Origin: an uncultured Prevotellaceae bacterium
GTDB taxonomy: Bacteria > Bacteroidota > Bacteroidia > Bacteroidales > Bacteroidaceae
Direction of reading: 5' to 3'
NCBI GenBank assembly: GCA_902800595.1
Contig: CADCFA010000015.1
Location: 1-59,402 of the forward strand
Length of the DNA stretch: 59,402 nt
The notes below the pieces were generated by a model, which saw nothing but the letters and a program-made list of their open reading frames with translations, made no database searches and was not told the DNA's origin. Of this stretch, positions 1 to 59,402 are shown piece by piece. How positions within the stretch are numbered: the stretch's first letter is position 1; each line of letters begins with the position of its first letter. A program made the translations under genes and the position numbers.

Positions 1-64
1 TGGGCTTGAACCAACGACCCCCTGATTAACAGTCAGGTGCTCTAACCAACTGAGCTACTGAAGC
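1..64 (-). tRNA. tRNA-Asn(GTT), 3' end cut by window edge
   Basis: Read on the minus strand, the 5' acceptor half GCTTCAG is followed by TA, a D arm starting GCTC, an anticodon stem CCTGA/TCAGG with loop CTGTTAA (anticodon GTT, asparagine), and a T arm GTTGG-TTCAAGC-CCA that runs off the window. The 5' end is placed at 64 from the 7-nt acceptor. The last part of the T stem and the 3' acceptor strand lie outside the window, so acceptor pairing cannot be checked. Confidence 0.93.
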
Positions 65-199
65 AGGTTTTGCTGTTAAGCGGGTGCAAAAGTACGGCGT
101 TTTTTTGAAACTACCAAACTTTTCGGCAAAAAAATTATCGAAAACCTATATTTTTTGCAAAAAAAGCTAAGAAAAGGGCGTTTTCTTAATAGAAAGGTG

Positions 200-207
200 T
201 AATTTTG
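200..207 (+). promoter_or_regulatory. Bacteroidetes -7 box for S41 protease gene
   Basis: TAATTTTG followed by CAGC matches the TAnnTTTG -7 consensus, 46 nt before the start codon. A clear -33 TTTG is not seen; T-rich sequence lies about 20 bp upstream. Confidence 0.6.
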
Positions 208-252
208 CAGCAAAAATAAAAGTAAAAAGGTAAAAAAGTAAAAGAGGAAAAT

Positions 253-1926
253 ATGAAAAGATACTTCGTACCGCTGTTGATGCTCTTCTTTGTGGCACTG
301 ACGGCTTCTGCACAGAAGAACAAGGATCATAACTTCGAGGTGGGTAAGCATCTGGATATCTTCAATCAGGTGTATAAGAACCTTGAGTTGTTGTATGTAG
401 ATACGCTGAGTCCTAAGGAGATCATTGGTACAGGCATCAATGCGATGTTGCGTAGTCTGGATCCTTATACAGAGTATTATGCGCAGGATGAGACCAAGAA
501 TCTGCGCATGATGCTGACGGGCAAATATGCAGGTATCGGTGCGCTGATCCGTCAGCATCAGAAGTTGAACCGCATCGTGATCGATGAACCCTATGCTGAT
601 ATGCCGGCTGCTGAGGCTGGACTGAAGAAGGGCGACGTGATTCTGAGTATTGATGACTCGATGATGACTGATAAGAGTGTGAGCTACGTGAGCGAGCATC
701 TTCGGGGTGAGGCTGGTACGAGTTTCCTTTTGAAGGTGATGCGCCCTTCAACGGGCAAGCTGATGAGCTTTAAGATTACACGTCGTAACATCAAACTGCC
801 TGAGTTGCCTTATTATGGCATGCAGGATTCTACGGTTGGCTATATCAACCTGAACTCCTTTACTGAAGGATGTTCGAAGGATGTGCGCAGGGCACTGATC
901 GACCTAAAGAAGCAGGGTGCCACCTCGTTGGTGCTCGACCTGCGAGGTAATGGCGGTGGCTCTGAGCAGGAGGCTGTTGATATCCTGAACCTCTGGTTGC
1001 CGAAAGGCGTCATGGTGGTGGAGAACCGAGGTAAGATCAAGCAGGCTTCGAAGGAGTATAAGACGCGTGTGGAACCGCTTGACACAGTGATGCCTCTGGT
1101 GATACTGGTCAACGGCGAGACGGCTTCTGCCAGCGAGATTACCAGTGGTGCCATACAGGATCTGGATCGTGGTATAATATTAGGTACGCGTACGTACGGA
1201 AAAGGTCTGGTTCAGGTTCCTATCGATCTGCCCTATAACACAAATATGAAGGTGACCACCTCGAAATATTACATCCCCAGTGGCCGTTGTATCCAGGCCA
1301 TCAACTACAAGAAGGGCAGTGGGGGCTATCGTGAGCATATCCCTGATTCGCTGACAAAGGTGTTCTATACCCGTAATGGTCGTGAGGTGCGCGATGGCGG
1401 CGGCATCAAGCCCGATGTGGAACTGAAGGGTGACACCATCCCCAATATCGCCTTCTATCTCACTGCCAGCGGTCAGGATTCTACCGAGGTGATGTTCGAC
1501 TGGGTGGTTGAGTATATCGCCAAGCATCCAACGATTGCTCCAGCCAAGGAGTTTCATTTGGAAGACGCTGACTGGCAGGACTTTAAGGCGTGTGTCATCA
1601 AGAGCGGATTCACCTATGATCCTGTCAGCAAGAAGCAGTTTGCCGAACTGGTGAAGACAGCCAAATTCGAGGGCTATTACGAGGAGGCAAAGCCGGCTTT
1701 CGATGAGCTTGAGAAGAAACTGAACCACGATGTGGCTTTCGGTCTTGATCGTCATGAGCAGACCATCCGTCAGATTCTTGAGTCGGAGATTGTGTCGGCC
1801 TATTATTATCAGGCTGGTGCCATCGAGGCTGGTCTGAGAAATGACAAACAGCTTCAGGAGGCTATCCGCCTGTTGAAGAATCCGGAGGAATACAAGAAGA
1901 TTTTGGCACCTGAGAAGCAAAAATAG
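253..1926 (+). CDS. S41 family C-terminal processing protease with PDZ domain
   Basis: This is a 557-residue periplasmic serine protease of the CtpA/Prc type (S41), which cleaves envelope proteins from their C-terminus using a Ser-Lys dyad. Residues 1-21 form a signal peptide ending in ASA-Q. A PDZ domain covers about 90-175 (GIGALIRQ; AEAGLKKGDVILSID). The S41 core follows, with the nucleophile in NGETASASE (Ser at about 294) and the general base in GTRTYGKG (Lys at about 317). The remaining C-terminal part is helical and charged and may help substrate docking. It is preceded by an A-rich tandem leader (GTAAAAAG-type repeats at about 221-247) and its own promoter, and stands alone before the rimP operon. 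Substrate is unknown. Family call is firm; a specific name is not justified. Confidence 0.95.
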   Translation: MKRYFVPLLMLFFVALTASAQKNKDHNFEVGKHLDIFNQVYKNLELLYVDTLSPKEIIGTGINAMLRSLDPYTEYYAQDETKNLRMMLTGKYAGIGALIRQHQKLNRIVIDEPYADMPAAEAGLKKGDVILSIDDSMMTDKSVSYVSEHLRGEAGTSFLLKVMRPSTGKLMSFKITRRNIKLPELPYYGMQDSTVGYINLNSFTEGCSKDVRRALIDLKKQGATSLVLDLRGNGGGSEQEAVDILNLWLPKGVMVVENRGKIKQASKEYKTRVEPLDTVMPLVILVNGETASASEITSGAIQDLDRGIILGTRTYGKGLVQVPIDLPYNTNMKVTTSKYYIPSGRCIQAINYKKGSGGYREHIPDSLTKVFYTRNGREVRDGGGIKPDVELKGDTIPNIAFYLTASGQDSTEVMFDWVVEYIAKHPTIAPAKEFHLEDADWQDFKACVIKSGFTYDPVSKKQFAELVKTAKFEGYYEEAKPAFDELEKKLNHDVAFGLDRHEQTIRQILESEIVSAYYYQAGAIEAGLRNDKQLQEAIRLLKNPEEYKKILAPEKQK

Positions 1927-1966
1927 AAGAATATTGAGCTATAGAGTATAAAAAAACGGCTAAATA

Positions 1967-1998
1967 TTTGGTAGTTAGCGGGAAAATGCTTAATTTTG
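1967..1998 (+). promoter_or_regulatory. Promoter of the rimP-nusA-infB operon
   Basis: TTTG at 1967-1970 and TAATTTTG at 1991-1998 are separated by 20 bp, fitting the Bacteroidetes -33/-7 pattern. The predicted transcript would start near 2003 and carry the hairpin at 2013-2040. Confidence 0.75.
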
Positions 1999-2012
1999 CA
2001 CCCGTTCAGCGG

Positions 2013-2040
2013 AATGAGAGGCTCGAAAGAGTCTCTCATT
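2013..2040 (+). promoter_or_regulatory. 5' UTR hairpin with GAAA tetraloop, rimP operon leader
   Basis: Arms AATGAGAGGCTC and GAGTCTCTCATT pair over 12 positions (one G-U) around a GAAA loop. There is no U-tract after it, so it is not a simple terminator. It sits between the promoter and rimP. A role in RNA stability or in feedback by a product of the operon (NusA, IF2, RimP) is inference only. Confidence 0.6.
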
Positions 2041-2060
2041 TCACATTTAAAAAGTAATAG

Positions 2061-2480
2061 ATGATTAATAAAGAAACGGTTGACATCAACTTCGCAGCTG
2101 ATGACAGAATTGTAATTGAGATCGATCATGCCGATGGCGTATGGATTGACGATTGTGCAGAACTGAGCCGATTCCTTCAGGAGCGCCTGGGTGAGGAGCT
2201 TGGTGATTATGAACTCGAGGTGGGTAGTGCCGGACTGGGTCAGCCGTTCAAGGTGGCTCAGCAGTATGTGAATCACATAGGTGACACGATAGAGGTACTG
2301 ACACTGGATGGAAAGAAGATGCAAGGTGTGCTGAAGGCAGTGGATGGTGACAGCTTTACCATCACTGTGCAGGAGAAGCAGAAACAGGAAGGTAAGAAGC
2401 GCCCCGTGCTGGTGGATGTCGATAAAACCTTCCAGATGAATGGCGTGAAGTATGCCAAGTATCAGCTGGCGTTCAAATAA
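2061..2480 (+). CDS. rimP: Ribosome maturation factor RimP, probably with an internal N-terminal deletion
   Basis: RimP assists 30S subunit maturation. From about residue 14 (ADDRIVIEIDHADGVWIDDC) the protein follows the family: ELEVGSAGLGQPFKV is the signature, and a C-terminal Sm-like domain runs from about 70 to 139. It is the first gene of rimP-nusA-infB, the usual order. Oddity: an in-frame TAG immediately precedes the ATG, and the first residues MINKETV join directly to DINFAADD. From memory of Bacteroidales homologues, roughly 16 residues (helix plus the EYFLV strand) are expected between them. The frame is kept, so a shortened product could be made, but half of the first alpha-beta layer would be missing. 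A GTTGA microrepeat at the presumed junction fits a deletion or an assembly collapse. Identity is firm; integrity is doubtful. Confidence 0.9.
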   Translation: MINKETVDINFAADDRIVIEIDHADGVWIDDCAELSRFLQERLGEELGDYELEVGSAGLGQPFKVAQQYVNHIGDTIEVLTLDGKKMQGVLKAVDGDSFTITVQEKQKQEGKKRPVLVDVDKTFQMNGVKYAKYQLAFK

Positions 2481-2529
2481 AAGACAGGGCGCCTTTGATG
2501 GTGAAAAGTAAAAAATAAAAAATATAGAA

Positions 2530-3789
2530 ATGGCAGTTAAGAAAGATGCGAAAGGTATCTCAATGATTGAGACCTTTCAGGAATTCAAAGAGACAAAGAA
2601 CATTGACCGCACCACTCTGGTGAGCGTGTTGGAAGAGAGTTTTCGTAATGTCATCGCAAAGATCTATGGCTCTGACGAGAACTTTGACGTGATTGTGAAC
2701 CCTGACAAGGGTGACTTCGAGATTCACCGTAACCGTATAGTGGTTGCTGATGGTGAGGTGACTGATGAGAACAAGGAGATTGAGCTGAGCGAGGCTCAGA
2801 AGATCGAGCCTGACTATGAGGTAGGCGAGGAAGTGTCGGAAGAGGTTGAATTCGCTAAGTTTGGCCGTCGTGCTATCCTGAACCTGCGTCAGACGCTGGC
2901 TTCTAAGATCCTCGAACTGGAGCACGATTCTCTTTACCAGAAGTACAAGGACAAGGTGAACACCATTGTCAGCGGTGAGGTTTATCAGATCTGGAAGCGC
3001 GAGGTGCTGCTGATGGACGATGAGGGTAACGAGCTCCACCTGCCGAAGGGCGAGCAGATTCCTTCAGACAACTATCACAAGGGTGAGACCATTCGCGCCA
3101 TCGTGAAGGAAGTGCAGAATGAGAACAATAACCCCCGTATCATCCTCTCACGTACCAGTCCTATCTTCCTGGAGCGCCTGTTGGAGGCTGAGGTACCTGA
3201 GATCAACGATGGTCTGATTACCATCAAGAAGGTGGCTCGTATGCCTGGAGAGCGTGCGAAGGTGGCTGTTGAGAGCTACGATGAGCGCATTGATCCAGTA
3301 GGAGCCTGCGTAGGTGTGAAAGGTAGTCGTGTGCATGGTATCGTTCGCGAGCTCTGCAACGAGAATATCGATGTGATCAACTACTCTTCTAACACACAGC
3401 TGTTTATTCAGCGTGCCCTGAGTCCTGCAAAGATCTCAAGCATCACTATCGATCAGGAGAACCACAAGGCAGAGGTTTATCTGCAGCCCGAAGAGGTATC
3501 TCTGGCCATCGGACGTGGTGGTATGAATATCAAACTGGCTTCTATGCTGACAGAATATACTATCGATGTATTCCGTGTAGTGAACGAAAATGAAGCTGAT
3601 GAGGATATCTATCTGGATGAGTTCTCTGATGAGATCGACCAGTGGGTTATCGATTCTATCAAGGCCATTGGTCTGGATACAGCCAAGGCTGTTCTTAACG
3701 CTCCGCGTGAGATGCTTATTGAGAAGGCCGATCTCGAAGAAGAGACCGTTGACCATCTGCTGAGTGTGCTCCGTGCAGAATTCGAGTAA
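2530..3789 (+). CDS. nusA: Transcription termination/antitermination factor NusA
   Basis: NusA binds RNA polymerase and nascent RNA and modulates pausing, termination and antitermination. The 419-residue protein has the N-terminal RNAP-binding domain (about 1-130), an S1 domain (about 135-205, KVNTIVSGEVYQIWK), and two KH domains (about 210-350) with GACVGVKGSRV and AIGRGGMNIKLAS as the GxxG-type loops. A short acidic C-terminal region follows and there is only a partial helical repeat at the end. Length is normal for Bacteroidetes. It lies 49 nt after rimP behind an A-rich leader and 34 nt before infB, the standard operon. It may be regulated with rimP and infB from the promoter at 1967-1998. 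Confidence 0.97.
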   Translation: MAVKKDAKGISMIETFQEFKETKNIDRTTLVSVLEESFRNVIAKIYGSDENFDVIVNPDKGDFEIHRNRIVVADGEVTDENKEIELSEAQKIEPDYEVGEEVSEEVEFAKFGRRAILNLRQTLASKILELEHDSLYQKYKDKVNTIVSGEVYQIWKREVLLMDDEGNELHLPKGEQIPSDNYHKGETIRAIVKEVQNENNNPRIILSRTSPIFLERLLEAEVPEINDGLITIKKVARMPGERAKVAVESYDERIDPVGACVGVKGSRVHGIVRELCNENIDVINYSSNTQLFIQRALSPAKISSITIDQENHKAEVYLQPEEVSLAIGRGGMNIKLASMLTEYTIDVFRVVNENEADEDIYLDEFSDEIDQWVIDSIKAIGLDTAKAVLNAPREMLIEKADLEEETVDHLLSVLRAEFE

Positions 3790-3823
3790 TTGTCAAATTG
3801 TAAATCGTCAAATTGTAAAATAG

Positions 3824-6673
3824 ATGGGTGTTAGATTAAATAAAGTATTAACAGAACTCAATATTGGACTTCAGACAGCCATCGACTATCTGAAGAACAA
3901 GAAGAGTCTGGGTGACATCAAGGATGACGCCAATGTCAACACCAAGATTTCTGATGAGCAGTACGATGCACTGGTCAAGGAATTCAAGGGCGACAAGGAT
4001 GTGAAGACCCAGGCAGGGATGATCTTCCCGAAGAAGAAGGATAAACCCAAGGTAAAGCCCGAGCCTGAGATGGTGAAGGAAGAACCGAGACAGACATTTA
4101 CCCCATTGGGGAAGATCGATCTCGACTCGATCAATAAGCCTTCATCCAAGGAGAAGGAAGTTCCCAAGGCTGAGCCAAAGCCAGTAGAGGCGCCAAAGCC
4201 TGAGCCTATAGCAGTAAAACCAGAACCCGCAGAAGTGAAGCCCGAGCCGAAGCCCGAACCCAAACCAGAGCCAAAGCCGGAACCAACCCCCGAGCCCTCA
4301 GAGGTGAAGCCTGAGCCAAAACCTGAGCCCAAGGCGGAAGCTGCTCCTGTGGCAGAACCCGAGCCCGAAGTTAAGAGCCCGGCAGATGATTCTGACGAAG
4401 AGAAGAATATCTTTACCCTGAAGAGCGAGGAGAAAATGGCACCGAAGGTGAACGTGCTGGGTAAGATAGACCTTGACTCACTGAACCAGAGCACTCGTCC
4501 TAAGAAGAAGACAAAGGAGGAGCGCAAGCGTGAGCGTGAGGAGAAACAGGCTCAGCAGCATGGTGGTATCAATGGTGAGAAGAAGAAGCGTGAGCGTATC
4601 CGTGGTGGTAAGGAGCGTGTAGATATCGAGGCTGCTGCCAACCAGGACAACAATAAGCAGAAGAAGAATAAGAACAAGGGAGGCAATCAGAACTTCCAGG
4701 ACAACGGTAATAACCAGCAGGGTGGTGGAAAGAACAAAAAGAAGAACCGCCCAGTGAAGCCTTTGGAGGTAGATGATGAGGCTGTAGCCCGTCAGGTGAA
4801 GGAGACGTTGGCTCGTCTGACTTCAAAGAACCAGAACAAGAAGGGTGCCAAGTACCGTCGTGAGAAGCGTGATGCTGTTGCAGAACGTATGGAACAGGAG
4901 ATGGCAGCTGAGGCAGCAGAGAGCAAGGTACTGAAGCTGACTGAGTTCGTGACAGTTTCTGAGCTGGCTACGATGATGAACGTTGGTGTCAACCAGGTTA
5001 TCGGTACTTGTATGAGTATCGGTATTATGGTGTCTATCAACCAGCGTCTGGATGCTGAGACCATCAACATCGTTGCTGAGGAGTTTGGCTTCACCACAGA
5101 GTATGTCAGTGCTGAGGTGCAGAATGCCATTACTGAGGAAGTTGACGATGAGAATGATCTGATTTCTCGCGCTCCTATCGTAACGGTGATGGGACATGTC
5201 GATCATGGTAAGACTTCTCTGCTTGACCATATCCGCAACACGAACGTGATTGCTGGTGAGGCTGGTGGTATCACCCAGCACATCGGTGCTTACAACGTGA
5301 AGCTGAAGGATGGTCGTAAGATCACATTCCTGGATACCCCAGGTCACGAGGCCTTCACCGCCATGCGTGCCCGTGGTGCTCAGGTAACCGATATCGCCAT
5401 CATCATTGTGGCTGCCGACGACTCTGTGATGCCTACCACAAAGGAGGCTATCGCTCATGCTCAGGCTGCTAACGTGCCGATGGTGTTTGCTATCAACAAG
5501 ATTGATAAGCCAGGTGCTAATCCCGATAAGATCCGTGAGGATCTGGCCAACATGAACCTGCTCGTTGAGGAGTGGGGCGGTAAGTACCAGTGTCAGGAGA
5601 TCAGTGCCAAGAAAGGCATCGGTGTTGATGAGCTGCTCGAAAAGGTGCTGCTCGAAGCCGAGATGCTCGACCTGAAGGCCAATCCTAACCGAAAGGCTAC
5701 AGGTTCTATCATCGAGTCTTCACTCGACAAGGGTCGTGGTTATGTATCTACCGTGCTTGTATCTAATGGTACACTGCAGGTTGGAGATATCGTGATTGCA
5801 GGTACTGCCTGGGGTAGAGTAAAGGCTATGTTCAATGAGCGTAACCAGCGTATTGAGAAGGCTGGTCCTGCTGAGCCCGCCATCATCCTTGGTCTGAACG
5901 GTGCGCCTACCGCTGGTGACTCTTTCCATGTGATGGAGACAGAGCAGGAGGCTCGTGAGATTGCCAACAAGCGTATCCAGTTGCAGCGTGAGCAGAGTCT
6001 GCGTACCACCACCAAGCTTGGTCTTGATGAGTTGTCACACCGTATCGCTCTGGGTGAGTTCCATGAGTTGAACATCATCGTGAAGGGTGATACCGATGGA
6101 TCTATCGAGGCTCTCTCTGACTCGTTCATCAAGCTCTCTACTGAGAAGGTGCAGGTGAATGTCATCTCGAAGGCTGTAGGTCAGATCTCAGAGAACGATG
6201 TCATGCTGGCTTCGGCTTCTGAGGCTATCATCATCGGTTTCCAGGTACGTCCTTCTGCTGATGCCCGCAAGGCTGCTGATCGCGAGGGTGTTGAGATCAA
6301 CACATACTCTATCATCTACGATGCTATCGACGATGTGAAGCAGACGATGCAGGGTATGCTTGATAAGGTGAAGAAGGAAATCATCTCTGGTGAGATTGAG
6401 GTGAAGCAGGTGTTCAAGATCTCCAAGGTTGGTACTGTGGCCGGTGGTCTGGTTACTGACGGTAAAGTACACAACAAGGATAAGGCCCGTGTCATCCGTG
6501 ATGGTATCGTGATCCACACTGCTCCTATCGATGCGCTGAAGCGTTACAAGGATGATGCCAAGGAAGTGGCAACAGGCTTGGAGTGTGGTATCTCACTGGT
6601 GAACTTCAACGATATCCAGGTAGGTGATATCATTGAGACCTTCACAGAGATTGAGGTAGAACAGAAACTATAA
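3824..6673 (+). CDS. infB: Translation initiation factor IF-2
   Basis: IF-2 is the GTPase that delivers initiator tRNA to the 30S subunit. The protein has 949 residues. An N-terminal IF2N helical domain (about 1-60) is followed by a long low-complexity linker (about 70-350) with Pro-Glu-Lys repeats (PEPKPEPK type) and then basic Lys/Asn/Gly/Gln-rich stretches. A second IF2N domain lies at about 375-430. The G domain starts near 448 with [15 protein letters not shown] (G1), DTPGHEAF (G3) and NKIDKPGA (G4), and domains II-IV fill the C-terminus. Start codon follows two copies of a GTCAAATTGTAAA-like leader repeat. Only 15 nt separate its stop from the GTG of sufB, so readthrough into the suf genes is possible. 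Confidence 0.98.
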
Positions 6674-6688
6674 AGTGAAAAGTGAAGA

Positions 6689-8161
6689 GTGAAAAGTGAA
6701 GAATTTGCTTCCGCTCAGAATGCAAGCAATGAATATGTCCGTAAGGTGGCCGAGCAGAAATATGAGTTCGGTTTCACCACGGACGTTCATACAGAGATTA
6801 TACCAGTCGGGCTGAACGAGGATATCGTTCGGCTCATCTCTGCTAAGAAGGGGGAGCCTGAATGGATGCTTGAGTTCAGACTGAAGGCTTTCCGCTATTG
6901 GCAGGAGCAGACGGAGCCGAAATGGGGACACGTACATGTGCCTCCTATCGACTATCAGGCGATATCGTATTATGCCGATCCGCTGGCTAAGAAACCTGGG
7001 GGCGACGGTAAGATCGACCCAGAGTTGGAGAAGACCTTCGATAAGCTTGGTATCCCCCTTGAGGAGCGATTGGCCTTGAGTGGCAATACGGCTGTTGATG
7101 CCATCATGGACTCAGTGAGCGTAAAGACCACCTTTAAGGAGAAACTGCGTGAGAAGGGTGTCATCTTCTGCAGTATCGGCGACGCCATCAAGGAGCATCC
7201 TGATTTGGTGCGACAGTATCTAGGTAGTGTAGTGCCTTATCGTGATAATTACTTTGCGGCACTCAACTCAGCTGTGTTCAGCGATGGCTCGTTTGTGTAT
7301 ATCCCCAAGGGTGTGCGCTGTCCGATGGAGCTCAGTTCCTATTTCCGTATCAATGCCAGAAATACAGGTCAGTTTGAGCGCACGCTGATCATTGCCGATG
7401 ACGATGCTTACGTGTCGTATCTTGAGGGTTGTACAGCACCGATGCGTGATGAGAATCAATTACATGCAGCCATTGTGGAGATTATCGTGATGGATCGTGC
7501 TGAGGTGAAGTACTCTACCGTGCAGAACTGGTATCCTGGCGATGAGAACGGCAAAGGTGGTGTGCTTAACCTGGTAACCAAACGTGGTGATTTGCGTGGT
7601 GTTGACTCCAAGCTCTCCTGGACACAGGTAGAGACGGGCTCTGCCATCACTTGGAAATATCCCTCCTGCATCTTGCGTGGCGATAATTCTCAGGCAGAGT
7701 TCTACTCAGTAGCAGTCACCAACAACTATCAGGAGGCTGATACAGGTACGAAGATGATCCATATCGGTAAGAACACCAAGAGCACCATTATCTCTAAGGG
7801 AATCTCAGCTGGACACTCACAGAACTCCTATCGTGGACTTGTGCGTGCCACCTCGAATGCAGACAATGCCCGCAACTACTCAAGTTGCGACTCACTGTTA
7901 TTAGGTTCTGATTGTGGCGCCCATACTTTCCCCTATATGGATGTGCATAATGACACTGCTATCTTCGAGCACGAGGCTACCACCTCGAAGATCTCTGAAG
8001 ATCAGTTGTTCTATTGCAATCAGCGTGGTATCCCAACAGAGCAGGCTGTAGGACTGATCGTCAATGGCTATGCCAAAGAGGTGCTGCAAAAGTTGCCGAT
8101 GGAGTTTGCCGTTGAGGCTCAGAAACTGCTGAGTGTATCACTCGAGGGTACGGTAGGATAA
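6689..8161 (+). CDS. sufB: Fe-S cluster assembly scaffold SufB
   Basis: SufB is the scaffold subunit of the SufBC2D complex that assembles iron-sulfur clusters in the cytoplasm. The 490-residue reading frame matches the family from about residue 17 ([20 protein letters not shown]) to the C-terminal beta-helix and helical region ([19 protein letters not shown]). No ATG is available in frame near the conserved N-terminus; the only plausible start is GTG at 6689, inside an AGTGAAAAGTGAAG tandem leader, so the first ~16 residues partly encode the leader repeat. The true initiation site is therefore uncertain. It is followed by sufC, sufD and sufS in the usual order, spaced 27, -4 and 2 nt. Confidence 0.96.
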
Positions 8162-8188
8162 TTAGTAAAAAGTCAAATTGTCAAATAG

Positions 8189-8944
8189 ATGTTAGAAGTT
8201 CGAAACTTACACGCTAGGATAGGCGAAAAAGAGATATTAAAAGGTATTGATCTCGTGATCAACGATGGCGAGACACATGCTATCATGGGTCCTAATGGCT
8301 CGGGTAAGAGTACGCTGAGTGCCGTGCTGGTGGGCAATCCACTCTACGAGGTGACTGAAGGCGAGGCCTTCTTCAATGGCAGGAATCTGTTGGAGATGAA
8401 ACCTGAGGATCGTGCCCATGAGGGACTCTTCTTGAGTTTCCAGTATCCTGTGGAGATTCCTGGTGTGTCGATGACTAACTTTATGAAGGCTGCCATCAAC
8501 GAGAAGCGTAAGTATCAGGGCTTGGAGCCTATGAATGCTGCTGAGTTCCTGAAGCTGCAGCGCGAGAAACGCAAGATTGTGGAGCTCGACTCAAAGCTGG
8601 CTAACCGCTCAGTGAACGAAGGCTTCAGCGGTGGCGAGAAAAAGCGCAATGAGATATTCCAGATGGCTATGCTGGAACCAAAGCTGAGCATCCTTGATGA
8701 GACTGACTCAGGTCTGGATGTAGATGCGATGCGTATTGTGGCTGATGGCGTGAACAAACTTCAGACACCAGAGACATCATGTATCGTGATCACCCATTAC
8801 GATCGCTTGCTGGAGATGATTAAGCCTCAGTTCGTGCATGTGCTCTACAAGGGGCGCATTGTGAAGACTGGCGGTCCGGAGCTGGCTGTCCAGATTCAGG
8901 AGCACGGCTACGATTGGATTAAGGAAGAAATAGGAGAAGAATGA
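8189..8944 (+). CDS. sufC: Fe-S assembly ATPase SufC
   Basis: SufC is the ABC-type ATPase that drives conformational change of the SufBCD scaffold. The 251-residue protein has Walker A GPNGSGKST (about 34-42), Q-loop in LSFQYP, ABC signature-like FSGGEKKRNEI, Walker B LSILDETDSGLD and the H-loop VITHYDR. All catalytic elements are intact. Its leader contains the AGTCAAATTGTCAAATAG repeat. The last 4 nt overlap the sufD start (ATGA), implying translational coupling of SufC and SufD, which bind each other. Confidence 0.98.
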   Translation: MLEVRNLHARIGEKEILKGIDLVINDGETHAIMGPNGSGKSTLSAVLVGNPLYEVTEGEAFFNGRNLLEMKPEDRAHEGLFLSFQYPVEIPGVSMTNFMKAAINEKRKYQGLEPMNAAEFLKLQREKRKIVELDSKLANRSVNEGFSGGEKKRNEIFQMAMLEPKLSILDETDSGLDVDAMRIVADGVNKLQTPETSCIVITHYDRLLEMIKPQFVHVLYKGRIVKTGGPELAVQIQEHGYDWIKEEIGEE

Positions 8945-10296
8945 ACTCAGAGCAGCAATATATAGAGCTTTATGAGCAAGCGCGGCAGATGATCTTTGAT
9001 CATGCGCCTGAGGCGATGAATGCCGTTCGCGATGAGGCTTTTGAGAACTTCCGGCGTCAGGGCTTCCCTTCCAAGAAGGTGGAGCGCTACAAATATACTG
9101 ATGTGCAGAAACTCTTCCAGCCCGACTATGGTGTAAACCTTAGTCGTCTGCAGATCCCTGTTGATCCCTATGAGGCCTTCCGTTGCGATGTGCCCAACCT
9201 CTCTACCAGTCTCTACTTCGTGGTGAACGATATGTTCTATCACGATGATAAACCCAAGGGCAATCTGCCTGAGGGCGTGCTGATCGGCTCTATGCGCAAT
9301 TATCCCGATCTTGTCGGGAAATACTACGCCAAACTGGCCAAGACCAGCGATGATGCCATCACTGCCCTTAACACGATGCTGGCACAGGATGGCATGTTGG
9401 TCTATGTGCCCAAGAACGTGAAGGTGGATCGTGCCATTCAGGTTATCAATATCCTGAAGGCGACACCTCAGAACGCTCAGCGCCAAGTGCCCGACTTGAT
9501 GGTGAATCGTCGTGTGCTCCTCATTCTTGAAGAGGGTGCTGAGATAAAAATGTTGTTCTGCGACCATACTGCTGATGATCGCAACTTCCTGGCTACTCAG
9601 GTGATTGAGGCTTATGTGGGCGACAATGCCTCACTCGATCTCTATTGCATGGAGGAGACCCACCATAAGAATGTCCGTGTGAGCAATGTCTATATCGACC
9701 AGCAGGCTAACAGTCGTGTGAATCATAATGTCATCACCCTTCATAACGGCATCACCCGTAATAAACTCGACCTGACCTTCAGTGGTGAGGGAGCGGAATG
9801 TCAGTGCTATGGGTGTGTGATTGCCGACAAGCAGCAGCATGTGGATAACAACACGCTTATCACACATAAAGTGCCCCATTGTACTTCGAACGAGCTCTAT
9901 AAATACGTGCTCGACGATAAGGCTACTGGTGCCTTCGCTGGTCGAGTGCTGGTGGAGCATGGTGCGCAGAAAACGACCTCGCAGATGACGAACCAGAATC
10001 TCACAGCTACTAAGGAGGCGCGGATGTACACCCAGCCTATGCTCGAGATCTATGCCGACGATGTGAAGTGCGCTCACGGCTCTACCGTTGGACAGCTCAA
10101 CGATGCGGCACTCTTCTATATGCGCCAGCGTGGTATCTCGCTTCAAGAAGCCAAGCTGTTGCTGCAGAATGCTTTCATCAACGAGGTGATTGACAAGATG
10201 CAGCTCGAACCCCTTCGCGATCGTCTGCACTATCTGGTAGAGAAGCGTTTCCGAGGGGAACTCAACAAATGTGAAGGTTGCCGACTCTGTAAATAA
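8941..10296 (+). CDS. sufD: Fe-S assembly protein SufD
   Basis: SufD is the second scaffold subunit, paralogous to SufB. The 451-residue protein has the N-terminal helical domain (about 1-120), the central beta-helix with MLFCDHTADDRNFLATQV and the conserved C-terminal segment DDVKCAHGSTVGQLNDAALF containing the Cys/His pair used at the SufB-SufD interface. The C-terminus is CEGCRLCK, an extra cysteine-rich tail whose role is unclear. It begins inside the end of sufC and ends 2 nt before sufS. Confidence 0.97.
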   Translation: MNSEQQYIELYEQARQMIFDHAPEAMNAVRDEAFENFRRQGFPSKKVERYKYTDVQKLFQPDYGVNLSRLQIPVDPYEAFRCDVPNLSTSLYFVVNDMFYHDDKPKGNLPEGVLIGSMRNYPDLVGKYYAKLAKTSDDAITALNTMLAQDGMLVYVPKNVKVDRAIQVINILKATPQNAQRQVPDLMVNRRVLLILEEGAEIKMLFCDHTADDRNFLATQVIEAYVGDNASLDLYCMEETHHKNVRVSNVYIDQQANSRVNHNVITLHNGITRNKLDLTFSGEGAECQCYGCVIADKQQHVDNNTLITHKVPHCTSNELYKYVLDDKATGAFAGRVLVEHGAQKTTSQMTNQNLTATKEARMYTQPMLEIYADDVKCAHGSTVGQLNDAALFYMRQRGISLQEAKLLLQNAFINEVIDKMQLEPLRDRLHYLVEKRFRGELNKCEGCRLCK

Positions 10297-10298
10297 GT

Positions 10299-11519
10299 AT
10301 GTACGATATTAGTAAGATAAGAGCTGACTTCCCGATTCTGTCAAGGGAGGTATATGGTAAGCCGTTGGTCTATCTGGATAATGCGGCTACTACACAAAAA
10401 CCGCTCATGGTGCTTGATGCCATGAGGGATGAGTATCTGAATGTCAATGCCAACGTGCATCGTGGTGTGCACTATCTCTCACAACAGGCCACTGATCTGC
10501 ATGAGGCTGCGCGAGAGAAAGTGCGTCAGTTCATCAATGCCCGCAAGATAGAGGAAATCGTTTTTACGCGTGGTACTACGGAGGCGATTAACCTGGTGGC
10601 CAGCTCGTTCTGCGAGAGTCAGATGCAGGAGGGCGACGAGGTGATTGTAACTGAGATGGAGCATCACTCCAACATCGTATCATGGCAGTTACAGGCGATG
10701 AAGCGAGGTATTGTGGTGAAGCATATCCCCATCACTGACGATGGTCTGTTGTGTCTCGATCAGTTGGAACAACTCATCACGCCTCGTACCAAGCTCATCA
10801 GTGTGGCTCATGTGAGCAATGTGCTGGGTACAGTAAATCCTGTAGGCCAGATTGTCAAGACGGCTCATGCTTACGGCATCCCTGTGTTGGTGGATGGTGC
10901 CCAAAGCGCCCCACACTTCAAGGTAGATGTGCAGGCAATGGACTGCGACTTCTTTGCCTTTAGCGGTCATAAGATGTACGGACCTACTGGTATCGGTGTA
11001 CTCTATGGCAAGGAGAAATGGCTCGAGAAACTGCCTCCCTATCAGGGTGGTGGCGAGATGATCGACAAGGTGACTTGGGAGAAGACCACCTTCGAGCGCC
11101 TGCCGTTTAAGTTTGAGGCAGGCACTCCCGACTATGTAGCTACTCATGGTCTTGCCAAAGCCATCGAATATATTGATGCCATCGGCTTTGATGCCATTCA
11201 GCAGCACGAACAGGAGCTTACCCGCTACTGTATGGAACAACTCCTGACCATTGATGGCATGAAGATTTATGGCCCTATGGATCCCTCGGTTAAAGATGCT
11301 GTGGTGAGCTTCAATGTGGGCGATATACACCACTTGGATATGGGAACGTTGCTCGATCGTTTAGGTATAGCCGTACGTACAGGTCATCACTGTGCCCAGC
11401 CCTTGATGGATCGCTTAGCCATCAGTGGAACTGTTCGTGCTTCGTTTGCCCTCTATAATACAAAGGAAGAGGTGGATGCCCTCGTAGCTGGCATCCGTCG
11501 CGTCTCACAGATGTTTTAA
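10299..11519 (+). CDS. sufS: Cysteine desulfurase SufS
   Basis: SufS is a PLP enzyme that takes sulfur from cysteine as an enzyme-bound persulfide and passes it to SufBCD. The 406-residue protein shows YLDNAATTQKP near the N-terminus, TEMEHHSN and the PLP lysine in FFAFSGHKMYGPTG (about 225-238), and the persulfide cysteine in VRTGHHCAQPL (about 362-372). This places it in the SufS/CsdA group II desulfurases. It starts 2 nt after sufD. No separate sufE or sufU gene is present in this window. Confidence 0.97.
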   Translation: MYDISKIRADFPILSREVYGKPLVYLDNAATTQKPLMVLDAMRDEYLNVNANVHRGVHYLSQQATDLHEAAREKVRQFINARKIEEIVFTRGTTEAINLVASSFCESQMQEGDEVIVTEMEHHSNIVSWQLQAMKRGIVVKHIPITDDGLLCLDQLEQLITPRTKLISVAHVSNVLGTVNPVGQIVKTAHAYGIPVLVDGAQSAPHFKVDVQAMDCDFFAFSGHKMYGPTGIGVLYGKEKWLEKLPPYQGGGEMIDKVTWEKTTFERLPFKFEAGTPDYVATHGLAKAIEYIDAIGFDAIQQHEQELTRYCMEQLLTIDGMKIYGPMDPSVKDAVVSFNVGDIHHLDMGTLLDRLGIAVRTGHHCAQPLMDRLAISGTVRASFALYNTKEEVDALVAGIRRVSQMF

Positions 11520-11534
11520 AGGTAAAAAGGTAAA

Positions 11535-12143
11535 ATGCTGGCAAGTCATTTCTACGAAGGTAAGATTGAGGCAGGCTGCGATGAAGCTGGTCGCGGCTGT
11601 TTGGCAGGTAGCGTGTATGCTGCTGCGGTGATTCTGCCCGATGGTTATCAGAACGAGTTGCTCAACGACTCTAAACAGCTCTCTGAGAAGAAGCGCTATC
11701 AGCTTCGTGAGATCATTGAGCGCGATGCCGTAGCTTGGGCTGTAGGTATCGTGACACCTGAGGAGATAGACCAGATTAATATCCTCAACGCTTCCATTCT
11801 GGCCATGCATCGGGCTCTTGATCAATTGAAGGTGCGCCCAGAGGCTATCATCGTAGATGGTAATCGCTTCAAGCCTTACCAGAAACTGCCTCATACCACT
11901 ATCGTGAAAGGCGATGGAAAGTATCTCGCCATCGCTGCTGCCAGCATCCTGGCAAAGACTTATCGTGATGACTACATGAACCAGTTGGCTGAGGAATACC
12001 CTCAATACGACTGGCTCTCCAACAAAGGTTATCCCACGAAGAAGCATCGTGAGGCCATCAAGCAGTTTGGTATCACGCCCTATCACCGCAAGAGCTACAA
12101 TCTTCTTGGCGATGGTCAGCTGAGTTTTGATTTTGAAGAATAA
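11535..12143 (+). CDS. rnhB: Ribonuclease HII
   Basis: RNase HII cuts RNA in RNA-DNA hybrids and starts removal of misincorporated ribonucleotides. The 202-residue protein carries the metal-binding residues in GCDEAGRGCLAG (Asp and Glu at about 15-16), NDSKQLSEKKR, and IIVDGN (Asp near 114), plus the conserved SILAKTYRD helix and the NKGYPTKKHREAI segment typical of type 2 enzymes. It follows sufS by 15 nt, after a GGTAAAAAGGTAAA leader repeat, and is probably co-transcribed with the suf genes. Confidence 0.97.
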   Translation: MLASHFYEGKIEAGCDEAGRGCLAGSVYAAAVILPDGYQNELLNDSKQLSEKKRYQLREIIERDAVAWAVGIVTPEEIDQINILNASILAMHRALDQLKVRPEAIIVDGNRFKPYQKLPHTTIVKGDGKYLAIAAASILAKTYRDDYMNQLAEEYPQYDWLSNKGYPTKKHREAIKQFGITPYHRKSYNLLGDGQLSFDFEE

Positions 12144-12145
12144 GA

Positions 12146-12163
12146 ATTCCCATTAATGGGAAT
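12146..12163. repeat. 18-bp perfect palindrome after rnhB
   Basis: ATTCCCATTAATGGGAAT is its own reverse complement. It lies 3 nt after the rnhB stop and just before the 22-bp repeat array that precedes gpmI. It may be part of a terminator or operator; there is no T-tract. Confidence 0.7.
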
Positions 12164-12173
12164 AATTGCTAGA

Positions 12174-12239
12174 TTTAATTCTAGCAATTGTTACATTTAA
12201 ATCTAGCAAGTTCTAGAATTAAATCTGGCAAACTCTTGC
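12174..12239 (+). promoter_or_regulatory. Three 22-bp direct repeats upstream of gpmI promoter
   Basis: Copies of TTTAAATCTAGCAA begin at 12174 (TTTAATTCTAGCAA), 12196 and 12218 (ATTAAATCTGGCAA), exactly 22 bp apart, so they fall on the same face of the helix. The first copy also forms a 10-bp inverted repeat with 12164-12173. The array ends against the expected -33 region of the TAACTTTG promoter. It looks like an activator or repressor binding array; the protein is unknown. Confidence 0.6.
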
Positions 12240-12258
12240 TGATATTGGCAAAAAGTTG

Positions 12259-12266
12259 TAACTTTG
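12259..12266 (+). promoter_or_regulatory. -7 box of gpmI promoter
   Basis: TAACTTTG followed by CAGC; a TTG at 12235-12237 is at -33 distance. The start codon is 41 nt downstream. Confidence 0.7.
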
Positions 12267-12306
12267 CAGCGCAAAATAGAACGTACGTTTAAAAAGTAAT
12301 AAGATT

Positions 12307-13751
12307 ATGGCAAAAAAAGCACTTTTGATGATTCTCGATGGTTGGGGAATCGGTAAGCATGGTAAGGGTGATGTGATTACGTAGGTCTGCCCGACGGACA
12401 GATGGGTAACTCTGAGGTGGGTCACCTCAATATCGGTGCTGGTCGCATCGTGTATCAGGACCTTGTTAAGATCAACCGCGCCTGCAAGGACGGCTCTATC
12501 ATGGAGAACCCCCAGGTGAAGGCCGCTTATAGCTATGCTAAGGAGAATGGTAAGAAGCTGCACCTGATGGGTCTGACCAGTGATGGTGGCGTACACTCAA
12601 GCCTCGACCACCTCTTCAAGCTCATCGAGATCGGTAAGACCTATGGTCTGAAGAATCAGGTGTTTGTACATTGCTATATGGATGGTCGTGACACTGATCC
12701 ACACTCTGGTGTTGGTTTCATCAAGCAGATTACTGATGTTTGTGCAGCCAACGATGCCGCTATCGCCTCTATCGTTGGCCGTTTCTATGCGATGGACCGC
12801 GATAAGCGTTGGGAGCGTGTGAAGGAAGGTTACGACCTGATTGTTAACGGCACTGGTAAGCAGGCTACTGATATGGTGAAGGCCATGGAGGAGAGCTATG
12901 AAGAGGGTGTAACTGATGAGTTCATCAAGCCTATCCATAATGCCAGCGTTAACGGCTGTATCGAGGAGGGTGATGTAGTGATCTTCATCAACTTCCGTAA
13001 CGATCGTGCTAAGGAGATGACAATAGCTCTGACTCAGGAGGATATGCCTGAGCAGGGTATGAAGACCATTCCTGGACTGCAGTATTACTGCATGACACCA
13101 TACGATGCCAACTTCAAGGGTGTTCACATCCTCTTCCCCAAGGAGAACGTGGAGGACACCTTAGGCGAGTATCTGAGTAAGCAGGGCAAGAAGCAGCTCC
13201 ACACCGCTGAGACAGAGAAGTATGCTCACGTAACTTTCTTCTTCAATGGTGGTCGTGAGGCTCCATACGAGGGTGAGGATCGTATCCTGGTTCCTTCTCC
13301 GAAGGTGGCTACCTACGACCTGAAGCCAGAGATGAGTGCCTACGAGGTAAAGGATAAGCTGGTGGCTGCTATCAATGAGGCTAAGTATGACTTCATCGTG
13401 GTGAACTTCGCCAATGGTGATATGGTAGGTCACACTGGTGTCTACAACGCTATTGCCAAAGCTGTATGGGCTGTTGACAACTGCGTGCGTGAGGTGATTG
13501 AGGCTGCTAAGGCCAACGATTACGAGGCTATCATCATTGCCGATCACGGTAATGCCGACAACGCCATCAACCCCGATGGTACGCCTAATACCGCTCACTC
13601 ACTGAACCCTGTTCCCTTCATCTATGTAACGAATAACAACTCGGCTACAGTGAAGGATGGTCGTCTGGCTGATGTTGCTCCTTCTATCCTGCATATCATG
13701 GGCTTGGAGCAGCCTGCAGACATGACGGGTGAGAATCTGATTCAGGATTAA
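12307..13751 (+). pseudogene. gpmI: 2,3-bisphosphoglycerate-independent phosphoglycerate mutase, frameshifted by an internal deletion
   Basis: GpmI interconverts 3- and 2-phosphoglycerate in glycolysis. The ATG at 12307 begins [16 protein letters not shown], the authentic N-terminus with the first metal-binding Asp, but after GDVI the frame hits TAG at 12382. The sequence resumes in another frame with [20 protein letters not shown], which holds the catalytic Ser (NSEVGH), and continues intact to the stop at 13751, including the metal site [10 protein letters not shown]. From memory of Bacteroidales GpmI, about 26 residues are expected between GDVI and the V-GLPDG block; a loss near 76 nt would explain both the frameshift and the total length (about 506 residues when restored). 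The downstream open frame from 12402 could start at an internal ATG but would lack the first metal ligand. Either a true loss or an assembly/read error. Confidence 0.88.
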
Positions 13752-13770
13752 TATCCAGAAAGATGATAAG

Positions 13771-13805
13771 AAAATGAGGAATGCTCAATCGGCATTCCTC
13801 ATTTT
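13771..13805. terminator. Bidirectional terminator between gpmI and the PP2C gene
   Basis: Arms AAAATGAGGAATGC and GCATTCCTCATTTT pair perfectly over 14 bp around a 7-nt loop, with A and T runs on both sides. The flanking genes converge here. Confidence 0.85.
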
Positions 13806-13808
13806 TAC

Positions 13809-15731
13809 TTATTTCAGTTCGATGGCAAGCATTGTCAGATCGTCGCTCTGCTCTGCGATGCCCACAAATGTGTGAACGGCATCTGTCATATGCCTGATGA
13901 TCTGCGTGGGTTGCAGCTGCCCGTCGGCTACCAGCGACTCAGCCATCTTCATGATACGTTCATCGCCAAACTGGGCATGATTGATGTTCTCTGCCTCGTT
14001 CAGTCCATCAGTAAAGAGGAAGATGGTGGTTGGTCGTTCAAATGTTATCTCCTGTTGCTCGAAAGTGAAGTCGCCCATGACACCGATGGGCAGGTTGCAG
14101 TCGCAAGGCAGCAGACAGACATCGTGCCCCATAAGAAGAGGTGCGTCATGCCCTGCATTGCAATAGCGCAGCGAACCCGTCTTCAGGTCGAGCACACCTA
14201 CGAAGAGTGTAACGAACATGTTGGTGTCGTTGCCTTCCGACTGCGCCTGATTCAAGGCATTCACGATGTGGGAAGGCTCGGATACATGCTGAGAGATGTT
14301 GCGGAACAGAGAGCGCGTAACTGCCATGAAGAGTGAGGCTGGTACGCCCTTGCCTGACACATCGCCAATACAGAAGAACAATTTCTCATCGCGGATATAG
14401 AAATCGAACAGGTCGCCACCAACGCCCTTGGCTGGTGTCAGCGAGCCAAAGATATCGATATCGTCACGTTCAGGATAGGGTGGGAATGTCTTGGGCAGCA
14501 TCGACATCTGAATGTCGTGGGCAATCTTCAGTTCATTCTCGATAGCAGCCTTTTGGGCTGTGGCATTACGAAGATCTTCAATATAGCTAGTCAGTGACTG
14601 TTGCATCTGGGCAAACGAGTCACGCAGATGATGGATCTCGTCGCGACTCTTCAGTTCAGGCAATACCGTTTTGAAGTTACCCTTTGCCACCTCGTCAGCT
14701 GTTTCAGACAATTGCTGTAGCGGGTTGACTGCTTTCTTGATGGATCTGCGGCCAAAGAAATAGACCACCAACAGGCCTAAGAGGATGAACATGATGGCGA
14801 TGCCCGCAATAGCGTACCCTACAACATCTATAAAGAATATGGGCATTACCAAACAGATGTTCCAGTCGGTGTATTTTACGACCTGCCTGCAGAGGAGTGT
14901 CTTAACACCTTCTACTATTTTCTCTTCTTCACGGCTATCGCTGACGGATAGATATCCCCAATTCTTGTTATCATCATTGATATAGGGTTGCATTCTCTCA
15001 GTGACAAGGCGCTTTGTGTCAGGGTGAACCAATATGGTGCCTGTGCTATCGGTCATAAAGAAATATAACTGATATTCAGGATTCCACTCCTCTGAATTTT
15101 TCCAATTTAAAGCGCGTGTTGGCTGCATCTTCTCGTTCAACCAGGAAAGCGACAGATCATGGATGGGCAATAGGTATGATACCAATGGTGACTTTAGGCT
15201 GTCATTGTCGAGGAAAGGTTTTGCCCAGTAGCCTTTCTTACTGGAAATAGCATCTTTGAACCATTTGTCTTTTACATAGTCATTGCCCTGGTCGCATGCG
15301 TCCTGAGATTCCATGATAACACTGTCACGCCGAGAGGCATAAGGAGCAAACAAACGACCTTTCTTAGGATAATACCCTTCAACAAAATAAATGCCACAGC
15401 TGCGCATGTATGGGTTCAGCTTGAGCATTCGGTTTATGATGTCATACATCTTATCGGCATTATTCAGATTCTCTTCGATAAAGGGTGCCGTATTGGTGGC
15501 GGCCATGTAGAGGTCGGACGTGATGCGGCGCACCTCTTCTTTCTCACCTTTCAACACGCGTTCACAGATGCTAAATGCACCAACTCTCACGATTCCATAG
15601 GTTAGCAAGAAAAGTAAATATACAGGGATAATCATGATGATGATCATTCTCAGCATGATACGCCATGTGAGGCGTTTGGCGAAGGACTTCGGATAGCCGG
15701 TTGTCGGTTTTTTCTTCAAGAAAGGCAGCAT
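13809..15731 (-). CDS. Membrane-bound sensor PP2C phosphatase (SpoIIE/RsbU type) with HAMP domain
   Basis: This 640-residue protein likely dephosphorylates an anti-anti-sigma-type or other phosphoprotein in response to an extracytoplasmic signal. TM1 lies at about 25-50, a periplasmic sensor domain (Cache-like) at about 50-300, TM2 at about 305-335 (AGIAIMFILLGLLVVYFFG), HAMP at about 335-390, a coiled coil, and PP2C/SpoIIE from about 400 to the end. Metal-binding motifs GGDLFDF, IGDVSGKG, FTDGLNEA and SDDLTMLA are intact. The ATG at 15731 is chosen because the minus-strand -7 box lies at 15751-15758, upstream of it; the longer reading frame to 15761 would begin inside the promoter. No obvious partner kinase or STAS protein is adjacent, so its target is unknown. 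Confidence 0.92.
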   Translation of the reverse strand: MLPFLKKKPTTGYPKSFAKRLTWRIMLRMIIIMIIPVYLLFLLTYGIVRVGAFSICERVLKGEKEEVRRITSDLYMAATNTAPFIEENLNNADKMYDIINRMLKLNPYMRSCGIYFVEGYYPKKGRLFAPYASRRDSVIMESQDACDQGNDYVKDKWFKDAISSKKGYWAKPFLDNDSLKSPLVSYLLPIHDLSLSWLNEKMQPTRALNWKNSEEWNPEYQLYFFMTDSTGTILVHPDTKRLVTERMQPYINDDNKNWGYLSVSDSREEEKIVEGVKTLLCRQVVKYTDWNICLVMPIFFIDVVGYAIAGIAIMFILLGLLVVYFFGRRSIKKAVNPLQQLSETADEVAKGNFKTVLPELKSRDEIHHLRDSFAQMQQSLTSYIEDLRNATAQKAAIENELKIAHDIQMSMLPKTFPPYPERDDIDIFGSLTPAKGVGGDLFDFYIRDEKLFFCIGDVSGKGVPASLFMAVTRSLFRNISQHVSEPSHIVNALNQAQSEGNDTNMFVTLFVGVLDLKTGSLRYCNAGHDAPLLMGHDVCLLPCDCNLPIGVMGDFTFEQQEITFERPTTIFLFTDGLNEAENINHAQFGDERIMKMAESLVADGQLQPTQIIRHMTDAVHTFVGIAEQSDDLTMLAIELK

Positions 15732-15745
15732 AATCTCTATAATTT

Positions 15746-15783
15746 GTTTGCAAAGATACATTTTTTATCTTATCTTTGCAAAC
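15746..15783. promoter_or_regulatory. Symmetric divergent promoters for PP2C gene and ung
   Basis: GTTTGCAAAGATA (15746-15758) and TATCTTTGCAAAC (15771-15783) are a perfect 13-bp inverted repeat. Each arm contains a TATCTTTG -7 box, one for each strand, and each -33 region falls in or near the other arm, so the two promoters are physically interlocked. Confidence 0.75.
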
Positions 15784-15803
15784 AAAAACAGAAAAAAGCG
15801 TTT

Positions 15804-16469
15804 ATGAGTGTACAAATAGAGGAGAGTTGGAGGGCGCATCTCAACCAGGAGTTTGAGAAGCCTTATTTTACTCAGTTGACTACAGCTGTGCGACAGGAGT
15901 ATATGCAGACCACCTGTTATCCGCCTGGAAAACTGATATTCAATGCCTTTAACCTGTGTCCGTTTGACAAGGTGAAGGTGGTGATTATCGGACAGGATCC
16001 TTATCACGAGCCTGGTCAGGCTCACGGACTGAGTTTCTCTGTGCAGGATGGTGTGCAGTTCCCACCCTCGTTGCAGAATATCTTCAAGGAGATTCAATCT
16101 GATCTGGGTACGCCAATTCCGGCTTCTGGCAATCTGACTCGCTGGGCTGAACAGGGTGTGCTGCTGCTGAATGCCTCACTGACGGTAAGAGCGCATCAGG
16201 CAAACAGTCATTCTACGTTAGGCTGGCAGAAGTTTACTGATGCAGCTATCCAAGCGCTTGCCACGCATCGCGAGCATTTGGTATATATGCTTTGGGGCGG
16301 TTATGCCAGAGGCAAGGCTTATATGATTGACAAGACTCATAACCTGGTGCTTGAGAGTGTTCACCCCTCACCATTGAGTGCGAATCGTGGTGGCTGGTTC
16401 GGGCAGCATCAGTTCTCGCGTTGTAATGCCTATTTGGAACAGAATGGCATGACTCCCATTAATTGGTAA
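15804..16469 (+). CDS. ung: Uracil-DNA glycosylase, family 1
   Basis: Ung removes uracil from DNA in base excision repair. The 221-residue product has the water-activating motif GQDPYHEPGQAHGLSFSV (catalytic Asp) and the C-terminal HPSPLSANRGGWFG (His and Leu-intercalation loop); LLLNASLTVR is also conserved. The ATG at 15804 (MSVQIEESW) is chosen over upstream in-frame codons because those lie inside the promoter at 15771-15778. The DUF3109 gene follows 19 nt later and is probably co-transcribed. Confidence 0.97.
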   Translation: MSVQIEESWRAHLNQEFEKPYFTQLTTAVRQEYMQTTCYPPGKLIFNAFNLCPFDKVKVVIIGQDPYHEPGQAHGLSFSVQDGVQFPPSLQNIFKEIQSDLGTPIPASGNLTRWAEQGVLLLNASLTVRAHQANSHSTLGWQKFTDAAIQALATHREHLVYMLWGGYARGKAYMIDKTHNLVLESVHPSPLSANRGGWFGQHQFSRCNAYLEQNGMTPINW

Positions 16470-16488
16470 TCTCAATCTCTTTCGGCTT

Positions 16489-17118
16489 ATGAATCTTCCT
16501 CCTATTATTCAAGTTGGTGATGTGTTGCTCTCGTCGGAGATTCTGACTGAGAAGTTTTGTTGCGACCTGAGTGTATGCAAAGGCGAATGCTGTGTGGAGG
16601 GCGATGCTGGTGCCCCAGTTACGATGGATGAGATTGGTGCTATCGAAGAGTGTGTGGATGCAGTGTGGGATGATCTCTCGGCTTCAGCTCAAGCAGTGAT
16701 CGACAAACAGGGTGTGGCCTATACAGACCAAGAGGGCGACTTGGTGACGAGTATCGTGGGCGGCAAGGATTGTGTGTTTACCTATTATGGTGACATCGAG
16801 GACTGGAACACCCATCTACCCATAAAGAACTGTTGTCTCTGTGCGTTGGAAAAGGCTTACAGAAATGGGAAAACTCGTTTCTGCAAGCCTGTGAGTTGTG
16901 CGCTTTACCCCATCCGTGAGAAGAAGATAGGTGACGGGCTGATAGGTTTGAACTATAACCGTTGGGCAGTCTGTAAGATGGCTGTGGCAAAGGGTATTCA
17001 GGAGAATCTGCGATTGTATCAGTTCCTCCGTGAGCCACTGATACGGCGTTTTGGCGAAACGTGGTATCAGGAGCTGTTGGAGATGGTTGAGGAACTGAAG
17101 CGCCAGAACTATTTATGA
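16489..17118 (+). CDS. DUF3109 cysteine-cluster protein
   Basis: The 209-residue protein belongs to DUF3109, common in Bacteroidetes and of unknown function. It has a cysteine pattern resembling YkgJ-like metal-binding proteins: CCDLSVCKGECCVEGDAGAP near 25-44, NCCLCALEKAYRNG near 114-127, FCKPVSCALYPI near 132-143 and WAVCKMA. These probably bind zinc or an Fe-S cluster (inference). It follows ung closely. Its 3' end overlaps the 3' end of the opposing araC-type gene by 6 nt. Confidence 0.9.
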   Translation: MNLPPIIQVGDVLLSSEILTEKFCCDLSVCKGECCVEGDAGAPVTMDEIGAIEECVDAVWDDLSASAQAVIDKQGVAYTDQEGDLVTSIVGGKDCVFTYYGDIEDWNTHLPIKNCCLCALEKAYRNGKTRFCKPVSCALYPIREKKIGDGLIGLNYNRWAVCKMAVAKGIQENLRLYQFLREPLIRRFGETWYQELLEMVEELKRQNYL

Positions 17119-17988
17119 CTTTCTGTACTGCGACGGACTCATGCCCACATGATCCTTGAAAAATTTCCCGAGGAAACTCTGATTGGGGAAATTCAGTTCT
17201 TCGGCAATGACCTTGACATTCTTGACAGTGTTTCTGAGTTGCACGCGTAACTCAAGAATGATATAGTAGTCAATCCATTCGTTGGGTGTGCGATGACTGG
17301 CATGTCTCACGGCTTCAGCCAGATACTTAGGCGTGATATTAAGTTGCTGTGCATACCAACTGACACGTCGTTCGTGCTTGAAGTTCATCTCCACAAGTTT
17401 GATGAATTGGGTGAAGATGTCTTCTAACCTTGACTTGGGGTTATCATTGTTCTTCACACGGAAGATAATATTACTCAGGTCGTAGAACATTGCCAGCAAC
17501 AGTGCTTTGATAAGATCTTTCTGGAAGTGATTCCTATTATCGCCAATCTTCTCCTTGATCACATGGAAATATTCCTTGAAGGTCTGAATCTCTTCTTGCT
17601 CCAGTCTCATCACGGGATGTAGGCGTGAGAAGAGGAAGAGGGAGGTGAGATCACTGACATTCTGTATGATCTCTCTGAAGAAATTGACTGACATGACCAT
17701 ACACAAGCCTTCCATATCGTCGGAGTGTTGGTAGCTGTCAACGATATGCCGATCGCTGACAATGAGGATGTCTCCTGGTTTGATGACCTGCTTGATGGTG
17801 TCTAACTGATACATGACTTCTCCCTTGATACATAAGCCAATCATGATGAAGTTCATGTTTCGAGGCTCTGTGGGCATGGGGACCTCGTTGATTCTATCCG
17901 TAAGGACAAGATCGTCGCCTAGATAAACGGCACCGCTCCATCCCTTTGCCCTTGTTATGTCTGTTTCTTGGATGATTGATTTTACCAC
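17113..17988 (-). CDS. AraC family transcriptional regulator
   Basis: This 291-residue protein has an N-terminal cupin-like sensing domain (about 20-165) and a C-terminal AraC helix-turn-helix pair (about 195-291): [20 protein letters not shown] for the first helix-turn-helix and [20 protein letters not shown], ending [10 protein letters not shown], for the second. It probably starts with GTG at 17988, which overlaps the stop of the upstream GH95 gene (ACGTGGTAA), so the two are translationally coupled on one message. This suggests it controls, or responds to, fucoside use; the ligand is not known. Confidence 0.94.
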
Positions 17989-20348
17989 GTCTTGATATTT
18001 TGAGTTTTACCTGCTTTCAGTTTGACGGTCTTTTGCTGACCATTATATAATAAGGTGACAGTGCTGGTGGTTTTTGACTTGATGCTACAGTTACGCACTT
18101 TTCCACCTTTCCATTCGAAGCTGACTTCGAAGCCGCCGCGTGCACATAGTCCGCTCACACTACCATCAGCCCATTGCTCAGGAAGTGCCGGCAACAGTTC
18201 GATCTTATTTTCGCCACTCTGCATCAGCATCTCGCAGACACCTGCTGTTCCACCAAAGTTACCATCAATTTGGAAAGGCGGATGGGCATCCATCAGATTG
18301 GGGTAGGTGCCACCACTATGTCGGCGATCCGGTCCTTTGTATTCATCGGGTGTAACATAGGTCAACAGCTTCTGGAAGATGTGATAGGCCTGCTTGGCAT
18401 TATGCAGACGGGCCCAGAGGTTGATGCGCCAACCTGTGCTCCAGCCTGTGGTCTGGTCGCCTTTGATCTCTAACGAGCGTTCTGCTGCCTTCTGGAGTGT
18501 GGGATCTGTCAGATGATTACCAGGATAGAGGCCGATGAGGTGACTCTGATGGCGATGCTGGAAGTCCCAGTCGTCCCAGTCGTAATACCACTCGTTCAAG
18601 TCACCCATGTGTCCGATAGTATAGGGGTGCAGCTTTTCTAAGGCTTGTTCCATCTTCTTATTCTTCTCCCCCAGAATCCTACCAGCTGCGATGGTGTTGA
18701 TCAAGAGCTCACGGATAATGGCAAGGTCGGCAGTACCTCCATAACAGGTGGTACCGTGATAGCCTTTGTCTGTCTTATACTCGTTTTCTGGTGAGGTGCT
18801 GGGTGCTGTGATCAGTTCTCCAGGCTGTTTCGGATTGTCGATGAGCCAGTTCAGACAGAACTGAGCGGCTCCTTTCATCAACGGATATGCCACTGTGCGC
18901 AGATAGTCTTTGTCTTGTGTAAACTGATAATGTTCCCAAAGTGCATTGACGAGCCAGGCGCCTCCCATGTTCCAGTTCGACCACTCAGGACTCTCGTGTT
19001 TCTCACCTACGGGATTGGTCATTGCCCAGATGTCGGAGTTATGACTTGAGCACCAGCCCTCGTGGATGTTATAGTAGTTGCGGGCAGTATATTGTCCGTT
19101 GGCAGCTAACGCACTGATAAAGCCATCGAGCGGCTGCGACATCTCTGCCATATTGGCTACGAAAGCAGGCCAGTAATTCTCCTCTAAGTTGATATTTACT
19201 GTGTAGTTCCCGCGCCAGGGTGACCAGAGGTGAGGGCTCCATAAGCCTTGCAGGTTGGCGGGCACCCCAGGGGTGCGTGATGAGGCGATGAGCAGATAGC
19301 GTCCGTACTGGAAGTAGAGCTCCTCCAGGTAGCGGCTCTCACTTCCACCATCGGTATAAGCTTTTAAGAGGGCGCTGGTTGTCCTAGTCAAACTAGGGAT
19401 ACTAGGAGCCCTAGTTTGACTAGGATTACTAGCCCGACCAGACAATCTGATCTTCACGCGATCGTAGATCGCCTTGTAATCTTCCAGGTGGCGATTGTAA
19501 AACTTATCGAAGCTGAAATTCTGGGTGTGCCAGATGTCGTTGGCAGCATTCTCCAGATAGGGTGCTGCTTCTTTTACAGGATGCTTATCGAAGCCATTGA
19601 AACTCGTCTCGTTGATGAGATAGAGGATGGCCTCTTTGGCATGACTGATAGTTAGAGATGAGTCACTTGCCAATACCTCACCATCGGTCTTCACAGAGAG
19701 CATAGTACAGAAGTGGATGCTCTCATTGGCATCGCCAGTGGCATGACCAGTCATTGTGAGTTGCGTGGGAATGGCTTTGACGTGATGGGGCACCTGGGCT
19801 GTCAGGGCAATCTTGCAGTTGATATTGCCTCTGAGGCGGATGGCTATCAGCTTATCAGGGTGAGAGGCAAAATACTCTCTTGTGATGACGCTTTTCCCGC
19901 GTGTGTACCTATCTTTGATAATAGCTGAATCGAGACTGAGACTGCGATGGTAGTCGCTGACCGCACCTAATCCAAGATCCTTGATATGAAGGGTGCCAAG
20001 CGGTTGGAAATATTGTGAGTTAGGCCCCTGCACATGCAGTTGGAGGGAATCTGCCAGCTGGTAGTCTTCGTTGAATAATGCTTCGCGTATCTTGGGGATC
20101 CACTGATGGGCATCAGCATCAAGGTTTCTGTCAACTGGCTTTCCTGTCCACAGGGTGATGTCGTTCAGATAGATGATATTATCATCAGTGCCACCATAGA
20201 CCAATGCACCCAGTTTGCCGTTGCCGATAGGCAGCGACTCTTCGAAGAAGTCGGCAGGACGGTCGTACTGCAATAGCATCGGTGCCTGTTCCTGAGCCGA
20301 CAATGTGAGGGTGGTTGCCAGCATTGAAATCAAGAAGGTTTTTCTCAT
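17982..20348 (-). CDS. Glycoside hydrolase family 95 (alpha-L-fucosidase/galactosidase type)
   Basis: GH95 enzymes remove terminal alpha-1,2-fucose (some alpha-L-galactose) from glycans by an inverting mechanism. The 788-residue protein has a signal peptide ([19 protein letters not shown]), an N-terminal beta domain beginning [15 protein letters not shown], an (alpha/alpha)6 core with [11 protein letters not shown] (paired Asn), [11 protein letters not shown] (acid Glu) and [12 protein letters not shown] (Asp), and a C-terminal beta domain. These match the catalytic elements known from AfcA. The ATG at 20348 sits behind a minus-strand TATCTTTG box at 20377-20384; the longer reading frame upstream is spurious. 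An in-frame palindrome encodes an unusual [17 protein letters not shown] segment in a linker. There is no SusC/SusD pair nearby, so this is not a classical PUL. Confidence 0.95.
19383..19424. repeat. 16-bp inverted repeat inserted in frame in the GH95 gene
   Basis: CCTAGTCAAACTAGGG (19383-19398) and CCCTAGTTTGACTAGG (19409-19424) are perfect reverse complements separated by 10 nt (ATACTAGGAG). Several CTAG tetramers lie in and beside it. It is read through in the GH95 frame. Confidence 0.8.
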
Positions 20349-20376
20349 AAAGTGTCGATTTTCGTTATTTCGCTTG

Positions 20377-20404
20377 CAAAGATACAAAAGTTTTTGTATA
20401 TTTG
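20377..20404. promoter_or_regulatory. Divergent -7 boxes for GH95 (minus) and ptb-like gene (plus)
   Basis: CAAAGATA at 20377-20384 is TATCTTTG on the minus strand, 28 nt before the GH95 ATG. TATATTTG at 20397-20404 faces the other way, 28 nt before the ptb-like ATG. The boxes are only 12 bp apart, so the two promoters overlap. Confidence 0.7.
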
Positions 20405-20432
20405 CAGCATAAAACCCTAAAAAATAAACCCT

Positions 20433-21269
20433 ATGCAACCAATTAAGACCCTGAATGATATGATTATCTTCCTTCAGCAACGAGGCGATAAGAAGCGCGT
20501 GGCTGTTGTATGTGCCAATGATGCCAGTACCCGCTATGCTGTGGAGAAAGGTGTGGAAATGGGCTTCATCGAGCCGATCTATGTGGATGGCGACGATAAG
20601 GAGGAGTGTGCCCGTCGTGCTGTAGCACTCTGTAAGAGTGGCGAGGCTGATATCCTTATGAAGGGTCTGATAAATACAGATGTGATCCTGCGTGCCATCC
20701 TGGACAGAGAGACTGGCATCCTTCGTCCTGGTCATGTGCTGACGCATATTGCTATGGCAGAGATTCCCAAATATGATAAACTGTTGTTCTTTACGGATGC
20801 AGCTGTGATTCCATTGCCCACAGATGCACAGCGACGTCAGCAGATACACTATGTGAACTATGTCTGTCATGCTTTAGGTATTGAGGAACCTCGTATCTCG
20901 CTGATTCATTGTGCTGAAAAGGTTAGTGCCAAGACGTTTCCCTATACCGTTGACTACCTGGAGATTATCGCAGAAGCCCAAACAGGTGCCTTTGGCAGGT
21001 GTATCATTGACGGACCACTTGATCTGAAAACATCACTCGATAGTGTGAGCTTGAGAGAAAAGGGTATCCGCTCTGTAATTGACGGACAGGCTGATGCTTT
21101 GATATTCCCAGATATCGTGGCAGGTAATGTGTTCTATAAGGCGATAACCCTGTTTGGCTATGCCAAGACAGCAGGTGTGCTGCAGGGTACCCAATGCTGT
21201 TGTGTGCTGCCTTCTCGTGCCGATAGTCCTGAGTCTAAGTATTATTCTCTCGCACTTGCAGCTATATAG
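20433..21269 (+). CDS. Phosphate acyl (butyryl/acetyl)transferase family protein
   Basis: The 278-residue protein is of the phosphate acetyl/butyryl transferase family, which exchanges CoA and phosphate on acyl groups. Family features include [18 protein letters not shown] near 22-39, [18 protein letters not shown] near 72-89, [20 protein letters not shown] and [17 protein letters not shown], and the C-terminal [18 protein letters not shown]. Length is like Ptb rather than full-length Pta. In many Bacteroidales a butyrate kinase (buk) gene follows; here none does, and the gene converges on recO. It could serve branched or butyryl substrates with a kinase elsewhere, or be a remnant of a ptb-buk pair. 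The substrate cannot be read from sequence. Confidence 0.85.
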
Positions 21270-21276
21270 AGTTTTC

Positions 21277-21317
21277 TTCATCCCAAACTTTGGGATGAAC
21301 GTTTCAGACTTTGAAAC
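21277..21317. terminator. Two palindromes between ptb-like gene and recO (possible bidirectional terminator)
   Basis: TTCATCCCAAA-C-TTTGGGATGAA (21277-21299) is an 11-bp perfect inverted repeat with a single central base, followed by GTTTCA-GACTT-TGAAAC (21301-21317). Both share an ACTTTG core. They fill the 53-nt gap between two converging genes. The tight centre and lack of a long T-tract make terminator function only probable. Confidence 0.5.
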
Positions 21318-21322
21318 AGAAA

Positions 21323-22048
21323 TTACTGATAGAGCTCCTGAAGCACAGATACGGACTTCAGTTCTGGGAAGTCAGGAATATGCAGGCGGTAGTAGGAGAG
21401 TGACACTTCCAAAAGGCGGTTGCGATCCTGGTGTGACATACGAAACAAGTGCATCGTAGGGAAGTCCATACGCATCATCAGCTGTATCTTCTCTGCTTCC
21501 TGAGGATAAAGGAAATCGCGATGCACAGGCGGAACTGACAGGAAGATACTCTCACGGAGGTCGAAGTAGCAGCCAGGCTGATAGTGGTCGAGGTTGGGAT
21601 AGAAGCCCAGGAAAAGGGAGAGTCGCATGAGAAACACCAGATGGAAATTGGCAAAGCTGTTGGTTTGGGCATCGAGCCACTGGATGCTGTTAACAATGTA
21701 GTCGAACAGCGGCTCATTATGCTGTTCGGACCGCAGTGCGTAATAGAGAAACTCTGCGACGAACAGTGAGATGGACAGTTTATGAGGCTCGAAAGGAATC
21801 GATGAGAAAGGTGACGCCAGTCTGACATCCGACAGCTTCTGCAACTGGAGCTTAGGGCGCAGGTCGGCTTCTATCTCGAGTAGCGTCAGCGGCTGAAAGA
21901 GCTGTTTCTTGATCTTGCCTTTGACTGTTTTCGGAATGCTGACAATAAACGACTGTCGCCCCTGACTCCGTGTAAACATATCCACAATAAGTCGGGTCTC
22001 ACCATATTTCAGAGAATGGAGCACAATAGCCTGAGTTTTCGTCAACAT
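21323..22048 (-). CDS. recO: DNA repair protein RecO
   Basis: RecO binds DNA and SSB and helps load RecA in the RecFOR pathway. The 241-residue product begins MLTKTQAIVLHSLKYGETRL, the usual OB-fold N-terminus (about 1-80), followed by the helical C-terminal domain with LFVAEFLYYALR and the LGFYPNLD segment. The zinc-binding cysteines of some RecO proteins are absent, as is common in Bacteroidetes. The ATG at 22048 is taken because the minus-strand -7 box lies at 22055-22062, only 6 nt upstream; this leaves little or no 5' UTR. Confidence 0.94.
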   Translation of the reverse strand: MLTKTQAIVLHSLKYGETRLIVDMFTRSQGRQSFIVSIPKTVKGKIKKQLFQPLTLLEIEADLRPKLQLQKLSDVRLASPFSSIPFEPHKLSISLFVAEFLYYALRSEQHNEPLFDYIVNSIQWLDAQTNSFANFHLVFLMRLSLFLGFYPNLDHYQPGCYFDLRESIFLSVPPVHRDFLYPQEAEKIQLMMRMDFPTMHLFRMSHQDRNRLLEVSLSYYRLHIPDFPELKSVSVLQELYQ

Positions 22049-22054
22049 ACGCTG

Positions 22055-22062
22055 CAAAGATA
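22055..22062 (-). promoter_or_regulatory. -7 box of recO, nearly leaderless
   Basis: CAAAGATA is TATCTTTG on the minus strand and ends 6 nt before the recO ATG, so transcription would begin at or within a few bases of the start codon. Confidence 0.65.
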
Positions 22063-22133
22063 CAAAGAAAATGAGAATAAGGGGGCCCAAATGGAGAAAA
22101 AAAGCCCGACACACACATTTTTTTTAAGGAAAA

Positions 22134-22165
22134 TTTGGTAGATTGGAAAAATAGCAGTACTTTTG
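22134..22165 (+). promoter_or_regulatory. Promoter of tRNA-Glu
   Basis: TTTG at 22134-22137 and TACTTTTG at 22158-22165 are 20 bp apart, matching the Bacteroidetes -33/-7 pattern, 18 nt before the mature tRNA 5' end. Confidence 0.8.
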
Positions 22166-22183
22166 CACCCGCTAATTTGCGAT

Positions 22184-22255
22184 GGTCCCATCGTCTATCG
22201 GCTAGGACAAGAGATTTTCATTCTCTAAAGAGGGGTTCGATTCCCCTTGGGACTA
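22184..22255 (+). tRNA. tRNA-Glu(TTC)
   Basis: Acceptor GGTCCCA pairs with TGGGACT, the D arm begins GTCTATCGG, the anticodon stem AGAGA/TCTCT holds loop TTTTCAT (anticodon TTC, glutamate), and the T arm is AGGGG-TTCGATT-CCCCT. CCA is not encoded. No terminator follows, so it may be co-transcribed with rpsT. Confidence 0.96.
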
Positions 22256-22266
22256 CACTAATTAAA

Positions 22267-22370
22267 TCCGCCATCTGCACAGCCAGTGCTACTGATTATT
22301 TTGGGAACGGTGGCGGAGGGCATCTGAAAAGGCGCCCGCCCAGGGCAGTCGTCATGGCGCAAGACCCATA
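22267..22370 (+). promoter_or_regulatory. Structured GC-rich spacer/leader between tRNA-Glu and rpsT
   Basis: TCCGCCA near 22267 can pair with TGGCGGA near 22312, and further GC-rich complementary blocks (GGCGCC, CGCCC/GGGC, GCGCC/GGCGC) follow up to about 22360. This is much more GC-rich than other spacers in the window and holds no convincing gene. S20 leaders are known autoregulatory targets in other bacteria; that role here is inference. Confidence 0.4.
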
Positions 22371-22404
22371 AGCTTTATATTAACAACAAAATTTCATTAA
22401 AAAA

Positions 22405-22659
22405 ATGGCAAATCACAAATCATCAGTGAAGAGAATCCGCCAGGATAAAAAGAAGGCGCTTCACAATCACTACTACGCAAAGACAATGCGTAACGCTGTG
22501 CGCAAGTTGCGTGCTATGACAAACAAGGATGAGGCTGTTGCTCTGTATCCAAAGGTACAGAAGATGCTGGACAAGTTGGCTAAGACCAACATTATTCACA
22601 AGAACAAGGCCGCTAACCTGAAGTCAAGCCTCGCTCTGCACATCAACAAGTTGGGATAA
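22405..22659 (+). CDS. rpsT: 30S ribosomal protein S20
   Basis: S20 binds 16S rRNA early in 30S assembly. The 84-residue, strongly basic protein starts [21 protein letters not shown] and ends with the [18 protein letters not shown] helix, the full-length family pattern. It lies 149 nt after tRNA-Glu and is closed by a strong terminator at 22681-22716. Confidence 0.98.
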
Positions 22660-22680
22660 TATTACTATTATACAGACTTG

Positions 22681-22716
22681 AACCGCAACCCCGAAAAGGT
22701 TGCGGTTGTTTTTTTG
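22681..22716 (+). terminator. Rho-independent terminator of rpsT
   Basis: AACCGCAACC and GGTTGCGGTT form a perfect 10-bp stem with a 7-nt loop, followed by GTTTTTTTG. Confidence 0.92.
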
Positions 22717-22727
22717 TAGTTTTTTAG

Positions 22728-22768
22728 CAGATAAACTATGTTTATCTGACTTTTTTTTTGTACCTTTG
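22728..22768 (+). promoter_or_regulatory. Hairpin plus -7 box upstream of gyrB
   Basis: CAGATAAAC-TAT-GTTTATCTG (22728-22748) is a perfect 9-bp inverted repeat followed by ACTTTTTTTTTG, and the TACCTTTG -7 box of gyrB (22761-22768) begins right after the T run. The hairpin covers the -33 position, so it may be a second terminator, an operator, or both. Confidence 0.7.
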
Positions 22769-22792
22769 CAACCAATTAGTGAAACAAAGAAA

Positions 22793-24769
22793 ATGACAGA
22801 AGAACAACTGAACCAAGAGAAAAATTATTCCGCGAGCAATATTCAGGTGCTCGAGGGACTTGAGGCTGTGCGCAAGCGTCCGGCTATGTACATTGGTGAC
22901 ATTAGTGAGAAGGGACTTCACCATCTGGTTAACGAGACAGTCGATAACTCCATCGATGAGGCTATGGCTGGCTACTGTACGCATATAGAGGTAACAATCA
23001 ATGAAGACAACTCTATTACCGTACAGGATAACGGACGTGGTATCCCTGTAGATGAGCATGAGAAGATGCATAAGTCTGCCCTTGAGGTGGTCATGACTGT
23101 ACTGCATGCCGGTGGTAAGTTTGATAAAGGCTCCTATAAGGTGTCAGGAGGTCTGCATGGTGTAGGTGTAAGCTGTGTGAACGCTCTCTCTACCCATATG
23201 TTATCACAGGTGTTCCGTAACGGCCATATCTATCAGCAGGAGTATGAGAAGGGTAAGCCGCTCTATGATGTAAAGATTGTGGGTGATACGGATAAGACAG
23301 GTACCCGTCAGCAGTTCTGGCCCGATGGTAGTATCTTCACTACCACGGAATATAAGTATGACATTATAGCCCGTCGTATGCGCGAGCTGGCTTATCTGAA
23401 CGCTGGCATCACCATTACCCTTACTGACCTGCGTCCTGATGATGAGGGTAACCTGAAGCAGCCAGAGGTGTTCCATGCCAAGGATGGTCTGAAGGAGTTT
23501 GTGCGTTACGTTGATCGCCATCGTACACACCTGTTCGACGATGTGATCTATCTGAAGACTGAGAAGCAGGGTACACCTATTGAGGTGGCTGTGATGTATA
23601 ATACTGACTACAGCGAGAATATTCACTCTTACGTGAACAATATCAATACGATTGAGGGTGGTACTCACCTGATGGGTTTCCGTGCTGCACTCACTCGCAC
23701 ACTAAAGGCTTATGCTGATGCTGATCCTCAGATCTCCAAACAGATTGAGAAGGCTAAGATTGAGATTGCCGGCGAGGACTTCCGTGAGGGCCTTTCTGCT
23801 GTTATCTCTATCAAAGTAGCTGAGCCTCAGTTCGAAGGTCAGACAAAGACCAAACTGGGAAACTCAGAAGTAGCTGGTGCCGTTCAGCAGGCTGTTGGTG
23901 AGGCTCTGAGCAATTATCTGGAGGAGCATCCAAAGGAGGCCAAACTGATTTGCGACAAGGTGGTGCTTGCTGCAACAGCGCGTATCGCTGCCCGCAAGGC
24001 TCGTGAGAGTGTTCAGCGTAAGAACCCAATGACTGGTGGCGGTTTGCCAGGCAAACTCGCCGACTGCTCTAACAAGGATCCTCAGCAGTGTGAGATATTC
24101 CTCGTAGAGGGCGACTCCGCTGGTGGCTCTGCCAAGTCTGGTCGTGATCGTCATTTCCAGGCTATCCTTCCGCTTCGCGGAAAGATCTTGAACGTTGAGA
24201 AAGTTCAATGGCATCGTGTGTTTGAGTCAGAATCTGTGATGAACATTATCCAGAGTATTGGCGTACGCTTCGGTGTGGAAGGTGAAGGCGACCGTGAGGC
24301 TAATATTGATAAACTGCGCTATAATAAGATAATCATCATGACCGATGCCGACGTCGATGGTTCTCACATCGACACACTGATCATGACGCTTTTCTATCGC
24401 TTTATGCCACAGGTCATCCAAGGTGGTCACCTTTATATCGCTACACCGCCGCTCTATAAGTGTACTTATAAGAAGCAGTCAGAATATTGCTACACGGAGC
24501 AGCAGCGCCAGGCCTTTATTGATAAATATGTGGCTGGTAACGGTGAAGATAAGGCGCTGCATACACAGCGCTATAAAGGTCTTGGTGAGATGAATCCGGA
24601 GCAGTTGTGGGAAACGACCATGAACCCAGAAAACCGCTTGTTGAAGCAGGTGAGTATTGAGAACGCAGCTGAGGCTGATGAGATTTTCTCTATGCTGATG
24701 GGTGATGACGTTGAGCCGCGTCGTGAATTCATCGAGAAGAATGCTACTTATGCAAACATCGATGCATAA
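22793..24769 (+). CDS. gyrB: DNA gyrase subunit B
   Basis: GyrB is the ATPase subunit of DNA gyrase, which introduces negative supercoils. The 658-residue protein has the GHKL ATPase domain (ETVDNSIDEAMAGYC, NGRGIPVD, GGLHGVGVSCVNAL), the transducer domain, and the Toprim domain with EGDSAGGSAKSGRDR and DADVDGSHI metal ligands, ending in the short gyrase-B C-terminal domain (RYKGLGEMNPEQLWETTM). The ATG at 22793 (MTEEQLNQEKNYSASNIQVL) is chosen because the longer frame crosses the hairpin and -7 box at 22728-22768. gyrA is not in the window. Confidence 0.97.
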   Translation: MTEEQLNQEKNYSASNIQVLEGLEAVRKRPAMYIGDISEKGLHHLVNETVDNSIDEAMAGYCTHIEVTINEDNSITVQDNGRGIPVDEHEKMHKSALEVVMTVLHAGGKFDKGSYKVSGGLHGVGVSCVNALSTHMLSQVFRNGHIYQQEYEKGKPLYDVKIVGDTDKTGTRQQFWPDGSIFTTTEYKYDIIARRMRELAYLNAGITITLTDLRPDDEGNLKQPEVFHAKDGLKEFVRYVDRHRTHLFDDVIYLKTEKQGTPIEVAVMYNTDYSENIHSYVNNINTIEGGTHLMGFRAALTRTLKAYADADPQISKQIEKAKIEIAGEDFREGLSAVISIKVAEPQFEGQTKTKLGNSEVAGAVQQAVGEALSNYLEEHPKEAKLICDKVVLAATARIAARKARESVQRKNPMTGGGLPGKLADCSNKDPQQCEIFLVEGDSAGGSAKSGRDRHFQAILPLRGKILNVEKVQWHRVFESESVMNIIQSIGVRFGVEGEGDREANIDKLRYNKIIIMTDADVDGSHIDTLIMTLFYRFMPQVIQGGHLYIATPPLYKCTYKKQSEYCYTEQQRQAFIDKYVAGNGEDKALHTQRYKGLGEMNPEQLWETTMNPENRLLKQVSIENAAEADEIFSMLMGDDVEPRREFIEKNATYANIDA

Positions 24770-24786
24770 GCAACAAATTATATAAT

Positions 24787-24827
24787 AAAGAGAGCGCTGG
24801 CTAGTTGATACTTCCAGCGCTCTCTTT
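24787..24827. terminator. Bidirectional terminator between gyrB and ftsZ
   Basis: AAAGAGAGCGCTGG and CCAGCGCTCTCTTT form a perfect 14-bp stem with a 13-nt loop and a T run on the plus strand. It closes gyrB and the long minus-strand dcw operon. Confidence 0.9.
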
Positions 24828-24841
24828 TTATCTCAGTTTAA

Positions 24842-26179
24842 TCAAGCAAACTTAATTGTGCCTTGAAGGGGTTCAGGATTGTCTGTGGGATTATTATTGT
24901 CATTTATATATTCATCACCATTGGCCTGACTATTGATGCTGTCAAGAATCTCACGTGTACGTTTATAGGTAGGTGTTTGTTCAACAGCTGAGATGACATC
25001 GTCATTATCCAGATCTTCAGGACGGAACAGGTAGATGTTCGGACGACGCTTATAGCGTTTTGTGCTGTTCTCTCCGCCATAATAGCGGTTACGGCGATCC
25101 TGCTTTAAGGCTGCTTTTTCCTGTTCTGCAGCAATGCGGTTGAGGTCTTCCTGACTCTGCTTCCTCAGATGACTACCCATACCATCCACATCCTCAATAC
25201 CGAAGCCTGTAGCAAGGATAGTAACCTTAACTTTCTTGCCTAGCTCAAGATCAGTTGCGAGACCCCATTTGATTTCAAAGTCGTTGCCAAACTTTGCCAT
25301 GAAGTCGTTGACATCGTTCATCTCCTCCATCATCAGTGAGGTTTGGCCATCTTTGGATCCGGCAAATGAGATAGAGAGCAGGATCTTCTTAGAGTTGAAG
25401 ATATCATTATCATTCAACAGCGGTGAGTTCAAGGCATCGTCGATAGCTTTCTTGACACGTCCTTCACCTTCACCATATCCCGTTGACATAATAGCTACGC
25501 CACCATCCTTCAATACTGTCTTCACATCGTTGAAATCAAGGTTGATCAGTCCGTGAACTGTGATAATCTCTGCAATAGATTTTGCTGCGATACTTAGTGT
25601 GTCGTCAGCCTTTCCAAAGGCATCAAGTACTGACAGTTCTGGATAAATCTCGCGCAAGCGTTCATTATTAATAACTAACAAGGCATCAACATGCTTCGAC
25701 ATTTCCTCTACACCATCAAGGGCCTGATCAATCTTACGGTCTCCTTCGAAACGGAAAGGAATAGTGACGATGCCAACAGTCAGGATACCAAGCTCTTTGC
25801 TGACGCGGGCAATGACGGGGGCTGCACCTGTACCTGTACCACCACCCATACCGGCAGTGATAAATGCCATGCGAGTACCGTCATTAAGCATTGTACGGAT
25901 ATCTTCTATACTCTCCTCAGCTGCCTGACGGGCTTTCTCTGGTTTGTTTCCAGCACCAAGACCTTCCTTGCCTAACTGTAGATGTACGGGTACAGGTGAG
26001 TCGTTTAAGGCCTGGTTGTCTGTGTTGCAGAGTACGAAGGTTACGTCGTGGATCCCTTCTCTATACATGTGGTTGACAGCGTTACCACCACCACCTCCGA
26101 CACCAATCACTTTGATAATGCTTTGTCCTTTCTCCGGTGCTCCGAAGTCCAGAATATCTATATTATTATAATCGCTCAT
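24842..26179 (-). CDS. ftsZ: Cell division GTPase FtsZ
   Basis: FtsZ polymerises into the cytokinetic ring. The 445-residue protein has VGGGGGNAVNHM, the tubulin signature GGGTGTGAAPVI (about 110-121), the T7 loop NLDFNDVKTVL, and a long charged linker (about 330-430). The C-terminus is PLQGTIKFA rather than the classical proteobacterial peptide. It is the last gene of the dcw cluster, 42 nt after ftsA. Confidence 0.98.
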   Translation of the reverse strand: MSDYNNIDILDFGAPEKGQSIIKVIGVGGGGGNAVNHMYREGIHDVTFVLCNTDNQALNDSPVPVHLQLGKEGLGAGNKPEKARQAAEESIEDIRTMLNDGTRMAFITAGMGGGTGTGAAPVIARVSKELGILTVGIVTIPFRFEGDRKIDQALDGVEEMSKHVDALLVINNERLREIYPELSVLDAFGKADDTLSIAAKSIAEIITVHGLINLDFNDVKTVLKDGGVAIMSTGYGEGEGRVKKAIDDALNSPLLNDNDIFNSKKILLSISFAGSKDGQTSLMMEEMNDVNDFMAKFGNDFEIKWGLATDLELGKKVKVTILATGFGIEDVDGMGSHLRKQSQEDLNRIAAEQEKAALKQDRRNRYYGGENSTKRYKRRPNIYLFRPEDLDNDDVISAVEQTPTYKRTREILDSINSQANGDEYINDNNNPTDNPEPLQGTIKFA

Positions 26180-26221
26180 AATCAGAACTATAAACTGTTA
26201 ACTTGTTATTACAAAACTCTT

Positions 26222-27670
26222 TTATTCTTCTTCAACGATAGACTTACCGAATTTCAGGAATCCTTTCTTTAGTTTGTTCCAAGGACTGTTTTCTCTTCGG
26301 ATAGCTTCTTCCTCTGCTTTTTTCTTGAGTTCCTTCTCACGCTTCAGACGCTCCTCTTCCTCTTGTTGACGACGTTTCTCCTCCTCTGCAGCTTTCTTCT
26401 CAGCTTCGGTACGGATGACGCCTGCGGGTATCTCACCAGCCTGACGTATAGGACGTGTGTCAGTGGAGATAGGTGCTGCAGTATGTTTCGAGGCAAAGAG
26501 ATCGCCATTTGGATCAACGTAGCTGCCAGCACAGTTGATATCGCCCTTAGCCAATAGACCAAGAACAGTATTCATCGTACCGTTATGTGACTTAATGTCA
26601 TCATTGTTAGAGAGGATCGTTTGTGATACGAACTTCGCAATACGGATCTTCTCTACATGTGTATGATTGACAAATGCCTTCTCAATATTCTTCATATTTG
26701 AGCCACCACCTGTCAGAATGATACCGCCAAGTAACTTATCGTAATATTCAGAAGGAATCTGGTACCATACATTTTCAATGATTTCCTCAAGTCTTCCCTC
26801 TACGATCTCGATAAACTTACGGCTCTCAATCTGTCGTTCTGGGTCAATAGAGTATTTCAAGTCATTATCTATCTCATTATTATCGGTGTATGCGCTGCCA
26901 TACTTCAGTTTCAAATTTTCGGCATCACTTTCTTCTATCTGAAGGGTTGCAATATCCTTGGTGATATTGTTGCTTCCCAAGGGAATAACGGCAAGATGGC
27001 GCAGGATATTCTTTGAATAGACAGAGACGGTAGTGGTATCTGATCCGATATCAACAAGGGCACAGCCGGAGCGGCGTTCTGCTTCTGTCAGGACACTGTC
27101 GGCTAAGGCTAACGGAGCCAGATACATTTCTGCTACATTGATGCCAGCAGTCTCGAAGCACTTGTTCAGGTTGCGATAGAAAGTTCCACGTTCCAGGATA
27201 TTGAGGAAATTACCTTCCAAGTGGTTTGCTTGAATGCCAACGGGATCAAGTTGTAGCTGGGAACCTACTTTATATTCCTGAACAGCAGCATCGAGAATTT
27301 CCTGATCGGGATATTCCATATTACGGTTGGCATCCATCAGTTCTATCACCATTTCCTGAGTGATGATGCTTTCGTTGGGCAGATCCTTGGCAATGACATT
27401 CTTAACACTACGAATTGATTGACCACCTACACCCACATATACCTGACGAATTTCTGTCTTGAGTTGATTCTCTAACTTCCTGATGATGTTAGTTAGGCAT
27501 TGAGCTGTCTTGTCGATATTATAGACCACTCCTTTGCGAATGAAGGCAGAAGAGTTCTCCTTAACAACGGCGAGTATCTGAATACTGCCGTCGAGATTCT
27601 TCTGTCCAGCGATACCGGTCATTTTGGATGAACCGAGTTCAATTGCTACGATAAATTCCTTTGCTGCCAT
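26222..27670 (-). CDS. ftsA: Cell division protein FtsA
   Basis: FtsA is an actin-like ATPase that anchors FtsZ to the membrane. The 482-residue protein shows VAIELGSSKMTG (phosphate 1), ALVDIGSDTTTVSVY (phosphate 2) and IILTGGGSNMKNI (adenosine motif). Beyond the usual core it carries a long Lys/Glu-rich coiled-coil insert (about 425-460) before a C-terminal amphipathic helix WNKLKKGFLKFGKSIVEEE that should bind the membrane. It follows ftsQ by 9 nt. Confidence 0.97.
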   Translation of the reverse strand: MAAKEFIVAIELGSSKMTGIAGQKNLDGSIQILAVVKENSSAFIRKGVVYNIDKTAQCLTNIIRKLENQLKTEIRQVYVGVGGQSIRSVKNVIAKDLPNESIITQEMVIELMDANRNMEYPDQEILDAAVQEYKVGSQLQLDPVGIQANHLEGNFLNILERGTFYRNLNKCFETAGINVAEMYLAPLALADSVLTEAERRSGCALVDIGSDTTTVSVYSKNILRHLAVIPLGSNNITKDIATLQIEESDAENLKLKYGSAYTDNNEIDNDLKYSIDPERQIESRKFIEIVEGRLEEIIENVWYQIPSEYYDKLLGGIILTGGGSNMKNIEKAFVNHTHVEKIRIAKFVSQTILSNNDDIKSHNGTMNTVLGLLAKGDINCAGSYVDPNGDLFASKHTAAPISTDTRPIRQAGEIPAGVIRTEAEKKAAEEEKRRQQEEEERLKREKELKKKAEEEAIRRENSPWNKLKKGFLKFGKSIVEEE

Positions 27671-27679
27671 CTCTTTTAA

Positions 27680-28438
27680 CTATTTATTATTCCTTTTATT
27701 TTTCTTGCAGATAATTTGATTGTTGAACTCTACGCTGATATAATTGTACTTATTCCAGCCCACTTGATTGAGACCATAAATGTAGAATTTACGTAAACGG
27801 TCTAATTTCTTCTCAATATCAACAGGTGCGCCTAAATAGGCAATATGTTCTCCCACACGTGGGACAATTTCGATAGAACCATCTTCTAATACGTTTATCT
27901 GAACAATTTGATTTCTCCAGAATTTATCATATAGAATATGGTTGGCAACACGTGTCAATGTATTCTTTGCATATTTGGGACTAATAGTTCCAGTAGCGAT
28001 AATCAGATCGGTGACATAACGGCTCTCCGGCATCATATTGCCATGAGTGTCGAGATAATAGTTCTCTCCATTATCTGTCAAGACCCTCACCACGGGGATG
28101 CGTTGCTTGATACTGATACATACATTACCACTTTGAGTCTTGTATGCCTCAGCCTTCTCAACGAAGGGGTTTTTCTGAAGTGTTTCTTCAATCTTTCTGG
28201 GACTTATATCACTCAAAGGTTGTTTGAGTGGGTAAAGGTGCTCTTTGCTCAGAGCCTGTTTGATTTCATCGGCTGTCATGAATCCTTCGACGATATTCTG
28301 CTCAATATCGATTTCCACCTCTTTGCACTGACGGCCCTGTGCATCGGGTTTGTTAAACGCGGTGACGGCCATTAGTAAATAGGCGGCAACGACAATGTCG
28401 CAGACAACTATCAAAGTCTTTTTCCAGTCGATATACAT
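27680..28438 (-). CDS. ftsQ: Cell division protein FtsQ
   Basis: FtsQ is a single-pass divisome protein linking early and late assembly. The 252-residue protein has a short cytoplasmic start, one membrane segment (about 8-28, TLIVVCDIVVAAYLLMAV), a POTRA-like domain (about 40-110) and a beta domain. Sequence conservation in this family is low; position between murC and ftsA and the topology make the call. The start codon follows an A-rich leader (AGTAAAAAATAAAATAG). Confidence 0.9.
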   Translation of the reverse strand: MYIDWKKTLIVVCDIVVAAYLLMAVTAFNKPDAQGRQCKEVEIDIEQNIVEGFMTADEIKQALSKEHLYPLKQPLSDISPRKIEETLQKNPFVEKAEAYKTQSGNVCISIKQRIPVVRVLTDNGENYYLDTHGNMMPESRYVTDLIIATGTISPKYAKNTLTRVANHILYDKFWRNQIVQINVLEDGSIEIVPRVGEHIAYLGAPVDIEKKLDRLRKFYIYGLNQVGWNKYNYISVEFNNQIICKKNKRNNK

Positions 28439-28447
28439 TATTCTATT

Positions 28448-29824
28448 TTATTTTTTACTATTTAATAACTTTGCTATTTCAGGAACCTGATTGTCAAGGT
28501 CTCCAGCTCCAAGCACTATTAGGACTTCAAAAGTGTGGTTCTTTACGAAACTAAGCACATCGTCCTTACGTATCATCTCCTTTTTTACACCTGGCTTCAG
28601 GTTGTCGTAGATGAGTTTTGAAGTGACACCTTCGATAGGTAACTCACGTGCAGGATAAATCTCTGTGAGAATAACCTCATCCAGCTGACTCAGTGCATCC
28701 GCGAAGTCTTTGTAGAAATCGCGTGTGCGGGTATAGAGGTGAGGTTGGAATATAGCTGTGATATGCTTGTCTTTATACAATTCACGGATACTACGTGCAC
28801 TTTGATAGATTTCCTTTGGATGGTGGGCATAATCACTTAAGAAGACGAGCTTGTCAGTCTTTATCTTAAAGTCAAAACGACGATCAACACCTTCATAAGT
28901 CTCCATGCCATGCTTTAGTTCCTCAGCGGTACAGCCGTTAAGTTGTGCCATAGCCATTGCAGCAATGCCATTCTCAATATTGATGGGAATTGGTTGTCCG
29001 AGAATAACATCCTTGACGTTTTCAATGGGTGAGATAAAGTCGAAAGTAATCTCTCCGTTTTCAATGCGGATGTTTTCTGCATGAAAGTCGCCTTCGTTGA
29101 GGCTATAGTCATAGCGGCGTACACCATCCTGCAGATGTTCTTTCATCTCCAGATTACGATGGATGATTAATGCACCTTCTGGTTGGATGAGTTCTGAATA
29201 GTGACGGAAACTTTCCAAATAGGCTTCTTTTGTGCCGTAAATATCCAGATGGTCAGGATCGGTGGATGTGATAACACTCATCCAGGGACGGAGCCAATGG
29301 AAAGAACGGTCGAACTCATCTGCCTCAATAACGACGTAATCAGAGTCGGAGAGGATGTAGTTTGTGCCGTAGTTTTTAGAGATACCTCCCAGGAAAGCGT
29401 TGCAATCCAGATGGCTTTGATGCATAATATGGGCACACATTGTGGATGTTGTGGTTTTACCATGTGTGCCTGCCACACAGAGTCCTTTGTGGGCTTTTGT
29501 CAAAGAACCTAACACTTGAGCACGCTTCTGAATCTCGAAGCCGTTCTCTTGGAAGAACCGCAACTCCTTATGATCTGCAGGAATGGCAGGTGTATAGATA
29601 ACCAGGCACTCCTGTTGGTTTTTACAAGCTTGAGGAATCTGATTAATATCCTCCTCATAGTGGATAGACATTCCTTCTTTCTCCAACTGGCGCGTCAGGT
29701 CAGAAGAGGTCTTGTCGTAGCCTCCTACAATAAGACCTTTATTCAGGAAGTATCGAGCAATGGCACTCATGCCAATACCTCCTGCACCTACGAAATAGAC
29801 AGATTTGATATCGTTTATATTCAT
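28448..29824 (-). CDS. murC: UDP-N-acetylmuramate--L-alanine ligase MurC
   Basis: MurC adds L-alanine to UDP-MurNAc. The 458-residue protein has the N-terminal Rossmann motif FVGAGGIGMSAIA, the ATP loop GTHGKTTTSTM (about 117-127), the central EADEFDRSF and DPDHLDIYG motifs, and the C-terminal Mur ligase domain with DYAHHPKEI. Its start overlaps the murG stop by 4 nt (ATGA). No ddl or murB gene accompanies it, unlike proteobacterial clusters. Confidence 0.97.
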   Translation of the reverse strand: MNINDIKSVYFVGAGGIGMSAIARYFLNKGLIVGGYDKTSSDLTRQLEKEGMSIHYEEDINQIPQACKNQQECLVIYTPAIPADHKELRFFQENGFEIQKRAQVLGSLTKAHKGLCVAGTHGKTTTSTMCAHIMHQSHLDCNAFLGGISKNYGTNYILSDSDYVVIEADEFDRSFHWLRPWMSVITSTDPDHLDIYGTKEAYLESFRHYSELIQPEGALIIHRNLEMKEHLQDGVRRYDYSLNEGDFHAENIRIENGEITFDFISPIENVKDVILGQPIPINIENGIAAMAMAQLNGCTAEELKHGMETYEGVDRRFDFKIKTDKLVFLSDYAHHPKEIYQSARSIRELYKDKHITAIFQPHLYTRTRDFYKDFADALSQLDEVILTEIYPARELPIEGVTSKLIYDNLKPGVKKEMIRKDDVLSFVKNHTFEVLIVLGAGDLDNQVPEIAKLLNSKK

Positions 29825-30930
29825 TTTGCTAACTTGATAACTTCTTTGGCGATAATTTCTGCAGAGTCGGGTAGTGCTAACTTAAGCACGTTTTCACTGA
29901 GTGACTTCAACTTGTTTTCATCATTAACGGTTTTGACAGCCAACTCTAACAGGGTTGCAGGAGCTTCCGCGTCTTTTACATAAATGGCTGCATCTTTATT
30001 GGCTAATGCCAGCGCATTCTTCGTCTGATGATCTTCTGCCACATTTGGACTTGGAACCAGGATAACCGGTTTGCCAATGAGACAGAATTCAGAGATACTG
30101 CTGGCCCCGGCACGACTGATAACAAGATCTGCTGCTTTATAGGCAGTGCCCATGTCGGTGATGAAATCTGTTACTTTCAGGTTGGGCAGTTCTTCACCCT
30201 GAAGTCGTTTGGCAATCTCTTCACTATAGTATTTTCCTGTCTGCCAGATAAACTGTACATCTGAGTTCTTGACAATATCCAAATGCTGGAGCACACTCTC
30301 ATTAATTGTTCTGGCTCCAAGACTTCCACCGACCAAAAGGATCGTCTTCTTGGAAGGATCGAATCCCATACTCTTGATTGCAGCTTCACGTGTGGTTGTC
30401 GTTTCAAGAAGTGCCTGACGTACGGGGTTTCCTGTCAAGATGATTTTCTCTGCAGGAAAGAAACGTTCCATTCCTTCATAGGCGACACAGATCTTTGTAG
30501 CCTTCTTTGCCAAAAGTTTATTTGTAACGCCAGCGTAAGAGTTCTGTTCCTGAATTAAACAGGGGATACCCATTGCGGCAGCCTTGTTAAGTGTAGGACC
30601 GCTGGCATAACCGCCAACACCCACAGCTACCTGAGGCTTAAAGTCTTTGATAATCTGTTTCGCCATACGTTGGCTCTTCCAGATTTTATAGAGTACCTTG
30701 ATATTTCTCAGCAGGTTCTTTCGGTCAAATCCACAAATGGGCAGACCTTTTATCTCATAACCAGCAGCAGGAACACGTTGCATTTCCATTCGTCCTAATG
30801 CTCCCACAAACAGGATTTTTGCATCAGGGCGTAGGGCTTTAACTGCATTAGCGATAGATACAGCTGGGAAAATATGTCCACCTGTTCCACCTCCACTAAT
30901 AATCACTCTTAATTCTTTTTCCATACCCAT
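29821..30930 (-). CDS. murG: MurG, lipid II-forming GlcNAc transferase
   Basis: MurG transfers GlcNAc to lipid I at the inner face of the membrane, giving lipid II. The 369-residue GT28 protein has ISGGGTGGHIFPAV near the N-terminus, GVGGYASGPTL, LVGGSLGARTIN and the C-terminal ISRAGASSISEFCLIGKP donor-binding motif. Two in-frame ATGs (codons 1 and 3) are possible starts. A -7 box at 30945-30952 suggests an internal promoter. Confidence 0.97.
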   Translation of the reverse strand: MGMEKELRVIISGGGTGGHIFPAVSIANAVKALRPDAKILFVGALGRMEMQRVPAAGYEIKGLPICGFDRKNLLRNIKVLYKIWKSQRMAKQIIKDFKPQVAVGVGGYASGPTLNKAAAMGIPCLIQEQNSYAGVTNKLLAKKATKICVAYEGMERFFPAEKIILTGNPVRQALLETTTTREAAIKSMGFDPSKKTILLVGGSLGARTINESVLQHLDIVKNSDVQFIWQTGKYYSEEIAKRLQGEELPNLKVTDFITDMGTAYKAADLVISRAGASSISEFCLIGKPVILVPSPNVAEDHQTKNALALANKDAAIYVKDAEAPATLLELAVKTVNDENKLKSLSENVLKLALPDSAEIIAKEVIKLAK

Positions 30931-30944
30931 TTTCTATTTGCCTG

Positions 30945-30952
30945 CAAAATTA
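30945..30952 (-). promoter_or_regulatory. Possible internal promoter before murG
   Basis: CAAAATTA is TAATTTTG on the minus strand, 14 nt before the murG ATG, in the 35-nt ftsW-murG gap. No clear -33 TTTG is seen. Confidence 0.45.
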
Positions 30953-30965
30953 CTAATTATATTTG

Positions 30966-32222
30966 TTAAACCGCTATTTTTTCAGGTCTTTTTTTTGCTG
31001 AACGACTAACACTCAGAATGACGCCGATATAAGCACAATTGATGATTGTTGAAGTTCCACCTTTGCTGATGAGCGGGAGCGGCTGTCCTGTTACAGGAGC
31101 AATACCCACAGCTACGAGCATATTGAATGTGGCTTGAATGACTAACAGCAGTGCCAATCCCATAACAAGGAAGGCAGGAAAGTTGTTCTCGCAACGACTG
31201 GCTATTCTCGCAGCACGATAAAGCAGTACGATATAAAGTAACACTACAAATGCAGCACCGAGAATGCCTAACTCTTCAATCACAATAGCATAGATAAAGT
31301 CGGAAAATGCCTGTGAGAGGAAGTCGCGTTCCACAGATTGCCCAGGTCCTTTTCCAATGATGTTACTCGACACAATGGCGATATTGGCATGAGCTACCTG
31401 TGCATCTTTGTCAAGGTCGTAATCCTCTGGTGCTATCTCTTTCTTGTCGATGTGCTTGACAATACGGTTTCTCCAGGTAACGAAACGGTGGAATACACCA
31501 CCTCCTTTAATAACCTTTGTATCAGTAGCCCCACCGTCCTGAACAGCTTCCACTGTTTGTTTGTTCTCTTCAGAAGCTCCGATGCTACCCAGTGTGAAGA
31601 CCATTGTCAGGAAAATTGCTATAAGGACTGCTGCAATTCCAACCAGTTTTGCCATCTGTGTTAATGGCACACGACCGATAAACATCATCAGGAATATAAC
31701 AGCGAATAACAATGCTGCTGTTGATAGGTTCTCTATACCAATAAGCGCTGCTGTAGGTAAGACGATGCAAAGGATATATTTGAAAGCTTTCTTATCAGCA
31801 CCATCTTCGCGTTGCATGGCACTAAGAATTTGTGCCGTAATAAGAACCATAGTTCCTTTAGCAATTTCAGAGGGTTGGAAGGTAACACCACCAGGTAGGG
31901 ATATGACGCGGTTAGCACCATTGATCGACTCACCTCCGATAAGTACCCAGAGGAGCGTTAGGCCAGAAATGATAAGGAGAAATGGGGTCATCAGTTTGAA
32001 ATAGCGGCAAGGTATGTTCAAGGTAATCACTGCTGCCATTGCGCCTATGATGATTGTTACCGTATGGAAGGCTATCGGTCCGATATAGTTCTGGCTCTTG
32101 TACGTCAGGTTACTCGAAGCAGAGAATACTTCGACAATACTGATCATACAGAGGAAGAAGAATACCATCCAAATGACCTTGTCTCCTTTGAAGATGTTAC
32201 CTATTTTCTTATTCATATCCAA
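30966..32222 (-). CDS. ftsW: FtsW, SEDS peptidoglycan polymerase
   Basis: FtsW polymerises lipid II at the septum together with its cognate class B PBP. The 418-residue protein has about ten membrane segments. Conserved segments include GANRVISLPGGVTFQPSEIAKG (polymerase Asp region follows), the large extracellular loop with AHANIAIVSSNIIGKGPGQS, SDFIYAIVIEELG, and the C-terminal GQPLPLISKGGTST signature. A rather long charged loop at about 215-275 is notable. It lies between murD and murG in the dcw order. Confidence 0.96.
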   Translation of the reverse strand: MDMNKKIGNIFKGDKVIWMVFFFLCMISIVEVFSASSNLTYKSQNYIGPIAFHTVTIIIGAMAAVITLNIPCRYFKLMTPFLLIISGLTLLWVLIGGESINGANRVISLPGGVTFQPSEIAKGTMVLITAQILSAMQREDGADKKAFKYILCIVLPTAALIGIENLSTAALLFAVIFLMMFIGRVPLTQMAKLVGIAAVLIAIFLTMVFTLGSIGASEENKQTVEAVQDGGATDTKVIKGGGVFHRFVTWRNRIVKHIDKKEIAPEDYDLDKDAQVAHANIAIVSSNIIGKGPGQSVERDFLSQAFSDFIYAIVIEELGILGAAFVVLLYIVLLYRAARIASRCENNFPAFLVMGLALLLVIQATFNMLVAVGIAPVTGQPLPLISKGGTSTIINCAYIGVILSVSRSAKKRPEKIAV

Positions 32223-32256
32223 GTATTTTCTAGTATAACTAGTATTTCTGGATGAC

Positions 32257-33588
32257 CTAAAGACTTCTTGCTATTGTCTTGAACTGTTCGCCTCGGTCTT
32301 CCATGTTTTTGAACAGGTCGAATGAGGCACAACAAGGACTTAGAAGAACTGTCTCACCAGGCTTGGCCAGCTCATAACAGGCCTGCATGCATTCTTTCAT
32401 AGAATGGGTGTCTCGTACAGGAATACCCAGTTGGTCAAAGTTATCGTGAAGCTTCTGGTTGTCAGCGCCTAGGTAAACGATACCTGAGCATTTCTCCTTG
32501 ACCAATGGCTTGATGGGGGTATAGTCGTTTCCTTTGTCCTTTCCACCGATAATCAGGATTACCTTTGTCTTCATAGCCTCCAATGCATACCAGCAGGCAT
32601 CGACGTTGGTAGCCTTTGAATCGTTTATATATTGTACGCCGCGAACCATGCACACTTTCTCTAAGCGGTGTTCTACACCAGGGAAATCGCCCAGACTCTT
32701 GCGGATCTCTTCTTTCTTAATACCTGCGATATCTGCTGCAATACCTGCGGCCAAGGAGTTGTAGATGTTATGTTTTCCTGTCAGGCTCAGACTTTCCTGC
32801 TCCATATTGAACGGTTCGGGTTTCTCAATCTTATATTGACCTTCTTCGATATAACCGATGACACCCTTTTCTTTTAGTTCTGAGAAAGGATACTGGATTG
32901 ACTTAATATCATATTTCTCCAATTCATGCTTGATGATAGGATCATCTGCCCAATAGATGAAAGCATCATTGGGAGTCTGATTCTGGATGATACGCATCTT
33001 GGCATCAACATAGTTCTGCATCTCGAAGTTGTAACGATCCAGGTGGTCTGGCGTGATATTCAGCAAGATTGCAATATTGGCACGGAAATCGTACATATTA
33101 TCGAGTTGGAATGAACTTAACTCAATGATGTAGTATTCATGCGGATCCTCAGCCACCTGAAGTGCCAGAGAGTTCCCGATGTTTCCAGCCAGGCCAGCAT
33201 CATATCCTGCCTCTTTGAAGATATGATAGATAAGCGACGTGGTGGTGGTCTTACCGTTTGACCCTGTAATACAGATCATCTTCGAGTGGGTATATCGACC
33301 TGCAAATTCTATCTCACTGATGATATGAATACCTTTTGCAATGGCTTTTTTAACCATCGGAGCCGTTTCAGGAATGCCGGGACTCTTAATGATCTCGTCG
33401 GCATTTAGAATCTTCTCCTCTGTGTGTTGTCCTTCTTCCCACTCAATATGGCGATCGTCAAGCATCTTCTTATATTTGTCCGCAATCTTCGACATGTCGG
33501 AGACAAATACGTCGAAACCTTCTTTCTTGGCAAGAACAGCTGCACCTGCACCACTTTCTCCTGCTCCTAATATAACGATTCTTTTCAT
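32257..33588 (-). CDS. murD: UDP-N-acetylmuramoylalanine--D-glutamate ligase MurD
   Basis: MurD adds D-glutamate to UDP-MurNAc-L-Ala. The 443-residue protein has the N-terminal LGAGESGAGAAVLAKK, the ATP loop ITGSNGKTTTTSL (about 107-119), ELSSFQLD and NITPDHLDRY in the central domain, and YINDSKATNVDA with IIGGKDKGNDY in the C-terminal domain. It abuts mraY (1 nt gap) and is followed by ftsW. Confidence 0.97.
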   Translation of the reverse strand: MKRIVILGAGESGAGAAVLAKKEGFDVFVSDMSKIADKYKKMLDDRHIEWEEGQHTEEKILNADEIIKSPGIPETAPMVKKAIAKGIHIISEIEFAGRYTHSKMICITGSNGKTTTTSLIYHIFKEAGYDAGLAGNIGNSLALQVAEDPHEYYIIELSSFQLDNMYDFRANIAILLNITPDHLDRYNFEMQNYVDAKMRIIQNQTPNDAFIYWADDPIIKHELEKYDIKSIQYPFSELKEKGVIGYIEEGQYKIEKPEPFNMEQESLSLTGKHNIYNSLAAGIAADIAGIKKEEIRKSLGDFPGVEHRLEKVCMVRGVQYINDSKATNVDACWYALEAMKTKVILIIGGKDKGNDYTPIKPLVKEKCSGIVYLGADNQKLHDNFDQLGIPVRDTHSMKECMQACYELAKPGETVLLSPCCASFDLFKNMEDRGEQFKTIARSL

Positions 33589-33589
33589 C

Positions 33590-34861
33590 TTATCTCATCT
33601 TTAATGTTATCAGTGTTAAAGCCGCTAGGATAATTGAAGTAATCCAAAAGCGGATGGTAATCTTTGACTCATGGAACGGACGATGTGGCCAGCCTTTTAG
33701 AATGTATTGACTGGTAGCGTCGAGTTGTGAGTCCAGTTTACGGAAATTATCATGTATAGGCGTTGCACGGAATACGCGGACACGCTTCCCTTTCTTTTTC
33801 TGGATTTTGAACCATTGTGTCTGGATAATTACACTCAGACTCTCAACAAAGAAAATACCACAGAGAATAGGCAGCAATAACTCTTTGTGAATGATTACCG
33901 CACAAACGCCAATAATACCTCCAATGGTCAGTGAGCCTGTGTCGCCCATAAAAATCTGTGCGGGGAATGCGTTATACCAGAGGAAACCAATCATGGCTCC
34001 TGTAAATGCGCATAGGAACACAACCAACTCCTCTGAATGGGGTATGTACATAATGTCGAAGTAAGAGGCGTAGCCGATGTGTGACGAAACGTAAGCTAAA
34101 ATACCCAATGCTACACCAACGATGGCAGAATTACCCGCACACATACCGTCCATACCATCATTAAGGTTCGCACCGTTTGATACTGCAGTTACCACAAAGA
34201 TGGTCATCAAGACAAAGAGCATCCATCCTGCCGCAACTTTATATTTGCCGCAGAATCCCATGATACTGGAATAATTCAAATTGTGGTTCTTGATGAAAGG
34301 TATTGTTGTCTGGAGTGATTTCACCGGCTCACTTTTGTGCTTAACCACAATTTCCTGATTGTTTCCCTTTACATCCATATTTTCACGGACAACGGCATCA
34401 GGGCTGAGCCAAAGCGTGAGACCTACAATAAATCCGATGCTTACCTGACCTACAATCTTATATTTTCCTTTTAACCCATCCTTGTTGCGACGGAATATTT
34501 TGATATAGTCGTCGAGAAATCCGAGGAATCCAAGCCACAGTGTGGTAACTACCATCAAAATGAGATAAATATTTCGGACACGGCCTAACAGAATGACGGG
34601 AACAAGGATACTGACAATAATAACGATACCCCCCATTGTTGGTACACCTTTTTTCTCTACGCCAAATGGATCAATACTTGGATCTCGTTCTGTTTCATAT
34701 ATTTTTTTCCGCTTCATCCATTTGATAAAGCGCTCACCAAACCATGCTGAGATCAGCAGTGATAAGATGAGAGTCAAAAGAGATCGGAATGAAATATAGG
34801 ACCACATGTGTGACCCAGGAATATTGTACTGATCAAGGAATCTAAACAAATAGTACAGCAT
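33590..34861 (-). CDS. mraY: Phospho-N-acetylmuramoyl-pentapeptide transferase MraY
   Basis: MraY makes lipid I from UDP-MurNAc-pentapeptide and undecaprenyl phosphate. The 423-residue polytopic protein carries GVPTMGGI, the catalytic region FLDDYIKIFRRNKDG, NGANLNDGMDGMCAGN and FMGDTGSLTIGG, plus the HHF-like loop replaced by ATPIHDNFRKL. A loop around 165-200 is longer than in E. coli, as is usual in Bacteroidetes. murF, which sits between murE and mraY in many bacteria, is absent here. Confidence 0.97.
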   Translation of the reverse strand: MLYYLFRFLDQYNIPGSHMWSYISFRSLLTLILSLLISAWFGERFIKWMKRKKIYETERDPSIDPFGVEKKGVPTMGGIVIIVSILVPVILLGRVRNIYLILMVVTTLWLGFLGFLDDYIKIFRRNKDGLKGKYKIVGQVSIGFIVGLTLWLSPDAVVRENMDVKGNNQEIVVKHKSEPVKSLQTTIPFIKNHNLNYSSIMGFCGKYKVAAGWMLFVLMTIFVVTAVSNGANLNDGMDGMCAGNSAIVGVALGILAYVSSHIGYASYFDIMYIPHSEELVVFLCAFTGAMIGFLWYNAFPAQIFMGDTGSLTIGGIIGVCAVIIHKELLLPILCGIFFVESLSVIIQTQWFKIQKKKGKRVRVFRATPIHDNFRKLDSQLDATSQYILKGWPHRPFHESKITIRFWITSIILAALTLITLKMR

Positions 34862-34874
34862 AGGAATTTATTTT

Positions 34875-36326
34875 TTAGGCATTAAATATTTCGCGAACAA
34901 CTTCCTTATCATCAAAGTGATGCTTTACACCTTGAATCTCCTGATAGTCCTCATGGCCTTTTCCTGCAATGAGAATAACATCGCCCTTCTCCGCCATCAT
35001 ACAGGCCGTACGAATAGCTTCGCGACGATCTACGATACTTATCACTTTCTTCATCTGCTTACTGTCAAGCCCTGCCAGCATATCATTAATGATATCCTGG
35101 GGTTCCTCAAAACGGGGGTTGTCGCTTGTAATGATAAGCTTGTCACTTTGTTTGACAGCTTCTTGTGCCATAAGAGGGCGTTTCCCTTTATCGCGATTTC
35201 CACCTGCACCACAAACAGTAATAACCTTGCCTTTACCATCTAATACCTCATGTATGGCATTTAGTACATTCTCCAAGGCGTCGGGCGTGTGAGCATAGTC
35301 AACAATAGCAGTGTACCCCTCTGGTGAGTGGATAGGCTCCAGACGTCCGTTCACACTCTTCAATGTACTTAGAACAACTAAGATCTCTTCCGGCTTCTTC
35401 CCCAGCATGACAGCTGCTCCATAGACAGCAAGCAGATTGCTGACATTAAACTTACCAATAAATTGGACGCCAACCTCCTTGCCGTTGATGTCCAGATACA
35501 TTCCTTCGAAGTGACACTCGATGATCTTTGCCTTGAAATCGGCCATCGTGCGCGTAGAATATGTTTTAATCTGTGCCTTGCAGTTCTGAACCATTATTGA
35601 GCCATTTTTGTCATCGGCATTAGTGATGGCGAATGCTTCTTTGTCCAATCCGTCAAAGAAGGCCTTCTTGGCATTGCGATAATTATCGAAGGTTCCGTGA
35701 TAATCCAAGTGGTCGCGTGTGAGGTTGGTAAAGATACCTCCTGTAAATCTCAGTCCGCCGATGCGTTTCTGAGCGATGGCATGGCTGCTACATTCCATAA
35801 AAGCGTATTCACAACCTGCTTCTACCATTTTAGCAAGCAAATGGTTGAGCTCAATAGGGTCGGGTGTTGTGTGATCGGCCGGGATTGCTTCACCCTCTAT
35901 ATAGTTACATACAGTGGAGAGCAATCCGCATTTGTGGCCGAACTTCCTGAACATATTATATAATAAGGTAGCTATGGTAGTCTTACCGTTGGTGCCTGTT
36001 ACGCCGACCAATTTTAGTTTGTTTGAAGGATCTCCATAGAATTGGGTTGCAACCTTTCCTACATTGTCCTCTGTCGATTCAACAGCGATGTAAGTGACAC
36101 CTGGTTCACGCTTATTGGGAAAATATTCGCAGAGCACAGCCACTGCACCCAGTTCAATAGCCTTTGGAATGAATTTATGTCCATCAGTCTGAGTGCCAGG
36201 GATGGCTATAAAGAGATGACCTTTCTCGATCTTTCGGGAATCGATATTCACGCCTGTGATTTCGACCTCTGTATCACCAAGGACATTGAGGACTTCTACG
36301 TTTTTTAGCAGTTCATTCAGTTTCAT
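34875..36326 (-). CDS. murE: UDP-MurNAc-tripeptide ligase MurE, meso-DAP type
   Basis: MurE adds the third peptide residue. The 483-residue protein has [14 protein letters not shown] (about 108-121), the carbamylated-lysine region, and [10 protein letters not shown] in the C-terminal domain; the DNPR form indicates meso-diaminopimelate rather than lysine. [15 protein letters not shown] and [14 protein letters not shown] are also conserved. The start follows a tandem ATTAAAGATTAAAGAT leader, one of the short repeat leaders in this window. Confidence 0.97.
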
Positions 36327-36343
36327 ATCTTTAATCTTTAATT

Positions 36344-38467
36344 TTATTCCAAATATAGTTCACATCTCATACCCTCTTTAATGGCGGTACCGGCATAAAT
36401 GCTTTGTGATTTGACTTTACCTCGGCCATGGATTCTGGTTCTTACGCCACGTGACTCAAGCAGATAGACTGCGTCTCGAGCTCCCATGCCAATCACATCG
36501 GGTATGATGTTTTTGCTTGAATTGATTTTAGGAGCCACCATTTCATTTTTTATACCTAGGTCTTTTAAGACATAATTGGTTGCTGCAATGTTGCTACTTT
36601 TTACTTCAGGTACTAAGCGAGAAGTTGAGTCGCAGGCATCTTTGACGCTTCGTCTGAGGTTCTGTGCCATGACACCTTCTGCTATATGGTGAAAAACGAC
36701 ACCGCTCATACCGCCACCTGATGCCGGTAATCCTGATTTCTTGATGCAGACAATACAGGTGTAACGTGGATTATCTGCAGGGAAGAATCCTGCAAATGAC
36801 AACCAGTAACGAGTTGTACCAGAGTGATATCCGCCATATTGATCGGCAACCTGGGCTGTACCTGTCTTTCCTGCCACCTTGAATGACTTGGAACCGGCTT
36901 TTCGCCCTAATCCCTGACTGACAACGTGCTCCAAGATTGTCTGCATGGTCTTGATGGCCTGTGGCTTGGCAATGCGTTCCTTTAATACTACGGGCTCAAA
37001 TTCCCTTATAACCTCGCCGTCTTTCATGATCTGTTTAACGAATCGTGGTTGCATCATCTTACCATTGTTGGCAATCGCATTATAGAAGGTGACGGTATTA
37101 ATTGGCGCAATCTGAGTCTCATAACCAATGCTCATCCAAGGCAGAGTAGTCTTACTCCAATATTTCGTACGGTCGGTAGTCTTGGTATCTGGCATTCGGA
37201 TCATCGGGGGATGGTAACCAACGATAGGTATCTTTAAATCTTCGTGGATACCTATACGGTAGAGCCCCTCAACGTATTTCCTAGGGTTGTGACCATAATA
37301 TTTATCGATGAGGTAGCTGACACCGATGTTCGAGCTGACCTCCAAGGCGCGAGCCACATTAATCGTACCATAGCCGCCACGTCGCCAGTTGTGGTCCTTC
37401 ATCGGGCGGCCATGCATCTCCATCACACCGCAGCCGGTTGGAATGGTCATGGTGGTATCGATGGTGCCGTCATCAAGAGCAACGAGGAAGGAGGCTACTT
37501 TAAATACTGAGCCAGGTTCACAGCGATAGCTGACAGCATTATTCACCATCTCATGATATTCTCCATCTGCACCGCGAGTCATATTGACAATAGCTTTCAC
37601 GTCACCTGTCTTTACTTCCATCAGGATGACAACGCCCATTTCACCGTTAACTTGTGGGTCTTTCAACTCATCAATAAGGGCACGTTCTGCCAGATCCTGC
37701 ATACTGACATCAATAGTTGTGACGATATCGTAACCATTGATTGGTGTTTGTACAGGAATGTCCATGTATTTGTTGAGAACCTTACGGCGATGCATTATAC
37801 CATTGGTTCCACGCAGGATGGAATCGAAAGATAACTCTAAACCGTTCTTTGCACTATCCATTGCTCCAAACAAGGATCCGATAGTACGTTGGGCGAGCGT
37901 TCCAAAAGGATGATTACGTGAGTTGTATTCTTCCCAATGGAAGCCACCTTTATATATGGGCTCTCTGAAGATAGGCAACTTACGTACTTCACAGAATGTG
38001 TTATAGTCGATACGACGAGGCCAGATAGGCCAATGACGGGCTCCGACCTTGCCATTTTTCATAACCTTTCGCTTACCAGCCAATAAGTAGTCCTTAAAGT
38101 CAGCAGTAGTCCTGGATGGGAAAATCTGGTTCAGTTCATATGCAATGCTGTCTATCTTCTCTGCCCATATGGAATCACGCTTGAAAATACCGATGGAATC
38201 GTCTGTTCCGGCCTGGAAATCCATATAGATCTTATATTCAGGAAGACTACTTGCCATCAACTGACCATCGCAACTCAAGATATTTCCACGATTGGGCTTT
38301 ACACTTACGCTATCACGCTTCAGTCTTGAGGCCACCTGGGTCCAATAGTCTTTTTTAGCCGTCATGATATACATGGCTTTACCCACAATGGCAAAACCAA
38401 TGAATGTCAGCACTACTGCTATTGCAAAGTAGCGGGGCATGACCTTATCACTTTTGAATTTACTCAT
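36344..38467 (-). CDS. ftsI: FtsI-type penicillin-binding protein with PASTA domain
   Basis: This is the septal class B transpeptidase. The 707-residue protein has an N-terminal membrane anchor (about 13-33), a pedestal domain, and a transpeptidase domain with the active-site GSVFKVASF (SxxK), [10 protein letters not shown] (SxN) and [11 protein letters not shown] (KTG) motifs in order. A single PASTA domain (about 645-707, [20 protein letters not shown]) ends the protein. PASTA domains on division PBPs are usual in Bacteroidetes. It follows the ftsL-like gene by 8 nt and works with FtsW. Confidence 0.95.
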
Positions 38468-38475
38468 ACCTGATC

Positions 38476-38967
38476 TTATTCGGCTACATTAATAATATAA
38501 GGTGGCTGATCTGCAATGTGGAGCAGACTGTCCTTGTTCTGTTTAAGTGCATCGAGCACATGGCTCTCGCGGCATTTCTCTGTAAGAGTACTGGAACTGG
38601 ATAGTGCCTTGTATTTTGCATCAAGCAACTCCTTCTCCAACCTGTCAATTGTCAGCATGTCTTGTTGACATTGGTATCTGATGGCAACATAGACAATACA
38701 GAAGACTACCATTAGCACAAAGAGCCAGATTTGGCGACGAACCATGTCTGCTGTCAGGAAATCACCACCGAGGATTGTCCTTAGGCTCATAGAGGAATTT
38801 GGCTTGGGATCTTCCTCCTTTGCCTTCTCCTTGATTAGCTGTATGGTTTTCTTGGCCTGTTCCTTCATCTCGGCAGCCTCTTCTTTGAGGCTGACTTTCT
38901 CTTGATCAGCAGGTTCTTCCACCACTGTCTCTTGCATCTCCAATTCTATATCGTCTTTCTTCTTCAT
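38476..38967 (-). CDS. FtsL-like division protein
   Basis: The 163-residue protein has a long, acidic and lysine-rich cytoplasmic part (about 1-85, predicted coiled coil), one membrane segment (about 89-110, IWLFVLMVVFCIVYVAIRY) and a periplasmic coiled coil (about 112-150). Bacteroidetes carry such an extended FtsL-like protein between rsmH and ftsI. The call rests on position and topology, since FtsL sequences are poorly conserved. It lies 3 nt after rsmH. Confidence 0.82.
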   Translation of the reverse strand: MKKKDDIELEMQETVVEEPADQEKVSLKEEAAEMKEQAKKTIQLIKEKAKEEDPKPNSSMSLRTILGGDFLTADMVRRQIWLFVLMVVFCIVYVAIRYQCQQDMLTIDRLEKELLDAKYKALSSSSTLTEKCRESHVLDALKQNKDSLLHIADQPPYIINVAE

Positions 38968-38970
38968 AAA

Positions 38971-39891
38971 TCACATTTTGCTCTTTTCTGCTATACGCAG
39001 TTTAGCACTACGACTACGTGGGTTACACAACTGTTCTTCCTCGTTGGGTATAATTACCTTATTGCTGATTTGCCGGAAGGGGGCTTCTGTGCGCCCAAAG
39101 AAGTCTTGTTTGACTTTTCCTTCCACGTTGCCAGCCTTGATGATATTCTTCACGATACGATCCTCTAACGAATGATATGTGATAACAGAAAGTCTGCCAC
39201 CTCCTCGGAGGACTTCCTGTGCCCCGTAGAGCATCTCCTTTAAAGCTTCCATCTCTTGGTTGACTTCTATGCGGAGTGCCTGAAACAATTTTGCCGTCTC
39301 TTTTTTCACGCGTTCACGCATGAAAAGATTCTCAGTAATCTGCATGAGGTCGCCAGTAGTCTCAATGGCCTTCTCGCCTCTTGCTTTGATGATGGAAGTA
39401 GCAATCTTACGGGCATTCTTGAGCTCTCCATATATATAAAAGATATTTGCCAATTGCTCTTCATCATAAGTATTGAGTATTTCTGCTGCCGTCACACCAG
39501 AGCGTTTGTTCATGCGCATATCCAGAGGGGCATCGAAGCGAAACGAAAAACCTCTGGTTTCATCGTCAAAGTGATGGCTCGAAACACCAAGATCGGCCAA
39601 AAGCCCGTCAATCTGTTCTATACCATAGTAACGCATCCAGTTCCGAAGATATCTGAAATTACTTCTGACAAACGTGAATCTGTTATCGTTAAGTATATTC
39701 TTTTCCGCATCTTCATCCTGATCAAAGCTATACAGATGTCCGTTTTCACCTAAACGGCTCAGTATTTCCCGACTATGTCCGCCGCCTCCGAAAGTTACAT
39801 CAACATAAATACCGTCAGGTACTATATCGAGTCCATCGACACTCTCCTTAAGGAGGACAGGTACGTGGTATGTCTCTTCGTTCGATATCAT
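38971..39891 (-). CDS. rsmH: 16S rRNA (cytosine1402-N4)-methyltransferase RsmH
   Basis: RsmH (MraW) methylates N4 of C1402 in the 16S rRNA P site. The 306-residue protein has the SAM motif IYVDVTFGGGGHSREIL, LLADLGVSSHHFDDETRGFSFRFD with the conserved Asp, and GGRLSVITYHSLEDRIVK near the C-terminus. It is the second gene of the dcw cluster; its ATG overlaps the mraZ stop by 4 nt. Confidence 0.97.
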   Translation of the reverse strand: MISNEETYHVPVLLKESVDGLDIVPDGIYVDVTFGGGGHSREILSRLGENGHLYSFDQDEDAEKNILNDNRFTFVRSNFRYLRNWMRYYGIEQIDGLLADLGVSSHHFDDETRGFSFRFDAPLDMRMNKRSGVTAAEILNTYDEEQLANIFYIYGELKNARKIATSIIKARGEKAIETTGDLMQITENLFMRERVKKETAKLFQALRIEVNQEMEALKEMLYGAQEVLRGGGRLSVITYHSLEDRIVKNIIKAGNVEGKVKQDFFGRTEAPFRQISNKVIIPNEEEQLCNPRSRSAKLRIAEKSKM

Positions 39892-40343
39892 AGGGCGTTG
39901 TCGGTGTTCATAATTTGTTCAAACTCCACGGCAAAGTCTTCTTCTGACTTGAGTGTCAGCTCCAGATTCTGTGGTGCCCATATCTCGATAGTGTCGTCCA
40001 TACCGATAAACTGGATGTCTTGTTCGATATCTGCAGCTTTCAGTAGGCGTTTTGAAATGAGGAATCGTCCGTTGCCGTCGAGATTTACGACTTCTGCTTC
40101 AGACACAAATTGGCGAAACATTTGCTGATGAGTAGGCTTCCATGGGCGAAGCTGGTTCTTCAGTATGTCGAGACGCCCGTTCCATACGCTCTCAGGATAT
40201 AGTACCAGGCATTTTTGGAAGACATCTTTGCGCAGCACAAGATTTTCCTCGCCAGATGCTTGCAACATCTTGCGGAAAATCGCTGGTAGAAAGGCCCTTC
40301 CCTTTGCATCAGTCTTGGCTTCTATATTACCTAAAAAACGCAT
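39888..40343 (-). CDS. mraZ: Transcriptional regulator MraZ
   Basis: MraZ is a DNA-binding ring protein that controls the dcw operon, repressing its own promoter in E. coli. The 151-residue protein has two SpoVT-AbrB-like halves, each with a DxxxR motif: TDAKGRAFLP near 10-19 and LDGNGRFLIS near 87-96. The ATG at 40343 (MRFLGNIEAK) is chosen because the -7 box lies at 40373-40380; the longer frame would translate the operator region. It is the first gene of the cluster, coupled to rsmH by a 4-nt overlap. Confidence 0.96.
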   Translation of the reverse strand: MRFLGNIEAKTDAKGRAFLPAIFRKMLQASGEENLVLRKDVFQKCLVLYPESVWNGRLDILKNQLRPWKPTHQQMFRQFVSEAEVVNLDGNGRFLISKRLLKAADIEQDIQFIGMDDTIEIWAPQNLELTLKSEEDFAVEFEQIMNTDNAL

Positions 40344-40372
40344 ACGTACATCTTTAATATATAATTCGGTTA

Positions 40373-40380
40373 CAAAGATA
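40373..40380 (-). promoter_or_regulatory. -7 box of the dcw operon promoter
   Basis: CAAAGATA is TATCTTTG on the minus strand, 29 nt before the mraZ ATG. The MraZ-type repeats lie directly upstream. Confidence 0.8.
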
Positions 40381-40385
40381 GACAT

Positions 40386-40416
40386 TTTTCCCCACTTTTC
40401 GCCACATTTCCCCACA
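40386..40416 (-). promoter_or_regulatory. Three MraZ-type boxes at 10-bp spacing
   Basis: On the minus strand GTGGGGAAAT, GTGGCGAAAA and GTGGGGAAAA run head to tail; the GTGG cores fall at exact 10-bp steps (plus-strand CCCCAC/CGCCAC at 40390, 40400, 40410). Known MraZ operators are TGGG-type direct repeats with 5-nt spacers. They cover the -33 region of the mraZ promoter, consistent with autorepression. Confidence 0.85.
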
Positions 40417-40526
40417 TTTTTATAAATTTAACTATAATTTGCTGATTTAATTGGGCTTTGTGTATAAAAGACATTTAAAAAGAAAGATTTTTTCTGGTTT
40501 TTTGCTCAAATATAAAAGAAATGTGC

Positions 40527-40534
40527 TATTTTTG
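40527..40534 (+). promoter_or_regulatory. -7 box of glsA-glsB
   Basis: TATTTTTG followed by CACC, 27 nt before the glsA ATG; TTTG at 40501-40504 is a possible -33 box at slightly long spacing. Confidence 0.65.
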
Positions 40535-40561
40535 CACCTTGGTTAGTGTTTTGAAGAGAAT

Positions 40562-41389
40562 ATGGCAACTGTCACAGAGAAAACTATCGACATTGATAGC
40601 ATCCTGAAGGGAAAGATTGGCGCGAAAATGAAGTTCGTGCCAAAACCTTTGATTGGATGGCTGAAACGTATTGCCCATCAGGATGAGGTGAATGCTTTTC
40701 TTTGGGAAAGTCGTGGCAAGACTGGTGTTGAGTGGTTAGAGGCTTGCGTTAAGTATCTTGACATGACTTTAGAAGTGGAAGGAAAAGAAAATCTTCCTGA
40801 TCCCAATGATAATAAGCTCTATACGTTTGTTAGTAATCATCCTCTTGGCGGAGAAGATGGCGTGGCTTTAGGGGCAATTATCGGGCGGCATTATAATGGT
40901 CGCTTCCGTTATCTTGTCAATGATCTGTTGATGAATCTTCCTGGGCTTGCGCCAGTTTGTATCCCAATTAATAAGACAGGTCATCAAAGCAGGAATTTCC
41001 CGGCGATGGTGAAGGCTGGCTTTGAAAGCAATAATCACATGTTGATGTTCCCCGCTGGTCTGTGTTCACGTCGTCATAAAGGTGTTATTAGAGATATTGC
41101 TTGGTCAAAAACCTTTATCTCCAAGAGTGTAGAATACCAGCGTGATATAGTGCCTATCCATTTTAGCGGACAGAATTCAGACTTCTTTTATCGCCTTGCA
41201 AATTTCAGCGATAAGTGCCTGCCATTTAATTTGGCAATGCTTTTCCTTGTCGATGAAATGTATAAGAATGTGCATAAGGCTTTCCGAGTTACTATTGGGA
41301 AGCCCATCCCTTGGCAGACATTCGACAAAAGCAGAAGTCCGATAGAATGGGCACAATATGTAAAAGATCAAGTTTACTCACTCGAATAA
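40562..41389 (+). CDS. glsA: GlsA-type O-acyltransferase (glycine lipid synthesis)
   Basis: The 275-residue protein is a PlsC-like 1-acyl-glycerol-phosphate acyltransferase family member. In Bacteroides thetaiotaomicron its homologue GlsA adds the second fatty acid to N-acylglycine to form glycine lipids. The catalytic block is VSNHPLGGEDGVALG (about 89-103), an HPLGG-E-D variant of the HX4D motif, with the substrate motif MFPAGLCSRR near 161-170. The partner gene follows 42 nt downstream. It is divergent from the dcw operon and its promoter is about 110 bp from the MraZ boxes. Assignment rests on the pairing with the GNAT-like gene; an ornithine-lipid role is the main alternative. Confidence 0.82.
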   Translation: MATVTEKTIDIDSILKGKIGAKMKFVPKPLIGWLKRIAHQDEVNAFLWESRGKTGVEWLEACVKYLDMTLEVEGKENLPDPNDNKLYTFVSNHPLGGEDGVALGAIIGRHYNGRFRYLVNDLLMNLPGLAPVCIPINKTGHQSRNFPAMVKAGFESNNHMLMFPAGLCSRRHKGVIRDIAWSKTFISKSVEYQRDIVPIHFSGQNSDFFYRLANFSDKCLPFNLAMLFLVDEMYKNVHKAFRVTIGKPIPWQTFDKSRSPIEWAQYVKDQVYSLE

Positions 41390-41431
41390 TACGGAACTAA
41401 ATATATCTACACGAATTCAATAGACCAAACA

Positions 41432-42427
41432 ATGGAACAAGAGATCATCCAGCCAATCGACAAAGAAGTCTTAAAACGGGAACTTACTCCGGAACTTCAG
41501 CTTCGTATGACTAACAAGAGTCACAACGAGATTTATGTTATTACGGCGCATAACGCACCCAATGTTATGAAAGAGATTGGGCGTCTGCGTGAGATCGCTT
41601 TCCGTGAAGCAGGAGGCGGTACTGGCAAAGCGATGGATATCGATGAATTCGATACTTGTGAAAATTGCTACAAGCAACTTATTGTTTGGAACCCTGAGGC
41701 TGAAGAGATAATTGGCGGATATCGTTACCTTGAAGGTACAAGTTGGGAGATGGATGAGCATGGACAGCCTAAGCTCGCTACCAGTCATATGTTCCATTTT
41801 TCGGAGAAATTTCTGAAAGAGTATATGCCTTATACTATCGAGTTAGGTCGTTCGTTCGTGTCGTTACCTTATCAGAGTTCCCGTATGGGTGCTAAAAGTC
41901 TTTTTGCACTCGATAATCTTTGGGACGGACTGGGTGCACTGACGGTTATCAAGCCCAACGTGCGCTATTTCTTTGGCAAATTTACCATGTATCCCTCTTA
42001 TATTCGTCGTGGAAGAGACATGATTCTCTACTTCCTGCATAAGCATTTTGCTGATAGAGAGAACCTGATTGTGCCGATGAAACCGCTGGAAATTGAAGCC
42101 GATCCTAAAGAATTGGAGCAATTATTCTGCGAGAAGGAGTTCAAGAAAGACTATTTAATCCTGAATACCGAGATTCGTAAGTTGGGCTATAACATCCCAC
42201 CGCTGGTGAATGCATATATGAGTCTTTCCCCAACTATGAAGCTCTTTGGTACAGCTATTAACTATGGCTTCGGCGATGTGGAAGAGACGGGCATACTTAT
42301 TGCTATCGAGGAAATCTTCGAGCAGAAGCGGGTGCGCCATATTGATTCTTTTATAAAGGAGCATCCTGAAGCTTTGAGGATTACCAGTGGTGCTAACAAG
42401 GTCATCTATAAAGAAAAGAAAGACTAA
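41432..42427 (+). CDS. glsB: GlsB-type N-acyltransferase (OlsB-like GNAT family)
   Basis: The 331-residue protein matches the hemolysin/OlsB-like acyltransferase family, which in B. thetaiotaomicron (GlsB) transfers a 3-hydroxy fatty acid to glycine, the first step of glycine-lipid synthesis. The fold is seen in LREIAFREAGGGTGKAMDIDEFD (about 52-74), IIGGYRYLEG and TIELGRSFVSLPYQ (about 130-143). It is co-directional with glsA, 42 nt downstream. Its stop is 10 nt from the stop of the converging response regulator with no visible terminator. Confidence 0.84.
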   Translation: MEQEIIQPIDKEVLKRELTPELQLRMTNKSHNEIYVITAHNAPNVMKEIGRLREIAFREAGGGTGKAMDIDEFDTCENCYKQLIVWNPEAEEIIGGYRYLEGTSWEMDEHGQPKLATSHMFHFSEKFLKEYMPYTIELGRSFVSLPYQSSRMGAKSLFALDNLWDGLGALTVIKPNVRYFFGKFTMYPSYIRRGRDMILYFLHKHFADRENLIVPMKPLEIEADPKELEQLFCEKEFKKDYLILNTEIRKLGYNIPPLVNAYMSLSPTMKLFGTAINYGFGDVEETGILIAIEEIFEQKRVRHIDSFIKEHPEALRITSGANKVIYKEKKD

Positions 42428-42437
42428 AACAGCCCAT

Positions 42438-43136
42438 TTATTCGACGATAAGCTGAAGGCCTATGCCTCGCACGGTCTTCAGTTTAATCTTTGTTTCGTC
42501 AGCAAGGAGTTTACGTAGCTTGTTGACAAACACGTCGAGTGAACGTGATGCAAAATAGTCGTCTTCGGTATTCCAGAACCGACTGAGGATGGCTTCGCGA
42601 CGCACCACGTTGTTCTTATTCTCTGCCAGCAGTTGAAGAATTTGGGCTTCACGCTGGGTAATAGTCTGAGAAGCACCGGTTTCATCGTTACGTAGAGTAG
42701 CATGTTCGGCATCAAGAGTGTATTTGCCGAGTTTGTAGTGATTAGTCTCCTTTTGCGTTTTACCACCACCTCGCATCTTCATCAACGCTTGAATGTGTGC
42801 GTCGAGTTCCTCTGGTACGAATGGCTTCTTCACATAGTTGTTGATGCCCAAGCGATAACCAGCCTTTACATCGTTAGGCGAGGTAAGGGCAGAAGTGAAG
42901 ATGATGATGACATCTTGATCCGTCTCGCGGATACGCTCCACCATTTCAAAACCATTCATCACGGGCATATCGATGTCTGAGATAATGACATCGGGATTGA
43001 TCTCCTGCCATGCCTGCAGGCCTTCCTTGCCGTTGGAAGCAGTTGTCACTTCGTAACCGCCTATGATATCCTCCAGTCCTGTCTTCTCGATATATGCCAG
43101 CGAGGCATCGTCTTCCACAAGTAATAGCTTGATCAT
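42438..43136 (-). CDS. OmpR/PhoB-type response regulator
   Basis: The 232-residue protein has a receiver domain (about 1-120) with the acidic pocket LVEDDA, phospho-acceptor Asp in VIISDIDMP (about 54), Thr/Ser in IIFTSALT and Lys in YVKKPF. The winged-helix effector (about 133-232) contains REAQILQLLAENKNNVVRRE and SLDVFVNKLRKLL with the wing KTVRGIGLQL. Its start overlaps the kinase stop by 4 nt (ATGA), so the pair is coupled. Target genes are unknown. Confidence 0.96.
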   Translation of the reverse strand: MIKLLLVEDDASLAYIEKTGLEDIIGGYEVTTASNGKEGLQAWQEINPDVIISDIDMPVMNGFEMVERIRETDQDVIIIFTSALTSPNDVKAGYRLGINNYVKKPFVPEELDAHIQALMKMRGGGKTQKETNHYKLGKYTLDAEHATLRNDETGASQTITQREAQILQLLAENKNNVVRREAILSRFWNTEDDYFASRSLDVFVNKLRKLLADETKIKLKTVRGIGLQLIVE

Positions 43137-44404
43137 ACGTTCTTAGGTATAAATAAGGTGAATTCCGAATATTTATCTTTCTCGCTCGATACGGTGACCT
43201 TGCCTCCATGGGCCTGCATCACCTGATCCACGTAGTTCAGCCCCAAGCCAAAGCCTGACACGCCTCCCTTGCGGTTGTGCTCATGAACAGCTGCCCTACC
43301 AAACTTGTCGAAAATAATCAACTGGTCTTCCTTCGAGATGCCGATACCATTGTCGCGCACCTTCAGGAGTACATATTTGTCGCTGTTCTGAGAGGTGATA
43401 CTGATCTCAATCTGGTCTTTGGAATACTTGATGGCATTGTCGATCAGATTCGAGATGGCTTCAGTGAGATATTGCTCATCAGCCACCACATGTTTCTCCA
43501 GCAAATCTACGATGAAATCGATGTTTTTCTCCGATTTCGCCTTCGCTTTCTCCACGATGTCATCGACGACGATCTCCAGGTTTACCGTCTGTTTGTTCAG
43601 TATCAGTTTCTTGTTTTCCAGTTTCGAGATGGTGAGCAGCTTGTTTACCAGCGCCAACAGGTGCTCGGCCTCGCTCTCAATAATCGAGAAGTATTTCTCC
43701 TTGATCTCAGGTTTGTCGTCCACCTTGCCGCTGTGCAGGAACCTTGATCCCATGATGATGCTCGAAAGGGGTGACTTCATATCGTGAACCATCGCATAAG
43801 AGAAGTCGTTTCGAAGGTCAGCCATCAGTTTCTGTTCGTCGAGATAGCGCAACAGTCTCAGTAGGATAGCCCCAAACAGAATCAGGATGATGGCACTGGC
43901 CAGGAACAGCGGACTGAGTCTGCGAGCCAGTGTGGGGTAGGGATTATTGAGGGCCAGCTGTAGCCCCTTCGACTTATCGCGCCTGATGCTGAACACCCTG
44001 GTCTTCAGCGAGGTAGTGGTCAGCTGGTTATTGCTTTGCCTGAGTGTCTTCCCTTGATGATCCACCTCGAGGATGGTGAAGTTGCGGTCCAGATTGACCA
44101 CACTGAGCAGACTGTCAACAAAGAGGGCCAGTGTGTCGAGCGACACCTCTGAGTGGTATCTGCGACTCAGTACGTCGTTCGAGAGGTCACCACGCAACTC
44201 AGGCAGACTGAGCGTATCGCCCTTCGACACGATATCCGCCCTGTGATAACTCTCGTAGAACATGGCCCAAGGCAACTGATTACCAGCCTTTTCCGAGATA
44301 TCCCTCACTTCAGAGCGATATGTCATCCACATGTAGAGTCCCAATAGCAGCATCACAGCCACCATCGCCCCTACCGACACATATTTATACTTGTTTTTCT
44401 GCAT
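43133..44404 (-). CDS. Sensor histidine kinase
   Basis: The 423-residue protein has TM1 (about 7-28), a periplasmic region of about 120 residues, TM2 (about 160-182), a dimerisation/phospho-acceptor helix with AMVHDMKSPLSSII (His), and a HATPase domain with NLIDNAIKYS (N box), VRDNGIGIS (G1) and GFGLGLNYV (G2). The ATG at 44404 is preferred because the -7 box (44414-44421) overlaps the further-upstream TTG at 44416. This leaves 9 nt between box and ATG, so the message may have almost no leader. It lies downstream of the TonB receptor gene but has its own promoter. Confidence 0.95.
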   Translation of the reverse strand: MQKNKYKYVSVGAMVAVMLLLGLYMWMTYRSEVRDISEKAGNQLPWAMFYESYHRADIVSKGDTLSLPELRGDLSNDVLSRRYHSEVSLDTLALFVDSLLSVVNLDRNFTILEVDHQGKTLRQSNNQLTTTSLKTRVFSIRRDKSKGLQLALNNPYPTLARRLSPLFLASAIILILFGAILLRLLRYLDEQKLMADLRNDFSYAMVHDMKSPLSSIIMGSRFLHSGKVDDKPEIKEKYFSIIESEAEHLLALVNKLLTISKLENKKLILNKQTVNLEIVVDDIVEKAKAKSEKNIDFIVDLLEKHVVADEQYLTEAISNLIDNAIKYSKDQIEISITSQNSDKYVLLKVRDNGIGISKEDQLIIFDKFGRAAVHEHNRKGGVSGFGLGLNYVDQVMQAHGGKVTVSSEKDKYSEFTLFIPKNV

Positions 44405-44413
44405 AACCGACCG

Positions 44414-44421
44414 CAAAGATA
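44414..44421 (-). promoter_or_regulatory. -7 box of the kinase-regulator pair
   Basis: CAAAGATA is TATCTTTG on the minus strand, 9 nt from the ATG at 44404. It separates the two-component genes from the receptor operon upstream. Confidence 0.65.
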
Positions 44422-44466
44422 GTGCAAATCGGGATAATAAACAAAATAAATCGTGTTTTTATTTTC

Positions 44467-47004
44467 CTACAGTCTGTTTTTCTCTTCATTACCAGCACCA
44501 GAGCCCTTATACTTTGAACGGGAGACGTTAAAATTGTAACTCAGGGTCAGACCCACACACTGTGTATAGGTGTACACATCCTGGTCTGTCAAGCCGATGG
44601 CATAGTAAGTGGTCATCTTATTCTTTGACGTGCGGAAGATGTCGTAAGCATAAAGCGTACACGAAAGCCGTTCCTTCCAGAAGGATTTCTGCAGACGGGC
44701 ATTCACCGCGAAGTTGCTGCCGCGATACATAAATGCCCAGTGGTTGCTGCCGGTATAACTGGCTTGCACCAGTGCCTTTGTCGTGGGATTGATGACGAAC
44801 CAGTTCTTCAGATCAAAGGAGAATTCTGGTTTGTTAAGTTTCTCGGGTGCACCATATTTCTCTGCATCAAATATCTGCTGATAGTAGTGCAGTGTGATAT
44901 TTGGTTGCCAGAAACCCAGCTTTGGCGAGGCGACGAGGGTGGCATAGACGCGATCCTGATGGTCGAAGTTGACAGGCTGGAAGATAGCAATCTCTTTCTC
45001 TTCATCATACACTCTGCCAATGTGGGTGAAGAGATCGTTTTCACGTGTATAACCTGCCACAAAAGTCAGCCACGAATAAGTCAGATTAAGGTCTATGCTC
45101 TGACGTACTGAGGGGCGTAATAGCGGATTGCCGCCTTCATAGAACATACGGCTGTCATAGACAATCATTGATTCCAGCATACGATAGGGCGGGCGAGTGA
45201 TACGCTTGCTATAGCTCAACTGTGCGCTCCACTTGTCTTTCTGCCATGCTACTGACAGGTTAGGGAACCAGTCGTTATAGGTGCGGCTTGGCTCTTGCTG
45301 CCATTCGCCAAACGAGTAGTAATCTGCTTTTACATGCTCAAAGCGAAGGCCGGCATTCAGGCGCCACTGACCTAACTGTAACTCGTATTCAGCAAAACCG
45401 GCAATGTTCTGTTCTTTCATCTCGTTGTCTGTCTCTGGTATGATGCCTTCTTGATTGACATTGTGACCATAGCTCTTCGTGCTTGTGGCTTCTGTTCCGC
45501 CACTCAGTGTGCCTTTCCATATAGGATAAGCCAGCACCAGCTTTCCTGCCATCATCTTGCGGTCTTCGTTGTTAAGGGTAGTGATGGCGCGGTCACCCAG
45601 TTCCTTACTGAACTCCTGCTGGTTAAGATGATTCTCCGTTTTGCGTTGCAGAATCGTGGCGTTTAGGTCGATGTCCAGTTTCCCGGCCTTTCCCACATAA
45701 TATGTGTTCAGTTCCCATACAGGTTTATCGATTTCATCGATATCTGTCTTCAAAAGGACGTCACCGTAAAAGGCACCATTCTTGAGATAGTTCTGCGTCA
45801 TGTCAGACTTGTATCTATTATAAAGTTTCTTCTGCGATGAGAAGCTCAGTCCAAGAGAATGGTCAGCATTGAAATCGTAACTCAGACCAGCCTTGTACTG
45901 CAGTTCTGTCCAACTGCTCCTGATGGGTAGAACAGCATGAACATCGAACAGGTCTTTCTTGATATGCAACTCCTGCTCAAGCTCCTGGTCAGCGCTGTAG
46001 TGACCGTTGTCGAGTGCTACGTTAGCAGAAACTTCCAGTCCGCCTGTACGATAATTCAGGGTCAGGTCGTTGTAGTTGCTCCACTTGTTGTTTTTCCATG
46101 TATCGCTGGTCACCAACAGACTCAGTCCCTCGCCTTGTGTCTTCAGTGTCTTGATGCGGATAACGGCATTTACTTCGGCATTGTATTTGGCACCAGGTGC
46201 TGTGATGATATCTACGCTCTTGATATCCACCGACTTCAGCTGCTTCAGTTCACTCTTATCGCGTACTTTTTTATTATTGATATAGATCTCCGGCTCGCCT
46301 TTGGCCAGCACCTCAAACTTACCGTCTTTGCCCTTCATCAAAGGCATCATCGATAGCAGGTCGTCGGCTGTTCCTATGTCGTGCAGGATGGAGTGCTGCA
46401 CATCTACCGTCAAGCCGCCTTGCGTCATTTTGTACTGTGGAATCTCGCCTTTAACCTCTACACCTTTCACCATGTAGGTCTCTGGCTGAAGGGTGATAGT
46501 ACCAACATGACCCACACTGACATTGCGAGTGACTGTCTTATAGCCGATATACGATACCTTCAGCGTGATATGCTGGGGCTTGCAGGGAATCACGAAATCG
46601 CCATTCTCATTGCTGACACCACCATTCAAAAATCCATCGTTGAGCAGCGTGATATTGGCAAACTCAATAGGCTTGCCACTAATGTCAACCACGCGTCCGA
46701 TGACCTTCGTGTCCTCTTTCTGGGTACATTCTATATAGATATCCTGATGGTCGAAGGTAAGGTGCATTGGATAGAATTCGCAAACCTGACGGACAGCATC
46801 TCTGACAGATACATTCTCCAAACGGGTGGTAACGGTAAAATCCTCCAATTCATCGAAGATAAAGTTGAGCTTATAATGATCCTGGGCGTTATTAATCCAG
46901 ATCAGAGCCTCGCTGAGCGATACGTTCTGGAAGTCGTGGGATAACTGCTGCGCCTTTGCGCTCATGGCGACAAGGCACAATAAGAGTATATATATCTTTT
47001 TCAT
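44467..47004 (-). CDS. Outer-membrane TonB-dependent-type receptor with N-terminal STN domain
   Basis: The 845-residue protein has a signal peptide (MKKIYILLLCLVAMSAKAQ), a secretin/TonB N-terminal (STN) domain (about 20-90, FQNVSLSEALIWINNAQDHY), a carboxypeptidase-regulatory-like beta domain (about 97-180, VIGRVVDISGKPIEFANITL), a plug (about 200-290) and a beta-barrel. STN domains contact anti-sigma factors in the periplasm, and the two genes just upstream encode a sigma factor and an anti-sigma-like protein, so this is likely the surface sensor of a signalling triad. No SusD-like partner follows. The ligand is unknown. Confidence 0.9.
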   Translation of the reverse strand: MKKIYILLLCLVAMSAKAQQLSHDFQNVSLSEALIWINNAQDHYKLNFIFDELEDFTVTTRLENVSVRDAVRQVCEFYPMHLTFDHQDIYIECTQKEDTKVIGRVVDISGKPIEFANITLLNDGFLNGGVSNENGDFVIPCKPQHITLKVSYIGYKTVTRNVSVGHVGTITLQPETYMVKGVEVKGEIPQYKMTQGGLTVDVQHSILHDIGTADDLLSMMPLMKGKDGKFEVLAKGEPEIYINNKKVRDKSELKQLKSVDIKSVDIITAPGAKYNAEVNAVIRIKTLKTQGEGLSLLVTSDTWKNNKWSNYNDLTLNYRTGGLEVSANVALDNGHYSADQELEQELHIKKDLFDVHAVLPIRSSWTELQYKAGLSYDFNADHSLGLSFSSQKKLYNRYKSDMTQNYLKNGAFYGDVLLKTDIDEIDKPVWELNTYYVGKAGKLDIDLNATILQRKTENHLNQQEFSKELGDRAITTLNNEDRKMMAGKLVLAYPIWKGTLSGGTEATSTKSYGHNVNQEGIIPETDNEMKEQNIAGFAEYELQLGQWRLNAGLRFEHVKADYYSFGEWQQEPSRTYNDWFPNLSVAWQKDKWSAQLSYSKRITRPPYRMLESMIVYDSRMFYEGGNPLLRPSVRQSIDLNLTYSWLTFVAGYTRENDLFTHIGRVYDEEKEIAIFQPVNFDHQDRVYATLVASPKLGFWQPNITLHYYQQIFDAEKYGAPEKLNKPEFSFDLKNWFVINPTTKALVQASYTGSNHWAFMYRGSNFAVNARLQKSFWKERLSCTLYAYDIFRTSKNKMTTYYAIGLTDQDVYTYTQCVGLTLSYNFNVSRSKYKGSGAGNEEKNRL

Positions 47005-47013
47005 AGTGCTGGC

Positions 47014-47559
47014 TTATTCAATGGTGACGGTTTCTTCGTTGAGTGTCAGATGCACTTTCTCGAAGTGGTTGATCTTGTCGATTATCTCTTGAAGGGTGTC
47101 ATTGGCATCCCATTGTAGATAGAAGCGGATGGTGCGAGCATCGTTGTTCTTAAACTCCACCTTGATGTTATAGTTATCACTCACATATTTCATAATCTGC
47201 TGTAGTTCCACATTATTAAATTCCACTGGGGTATTTTTTATGGGAACCATCTCCCTATTGTAGGTCTTCTCAACCTTGTCAAAATCAGGTTTGCTTTCCG
47301 TAATGGCCGTCTTCGGCTTCTCGTCTGTCTCGATGAAATGGGCGATTGTGGCGTAGGCAATGCCTGAAAGCATCAGTACACCAATGATAGAGGCTGCAAT
47401 CTTTAGGATTGGAAATCCACTTCTCTTTTTCTTAAACCTCATCCATTCGCTGTTGGCATCAGGCACAGGAATATTCACCTCGTCCAACATCTGGTCGAGC
47501 TGCTCATCTGTGTATTTCTCAGGGTGCAGCAGCATCCTGATCTGCTCTTCTTTCTTCAT
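47014..47559 (-). CDS. Short anti-sigma-like membrane protein with DUF4974/STN-like domain, no FecR domain
   Basis: The 181-residue protein has a cytoplasmic part (about 1-48) that could bind the sigma factor, one membrane segment (about 50-70, ILKIAASIIGVLMLSGIAYA), a linker, and a C-terminal domain (about 112-181) resembling DUF4974: VEFNNVELQQIMKYVSDNY ... FEKVHLTLNEETVTIE. Ordinary anti-sigma partners of this kind in Bacteroidetes have a FecR domain between the membrane segment and DUF4974; here it is missing. Its start overlaps the sigma-factor stop by 4 nt and the receptor follows after 9 nt. Confidence 0.8.
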   Translation of the reverse strand: MKKEEQIRMLLHPEKYTDEQLDQMLDEVNIPVPDANSEWMRFKKKRSGFPILKIAASIIGVLMLSGIAYATIAHFIETDEKPKTAITESKPDFDKVEKTYNREMVPIKNTPVEFNNVELQQIMKYVSDNYNIKVEFKNNDARTIRFYLQWDANDTLQEIIDKINHFEKVHLTLNEETVTIE

Positions 47560-48047
47560 GCTTCTCTGTCTTTAAAAGTTGAACGTAGTTTCCTCAAACC
47601 CTGCACGATGTGCTTGTTGACTGCCGACAGACTGATACCCAGCGAACTGGAGATGTCCTTATACGACTGATCCTCGTCGAAGTGCATCTTGATGATGCGG
47701 CTAGTCTGAGGCGAGAGCTTCTCATCGACGTAGCGACTCACCTTTTCGATGATTTCATCGTCATACCTCTCACTATTCACAGTCTCTGGTGTCAGGAATC
47801 TGATAGCCTCCTGATGTGTCTGGCGGTGTGCAATGATGTTGAGGCAGCGATTTCGGACACAGGTCAGCAAGTACGTTCTCTGCGACTCCTCCTTCAGTGG
47901 GATGGTACCAGCCCACAGCTTGGCGAAGACATCCTGTACCACATCCTTCGCCTCGTCTTCGTCGCCCAGCAGAATGTAGGCTGCCTTGTACATCCTGCCA
48001 GACTCCGAAAGGAAGAGCTCCTTGAATTGTTGTTCTTTGATCTGCAT
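47556..48047 (-). CDS. ECF RNA polymerase sigma-70 factor
   Basis: The 163-residue protein has sigma region 2 (about 10-75, YILLGDEDEAKDVVQDVFAKLW) and region 4 (about 100-160, YKDISSSLGISLSAVNKHIVQGLRKL), without regions 1 or 3, as in ECF factors. It is the first gene of a sigma/anti-sigma/receptor operon with a -7 box at 48122-48129 and a leader of about 70 nt. It probably directs transcription of the receptor operon or other surface genes on ligand binding. Confidence 0.95.
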   Translation of the reverse strand: MQIKEQQFKELFLSESGRMYKAAYILLGDEDEAKDVVQDVFAKLWAGTIPLKEESQRTYLLTCVRNRCLNIIAHRQTHQEAIRFLTPETVNSERYDDEIIEKVSRYVDEKLSPQTSRIIKMHFDEDQSYKDISSSLGISLSAVNKHIVQGLRKLRSTFKDREA

Positions 48048-48121
48048 CTTTTGTCGCTGTTTCTACTTATATATACAGATGAGCTATAGAAATCATCACT
48101 ATGGCCTTGCAAATTTTTATG

Positions 48122-48129
48122 CAAAGTTA
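48122..48129 (-). promoter_or_regulatory. -7 box of the ECF sigma operon
   Basis: CAAAGTTA is TAACTTTG on the minus strand. It is a housekeeping-type box, so basal expression probably does not need the ECF factor. Confidence 0.65.
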
Positions 48130-48213
48130 CAAAAAAGAGGGTGAAAACCTCAAATTTATAAGAATTAACCTAAAGATAACATTCGGATAACTTAATGTTA
48201 ATGCAACTTATCG

Positions 48214-48221
48214 TACCTTTG
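48214..48221 (+). promoter_or_regulatory. -7 box of the DUF3836 gene
   Basis: TACCTTTG followed by CATC, 43 nt before the ATG at 48265. The 217-nt gap between the two divergent start codons holds this box and the opposite one at 48122-48129. Confidence 0.7.
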
Positions 48222-48264
48222 CATCGTCAAACAATAGAAGTTAAACAATTAAATACAATAAAAT

Positions 48265-48753
48265 ATGGAGTCAATCATCACTATCGCAACTGTTCTGACT
48301 ATGTATTTCAACGCTGCCAACGACGTGAACGCCCCCTATCTGTATAACTCAGATCTGGAGGATGGTGTCATCCACAAGATTGAGGTCTATGAGCAGAAGG
48401 CTGACAACCAGATGTGTGCCAAGATGGAGTATCGCTATAGCTATGACGAGCAGGGACGATTGACTACCCGTGAGGTGGTACGCTGGGATGCCGATAAGCA
48501 AGAATGGGTAAACGACTTCCGTCACACCTATAAATATTATAAGAACGGTTACAACATGGAAACCAGCAAGTGGGACGCTGCCAAACAGGCTTACGACCTG
48601 CCTTCAGAGGTAACTCTTTGCCGTGAGATTGCTCCTAGCATGACTTCCATCAAGACCTACAAGATGAATGCAGAAAAGAACGATATGTATCTCATCAACA
48701 GTCTGCTCTGCATGGAGTCTCTGGAAGCTGTCAGCGACCGTCTTTTCGCCTGA
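48265..48753 (+). CDS. DUF3836 family protein
   Basis: The 162-residue protein matches DUF3836, a small exported Bacteroidetes family of unknown function. A weak hydrophobic N-terminus (SIITIATVLTMYFNAAND) may act as a signal sequence. The body consists of short beta repeats of the YSYDEQGRLTTREVVRWDAD / DFRHTYKYYKNGYNMETSKWD type, reminiscent of YD-like repeats. It is monocistronic, with its own promoter and a terminator at 48783-48818. Divergent neighbours are the ECF sigma operon. Confidence 0.8.
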   Translation: MESIITIATVLTMYFNAANDVNAPYLYNSDLEDGVIHKIEVYEQKADNQMCAKMEYRYSYDEQGRLTTREVVRWDADKQEWVNDFRHTYKYYKNGYNMETSKWDAAKQAYDLPSEVTLCREIAPSMTSIKTYKMNAEKNDMYLINSLLCMESLEAVSDRLFA

Positions 48754-48782
48754 TCTCCTAAAAACATTTAAATTGGTAATAC

Positions 48783-48830
48783 AATCCGTAATTTGGGTAA
48801 CCTGATTACGGATTTTTCTTTGTACCTTTG
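48783..48830 (+). terminator. DUF3836 terminator overlapping the DUF3737 promoter
   Basis: AATCCGTAAT (48783-48792) and ATTACGGATT (48805-48814) form a 10-bp stem followed by TTTCTTTG, and the TACCTTTG -7 box of the next gene is at 48823-48830. Terminator stem and promoter spacer share the same DNA, as upstream of gyrB. Confidence 0.75.
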
Positions 48831-48853
48831 CAGGCGGATAATAAAACGAGACA

Positions 48854-49699
48854 ATGGAACTGATAAAAGACAAGAAATTCGGAGGCGAGCGACCTCTGTT
48901 TGCCCAACACGATTTAAGACTTGAGAATGTAACAATCACCGACGGTGAGTCTGGTATCAAGCAGTGCCAGAATATGGAAGCATACGATTGCAAGTTTTAT
49001 GGTAAATATCCCTGGTGGCATGTTGATGGCGCCTATATCGAGAACTGCTATTTCGCACTCGACTCACGTTCTGCCATCTGGTACACCAACGATATGGTGA
49101 TGAAGAACTCACGTATCGACGGACCGAAGTTCTTCCGTGAGATGAAGAACCTGACGCTGGAGAATGTCGAGATCACCGATGCTGACGAGACCTTTTGGAA
49201 GGTAAACGGCATTAAGATCAAGAATGTAAAGCTGCATGGTGGCACTTATCCGTTCATGTTCTCTGAGAATATCTATGTCGATGGCTTGGAGAGCGATTCG
49301 AAGTATGTGTTTCAGTATTGTAAGAATGTGGAAGTGCACAATGCGAAGATTCTGACGAAAGACTCTTTCTGGGAGTGCGAGAATGTGACAGTCTATGACT
49401 CAGTGCTCGATGGCGAGTATCTGGCCTGGCACTCTAAGAATGTGCGCCTCGTGAATTGTCATCTGGCTGGTGAGCAACTGCTCTGTTATACCGAGAATCT
49501 GGTTTTGGAGAACTGCACCATCGATCCGATGTGCGATCGTATGTTCGAATACTCTACTGTTGAGGCTGATATCAAAGGACATATCGAGAATATCAAGAAT
49601 CCCACAAGCGGACACATTATTGCCGATTCCATCGGTAGTATCACCATCGATGAGAACGTTCGTCAACCCAATAACTGTGTGATAGAGACAAGAGGATGA
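48854..49699 (+). CDS. DUF3737 right-handed beta-helix protein
   Basis: The 281-residue protein matches DUF3737, a family of unknown function. It is built of short repeated rungs (LENVTITD, MEAYDCKFYG, IENCYFALD, MKNSRIDG, LENVEITD and so on) typical of a parallel beta-helix. There is no signal peptide, so it is probably cytoplasmic. Its stop overlaps the start of the patB-like gene by 4 nt; the two are thus translationally coupled, implying a shared process around sulfur amino acids or PLP enzyme action (inference). Confidence 0.88.
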   Translation: MELIKDKKFGGERPLFAQHDLRLENVTITDGESGIKQCQNMEAYDCKFYGKYPWWHVDGAYIENCYFALDSRSAIWYTNDMVMKNSRIDGPKFFREMKNLTLENVEITDADETFWKVNGIKIKNVKLHGGTYPFMFSENIYVDGLESDSKYVFQYCKNVEVHNAKILTKDSFWECENVTVYDSVLDGEYLAWHSKNVRLVNCHLAGEQLLCYTENLVLENCTIDPMCDRMFEYSTVEADIKGHIENIKNPTSGHIIADSIGSITIDENVRQPNNCVIETRG

Positions 49700-50862
49700 A
49701 ATACGATTTCGATGAATTGGTAGCGCGCAGAGGTACAGGTTGCGTGAAGTGGGACGAAAGCAAATATCCCGACGTGATTCCCCTCTGGGTGGCAGATATG
49801 GACTTCAAGGCAGCTCCCGCTATCCTTGAGGCTGTTCAGAAGCGTGCCGAGCATGGGGTGTTCGGCTATACGGTGGTGGAGGATGACTATTACGTAGCTG
49901 TGATTAACTGGTTCCGTCGTCGCCATCAATGGACCATCCGTCGTGAGGAGATCCTCTATACCACTGGTGTGGTACCAGCGATGTCGGTAGCCATCAAGGC
50001 ACTCACGATGCCAGGTGAGAAAGTGCTGATCCTGTCGCCTGATTACAACTGTTTCTTCTCTTCTGTCCGTAATAACGGTTGCGAGGTGCTGGAGACAGCT
50101 CTCAAACGGGTGGGAGATACTTTTGAGGTGGATTGGGACGATTTCATCGCTAAATGCGCCGATGAAAAGACGACTGTCTTTCTGCTCTGCAACCCTCATA
50201 ACCCCTGTGGACGTGTCTGGACGAAAGCCGAACTCTCGCGGATGAATGATATCTGTATGCAGTATGGCGTGAAGGTGGTGAGCGATGAGATTCATTGCGA
50301 ACTCATCATGCCTGGCTACCAGTTCCAGCCTTTTGCTGCTGTCAGCGAAGCCTGCCGTCAGAACAGCGTGATTCTTAACTCGCCCTCGAAATCCTTTAAT
50401 ATAGCAGGTCTGCAGGTGGCTAATATCATCTGCTCGCAGCCAGAATGGCGCCGCAGACTGGATCGAGCCATCAATATCAACGAGGTGTGCGATGTTAATC
50501 CCTTTGCGCCTGTAGCCCTGAAAGCGGCCTATAACGAGAGTGAGGACTGGATCGATGAACTCAATCAGTATCTGTGGGGAAATTATACGTTTTTGTGCGA
50601 TTTCATCGATAAAAACATCCCCCAATGGAAGGTCTGCCGCTTAGAGGGAACCTATCTTCCTTGGATTGATATCTCTGCGATGGGTGTTAGTGCCGATCAG
50701 CTCTGTGACCGCTTGCTCGAAGAGGCCAGAGTGTGGATCAATCCTGGCACGATGTATGGCGCAGAGACAGGAAAAGGCTATGTCCGTTTGAACATAGCCT
50801 GTCCCCGTAGTCGCCTGGAAGAGGCGCTCAACCGTATCTCAAGTGTTATTTCGGCAGGATAA
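49696..50862 (+). CDS. MalY/PatB family PLP-dependent C-S lyase
   Basis: The 388-residue fold-type I PLP enzyme resembles PatB/MalY cystathionine beta-lyases, which split cystathionine or cysteine to pyruvate, ammonia and a thiol. Features are WVADMDFKAAPAI near the N-terminus, NPHNPCGRVW, SDEIHCELIMPG and the PLP lysine in NSPSKSFNIAGLQVA (about 233-247). It may also act as a general aminotransferase. It overlaps the DUF3737 gene by 4 nt at its start, and its 3' end overlaps the converging carboxylesterase gene by 17 nt. Confidence 0.92.
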   Translation: MKYDFDELVARRGTGCVKWDESKYPDVIPLWVADMDFKAAPAILEAVQKRAEHGVFGYTVVEDDYYVAVINWFRRRHQWTIRREEILYTTGVVPAMSVAIKALTMPGEKVLILSPDYNCFFSSVRNNGCEVLETALKRVGDTFEVDWDDFIAKCADEKTTVFLLCNPHNPCGRVWTKAELSRMNDICMQYGVKVVSDEIHCELIMPGYQFQPFAAVSEACRQNSVILNSPSKSFNIAGLQVANIICSQPEWRRRLDRAININEVCDVNPFAPVALKAAYNESEDWIDELNQYLWGNYTFLCDFIDKNIPQWKVCRLEGTYLPWIDISAMGVSADQLCDRLLEEARVWINPGTMYGAETGKGYVRLNIACPRSRLEEALNRISSVISAG

Positions 50863-52333
50863 TGTCGCCCATCTCAGAGGCTTCGGCATCCTTGTCATTG
50901 AGCTTGAAGAGCATGAACTTCGGACTCTTTGCTGTGCAGGGTGCCCAACCTAAGCCTTTTGAGCCCTTCGCACCATTGGGATCGCTATACTTCACGAAGT
51001 TCGTCCAGGCTGTCAGCATCTTCTCAGACAGGTCCCAGTCGCCTTGTGTCCAAGGGCGCCAGCAGTGCTTCAGACTCTTGAATACAAACCAGAGGTCGCT
51101 GCTGTGGAAGGCTCCCTTCAGACGATCGGTGATCTCGGGATGCTTGCCGTCGTCGGGCAGCGGACGGGCAAACTCGTAAGCCCAAGCCTTGCCGCCTTTT
51201 GCCTCGCGAACCTTACAGAACTCTGCGATGCCAGGTCCCATCGAACCCATATCGTTCAGCGTGTAGCCTATCATGTAAGGCACATCGGCAATCGTTCCCT
51301 CACGAGTCGCCTCGTCGAAGCTCTTCAGCGATACGTAGCCATCCACAATTGGGCGCTCCATCACATAGACATCGCTCTTGTTCACCATATTATAAATGGT
51401 GGTGAGGGTATAGAGCACCTCGGTAGAGGCTGCACGCAGCTTCTTCAGATCAGTCAGTCCAGCCCAGTCCATCACCTTCTTCGTCTCTGCCTCAGCCTCT
51501 TTCAGCGTGGGGTTGTAGGTGAAGAACTTTGCCATTGGGGTTGCAGGCTTGGCTTCCTCTCCTGCCTTCGAGGGGATATTCAAACCGCCGCCACTCATGA
51601 TTACTGCCTTCTGGAACAGACCACGAGCCAGCGGACTCTCGCAGATGGTGCGTACGCTTCCTGCTCCAGCGCTCTGTCCGAAGATGGTCACATTGTCAGG
51701 GTCGCCACCAAACTGGGCGATGTTCTGTTTGATCCATTTCAACGACTGAATCTGATCCAGAATACCATAGTTGCCCGATACGCCATGAGGACTCTCTGCC
51801 GAGAGCTCACCATAAGGCATGAAGCCGAAGATACCCAGACGATAGTTGATCGTGACGAGCACCACATCCTTTGCGGCCCACTCCTGTCCGTCGAACTCAG
51901 GTTCTGTGCCCCATCCCTCACGATAGCCGCCACCGTGAATCCACAGAGCCACAGGCAACTTCTTGTTTACGTCGCCAGGCGCCTTGGTATAGACGTTCAG
52001 ATAGAGACAGTCCTCGCTATAAGGCGCCTCGTCGCCATAGCCCCACTCAGAGGTATAGAAACCAGGATAGTGAACAGCCTGATAGCCAGGATGCCCAAAG
52101 CGGTTGCACTGGCGGATGCCCTCCCAAGCCACAACGGGCTGAGGCTCTTTCCAACGCAGGTCGCCAATAGGTGCTGCAGCATAAGGGATGCCTTTATAGA
52201 CATACACATCAGAGTTGTCGCAGGTCACACCTTGAATCTGACCACCCTCAATCTTCAATACGGGATTCTCAGCTGCTAACGCTTTGAAACCAAAGAATGC
52301 CAGTAATGGCAAAAGTAACCAAAGTTTTCTCAT
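50846..52333 (-). CDS. Secreted type B carboxylesterase
   Basis: The 495-residue alpha/beta hydrolase has a signal peptide (MRKLWLLLPLLAFFGFKALA), the EDCLYLNVY motif, the oxyanion loop WIHGGGYREG, the nucleophile elbow FGQSAGAGSV (Ser near 220) and a late His in GAFHSSDLWF. It probably hydrolyses carboxylic esters in the periplasm or outside; in gut Bacteroidetes such enzymes often remove ester groups from glycans or plant phenolics (inference). The ATG at 52333 is used since the -7 box is at 52367-52374. Confidence 0.94.
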   Translation of the reverse strand: MRKLWLLLPLLAFFGFKALAAENPVLKIEGGQIQGVTCDNSDVYVYKGIPYAAAPIGDLRWKEPQPVVAWEGIRQCNRFGHPGYQAVHYPGFYTSEWGYGDEAPYSEDCLYLNVYTKAPGDVNKKLPVALWIHGGGYREGWGTEPEFDGQEWAAKDVVLVTINYRLGIFGFMPYGELSAESPHGVSGNYGILDQIQSLKWIKQNIAQFGGDPDNVTIFGQSAGAGSVRTICESPLARGLFQKAVIMSGGGLNIPSKAGEEAKPATPMAKFFTYNPTLKEAEAETKKVMDWAGLTDLKKLRAASTEVLYTLTTIYNMVNKSDVYVMERPIVDGYVSLKSFDEATREGTIADVPYMIGYTLNDMGSMGPGIAEFCKVREAKGGKAWAYEFARPLPDDGKHPEITDRLKGAFHSSDLWFVFKSLKHCWRPWTQGDWDLSEKMLTAWTNFVKYSDPNGAKGSKGLGWAPCTAKSPKFMLFKLNDKDAEASEMGDIILPK

Positions 52334-52366
52334 AATCAAAGTTTTTAGTTGATAACAAATCTGTTG

Positions 52367-52374
52367 CAAAGATA
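52367..52374 (-). promoter_or_regulatory. -7 box of the carboxylesterase gene
   Basis: CAAAGATA is TATCTTTG on the minus strand, 33 nt before the ATG. Confidence 0.75.
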
Positions 52375-52413
52375 GTGTAAATCGAACGAAATACCAAATT
52401 TATTGCACATTAG

Positions 52414-52445
52414 TTTGGCTTTCCGCGAAAAAAGCCTTACCTTTG
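52414..52445 (+). promoter_or_regulatory. Promoter of tRNA-Arg
   Basis: TTTG at 52414-52417 and TACCTTTG at 52438-52445 are 20 bp apart, 17 nt before the tRNA 5' end. Confidence 0.8.
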
Positions 52446-52462
52446 CACCCGAAAAGCACTCT

Positions 52463-52534
52463 GCCCTGATAGTTAAATGGATATAACAAGGCTCTCCTAA
52501 AGCTTAGTTCCGAGTTCGATTCTCGGTCGGGGTA
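52463..52534 (+). tRNA. tRNA-Arg(CCT)
   Basis: Acceptor GCCCTGA pairs with TCGGGGT (with wobbles), the D arm is GTTA-AATGGATA-TAAC, the anticodon stem AGGCT/AGCTT holds loop CTCCTAA (anticodon CCT), and the T arm is CCGAG-TTCGATT-CTCGG. CCA is not encoded. The accessory stretch with two micro-genes and the inverted-repeat element begins just downstream. Confidence 0.95.
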
Positions 52535-52567
52535 CTATTTGTCGTTGGCAACGCGACAAGCAAACAA

Positions 52568-52605
52568 AATGGCCCAAGGAAACATCCCCTGAGCCATTCT
52601 TTTAT
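52568..52605 (+). terminator. Probable terminator of tRNA-Arg
   Basis: AATGGC (52568-52573) pairs with GCCATT (52593-52598), extended by an imperfect inner stem (CAAGG/CCCCTG), followed by CTTTTATTT. A smaller hairpin (TTGTCGTTG/CAACGCGACAA) lies just before it at about 52539-52559. Confidence 0.6.
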
Positions 52606-52627
52606 TTAAGAACTCTAATCCTTTTGC

Positions 52628-52717
52628 CTAAGCTGATTTTTGGAAGTAGTAATGAGACCATACTATTCCTGCGACTGCAATAATACCCAAAATTGCAAAC
52701 AATACGATTAATGCCAT
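52628..52717 (-). CDS. 29-residue single-pass membrane microprotein
   Basis: The frame encodes 29 residues: a hydrophobic segment (MALIVLFAILGIIAVAGIVW) followed by SHYYFQKSA, so a single membrane helix with a short polar tail. Its ATG is 1 nt after the stop of the 91-residue gene (TAA-T-ATG), a spacing typical of translational coupling. No family is recognised. The clean coding potential, exact coupling and membrane character argue for a real gene; length alone argues for caution. Role unknown. Confidence 0.55.
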   Translation of the reverse strand: MALIVLFAILGIIAVAGIVWSHYYFQKSA

Positions 52718-52718
52718 A

Positions 52719-52994
52719 TTAATTACTACTAATTTTACCTATCAATATAAATCCAAATACCACAAATGCCAGAACTGCACCTAATCCTATAGATACCAGC
52801 AACCAGACATTTACATCTTGTTGCATCACACTTGCCAACACGACTCCACCTAATATAAGTTTTGCCATATCAAGACAGAATTTGCCACCCTCGAAAATTA
52901 GTTTTTCTTTATGAATGGGTTTAGCTCCTTCTCTCATCAGTTGCTTATTCAGCTCCTGATTCTTTGCCTTTGCTTTTTCTCTTCGATTATTCAT
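52719..52994 (-). CDS. Small membrane protein, DUF6722-like
   Basis: The 91-residue protein has a basic N-terminal region (MNNRREKAKAKNQELNKQL), a conserved-looking GKFCLDMAKLILGGVVLASVM segment (membrane helix 1, about 44-64) and a second helix (WLLVSIGLGAVLAFVVFGFILIG, about 67-88). The pattern resembles small Bacteroidetes proteins grouped as DUF6722, recalled rather than searched. The ATG at 52994 is chosen over an upstream start since the sequence is more family-like from there. A -7 box lies at 53114-53121, giving a leader of about 115 nt. It is coupled to the 29-residue gene downstream. Confidence 0.65.
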   Translation of the reverse strand: MNNRREKAKAKNQELNKQLMREGAKPIHKEKLIFEGGKFCLDMAKLILGGVVLASVMQQDVNVWLLVSIGLGAVLAFVVFGFILIGKISSN

Positions 52995-53113
52995 GGCAAA
53001 AATACATAAAAGGTTCGATACTACCAAGAAATCTTAGAGAATTAACACAAATTTTTGCTTTTTGCTGTTTCATAAGCTTTCAATTTAAGGGGTTAAACAT
53101 TAAATATCGTGTG

Positions 53114-53121
53114 CAAAGATA
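53114..53121 (-). promoter_or_regulatory. -7 box of the small membrane protein pair
   Basis: CAAAGATA is TATCTTTG on the minus strand, about 120 nt before the ATG at 52994. The stretch 53122-53284 holds no gene; it contains a GGATTAATGGT direct repeat near 53229 and 53250. Confidence 0.55.
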
Positions 53122-53284
53122 GCAACTATTTCTGAATCCACCAAATATCTGAGTAACTTTCTTGAAGTAAAAATATTGGATAATTTGTATAAGCATAAAA
53201 AATGCGCTGTTAAAGAGAAAAATTGCTAGGATTAATGGTAGATTTTGCGGGGATTAATGGTTTTCGAAATTGATTTCTATAAGT

Positions 53285-53779
53285 TTACATACATACCTAC
53301 ATAAAATGATTCAAACTATCGATAAACACTAGTGTTTTGAAACTTTTCTACCTACATAGAAACTACATATAACTACATAGAAACTACATATAACTACATT
53401 CAAACTACATATAACTACATAAAAAACGACTTAATAACAGCTCGATAACGTCGTTTTAGAATCAATTACGCGCATCTGCAATTTCTTCTATTATGGATAG
53501 TAAATAAATTCTCTAGAGAATTTTCTACTAAGTAGCCTTACTAGCAATTGCTAATAAGTAAGGAAGCTCAAGAATTCTCTAGAGAATTTTTCAATAAGCA
53601 TTAAGGAAAAAACTTGCAAATAGTGCCATTGTTCTCTCTTCTTAGCCTATAAACGACTAAATACATGTAGTTTGAATGTAGTTTGAATGTAGTTATATGT
53701 AGTTATTATGTATGTAGCTTTTTTAGCAAACCTTTAATATACAGATAGATAGCATAAAATGATGTAGGTATGTATGTAA
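53285..53779. repeat. Gene-free element of concentric inverted repeats
   Basis: The ends are an 18-bp perfect inverted repeat: TTACATACATACCTACAT (53285-53302) and its complement (53762-53779). Inside is a 29-bp perfect inverted repeat (53382-53410 and 53676-53704) made of ACTACAT units. Nearer the middle AATTCTCTAGAGAATT occurs twice (53507-53522, 53573-53588) and CCTTACT...AGTAAGG (53536-53542, 53557-53563) flanks AGCAATTGCT. Other palindromes are AAACACTAGTGTTT (53324-53337) and AAAACGAC...GTCGTTTT (53423-53457). All the nested pairs centre at about 53532-53550. No open frame of note is present. It could be a MITE-like element, a cruciform-forming recombination or replication site, or a structured RNA locus. 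Its right end is 9 nt from the stop of the barrel gene at 53789. Confidence 0.75.
53360..53422 (+). repeat. Three tandem 21-bp repeats inside the inverted-repeat element
   Basis: AAACTACATATAACTACATAG, with the last two bases varying (AG, TC, AA), repeats at 53360, 53381 and 53402. The reverse-complement counterpart lies at about 53664-53717. Confidence 0.85.
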
Positions 53780-53788
53780 TTTGTAAAA

Positions 53789-54952
53789 TTAGAAACCGAA
53801 TCTCAGTCCTAATTGGAGATTGAAGTTTGTGGGCTTGTCTTTGTAGAAATTGCTGATGCTACTGCCATTATTAAAGTAATGGCGGATACCTGGTTCCGCA
53901 TAGAGACCAACCTGGGGCACAATATGATATTGCACACCTAAACTGCCGCCTAAAGACCATTGTGCCCGATCCTTATCCATCTTCTGGTCAATGCCATCGG
54001 TATTGGCTTTTGCCGCAACATTCCATTCCACCTGACCACCAGCTGTGAGATAAGCCTCTAACCCATGCCATTGCCATACCGAGAACTGCAGATTCAAGGG
54101 GATACCAACATAATGGAGTACCTGATGACGCTTGATCTGATGATTCTGAGCAAGGGTCAGAAAATCGGAACTCAGTCTGGTATATACTGCTCCTGTGCTT
54201 AGAGACAGTCTCTTGGTGAGGGGATAGCTCAGCGTGAGTCCAAAAGAGATGGGCTGCTTGTGATCCTGACGCTCCTCATAATCTGCCAGATATACTGGTT
54301 CCCCACGAGTGAAAGCGAACTTCTGCTGCATCGAAGAACTCATCTGTACGCCATTCCGTCCGTTCCAACTGCTCATACCTCCTGAGGCATACAGGTTCAT
54401 CGACAACTTTTTGTAGTGGTGTTGTGCAGGATTCTTCTCTTCGAACACTTCCAAAGTGGGTTGTTTCTTTTGCACCTCTGTTTTTTTAGGTAATACCTTA
54501 TGCTCCTCATTTATTTCAGGAGCTGACTTTTCTGTAGCAACTGATTCTTCTGTAGTGACAGATTCCTCATTAGCCACAAATCCTTCAGCAGCGAGAGATG
54601 TCCCAGATGGTGGAGTTATGCGTGATGAAACTGTATTCTTTGATGTAATCGCTTGAGCCACAAAGGATTCCTCTTGTTTCGGATTCTCAGGAGCCTCATA
54701 AACTTCTGCAATCACGTCTTGTTGTTGTTCATCGGTGACGGGCTGTTGATGCCAGAACAGATAGCCCCCACCTACAGCCAATCCTACAAATACCGCAGCA
54801 GCCATCCAACGACGCAAGGATACAAGACGATGCTGGCGCTTCACCTCTTTATTAAGTGAAGCCTCAATGCCCTCCCATAAGTCGTGCTTCGGCTCCTCAC
54901 GGTAGTCTGCCAAATGCTTTTCAAGCCTCTCGGTCCATTTATCTTGTTTCAT
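53789..54952 (-). CDS. Dual-membrane-spanning anti-sigma/outer-membrane barrel protein (Dma-like)
   Basis: The 387-residue protein has a cytoplasmic N-terminus (about 1-48, charged helices), one inner-membrane segment (about 49-68, WMAAAVFVGLAVGGGYLFW), a low-complexity periplasmic linker rich in Glu/Ser/Thr/Val (about 70-175, EESVTTEESVATEKSAPEI) and a C-terminal eight-strand-like barrel of the PorT/OmpW kind (about 180-387) ending in the outer-membrane signature LQLGLRFGF. No signal peptide is present. This matches the dual membrane-spanning anti-sigma factors described in B. thetaiotaomicron, in which one chain crosses both membranes and holds a sigma factor. Its start overlaps the sigma-factor stop by 4 nt. 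Such proteins influence vesiculation there; the role here is inferred. Confidence 0.82.
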   Translation of the reverse strand: MKQDKWTERLEKHLADYREEPKHDLWEGIEASLNKEVKRQHRLVSLRRWMAAAVFVGLAVGGGYLFWHQQPVTDEQQQDVIAEVYEAPENPKQEESFVAQAITSKNTVSSRITPPSGTSLAAEGFVANEESVTTEESVATEKSAPEINEEHKVLPKKTEVQKKQPTLEVFEEKNPAQHHYKKLSMNLYASGGMSSWNGRNGVQMSSSMQQKFAFTRGEPVYLADYEERQDHKQPISFGLTLSYPLTKRLSLSTGAVYTRLSSDFLTLAQNHQIKRHQVLHYVGIPLNLQFSVWQWHGLEAYLTAGGQVEWNVAAKANTDGIDQKMDKDRAQWSLGGSLGVQYHIVPQVGLYAEPGIRHYFNNGSSISNFYKDKPTNFNLQLGLRFGF

Positions 54953-55488
54953 ATCTCGTGTCGTTTAATATATTCCTTCATCATCTTTATCAGCATCTGC
55001 TTGGCTCTTGCCAGCTGGGAGGTTGATGAATTCTCCTTGATGCCCAGCCTTTGTGCGATTTCCTGATGCGAGCAGTGCTCGAAAACATAGAGATTTAGCA
55101 CTAGTCTATAGCCGGCAGGCAACTGTGCAATCATTCTACTGAGGATATGAGGTGGAATCCGTTCCAACTCTGGTTCCTCGTCGGGTATATCTGGAATGGT
55201 ACCCGTAAAACTGATCCGTTCATGCTTCCTCACGAAGTCAAGCGCTTTGTTTACTACCGTTCTTCTGACCCATGCTGTGAGTGATCCTTCCCCTTGGTAG
55301 TCAATATGCTGGACTGAGGTCAGGATTTTCACAAAACTGTCTTGCACCACATCCTCCACATCATCGCTGTCAGGGATATACCTCAGTCCTATCGACATGG
55401 CATATCCCTTATACCGTTCGTAGAGCCGTCTCATCGCCTGGCGGTCTCCAGATTTGATGGCTTTCAGCAGTTGCTCCTCAGTTTCCAA
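54949..55488 (-). CDS. ECF sigma factor partnered with the barrel protein
   Basis: The 179-residue protein has region 2 (about 10-85, RYIPDSDDVEDVVQDSFVKIL and TAWVRRTVVNKALD) and region 4 (about 115-175, HQEIAQRLGIKENSSTSQLARAK). The SSTSQL helix and the PPHILSRMIAQLPAGYRLV lead-in are typical of the Bacteroidetes ECF21-type factors. The ATG lies 11 nt inside the end of the lipoprotein gene, and the stop overlaps the anti-sigma start. It should be held by the N-terminal domain of the next gene product until an envelope signal arrives. Confidence 0.95.
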   Translation of the reverse strand: METEEQLLKAIKSGDRQAMRRLYERYKGYAMSIGLRYIPDSDDVEDVVQDSFVKILTSVQHIDYQGEGSLTAWVRRTVVNKALDFVRKHERISFTGTIPDIPDEEPELERIPPHILSRMIAQLPAGYRLVLNLYVFEHCSHQEIAQRLGIKENSSTSQLARAKQMLIKMMKEYIKRHEI

Positions 55489-56131
55489 CAGTGCTCCCCT
55501 TCATTCTATTGATACTTGTGTATCTTAGCTGCATCTCAGGATCAAACGGTATCTCTTTAAATATAACTCCCGCACCTTCTGAACATAAGATCTTATCCAC
55601 AGGGATGATGCAAGAGAATGTCCCTCTTTCACTATTGAGGATTACCGAAGATTTCTCTGTCACAAGGTGTATAGAGATACCAACCTCCTTTCCATCCTCA
55701 AGTGTCACTTGATAGTAAATATACTGTGGGGCCATACTCGAATAGTACATGGGGGTAAATTCGAGGTAGTAGGCATTGTCGGAATATCCGACGTATCGCA
55801 TTGGTATGGCAATGGAATTAGGGATACTGCTGACCGTTGCTCCAGGCATGACTAAATCTGTAATCGCCTGAAACGGAAAGCCGAAAAACGTTGCCGTACT
55901 TGGCAAGGCATCCCCCTGAACTTCAGTGTCATCAAAATTAATACTGACATCAGCTGCTTCCGCCTTTACGTCGTTAACCATCCAAATGCCTTCATAAGTG
56001 TTTCCCCGCGAAACGACGTCATTGTAACTCTCTCCCTTAAAACTGTAAAGGTCATTATCTCCACCAGATGAACAGGCTACAGACACTAAGGCAGCAGCCA
56101 GATAGACGGTTGTTTTTAAATACTGTTTCAT
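55478..56131 (-). CDS. DUF4840-like lipoprotein
   Basis: The 217-residue protein has a lipoprotein signal (lipobox VSVAC, about 16-20) and then SSGGDND, followed by a beta-rich domain (GNTYEGIWMVNDVKAEAADVSI and IAIPMRYVGYSDNAYYLEFTPM). The arrangement resembles DUF4840, a Bacteroidetes lipoprotein family of unknown function; the match is from memory. It overlaps the DUF4377 gene upstream by 4 nt and the sigma gene downstream by 11 nt, so it is tightly bound to this operon and could be a sensor, an effector, or a regulator of the barrel protein. Confidence 0.7.
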   Translation of the reverse strand: MKQYLKTTVYLAAALVSVACSSGGDNDLYSFKGESYNDVVSRGNTYEGIWMVNDVKAEAADVSINFDDTEVQGDALPSTATFFGFPFQAITDLVMPGATVSSIPNSIAIPMRYVGYSDNAYYLEFTPMYYSSMAPQYIYYQVTLEDGKEVGISIHLVTEKSSVILNSERGTFSCIIPVDKILCSEGAGVIFKEIPFDPEMQLRYTSINRMKGSTVGN

Positions 56132-56532
56132 ATTGCAGGACCAATTTTAGGTTGTTTTTTTGAAATCACTTCCACCAATTCAAATGTATAGGGTGGTGGA
56201 TTGCAGGTTCCTACCTGTTGAAGCGTTGGAGTCGCTTTAATACGTAATACATAGACATAACCTTCTTCATAGGAGAAACCTTTAATCTCATTTTCACTGA
56301 AAAGCAAACTTTCACCATTGTCTCTTGAGCCGAATACAGATTTGGGACCCAACGACCAATCTCCCCATTTGTCATTTGGGGCATAAGGGGCATAATGATC
56401 CTCGAGCGTTACCGTCCAGTATTCTGAACCTTCTTCGTCATTCCTGCAGGATATTAAATAGACTGTCACAGCTGAGACAACTGCGAACAGTATCGTTACT
56501 CCAAGTAATTTGAGAATTCCTTTCTTAATCAT
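56128..56532 (-). CDS. DUF4377-containing lipoprotein
   Basis: The 134-residue protein has an N-terminal hydrophobic segment ending in a lipobox-like LISC (about 26-29), then a beta domain with WTVTLEDHYAPYAP, NEIKGFSYEEGYVYVLRIKAT and TFELVEVISK, the last two matching the DUF4377 pattern. It is the first gene of a four-gene, fully overlapping operon ending in the barrel protein. No housekeeping -7 box is visible upstream; a spaced inverted repeat (56585-56641) lies there instead, so the operon could be read by its own ECF factor. Confidence 0.7.
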   Translation of the reverse strand: MIKKGILKLLGVTILFAVVSAVTVYLISCRNDEEGSEYWTVTLEDHYAPYAPNDKWGDWSLGPKSVFGSRDNGESLLFSENEIKGFSYEEGYVYVLRIKATPTLQQVGTCNPPPYTFELVEVISKKQPKIGPAI

Positions 56533-56584
56533 ATTTCCATTTGTTTTTAATGAACCTTTTTTATTATATAACGTAAAAAAGGGG

Positions 56585-56641
56585 AAAATACTGCGTTAAA
56601 AAACAAAAAAACAAAAAAACAAAATAAGGATGCAGTATTTT
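56585..56641. promoter_or_regulatory. Spaced inverted repeat around an A-rich tract, between DUF4377 and serpin genes
   Basis: AAAATACTGC (56585-56594) and GCAGTATTTT (56632-56641) are perfect complements 37 nt apart. Between them lie copies of AAAAAAAC in tandem. The site is about 50 nt from both divergent start codons and could be an operator for either. Confidence 0.6.
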
Positions 56642-56694
56642 CGCATTTTGGAAGTTATAAGGATAAAGAACCTCATTAAAATAATGTTTTGATT

Positions 56695-57914
56695 ATGAAG
56701 AAACTATTCTTTTTTGCAATGACGGCAGCTGTGTTGATGGGCTGCAAGAGTAATGAACCATGTGAAGGTGAAAGAGTGATCGACATGCTTCCAAAGACCA
56801 GGTTTATCGAATTGACAGAGTCGCAGAAAGACTTCGTCAACAAGAACACTGATTTTTCTTTTAACCTCTTCCGTGCTATCAATCAGATGCCAGAGGGTCA
56901 GAAGAGTAATATCATCTCTCCCTCACCTCTGTTCTTGGATTCGGCGAGAACAACAAGCAGGCTGTCAATGAGTTCTGCCAGAAACTGATCCAGGAGGCAC
57001 CAGAGACTGATCCTTCTGTGACACTCAAGATCGCCAACACTGTTATCAGCAATGATTATCGACAGGTAAGACTCGCTCCCCAGTATCAGAGCGATATGGA
57101 GAATTACTATGAAGCGGAAGTCGCCAGTCTTGATTTCTCGAACAAGACTGATGCCCTGAATCATATCAACGGCTGGTGTAATGATCATACCGAGGGTGTG
57201 ATACCCAAGATCCTGAGTGAGAACGAGCTCGATAAAGAAGCCCTTCTGCTGTTGATGAACGCCATCTATTTCAAGGCCACTTGGACGGATAAGTTTGATG
57301 CCAACGATACGAAGGATGAGTCTTTTACGACTGAGGATGGTGTGCAGATGACACTGTCCATGATGCATCGCAAGGCGAGAGCCATCTGTGGAGAGAATGA
57401 TATCTATACGATACTGAACCTTCCCTATGGTAGTGGCGATAAATGGTCTATGAGGGTGCTGCTTCCAAAGGAGGGCAAGACTATCGATGATGTCATCAAT
57501 AGTCTCAACCAGGAATCATGGCAGGAGTTTAGTGATATGCACTCATGGGAACCGCCCATAGTTGATATCAAAATCCCACGTTTCTCTACCGCTTTCGAGA
57601 CTGATCTCATAAAACCGCTGTCTGCTCTTGGCGCCCCCTCGATGTTTGATAGTAAAAAAGCCCAATTCCCAAACATCAGCAGTAATTTTAATGATATCTA
57701 TGTCTCTCTGATGAAACAGAAAGCCGCTATCGAAGTCAATGAGGAGGGTACGAAGGCCTCTGCTGTCACAGTAGCGGTAATGGGAGAATATGCGTTAGGG
57801 CCGATAGGCAAGGATATGAATGTCGATTTCCACTGCAATCGCCCCTTTGTCTATGTCATCCAGGAAGCCAGCAGCGGCACCATCTTCTTCTTAGGTACTT
57901 ATAGGGGAGAATAG
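56695..57914 (+). pseudogene. Serpin family lipoprotein, frameshifted by an internal deletion
   Basis: Bacterial serpins are suicide inhibitors of serine proteases. The ATG at 56695 gives a lipoprotein signal (LMGC) and the first serpin helices (NTDFSFNLFRAINQMPEGQK, then NIISP). The frame then runs into nonsense, ending at about 56988. In another frame TSVLGFGENNKQAVNEFC continues the serpin to 57914, with the hinge EVNEEGTKASAVTVAVMG, an inhibitory-type sequence, and FHCNRPFVYVIQE. About 21 residues of helix B (the SVTYALGMLNNGA region) should lie between NIISP and TSVLGFG; roughly 64 nt appear lost. The downstream frame alone cannot fold as a serpin. Either the gene is decayed or the sequence is wrong here. 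Confidence 0.87.
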
Positions 57915-57990
57915 TCCTGTTTGATATACCCTCAAGATTAAAAAATCATAATAATGCTACAATAATGGTATAACTTAAATGGTTATTGCC

Positions 57991-57998
57991 TACTTTTG
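57991..57998 (+). promoter_or_regulatory. -7 box of the terminal lipoprotein gene
   Basis: TACTTTTG followed by TAAT, 17 nt before the ATG at 58016. Confidence 0.6.
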
Positions 57999-58015
57999 TA
58001 ATCAGAATAAACCTG

Positions 58016-59389
58016 ATGAGAATGATACAGAATAATTGTCACATAAAATTATTGCTGTTAGTATTGGCAGCACTGTTGGTAGCCTGCTCTAAGGACGACG
58101 GAGCAGGAAGTGTGAAAAAGGATGATCAGGTGACGGAAATCGGAACCTGGCCACACCCAGGAACAGGCCAGAAGATTAAAGTCATCGATGAGACTGCCAA
58201 TTACGAAATGGTCTATTATGAGAATCAGGTAGTGAATCGCGGAATTCCTGTTGAGCATGTCAATTTCAGCGATATGCCAGAAGGTCTGAAAGAGACCGTT
58301 AGACTTTGGGGCATGTCAGGCGAAACAAAGATTTTCCGATGTGAGTATAATGGTGAGACCTTCTATCACATGCTGTCTTGGTTCTATGATTGGAATTATG
58401 GTATCTATGATGCCTCAGGTCAGCTAAGTTCCAGATACGGTACAGACTATGAGAATTTTATCAGAGATAGCAAGAACGTGAAGTGCGTCATGGTCATGAA
58501 GCCAGAGTTCATCAAAGATGCTGAAGGTGCGCCTAATAACCTCATCGGAGTATGGGAAAACGACTGGGAGCATGCGCACGTTCGTTCAGATACCAGCTGG
58601 GATTGGACTGATGCCGTCATTCCGCTCCATAAGAATTCTGACTATCTGGGCTTTACCATCAAGCAAATCAAAGTATTTGGAACTGACGGACAGGGGTATC
58701 TGCGCACCATCAAACTGGATGATGACGGCGATGTATTCATCACTACAGATAGGTTTAGGTATGAGATCAACAGTTATTTCGACTGGACGAATCAATATCG
58801 TGATAGATACGAATATTATTACACCTGCTATTTTGAGGGAGGTGACACCATTCAGTATCAAGCCATGATGCAAAATAATTTCCAGAAGTTCGACCACAAA
58901 TCTGGTTATCCACTATCATATCCTTGGTACAGAAAGGATGTTGATGATTTTGTGGCTCCAGCAGAGGCGATGGAGGCTCCTCCTGCCTATCAGGCACCCT
59001 CGAAAGTGACAGACAATCCTCTGGTAGGCAAATGGGTTGGCTACGATTATGGGGATTCACAAGTGCCAAAAAGTACCTTCACCTTTGTATTCAGAGAAGA
59101 CCACACGGGTTATTTGCTGCTTGACAATAATTATTATGAGTCGTTTGCCTATTGGGATAAAACCTATAGAAATATAGATGGTAGCAATGGCCAGTTTTTA
59201 GGGATGGCTTCTGATATTAAATGTTTCGCTTATGATACTGGTTTCTTATCCTTGGAGCCAGAATACACCTGTACGGATAGAGTGGTCAAGTTCTCCCTCG
59301 ATGAAAATCAGATTACCATGACTGGCATGACTTATCGTGATGCCGCCGGACGTGTTGTCCCAATCACATTCAATCGGGTACAAAAATAA
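58016..59389 (+). CDS. Lipoprotein of unknown function with C-terminal lipocalin-like domain
   Basis: The 457-residue protein has a lipoprotein signal (LAALLVAC, about 19-26) after a basic start. I do not recognise a family for the aromatic-rich middle part (YETVRLWG, FYDWNYGIYD, YFDWTNQYRDRYEYYYTCYF). The last ~120 residues begin NPLVGKWVGYDYGD and look like a lipocalin-like beta-barrel (GKW...Y...FVFREDHTGYLLL). The ATG at 58016 is used because the -7 box at 57991-57998 lies inside the longer reading frame; an ATG two codons later is also possible. No terminator is visible before the window ends. Confidence 0.78.
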   Translation: MRMIQNNCHIKLLLLVLAALLVACSKDDGAGSVKKDDQVTEIGTWPHPGTGQKIKVIDETANYEMVYYENQVVNRGIPVEHVNFSDMPEGLKETVRLWGMSGETKIFRCEYNGETFYHMLSWFYDWNYGIYDASGQLSSRYGTDYENFIRDSKNVKCVMVMKPEFIKDAEGAPNNLIGVWENDWEHAHVRSDTSWDWTDAVIPLHKNSDYLGFTIKQIKVFGTDGQGYLRTIKLDDDGDVFITTDRFRYEINSYFDWTNQYRDRYEYYYTCYFEGGDTIQYQAMMQNNFQKFDHKSGYPLSYPWYRKDVDDFVAPAEAMEAPPAYQAPSKVTDNPLVGKWVGYDYGDSQVPKSTFTFVFREDHTGYLLLDNNYYESFAYWDKTYRNIDGSNGQFLGMASDIKCFAYDTGFLSLEPEYTCTDRVVKFSLDENQITMTGMTYRDAAGRVVPITFNRVQK

Positions 59390-59402
59390 TGCCTCAAAGG
59401 GC

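Follow-up and report, generated by a model that had tools for sequence, protein, structure and literature searches.

A dual-membrane sigma/anti-sigma module with lipoproteins and a divergent serpin as its candidate payload in an uncultured Prevotellaceae bacterium

Sigma/anti-sigma switches of the dual-membrane (Dma) type are recent, and the published accounts consulted name neither the signals of these switches nor the function of their lipoprotein output. In Bacteroides thetaiotaomicron, Dma1 and Dma2 restrain their sigma factors, and deletion of dma1 or dma2 leads to hypervesiculation, according to PMC13088901, and an effect on vesiculation was also mentioned in a sequence-only reading of the present locus. 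The window, a 59,402-nucleotide stretch of DNA from an uncultured Prevotellaceae bacterium, contains such a switch preceded by two lipoprotein genes, which raises the question whether the added lipoproteins are its sensors or its output. The sequence-only reading left this point open. On the basis of promoter evidence and of the published precedent of NigD lipoproteins, we consider output the more likely role, while a sensing or feedback role of the second lipoprotein, for which we use the working name LipX, is possible.

Composition of the locus

The features of the unit are as follows.

53789-54952, minus strand: Dma-type anti-sigma factor gene, 387 aa (Pfam OMP_b-brl, AlphaFold2 model, Foldseek, 43-sequence alignment)
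54949-55488, minus strand: ECF sigma factor gene, 179 aa, TTG start (Pfam Sigma70_r2 and Sigma70_r4_2, TIGR02937)
55478-56131, minus strand: LipX lipoprotein gene, 217 aa, lipid Cys20, predicted small beta-barrel
56128-56532, minus strand: DUF4377 lipoprotein gene, 134 aa, first in the operon (Pfam PF14302, 1.1e-8; lipobox)
56568-56594, minus strand: predicted operon promoter, GCAGTATT-N14-GTTAT (motif search)
56632-56658, plus strand: predicted serpin promoter, core and spacing identical to those of the operon promoter (motif search)
56689-57914, plus strand: divergent lipoprotein serpin, frame disrupted (comparison with the sister locus L149)

As evidenced by the ORF coordinates, the operon reads DUF4377, LipX, sigma and Dma from 5' to 3', with overlaps of 4, 11 and 4 nt, the last of these shared by the sigma and Dma genes. 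This is the arrangement of four overlapping genes given by the sequence-only reading, which had the order right but missed the divergent serpin and the paired promoter-like sites. The unit extends past the stretch annotated there and takes in the gap ahead of the operon as well as the serpin, which runs to position 57914. Note that, just past the 3' end of the Dma gene, short tandem repeats enclose an AT-rich stretch (53352-53425 and 53665-53712); their units are 21 bp, CTACATAGAAACTACATATAA, and 11 bp, ATGTAGTTTGA, the latter present partly as its own reverse complement. Downstream of the serpin lies a lipoprotein-like plus-strand ORF of 467 aa (57986-59389) that gave no Pfam match at E 0.001.

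The sigma factor matches Pfam Sigma70_r2 (4.1e-14) and Sigma70_r4_2 (9.4e-15), and among the 25 NCBIfam models listed only the general ECF model TIGR02937 lies above its cut-off. The Dma protein matches OMP_b-brl (1.8e-8). An AlphaFold2 model of the single chain, a prediction that the earlier reading had proposed, shows two short helices (residues 3-17 and 25-34), a helix 42-68 that we read as the inner-membrane span, a disordered segment of low confidence (70-179) and a C-terminal beta-barrel (184-386). Solved structures retrieved with Foldseek were outer-membrane barrels, for example OmpA (9fzc, E 2.1e-7, TMt 0.70), and the model as a whole supports the view that inner-membrane helix, linker and outer-membrane barrel are contained in one polypeptide. 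The 73 Dma records of the named-genome set comprise 68 with a separate sigma gene, two sigma fusions and three truncated copies, and a full-length Dma without a sigma gene was not found among them. The pair belongs to a known kind of switch, sharing with Dma1 and Dma2 the putative anti-sigma part, the inner-membrane helix, the disordered tether, the C-terminal barrel and the adjacent ECF sigma factor. It differs from them in a payload of DUF4377, LipX and divergent serpin, located upstream of sigma, and in the twin promoter-like sites. Sigma and Dma form single ORFs of 520-557 aa in three further loci (L120:3298-4860, L160:7817-9460 and L197:10893-12566), which resemble the published sigma/anti-sigma fusion Dma3.

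Of the two lipoproteins, the first was correctly named, as it scores 35.3 bits against PF14302 (gathering score 25; E 1.1e-8); its lipid Cys29 is followed by acidic residues. LipX of the window has no significant Pfam match. It belongs to a family of divergent lipoproteins in which 3 of 45 members match PF16128 (DUF4840), the best at 3.6e-7, and the label 'DUF4840-like' is consequently apt for the family, but not for the window protein, which does not match that profile. Its predicted structure is an all-beta domain with a mean pLDDT of 83, for which the structural matches were small beta-barrels without a convincing relative among them.

Conservation of the gene order

Related loci were fetched by similarity to the Dma proteins of LipX-bearing loci, and since the search profile was built from these, the resulting sample represents near relatives. 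It comprises 68 loci, 65 of them annotated, mostly from Prevotella and Prevotellaceae assemblies, together with Xylanibacter ruminicola, Hoylesella oralis and a few others. In the 68 distinct sigma-Dma pairs of these named records the first upstream gene is LipX in 61 and a serpin in one, and none was detected in six, three of which stop at a contig end. DUF4377 is part of the same-strand chain in nine pairs (L148, L149, L151, L152, L153, L168, L172, L185 and L193), and by coordinates the 11-nt overlap of LipX and sigma is found again in L148, L149, L150, L152 and L153. A second set of 48 distinct pairs, 20 of whose loci were fetched for a nearby serpin, showed LipX first in 22, a same-strand serpin first in 11 and no such gene in 15, with nine divergent serpins; as many contigs are common to both sets, these are not independent.

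Approached from the side of the lipoproteins, the association is tight for LipX and looser for DUF4377. Among 50 LipX matches at E<=1e-10 in a genus sample of 200 genomes, 44 lie upstream of a listed Dma gene on the same strand, and the sigma-adjacent copies in G033 and G178 bring the number beside sigma or Dma to 46. The remaining four comprise one at a contig end (G020) and three without a module nearby (G054, G099 and G111). The DUF4377 protein of the window is matched in 23 genomes, and among the matches listed it shares a contig with a listed Dma in only three, the window's own, G131 and G136. With LipX first in 61 and DUF4377 in the chain of 9 of 68 pairs, other genomes share this order, and the outcome that the sequence-only reading had named as counting against its proposal, an order restricted to a single genome, did not occur. 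Judged from the sequences compared, the gene order is beyond chance.

Across the family, where 102 of 151 sampled genomes, own genus included, contain Dma-type matches, the position beside sigma has another occupant. Tests of ten sigma-adjacent lipoprotein genes, selected from 29 loci retrieved across the family, showed all ten to be NigD-like; six other genera account for nine of them and the own genus for one, and seven are divergent to sigma, with three on the same strand. With the window profile, homologues were detected beside NigD genes of other genera.

Promoter-like sites and the divergent gene

Two outward-facing sites with identical cores, each reading GCAGTATT-N14-GTTAT, are located in the 156-bp gap that separates the serpin from the operon. 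Both match without mismatch, and at up to one mismatch they are the only matches in the 2.37-Mb genome, where a reversed-pattern control gave three. A relaxed pattern lacks specificity here, as the own genome has 12 matches to it and 5 to its reversed control. Two further genomes, with Dma proteins 92% and 55% identical, have such a pair in the orthologous gap (loci L063 and L064); in G136 the site facing the operon is a variant.

We further analyzed the pattern [GA]CA[AGT][GAT][AT]TT-N-[AG]TTAT by spacing, excluding the discovery loci and counting distinct sites within module-promoter windows, which make up 4.1% of the sequence space. At a spacing of 13, 21 of 27 sites fell into these windows (P 1.7e-24), and at 14 this was the case for 15 of 28 (P 3.4e-14). 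Spacings of 17 and 18 yielded 3 of 7 (P 0.002) and 2 of 6 (P 0.02), respectively, the ten remaining spacings at most one site each (P>0.1) and the reversed controls 0 of 3. A strict 15-base form, framed on nine of its 12 sites so that three are new, matched 12 times in 299 genus genomes, with no match for the reversed control, and all 12 sites are located at the 5' end of LipX-sigma. Dma is present in ten of these loci, and for the other two (G032 and G139) it is listed just downstream. Where LipX or DUF4377 is present, the motif precedes these genes rather than sigma. The pattern is mostly absent from the 29 family-wide loci, so that promoters probably differ from one lineage of sigma factors to the next; in the window, the sigma factor would recognise the predicted twin sites.

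The gene on the far side of the gap is not intact. Compared to its counterpart in L149, the window serpin has a 64-bp gap and a break of frame, a single frame spans only profile positions 82-366, and an intact serpin domain was not found in this copy, the cause being either a true change in this lineage or an assembly error. The sister serpin in L149 is intact, with a profile match of 2.5e-97, and its best match among solved structures was 5ncs (E 2.4e-51), labelled 'Serpin', with the sibling entry 5nct labelled miropin. Miropin, which we take to be a bacterial serpin from Tannerella forsythia, is the closest known counterpart, with the difference that the serpins described here sit beside a sigma/Dma switch. 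A literature search covering titles and the passages of one paper did not find a published link between a serpin and such a switch.

Out of 150 serpins listed for the genus, 36 are no more than 5 kb away from a listed Dma gene, in 27 genomes, and only two more are found within 60 kb. In some modules the serpin takes LipX's slot directly before sigma, in others it is divergent, and one contig of G020 starts with a same-strand run in which DUF4377 and a serpin come ahead of LipX. The reactive-loop hinge fits a loose inhibitory-type pattern in 41 of 41 distinct serpins, and the loops after the hinge vary. In further modules the divergent gene encodes a VWA-domain lipoprotein, YfbK-like in the one case tested by Pfam, and in L134 and L130 the promoter pattern faces this gene. 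Such lipoproteins of about 500-540 aa stand divergent to LipX-sigma-Dma at L134:5804-7309, L130:3547-5085, L140:4710-6224, L136:5256-6767, L070:3952-5544 and L133:4961-6589.

Lipoboxes were recognized by regular expression in 90 of 92 LipX proteins, 38 of 41 serpins, 15 of 15 DUF4377 proteins and 10 of 10 VWA proteins, although not every match is certain. At positions +4 to +8 after the lipid cysteine, acidic residues occur frequently, as counted without a background frequency, and in the DUF4377 family they are present at +4 to +6. Following a remark in PMC9308784, acidic residues at this place can be read as a surface signal, and their presence suggests that LipX, DUF4377, serpin and VWA proteins are exported to the surface.

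Output, sensor or bystander

With a probability of about 0.7, we read the locus as a self-inducing Dma module with surface lipoproteins and a protease inhibitor as its payload. At rest, the cytoplasmic N-terminus of Dma would keep the sigma factor bound at the inner membrane, with the C-terminal barrel placed in the outer membrane and linked through the disordered tether; that Dma inhibits sigma is proposed by analogy to Dma1/Das1 and Reo/EcfO. A disturbance of the outer membrane or surface, with envelope or protease damage as the presumed signal, would alter or cut Dma and free the sigma factor. This would then fire the two outward-facing promoters, which have the same -35/-10-like elements (RCARRATTT / RTTAT), one driving DUF4377-LipX-sigma-Dma and the other the divergent serpin. 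As the operon promoter would drive sigma and Dma themselves, the switch would amplify and reset itself, and the lipoproteins and the serpin would be exported, probably to the cell surface, as the output, where they may exert a protective function.

That the genes next to such a switch can be induced by it has precedents, in spite of the suggestion in the sequence-only reading that a role of added lipoproteins as sensors or output had not been described. According to PMC13088901, deletion of dma2 raises the neighbouring genes, DUF4943 and DUF4858, by a log2FC of up to 6.0, a trait that dma2 would share with the present module. For EcfO-Reo of Phocaeicola vulgatus and Bacteroides fragilis, published work describes Reo as an anti-sigma factor that spans all five compartments from cytoplasm to surface (PMC9308784, PMC13114119), nigD genes as members of the EcfO regulon whose products require EcfO-Reo (PMC13114119), and the NigD lipoproteins as an output of EcfO, with induction both in the mouse gut and in response to antibacterial toxins (PMC13114119, PMC9308784). 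An induced gene adjoining sigma-Dma is therefore not new in kind. Both systems combine a multi-compartment anti-sigma factor with a lipoprotein beside the switch, NigD being a surface lipoprotein, and by tag number one nigD (03762) adjoins 03761/03760, but the window module has LipX and DUF4377 instead of NigD, and the serpin in addition. Position and promoter-like sites make LipX, DUF4377 and the product of the divergent gene, serpin or VWA protein, likely counterparts of the NigD output. What is new in this real and conserved unit is the variant payload, partly nameable and with a readable promoter.

Three other explanations have to be weighed against this. LipX, possibly with DUF4377, could be part of the sensing machinery, as barrel-like lipoproteins whose binding to a ligand or to a damaged component of the envelope would gate the Dma barrel, in the role of a co-sensor or of negative feedback. 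The near confinement of LipX to the module (46 of 50 strong matches) is what one would expect of such a component, but other sigma-Dma pairs carry a serpin (11 of 48 on the same strand, in a set partly fetched by serpins) or NigD in its place, so that Dma function does not generally depend on LipX, and with a promoter-like site ahead of it LipX would itself be induced, all of which makes the sensor rather unlikely. The module might instead mainly control outer-membrane vesiculation, as has been reported for Dma1/NigD1 and Dma2 in B. thetaiotaomicron, with LipX as a functional stand-in for NigD. In favor of this, the architecture is the same, LipX occupies the genomic slot of NigD, and the hypervesiculation of both dma deletions is on record. 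However, the window lipoproteins have no Pfam match to NigD_N or NigD_C at E<=1, and the NigD model NF051862 gave only E 0.042 and 13.6 bits for the DUF4377 protein (cut-off 60) and no match for LipX. Furthermore, vesiculation in B. thetaiotaomicron does not require the induced neighbours of dma2 (PMC13088901), and the divergent payload here is a serpin or VWA protein, so we regard this explanation as unlikely.

A merely accidental co-transcription of lipoproteins that have no functional tie to the switch is very improbable. DUF4377 does occur mostly away from Dma genes, but the LipX order is kept in 61 of 68 pairs, the genes overlap, and the motif is placed before LipX or DUF4377 and not before sigma where these lipoproteins are present. 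The payload reading has points against it as well, in that the serpin is disrupted here, DUF4377 is found mostly away from Dma, the confinement of LipX would fit a sensor or feedback element too, the dma2 neighbours can be spared in vesiculation, and the promoter pattern has the limits of specificity and of family-wide occurrence given above.

A more specific version of the payload reading, which we put forward as speculative and on balance doubtful, is that Prevotella-type Dma modules are protease-response circuits. The barrel and the exposed tether would serve as bait, proteolysis or damage would free sigma, and the twin promoters would release surface serpins and LipX, DUF4377 or VWA lipoproteins, which would disarm the attacker and repair the surface, with the co-induced Dma resetting the system. 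Part of the output can be named, serpins being inhibitors of proteases, and with a promoter that appears readable it becomes possible to predict from sequence which genes each switch controls. A specific signal, protease attack or outer-membrane damage, becomes testable, and DUF4377 and LipX, two uncharacterised lipoprotein families, gain a regulatory context. Two loci show unusual arrangements of these genes: L064:1911-9228 (G136) contains a tandem of sigma-Dma modules, two in number and surrounded by two serpins, and in L083:796-5803 DUF4377 is followed by three LipX paralogues in tandem, sigma and Dma.
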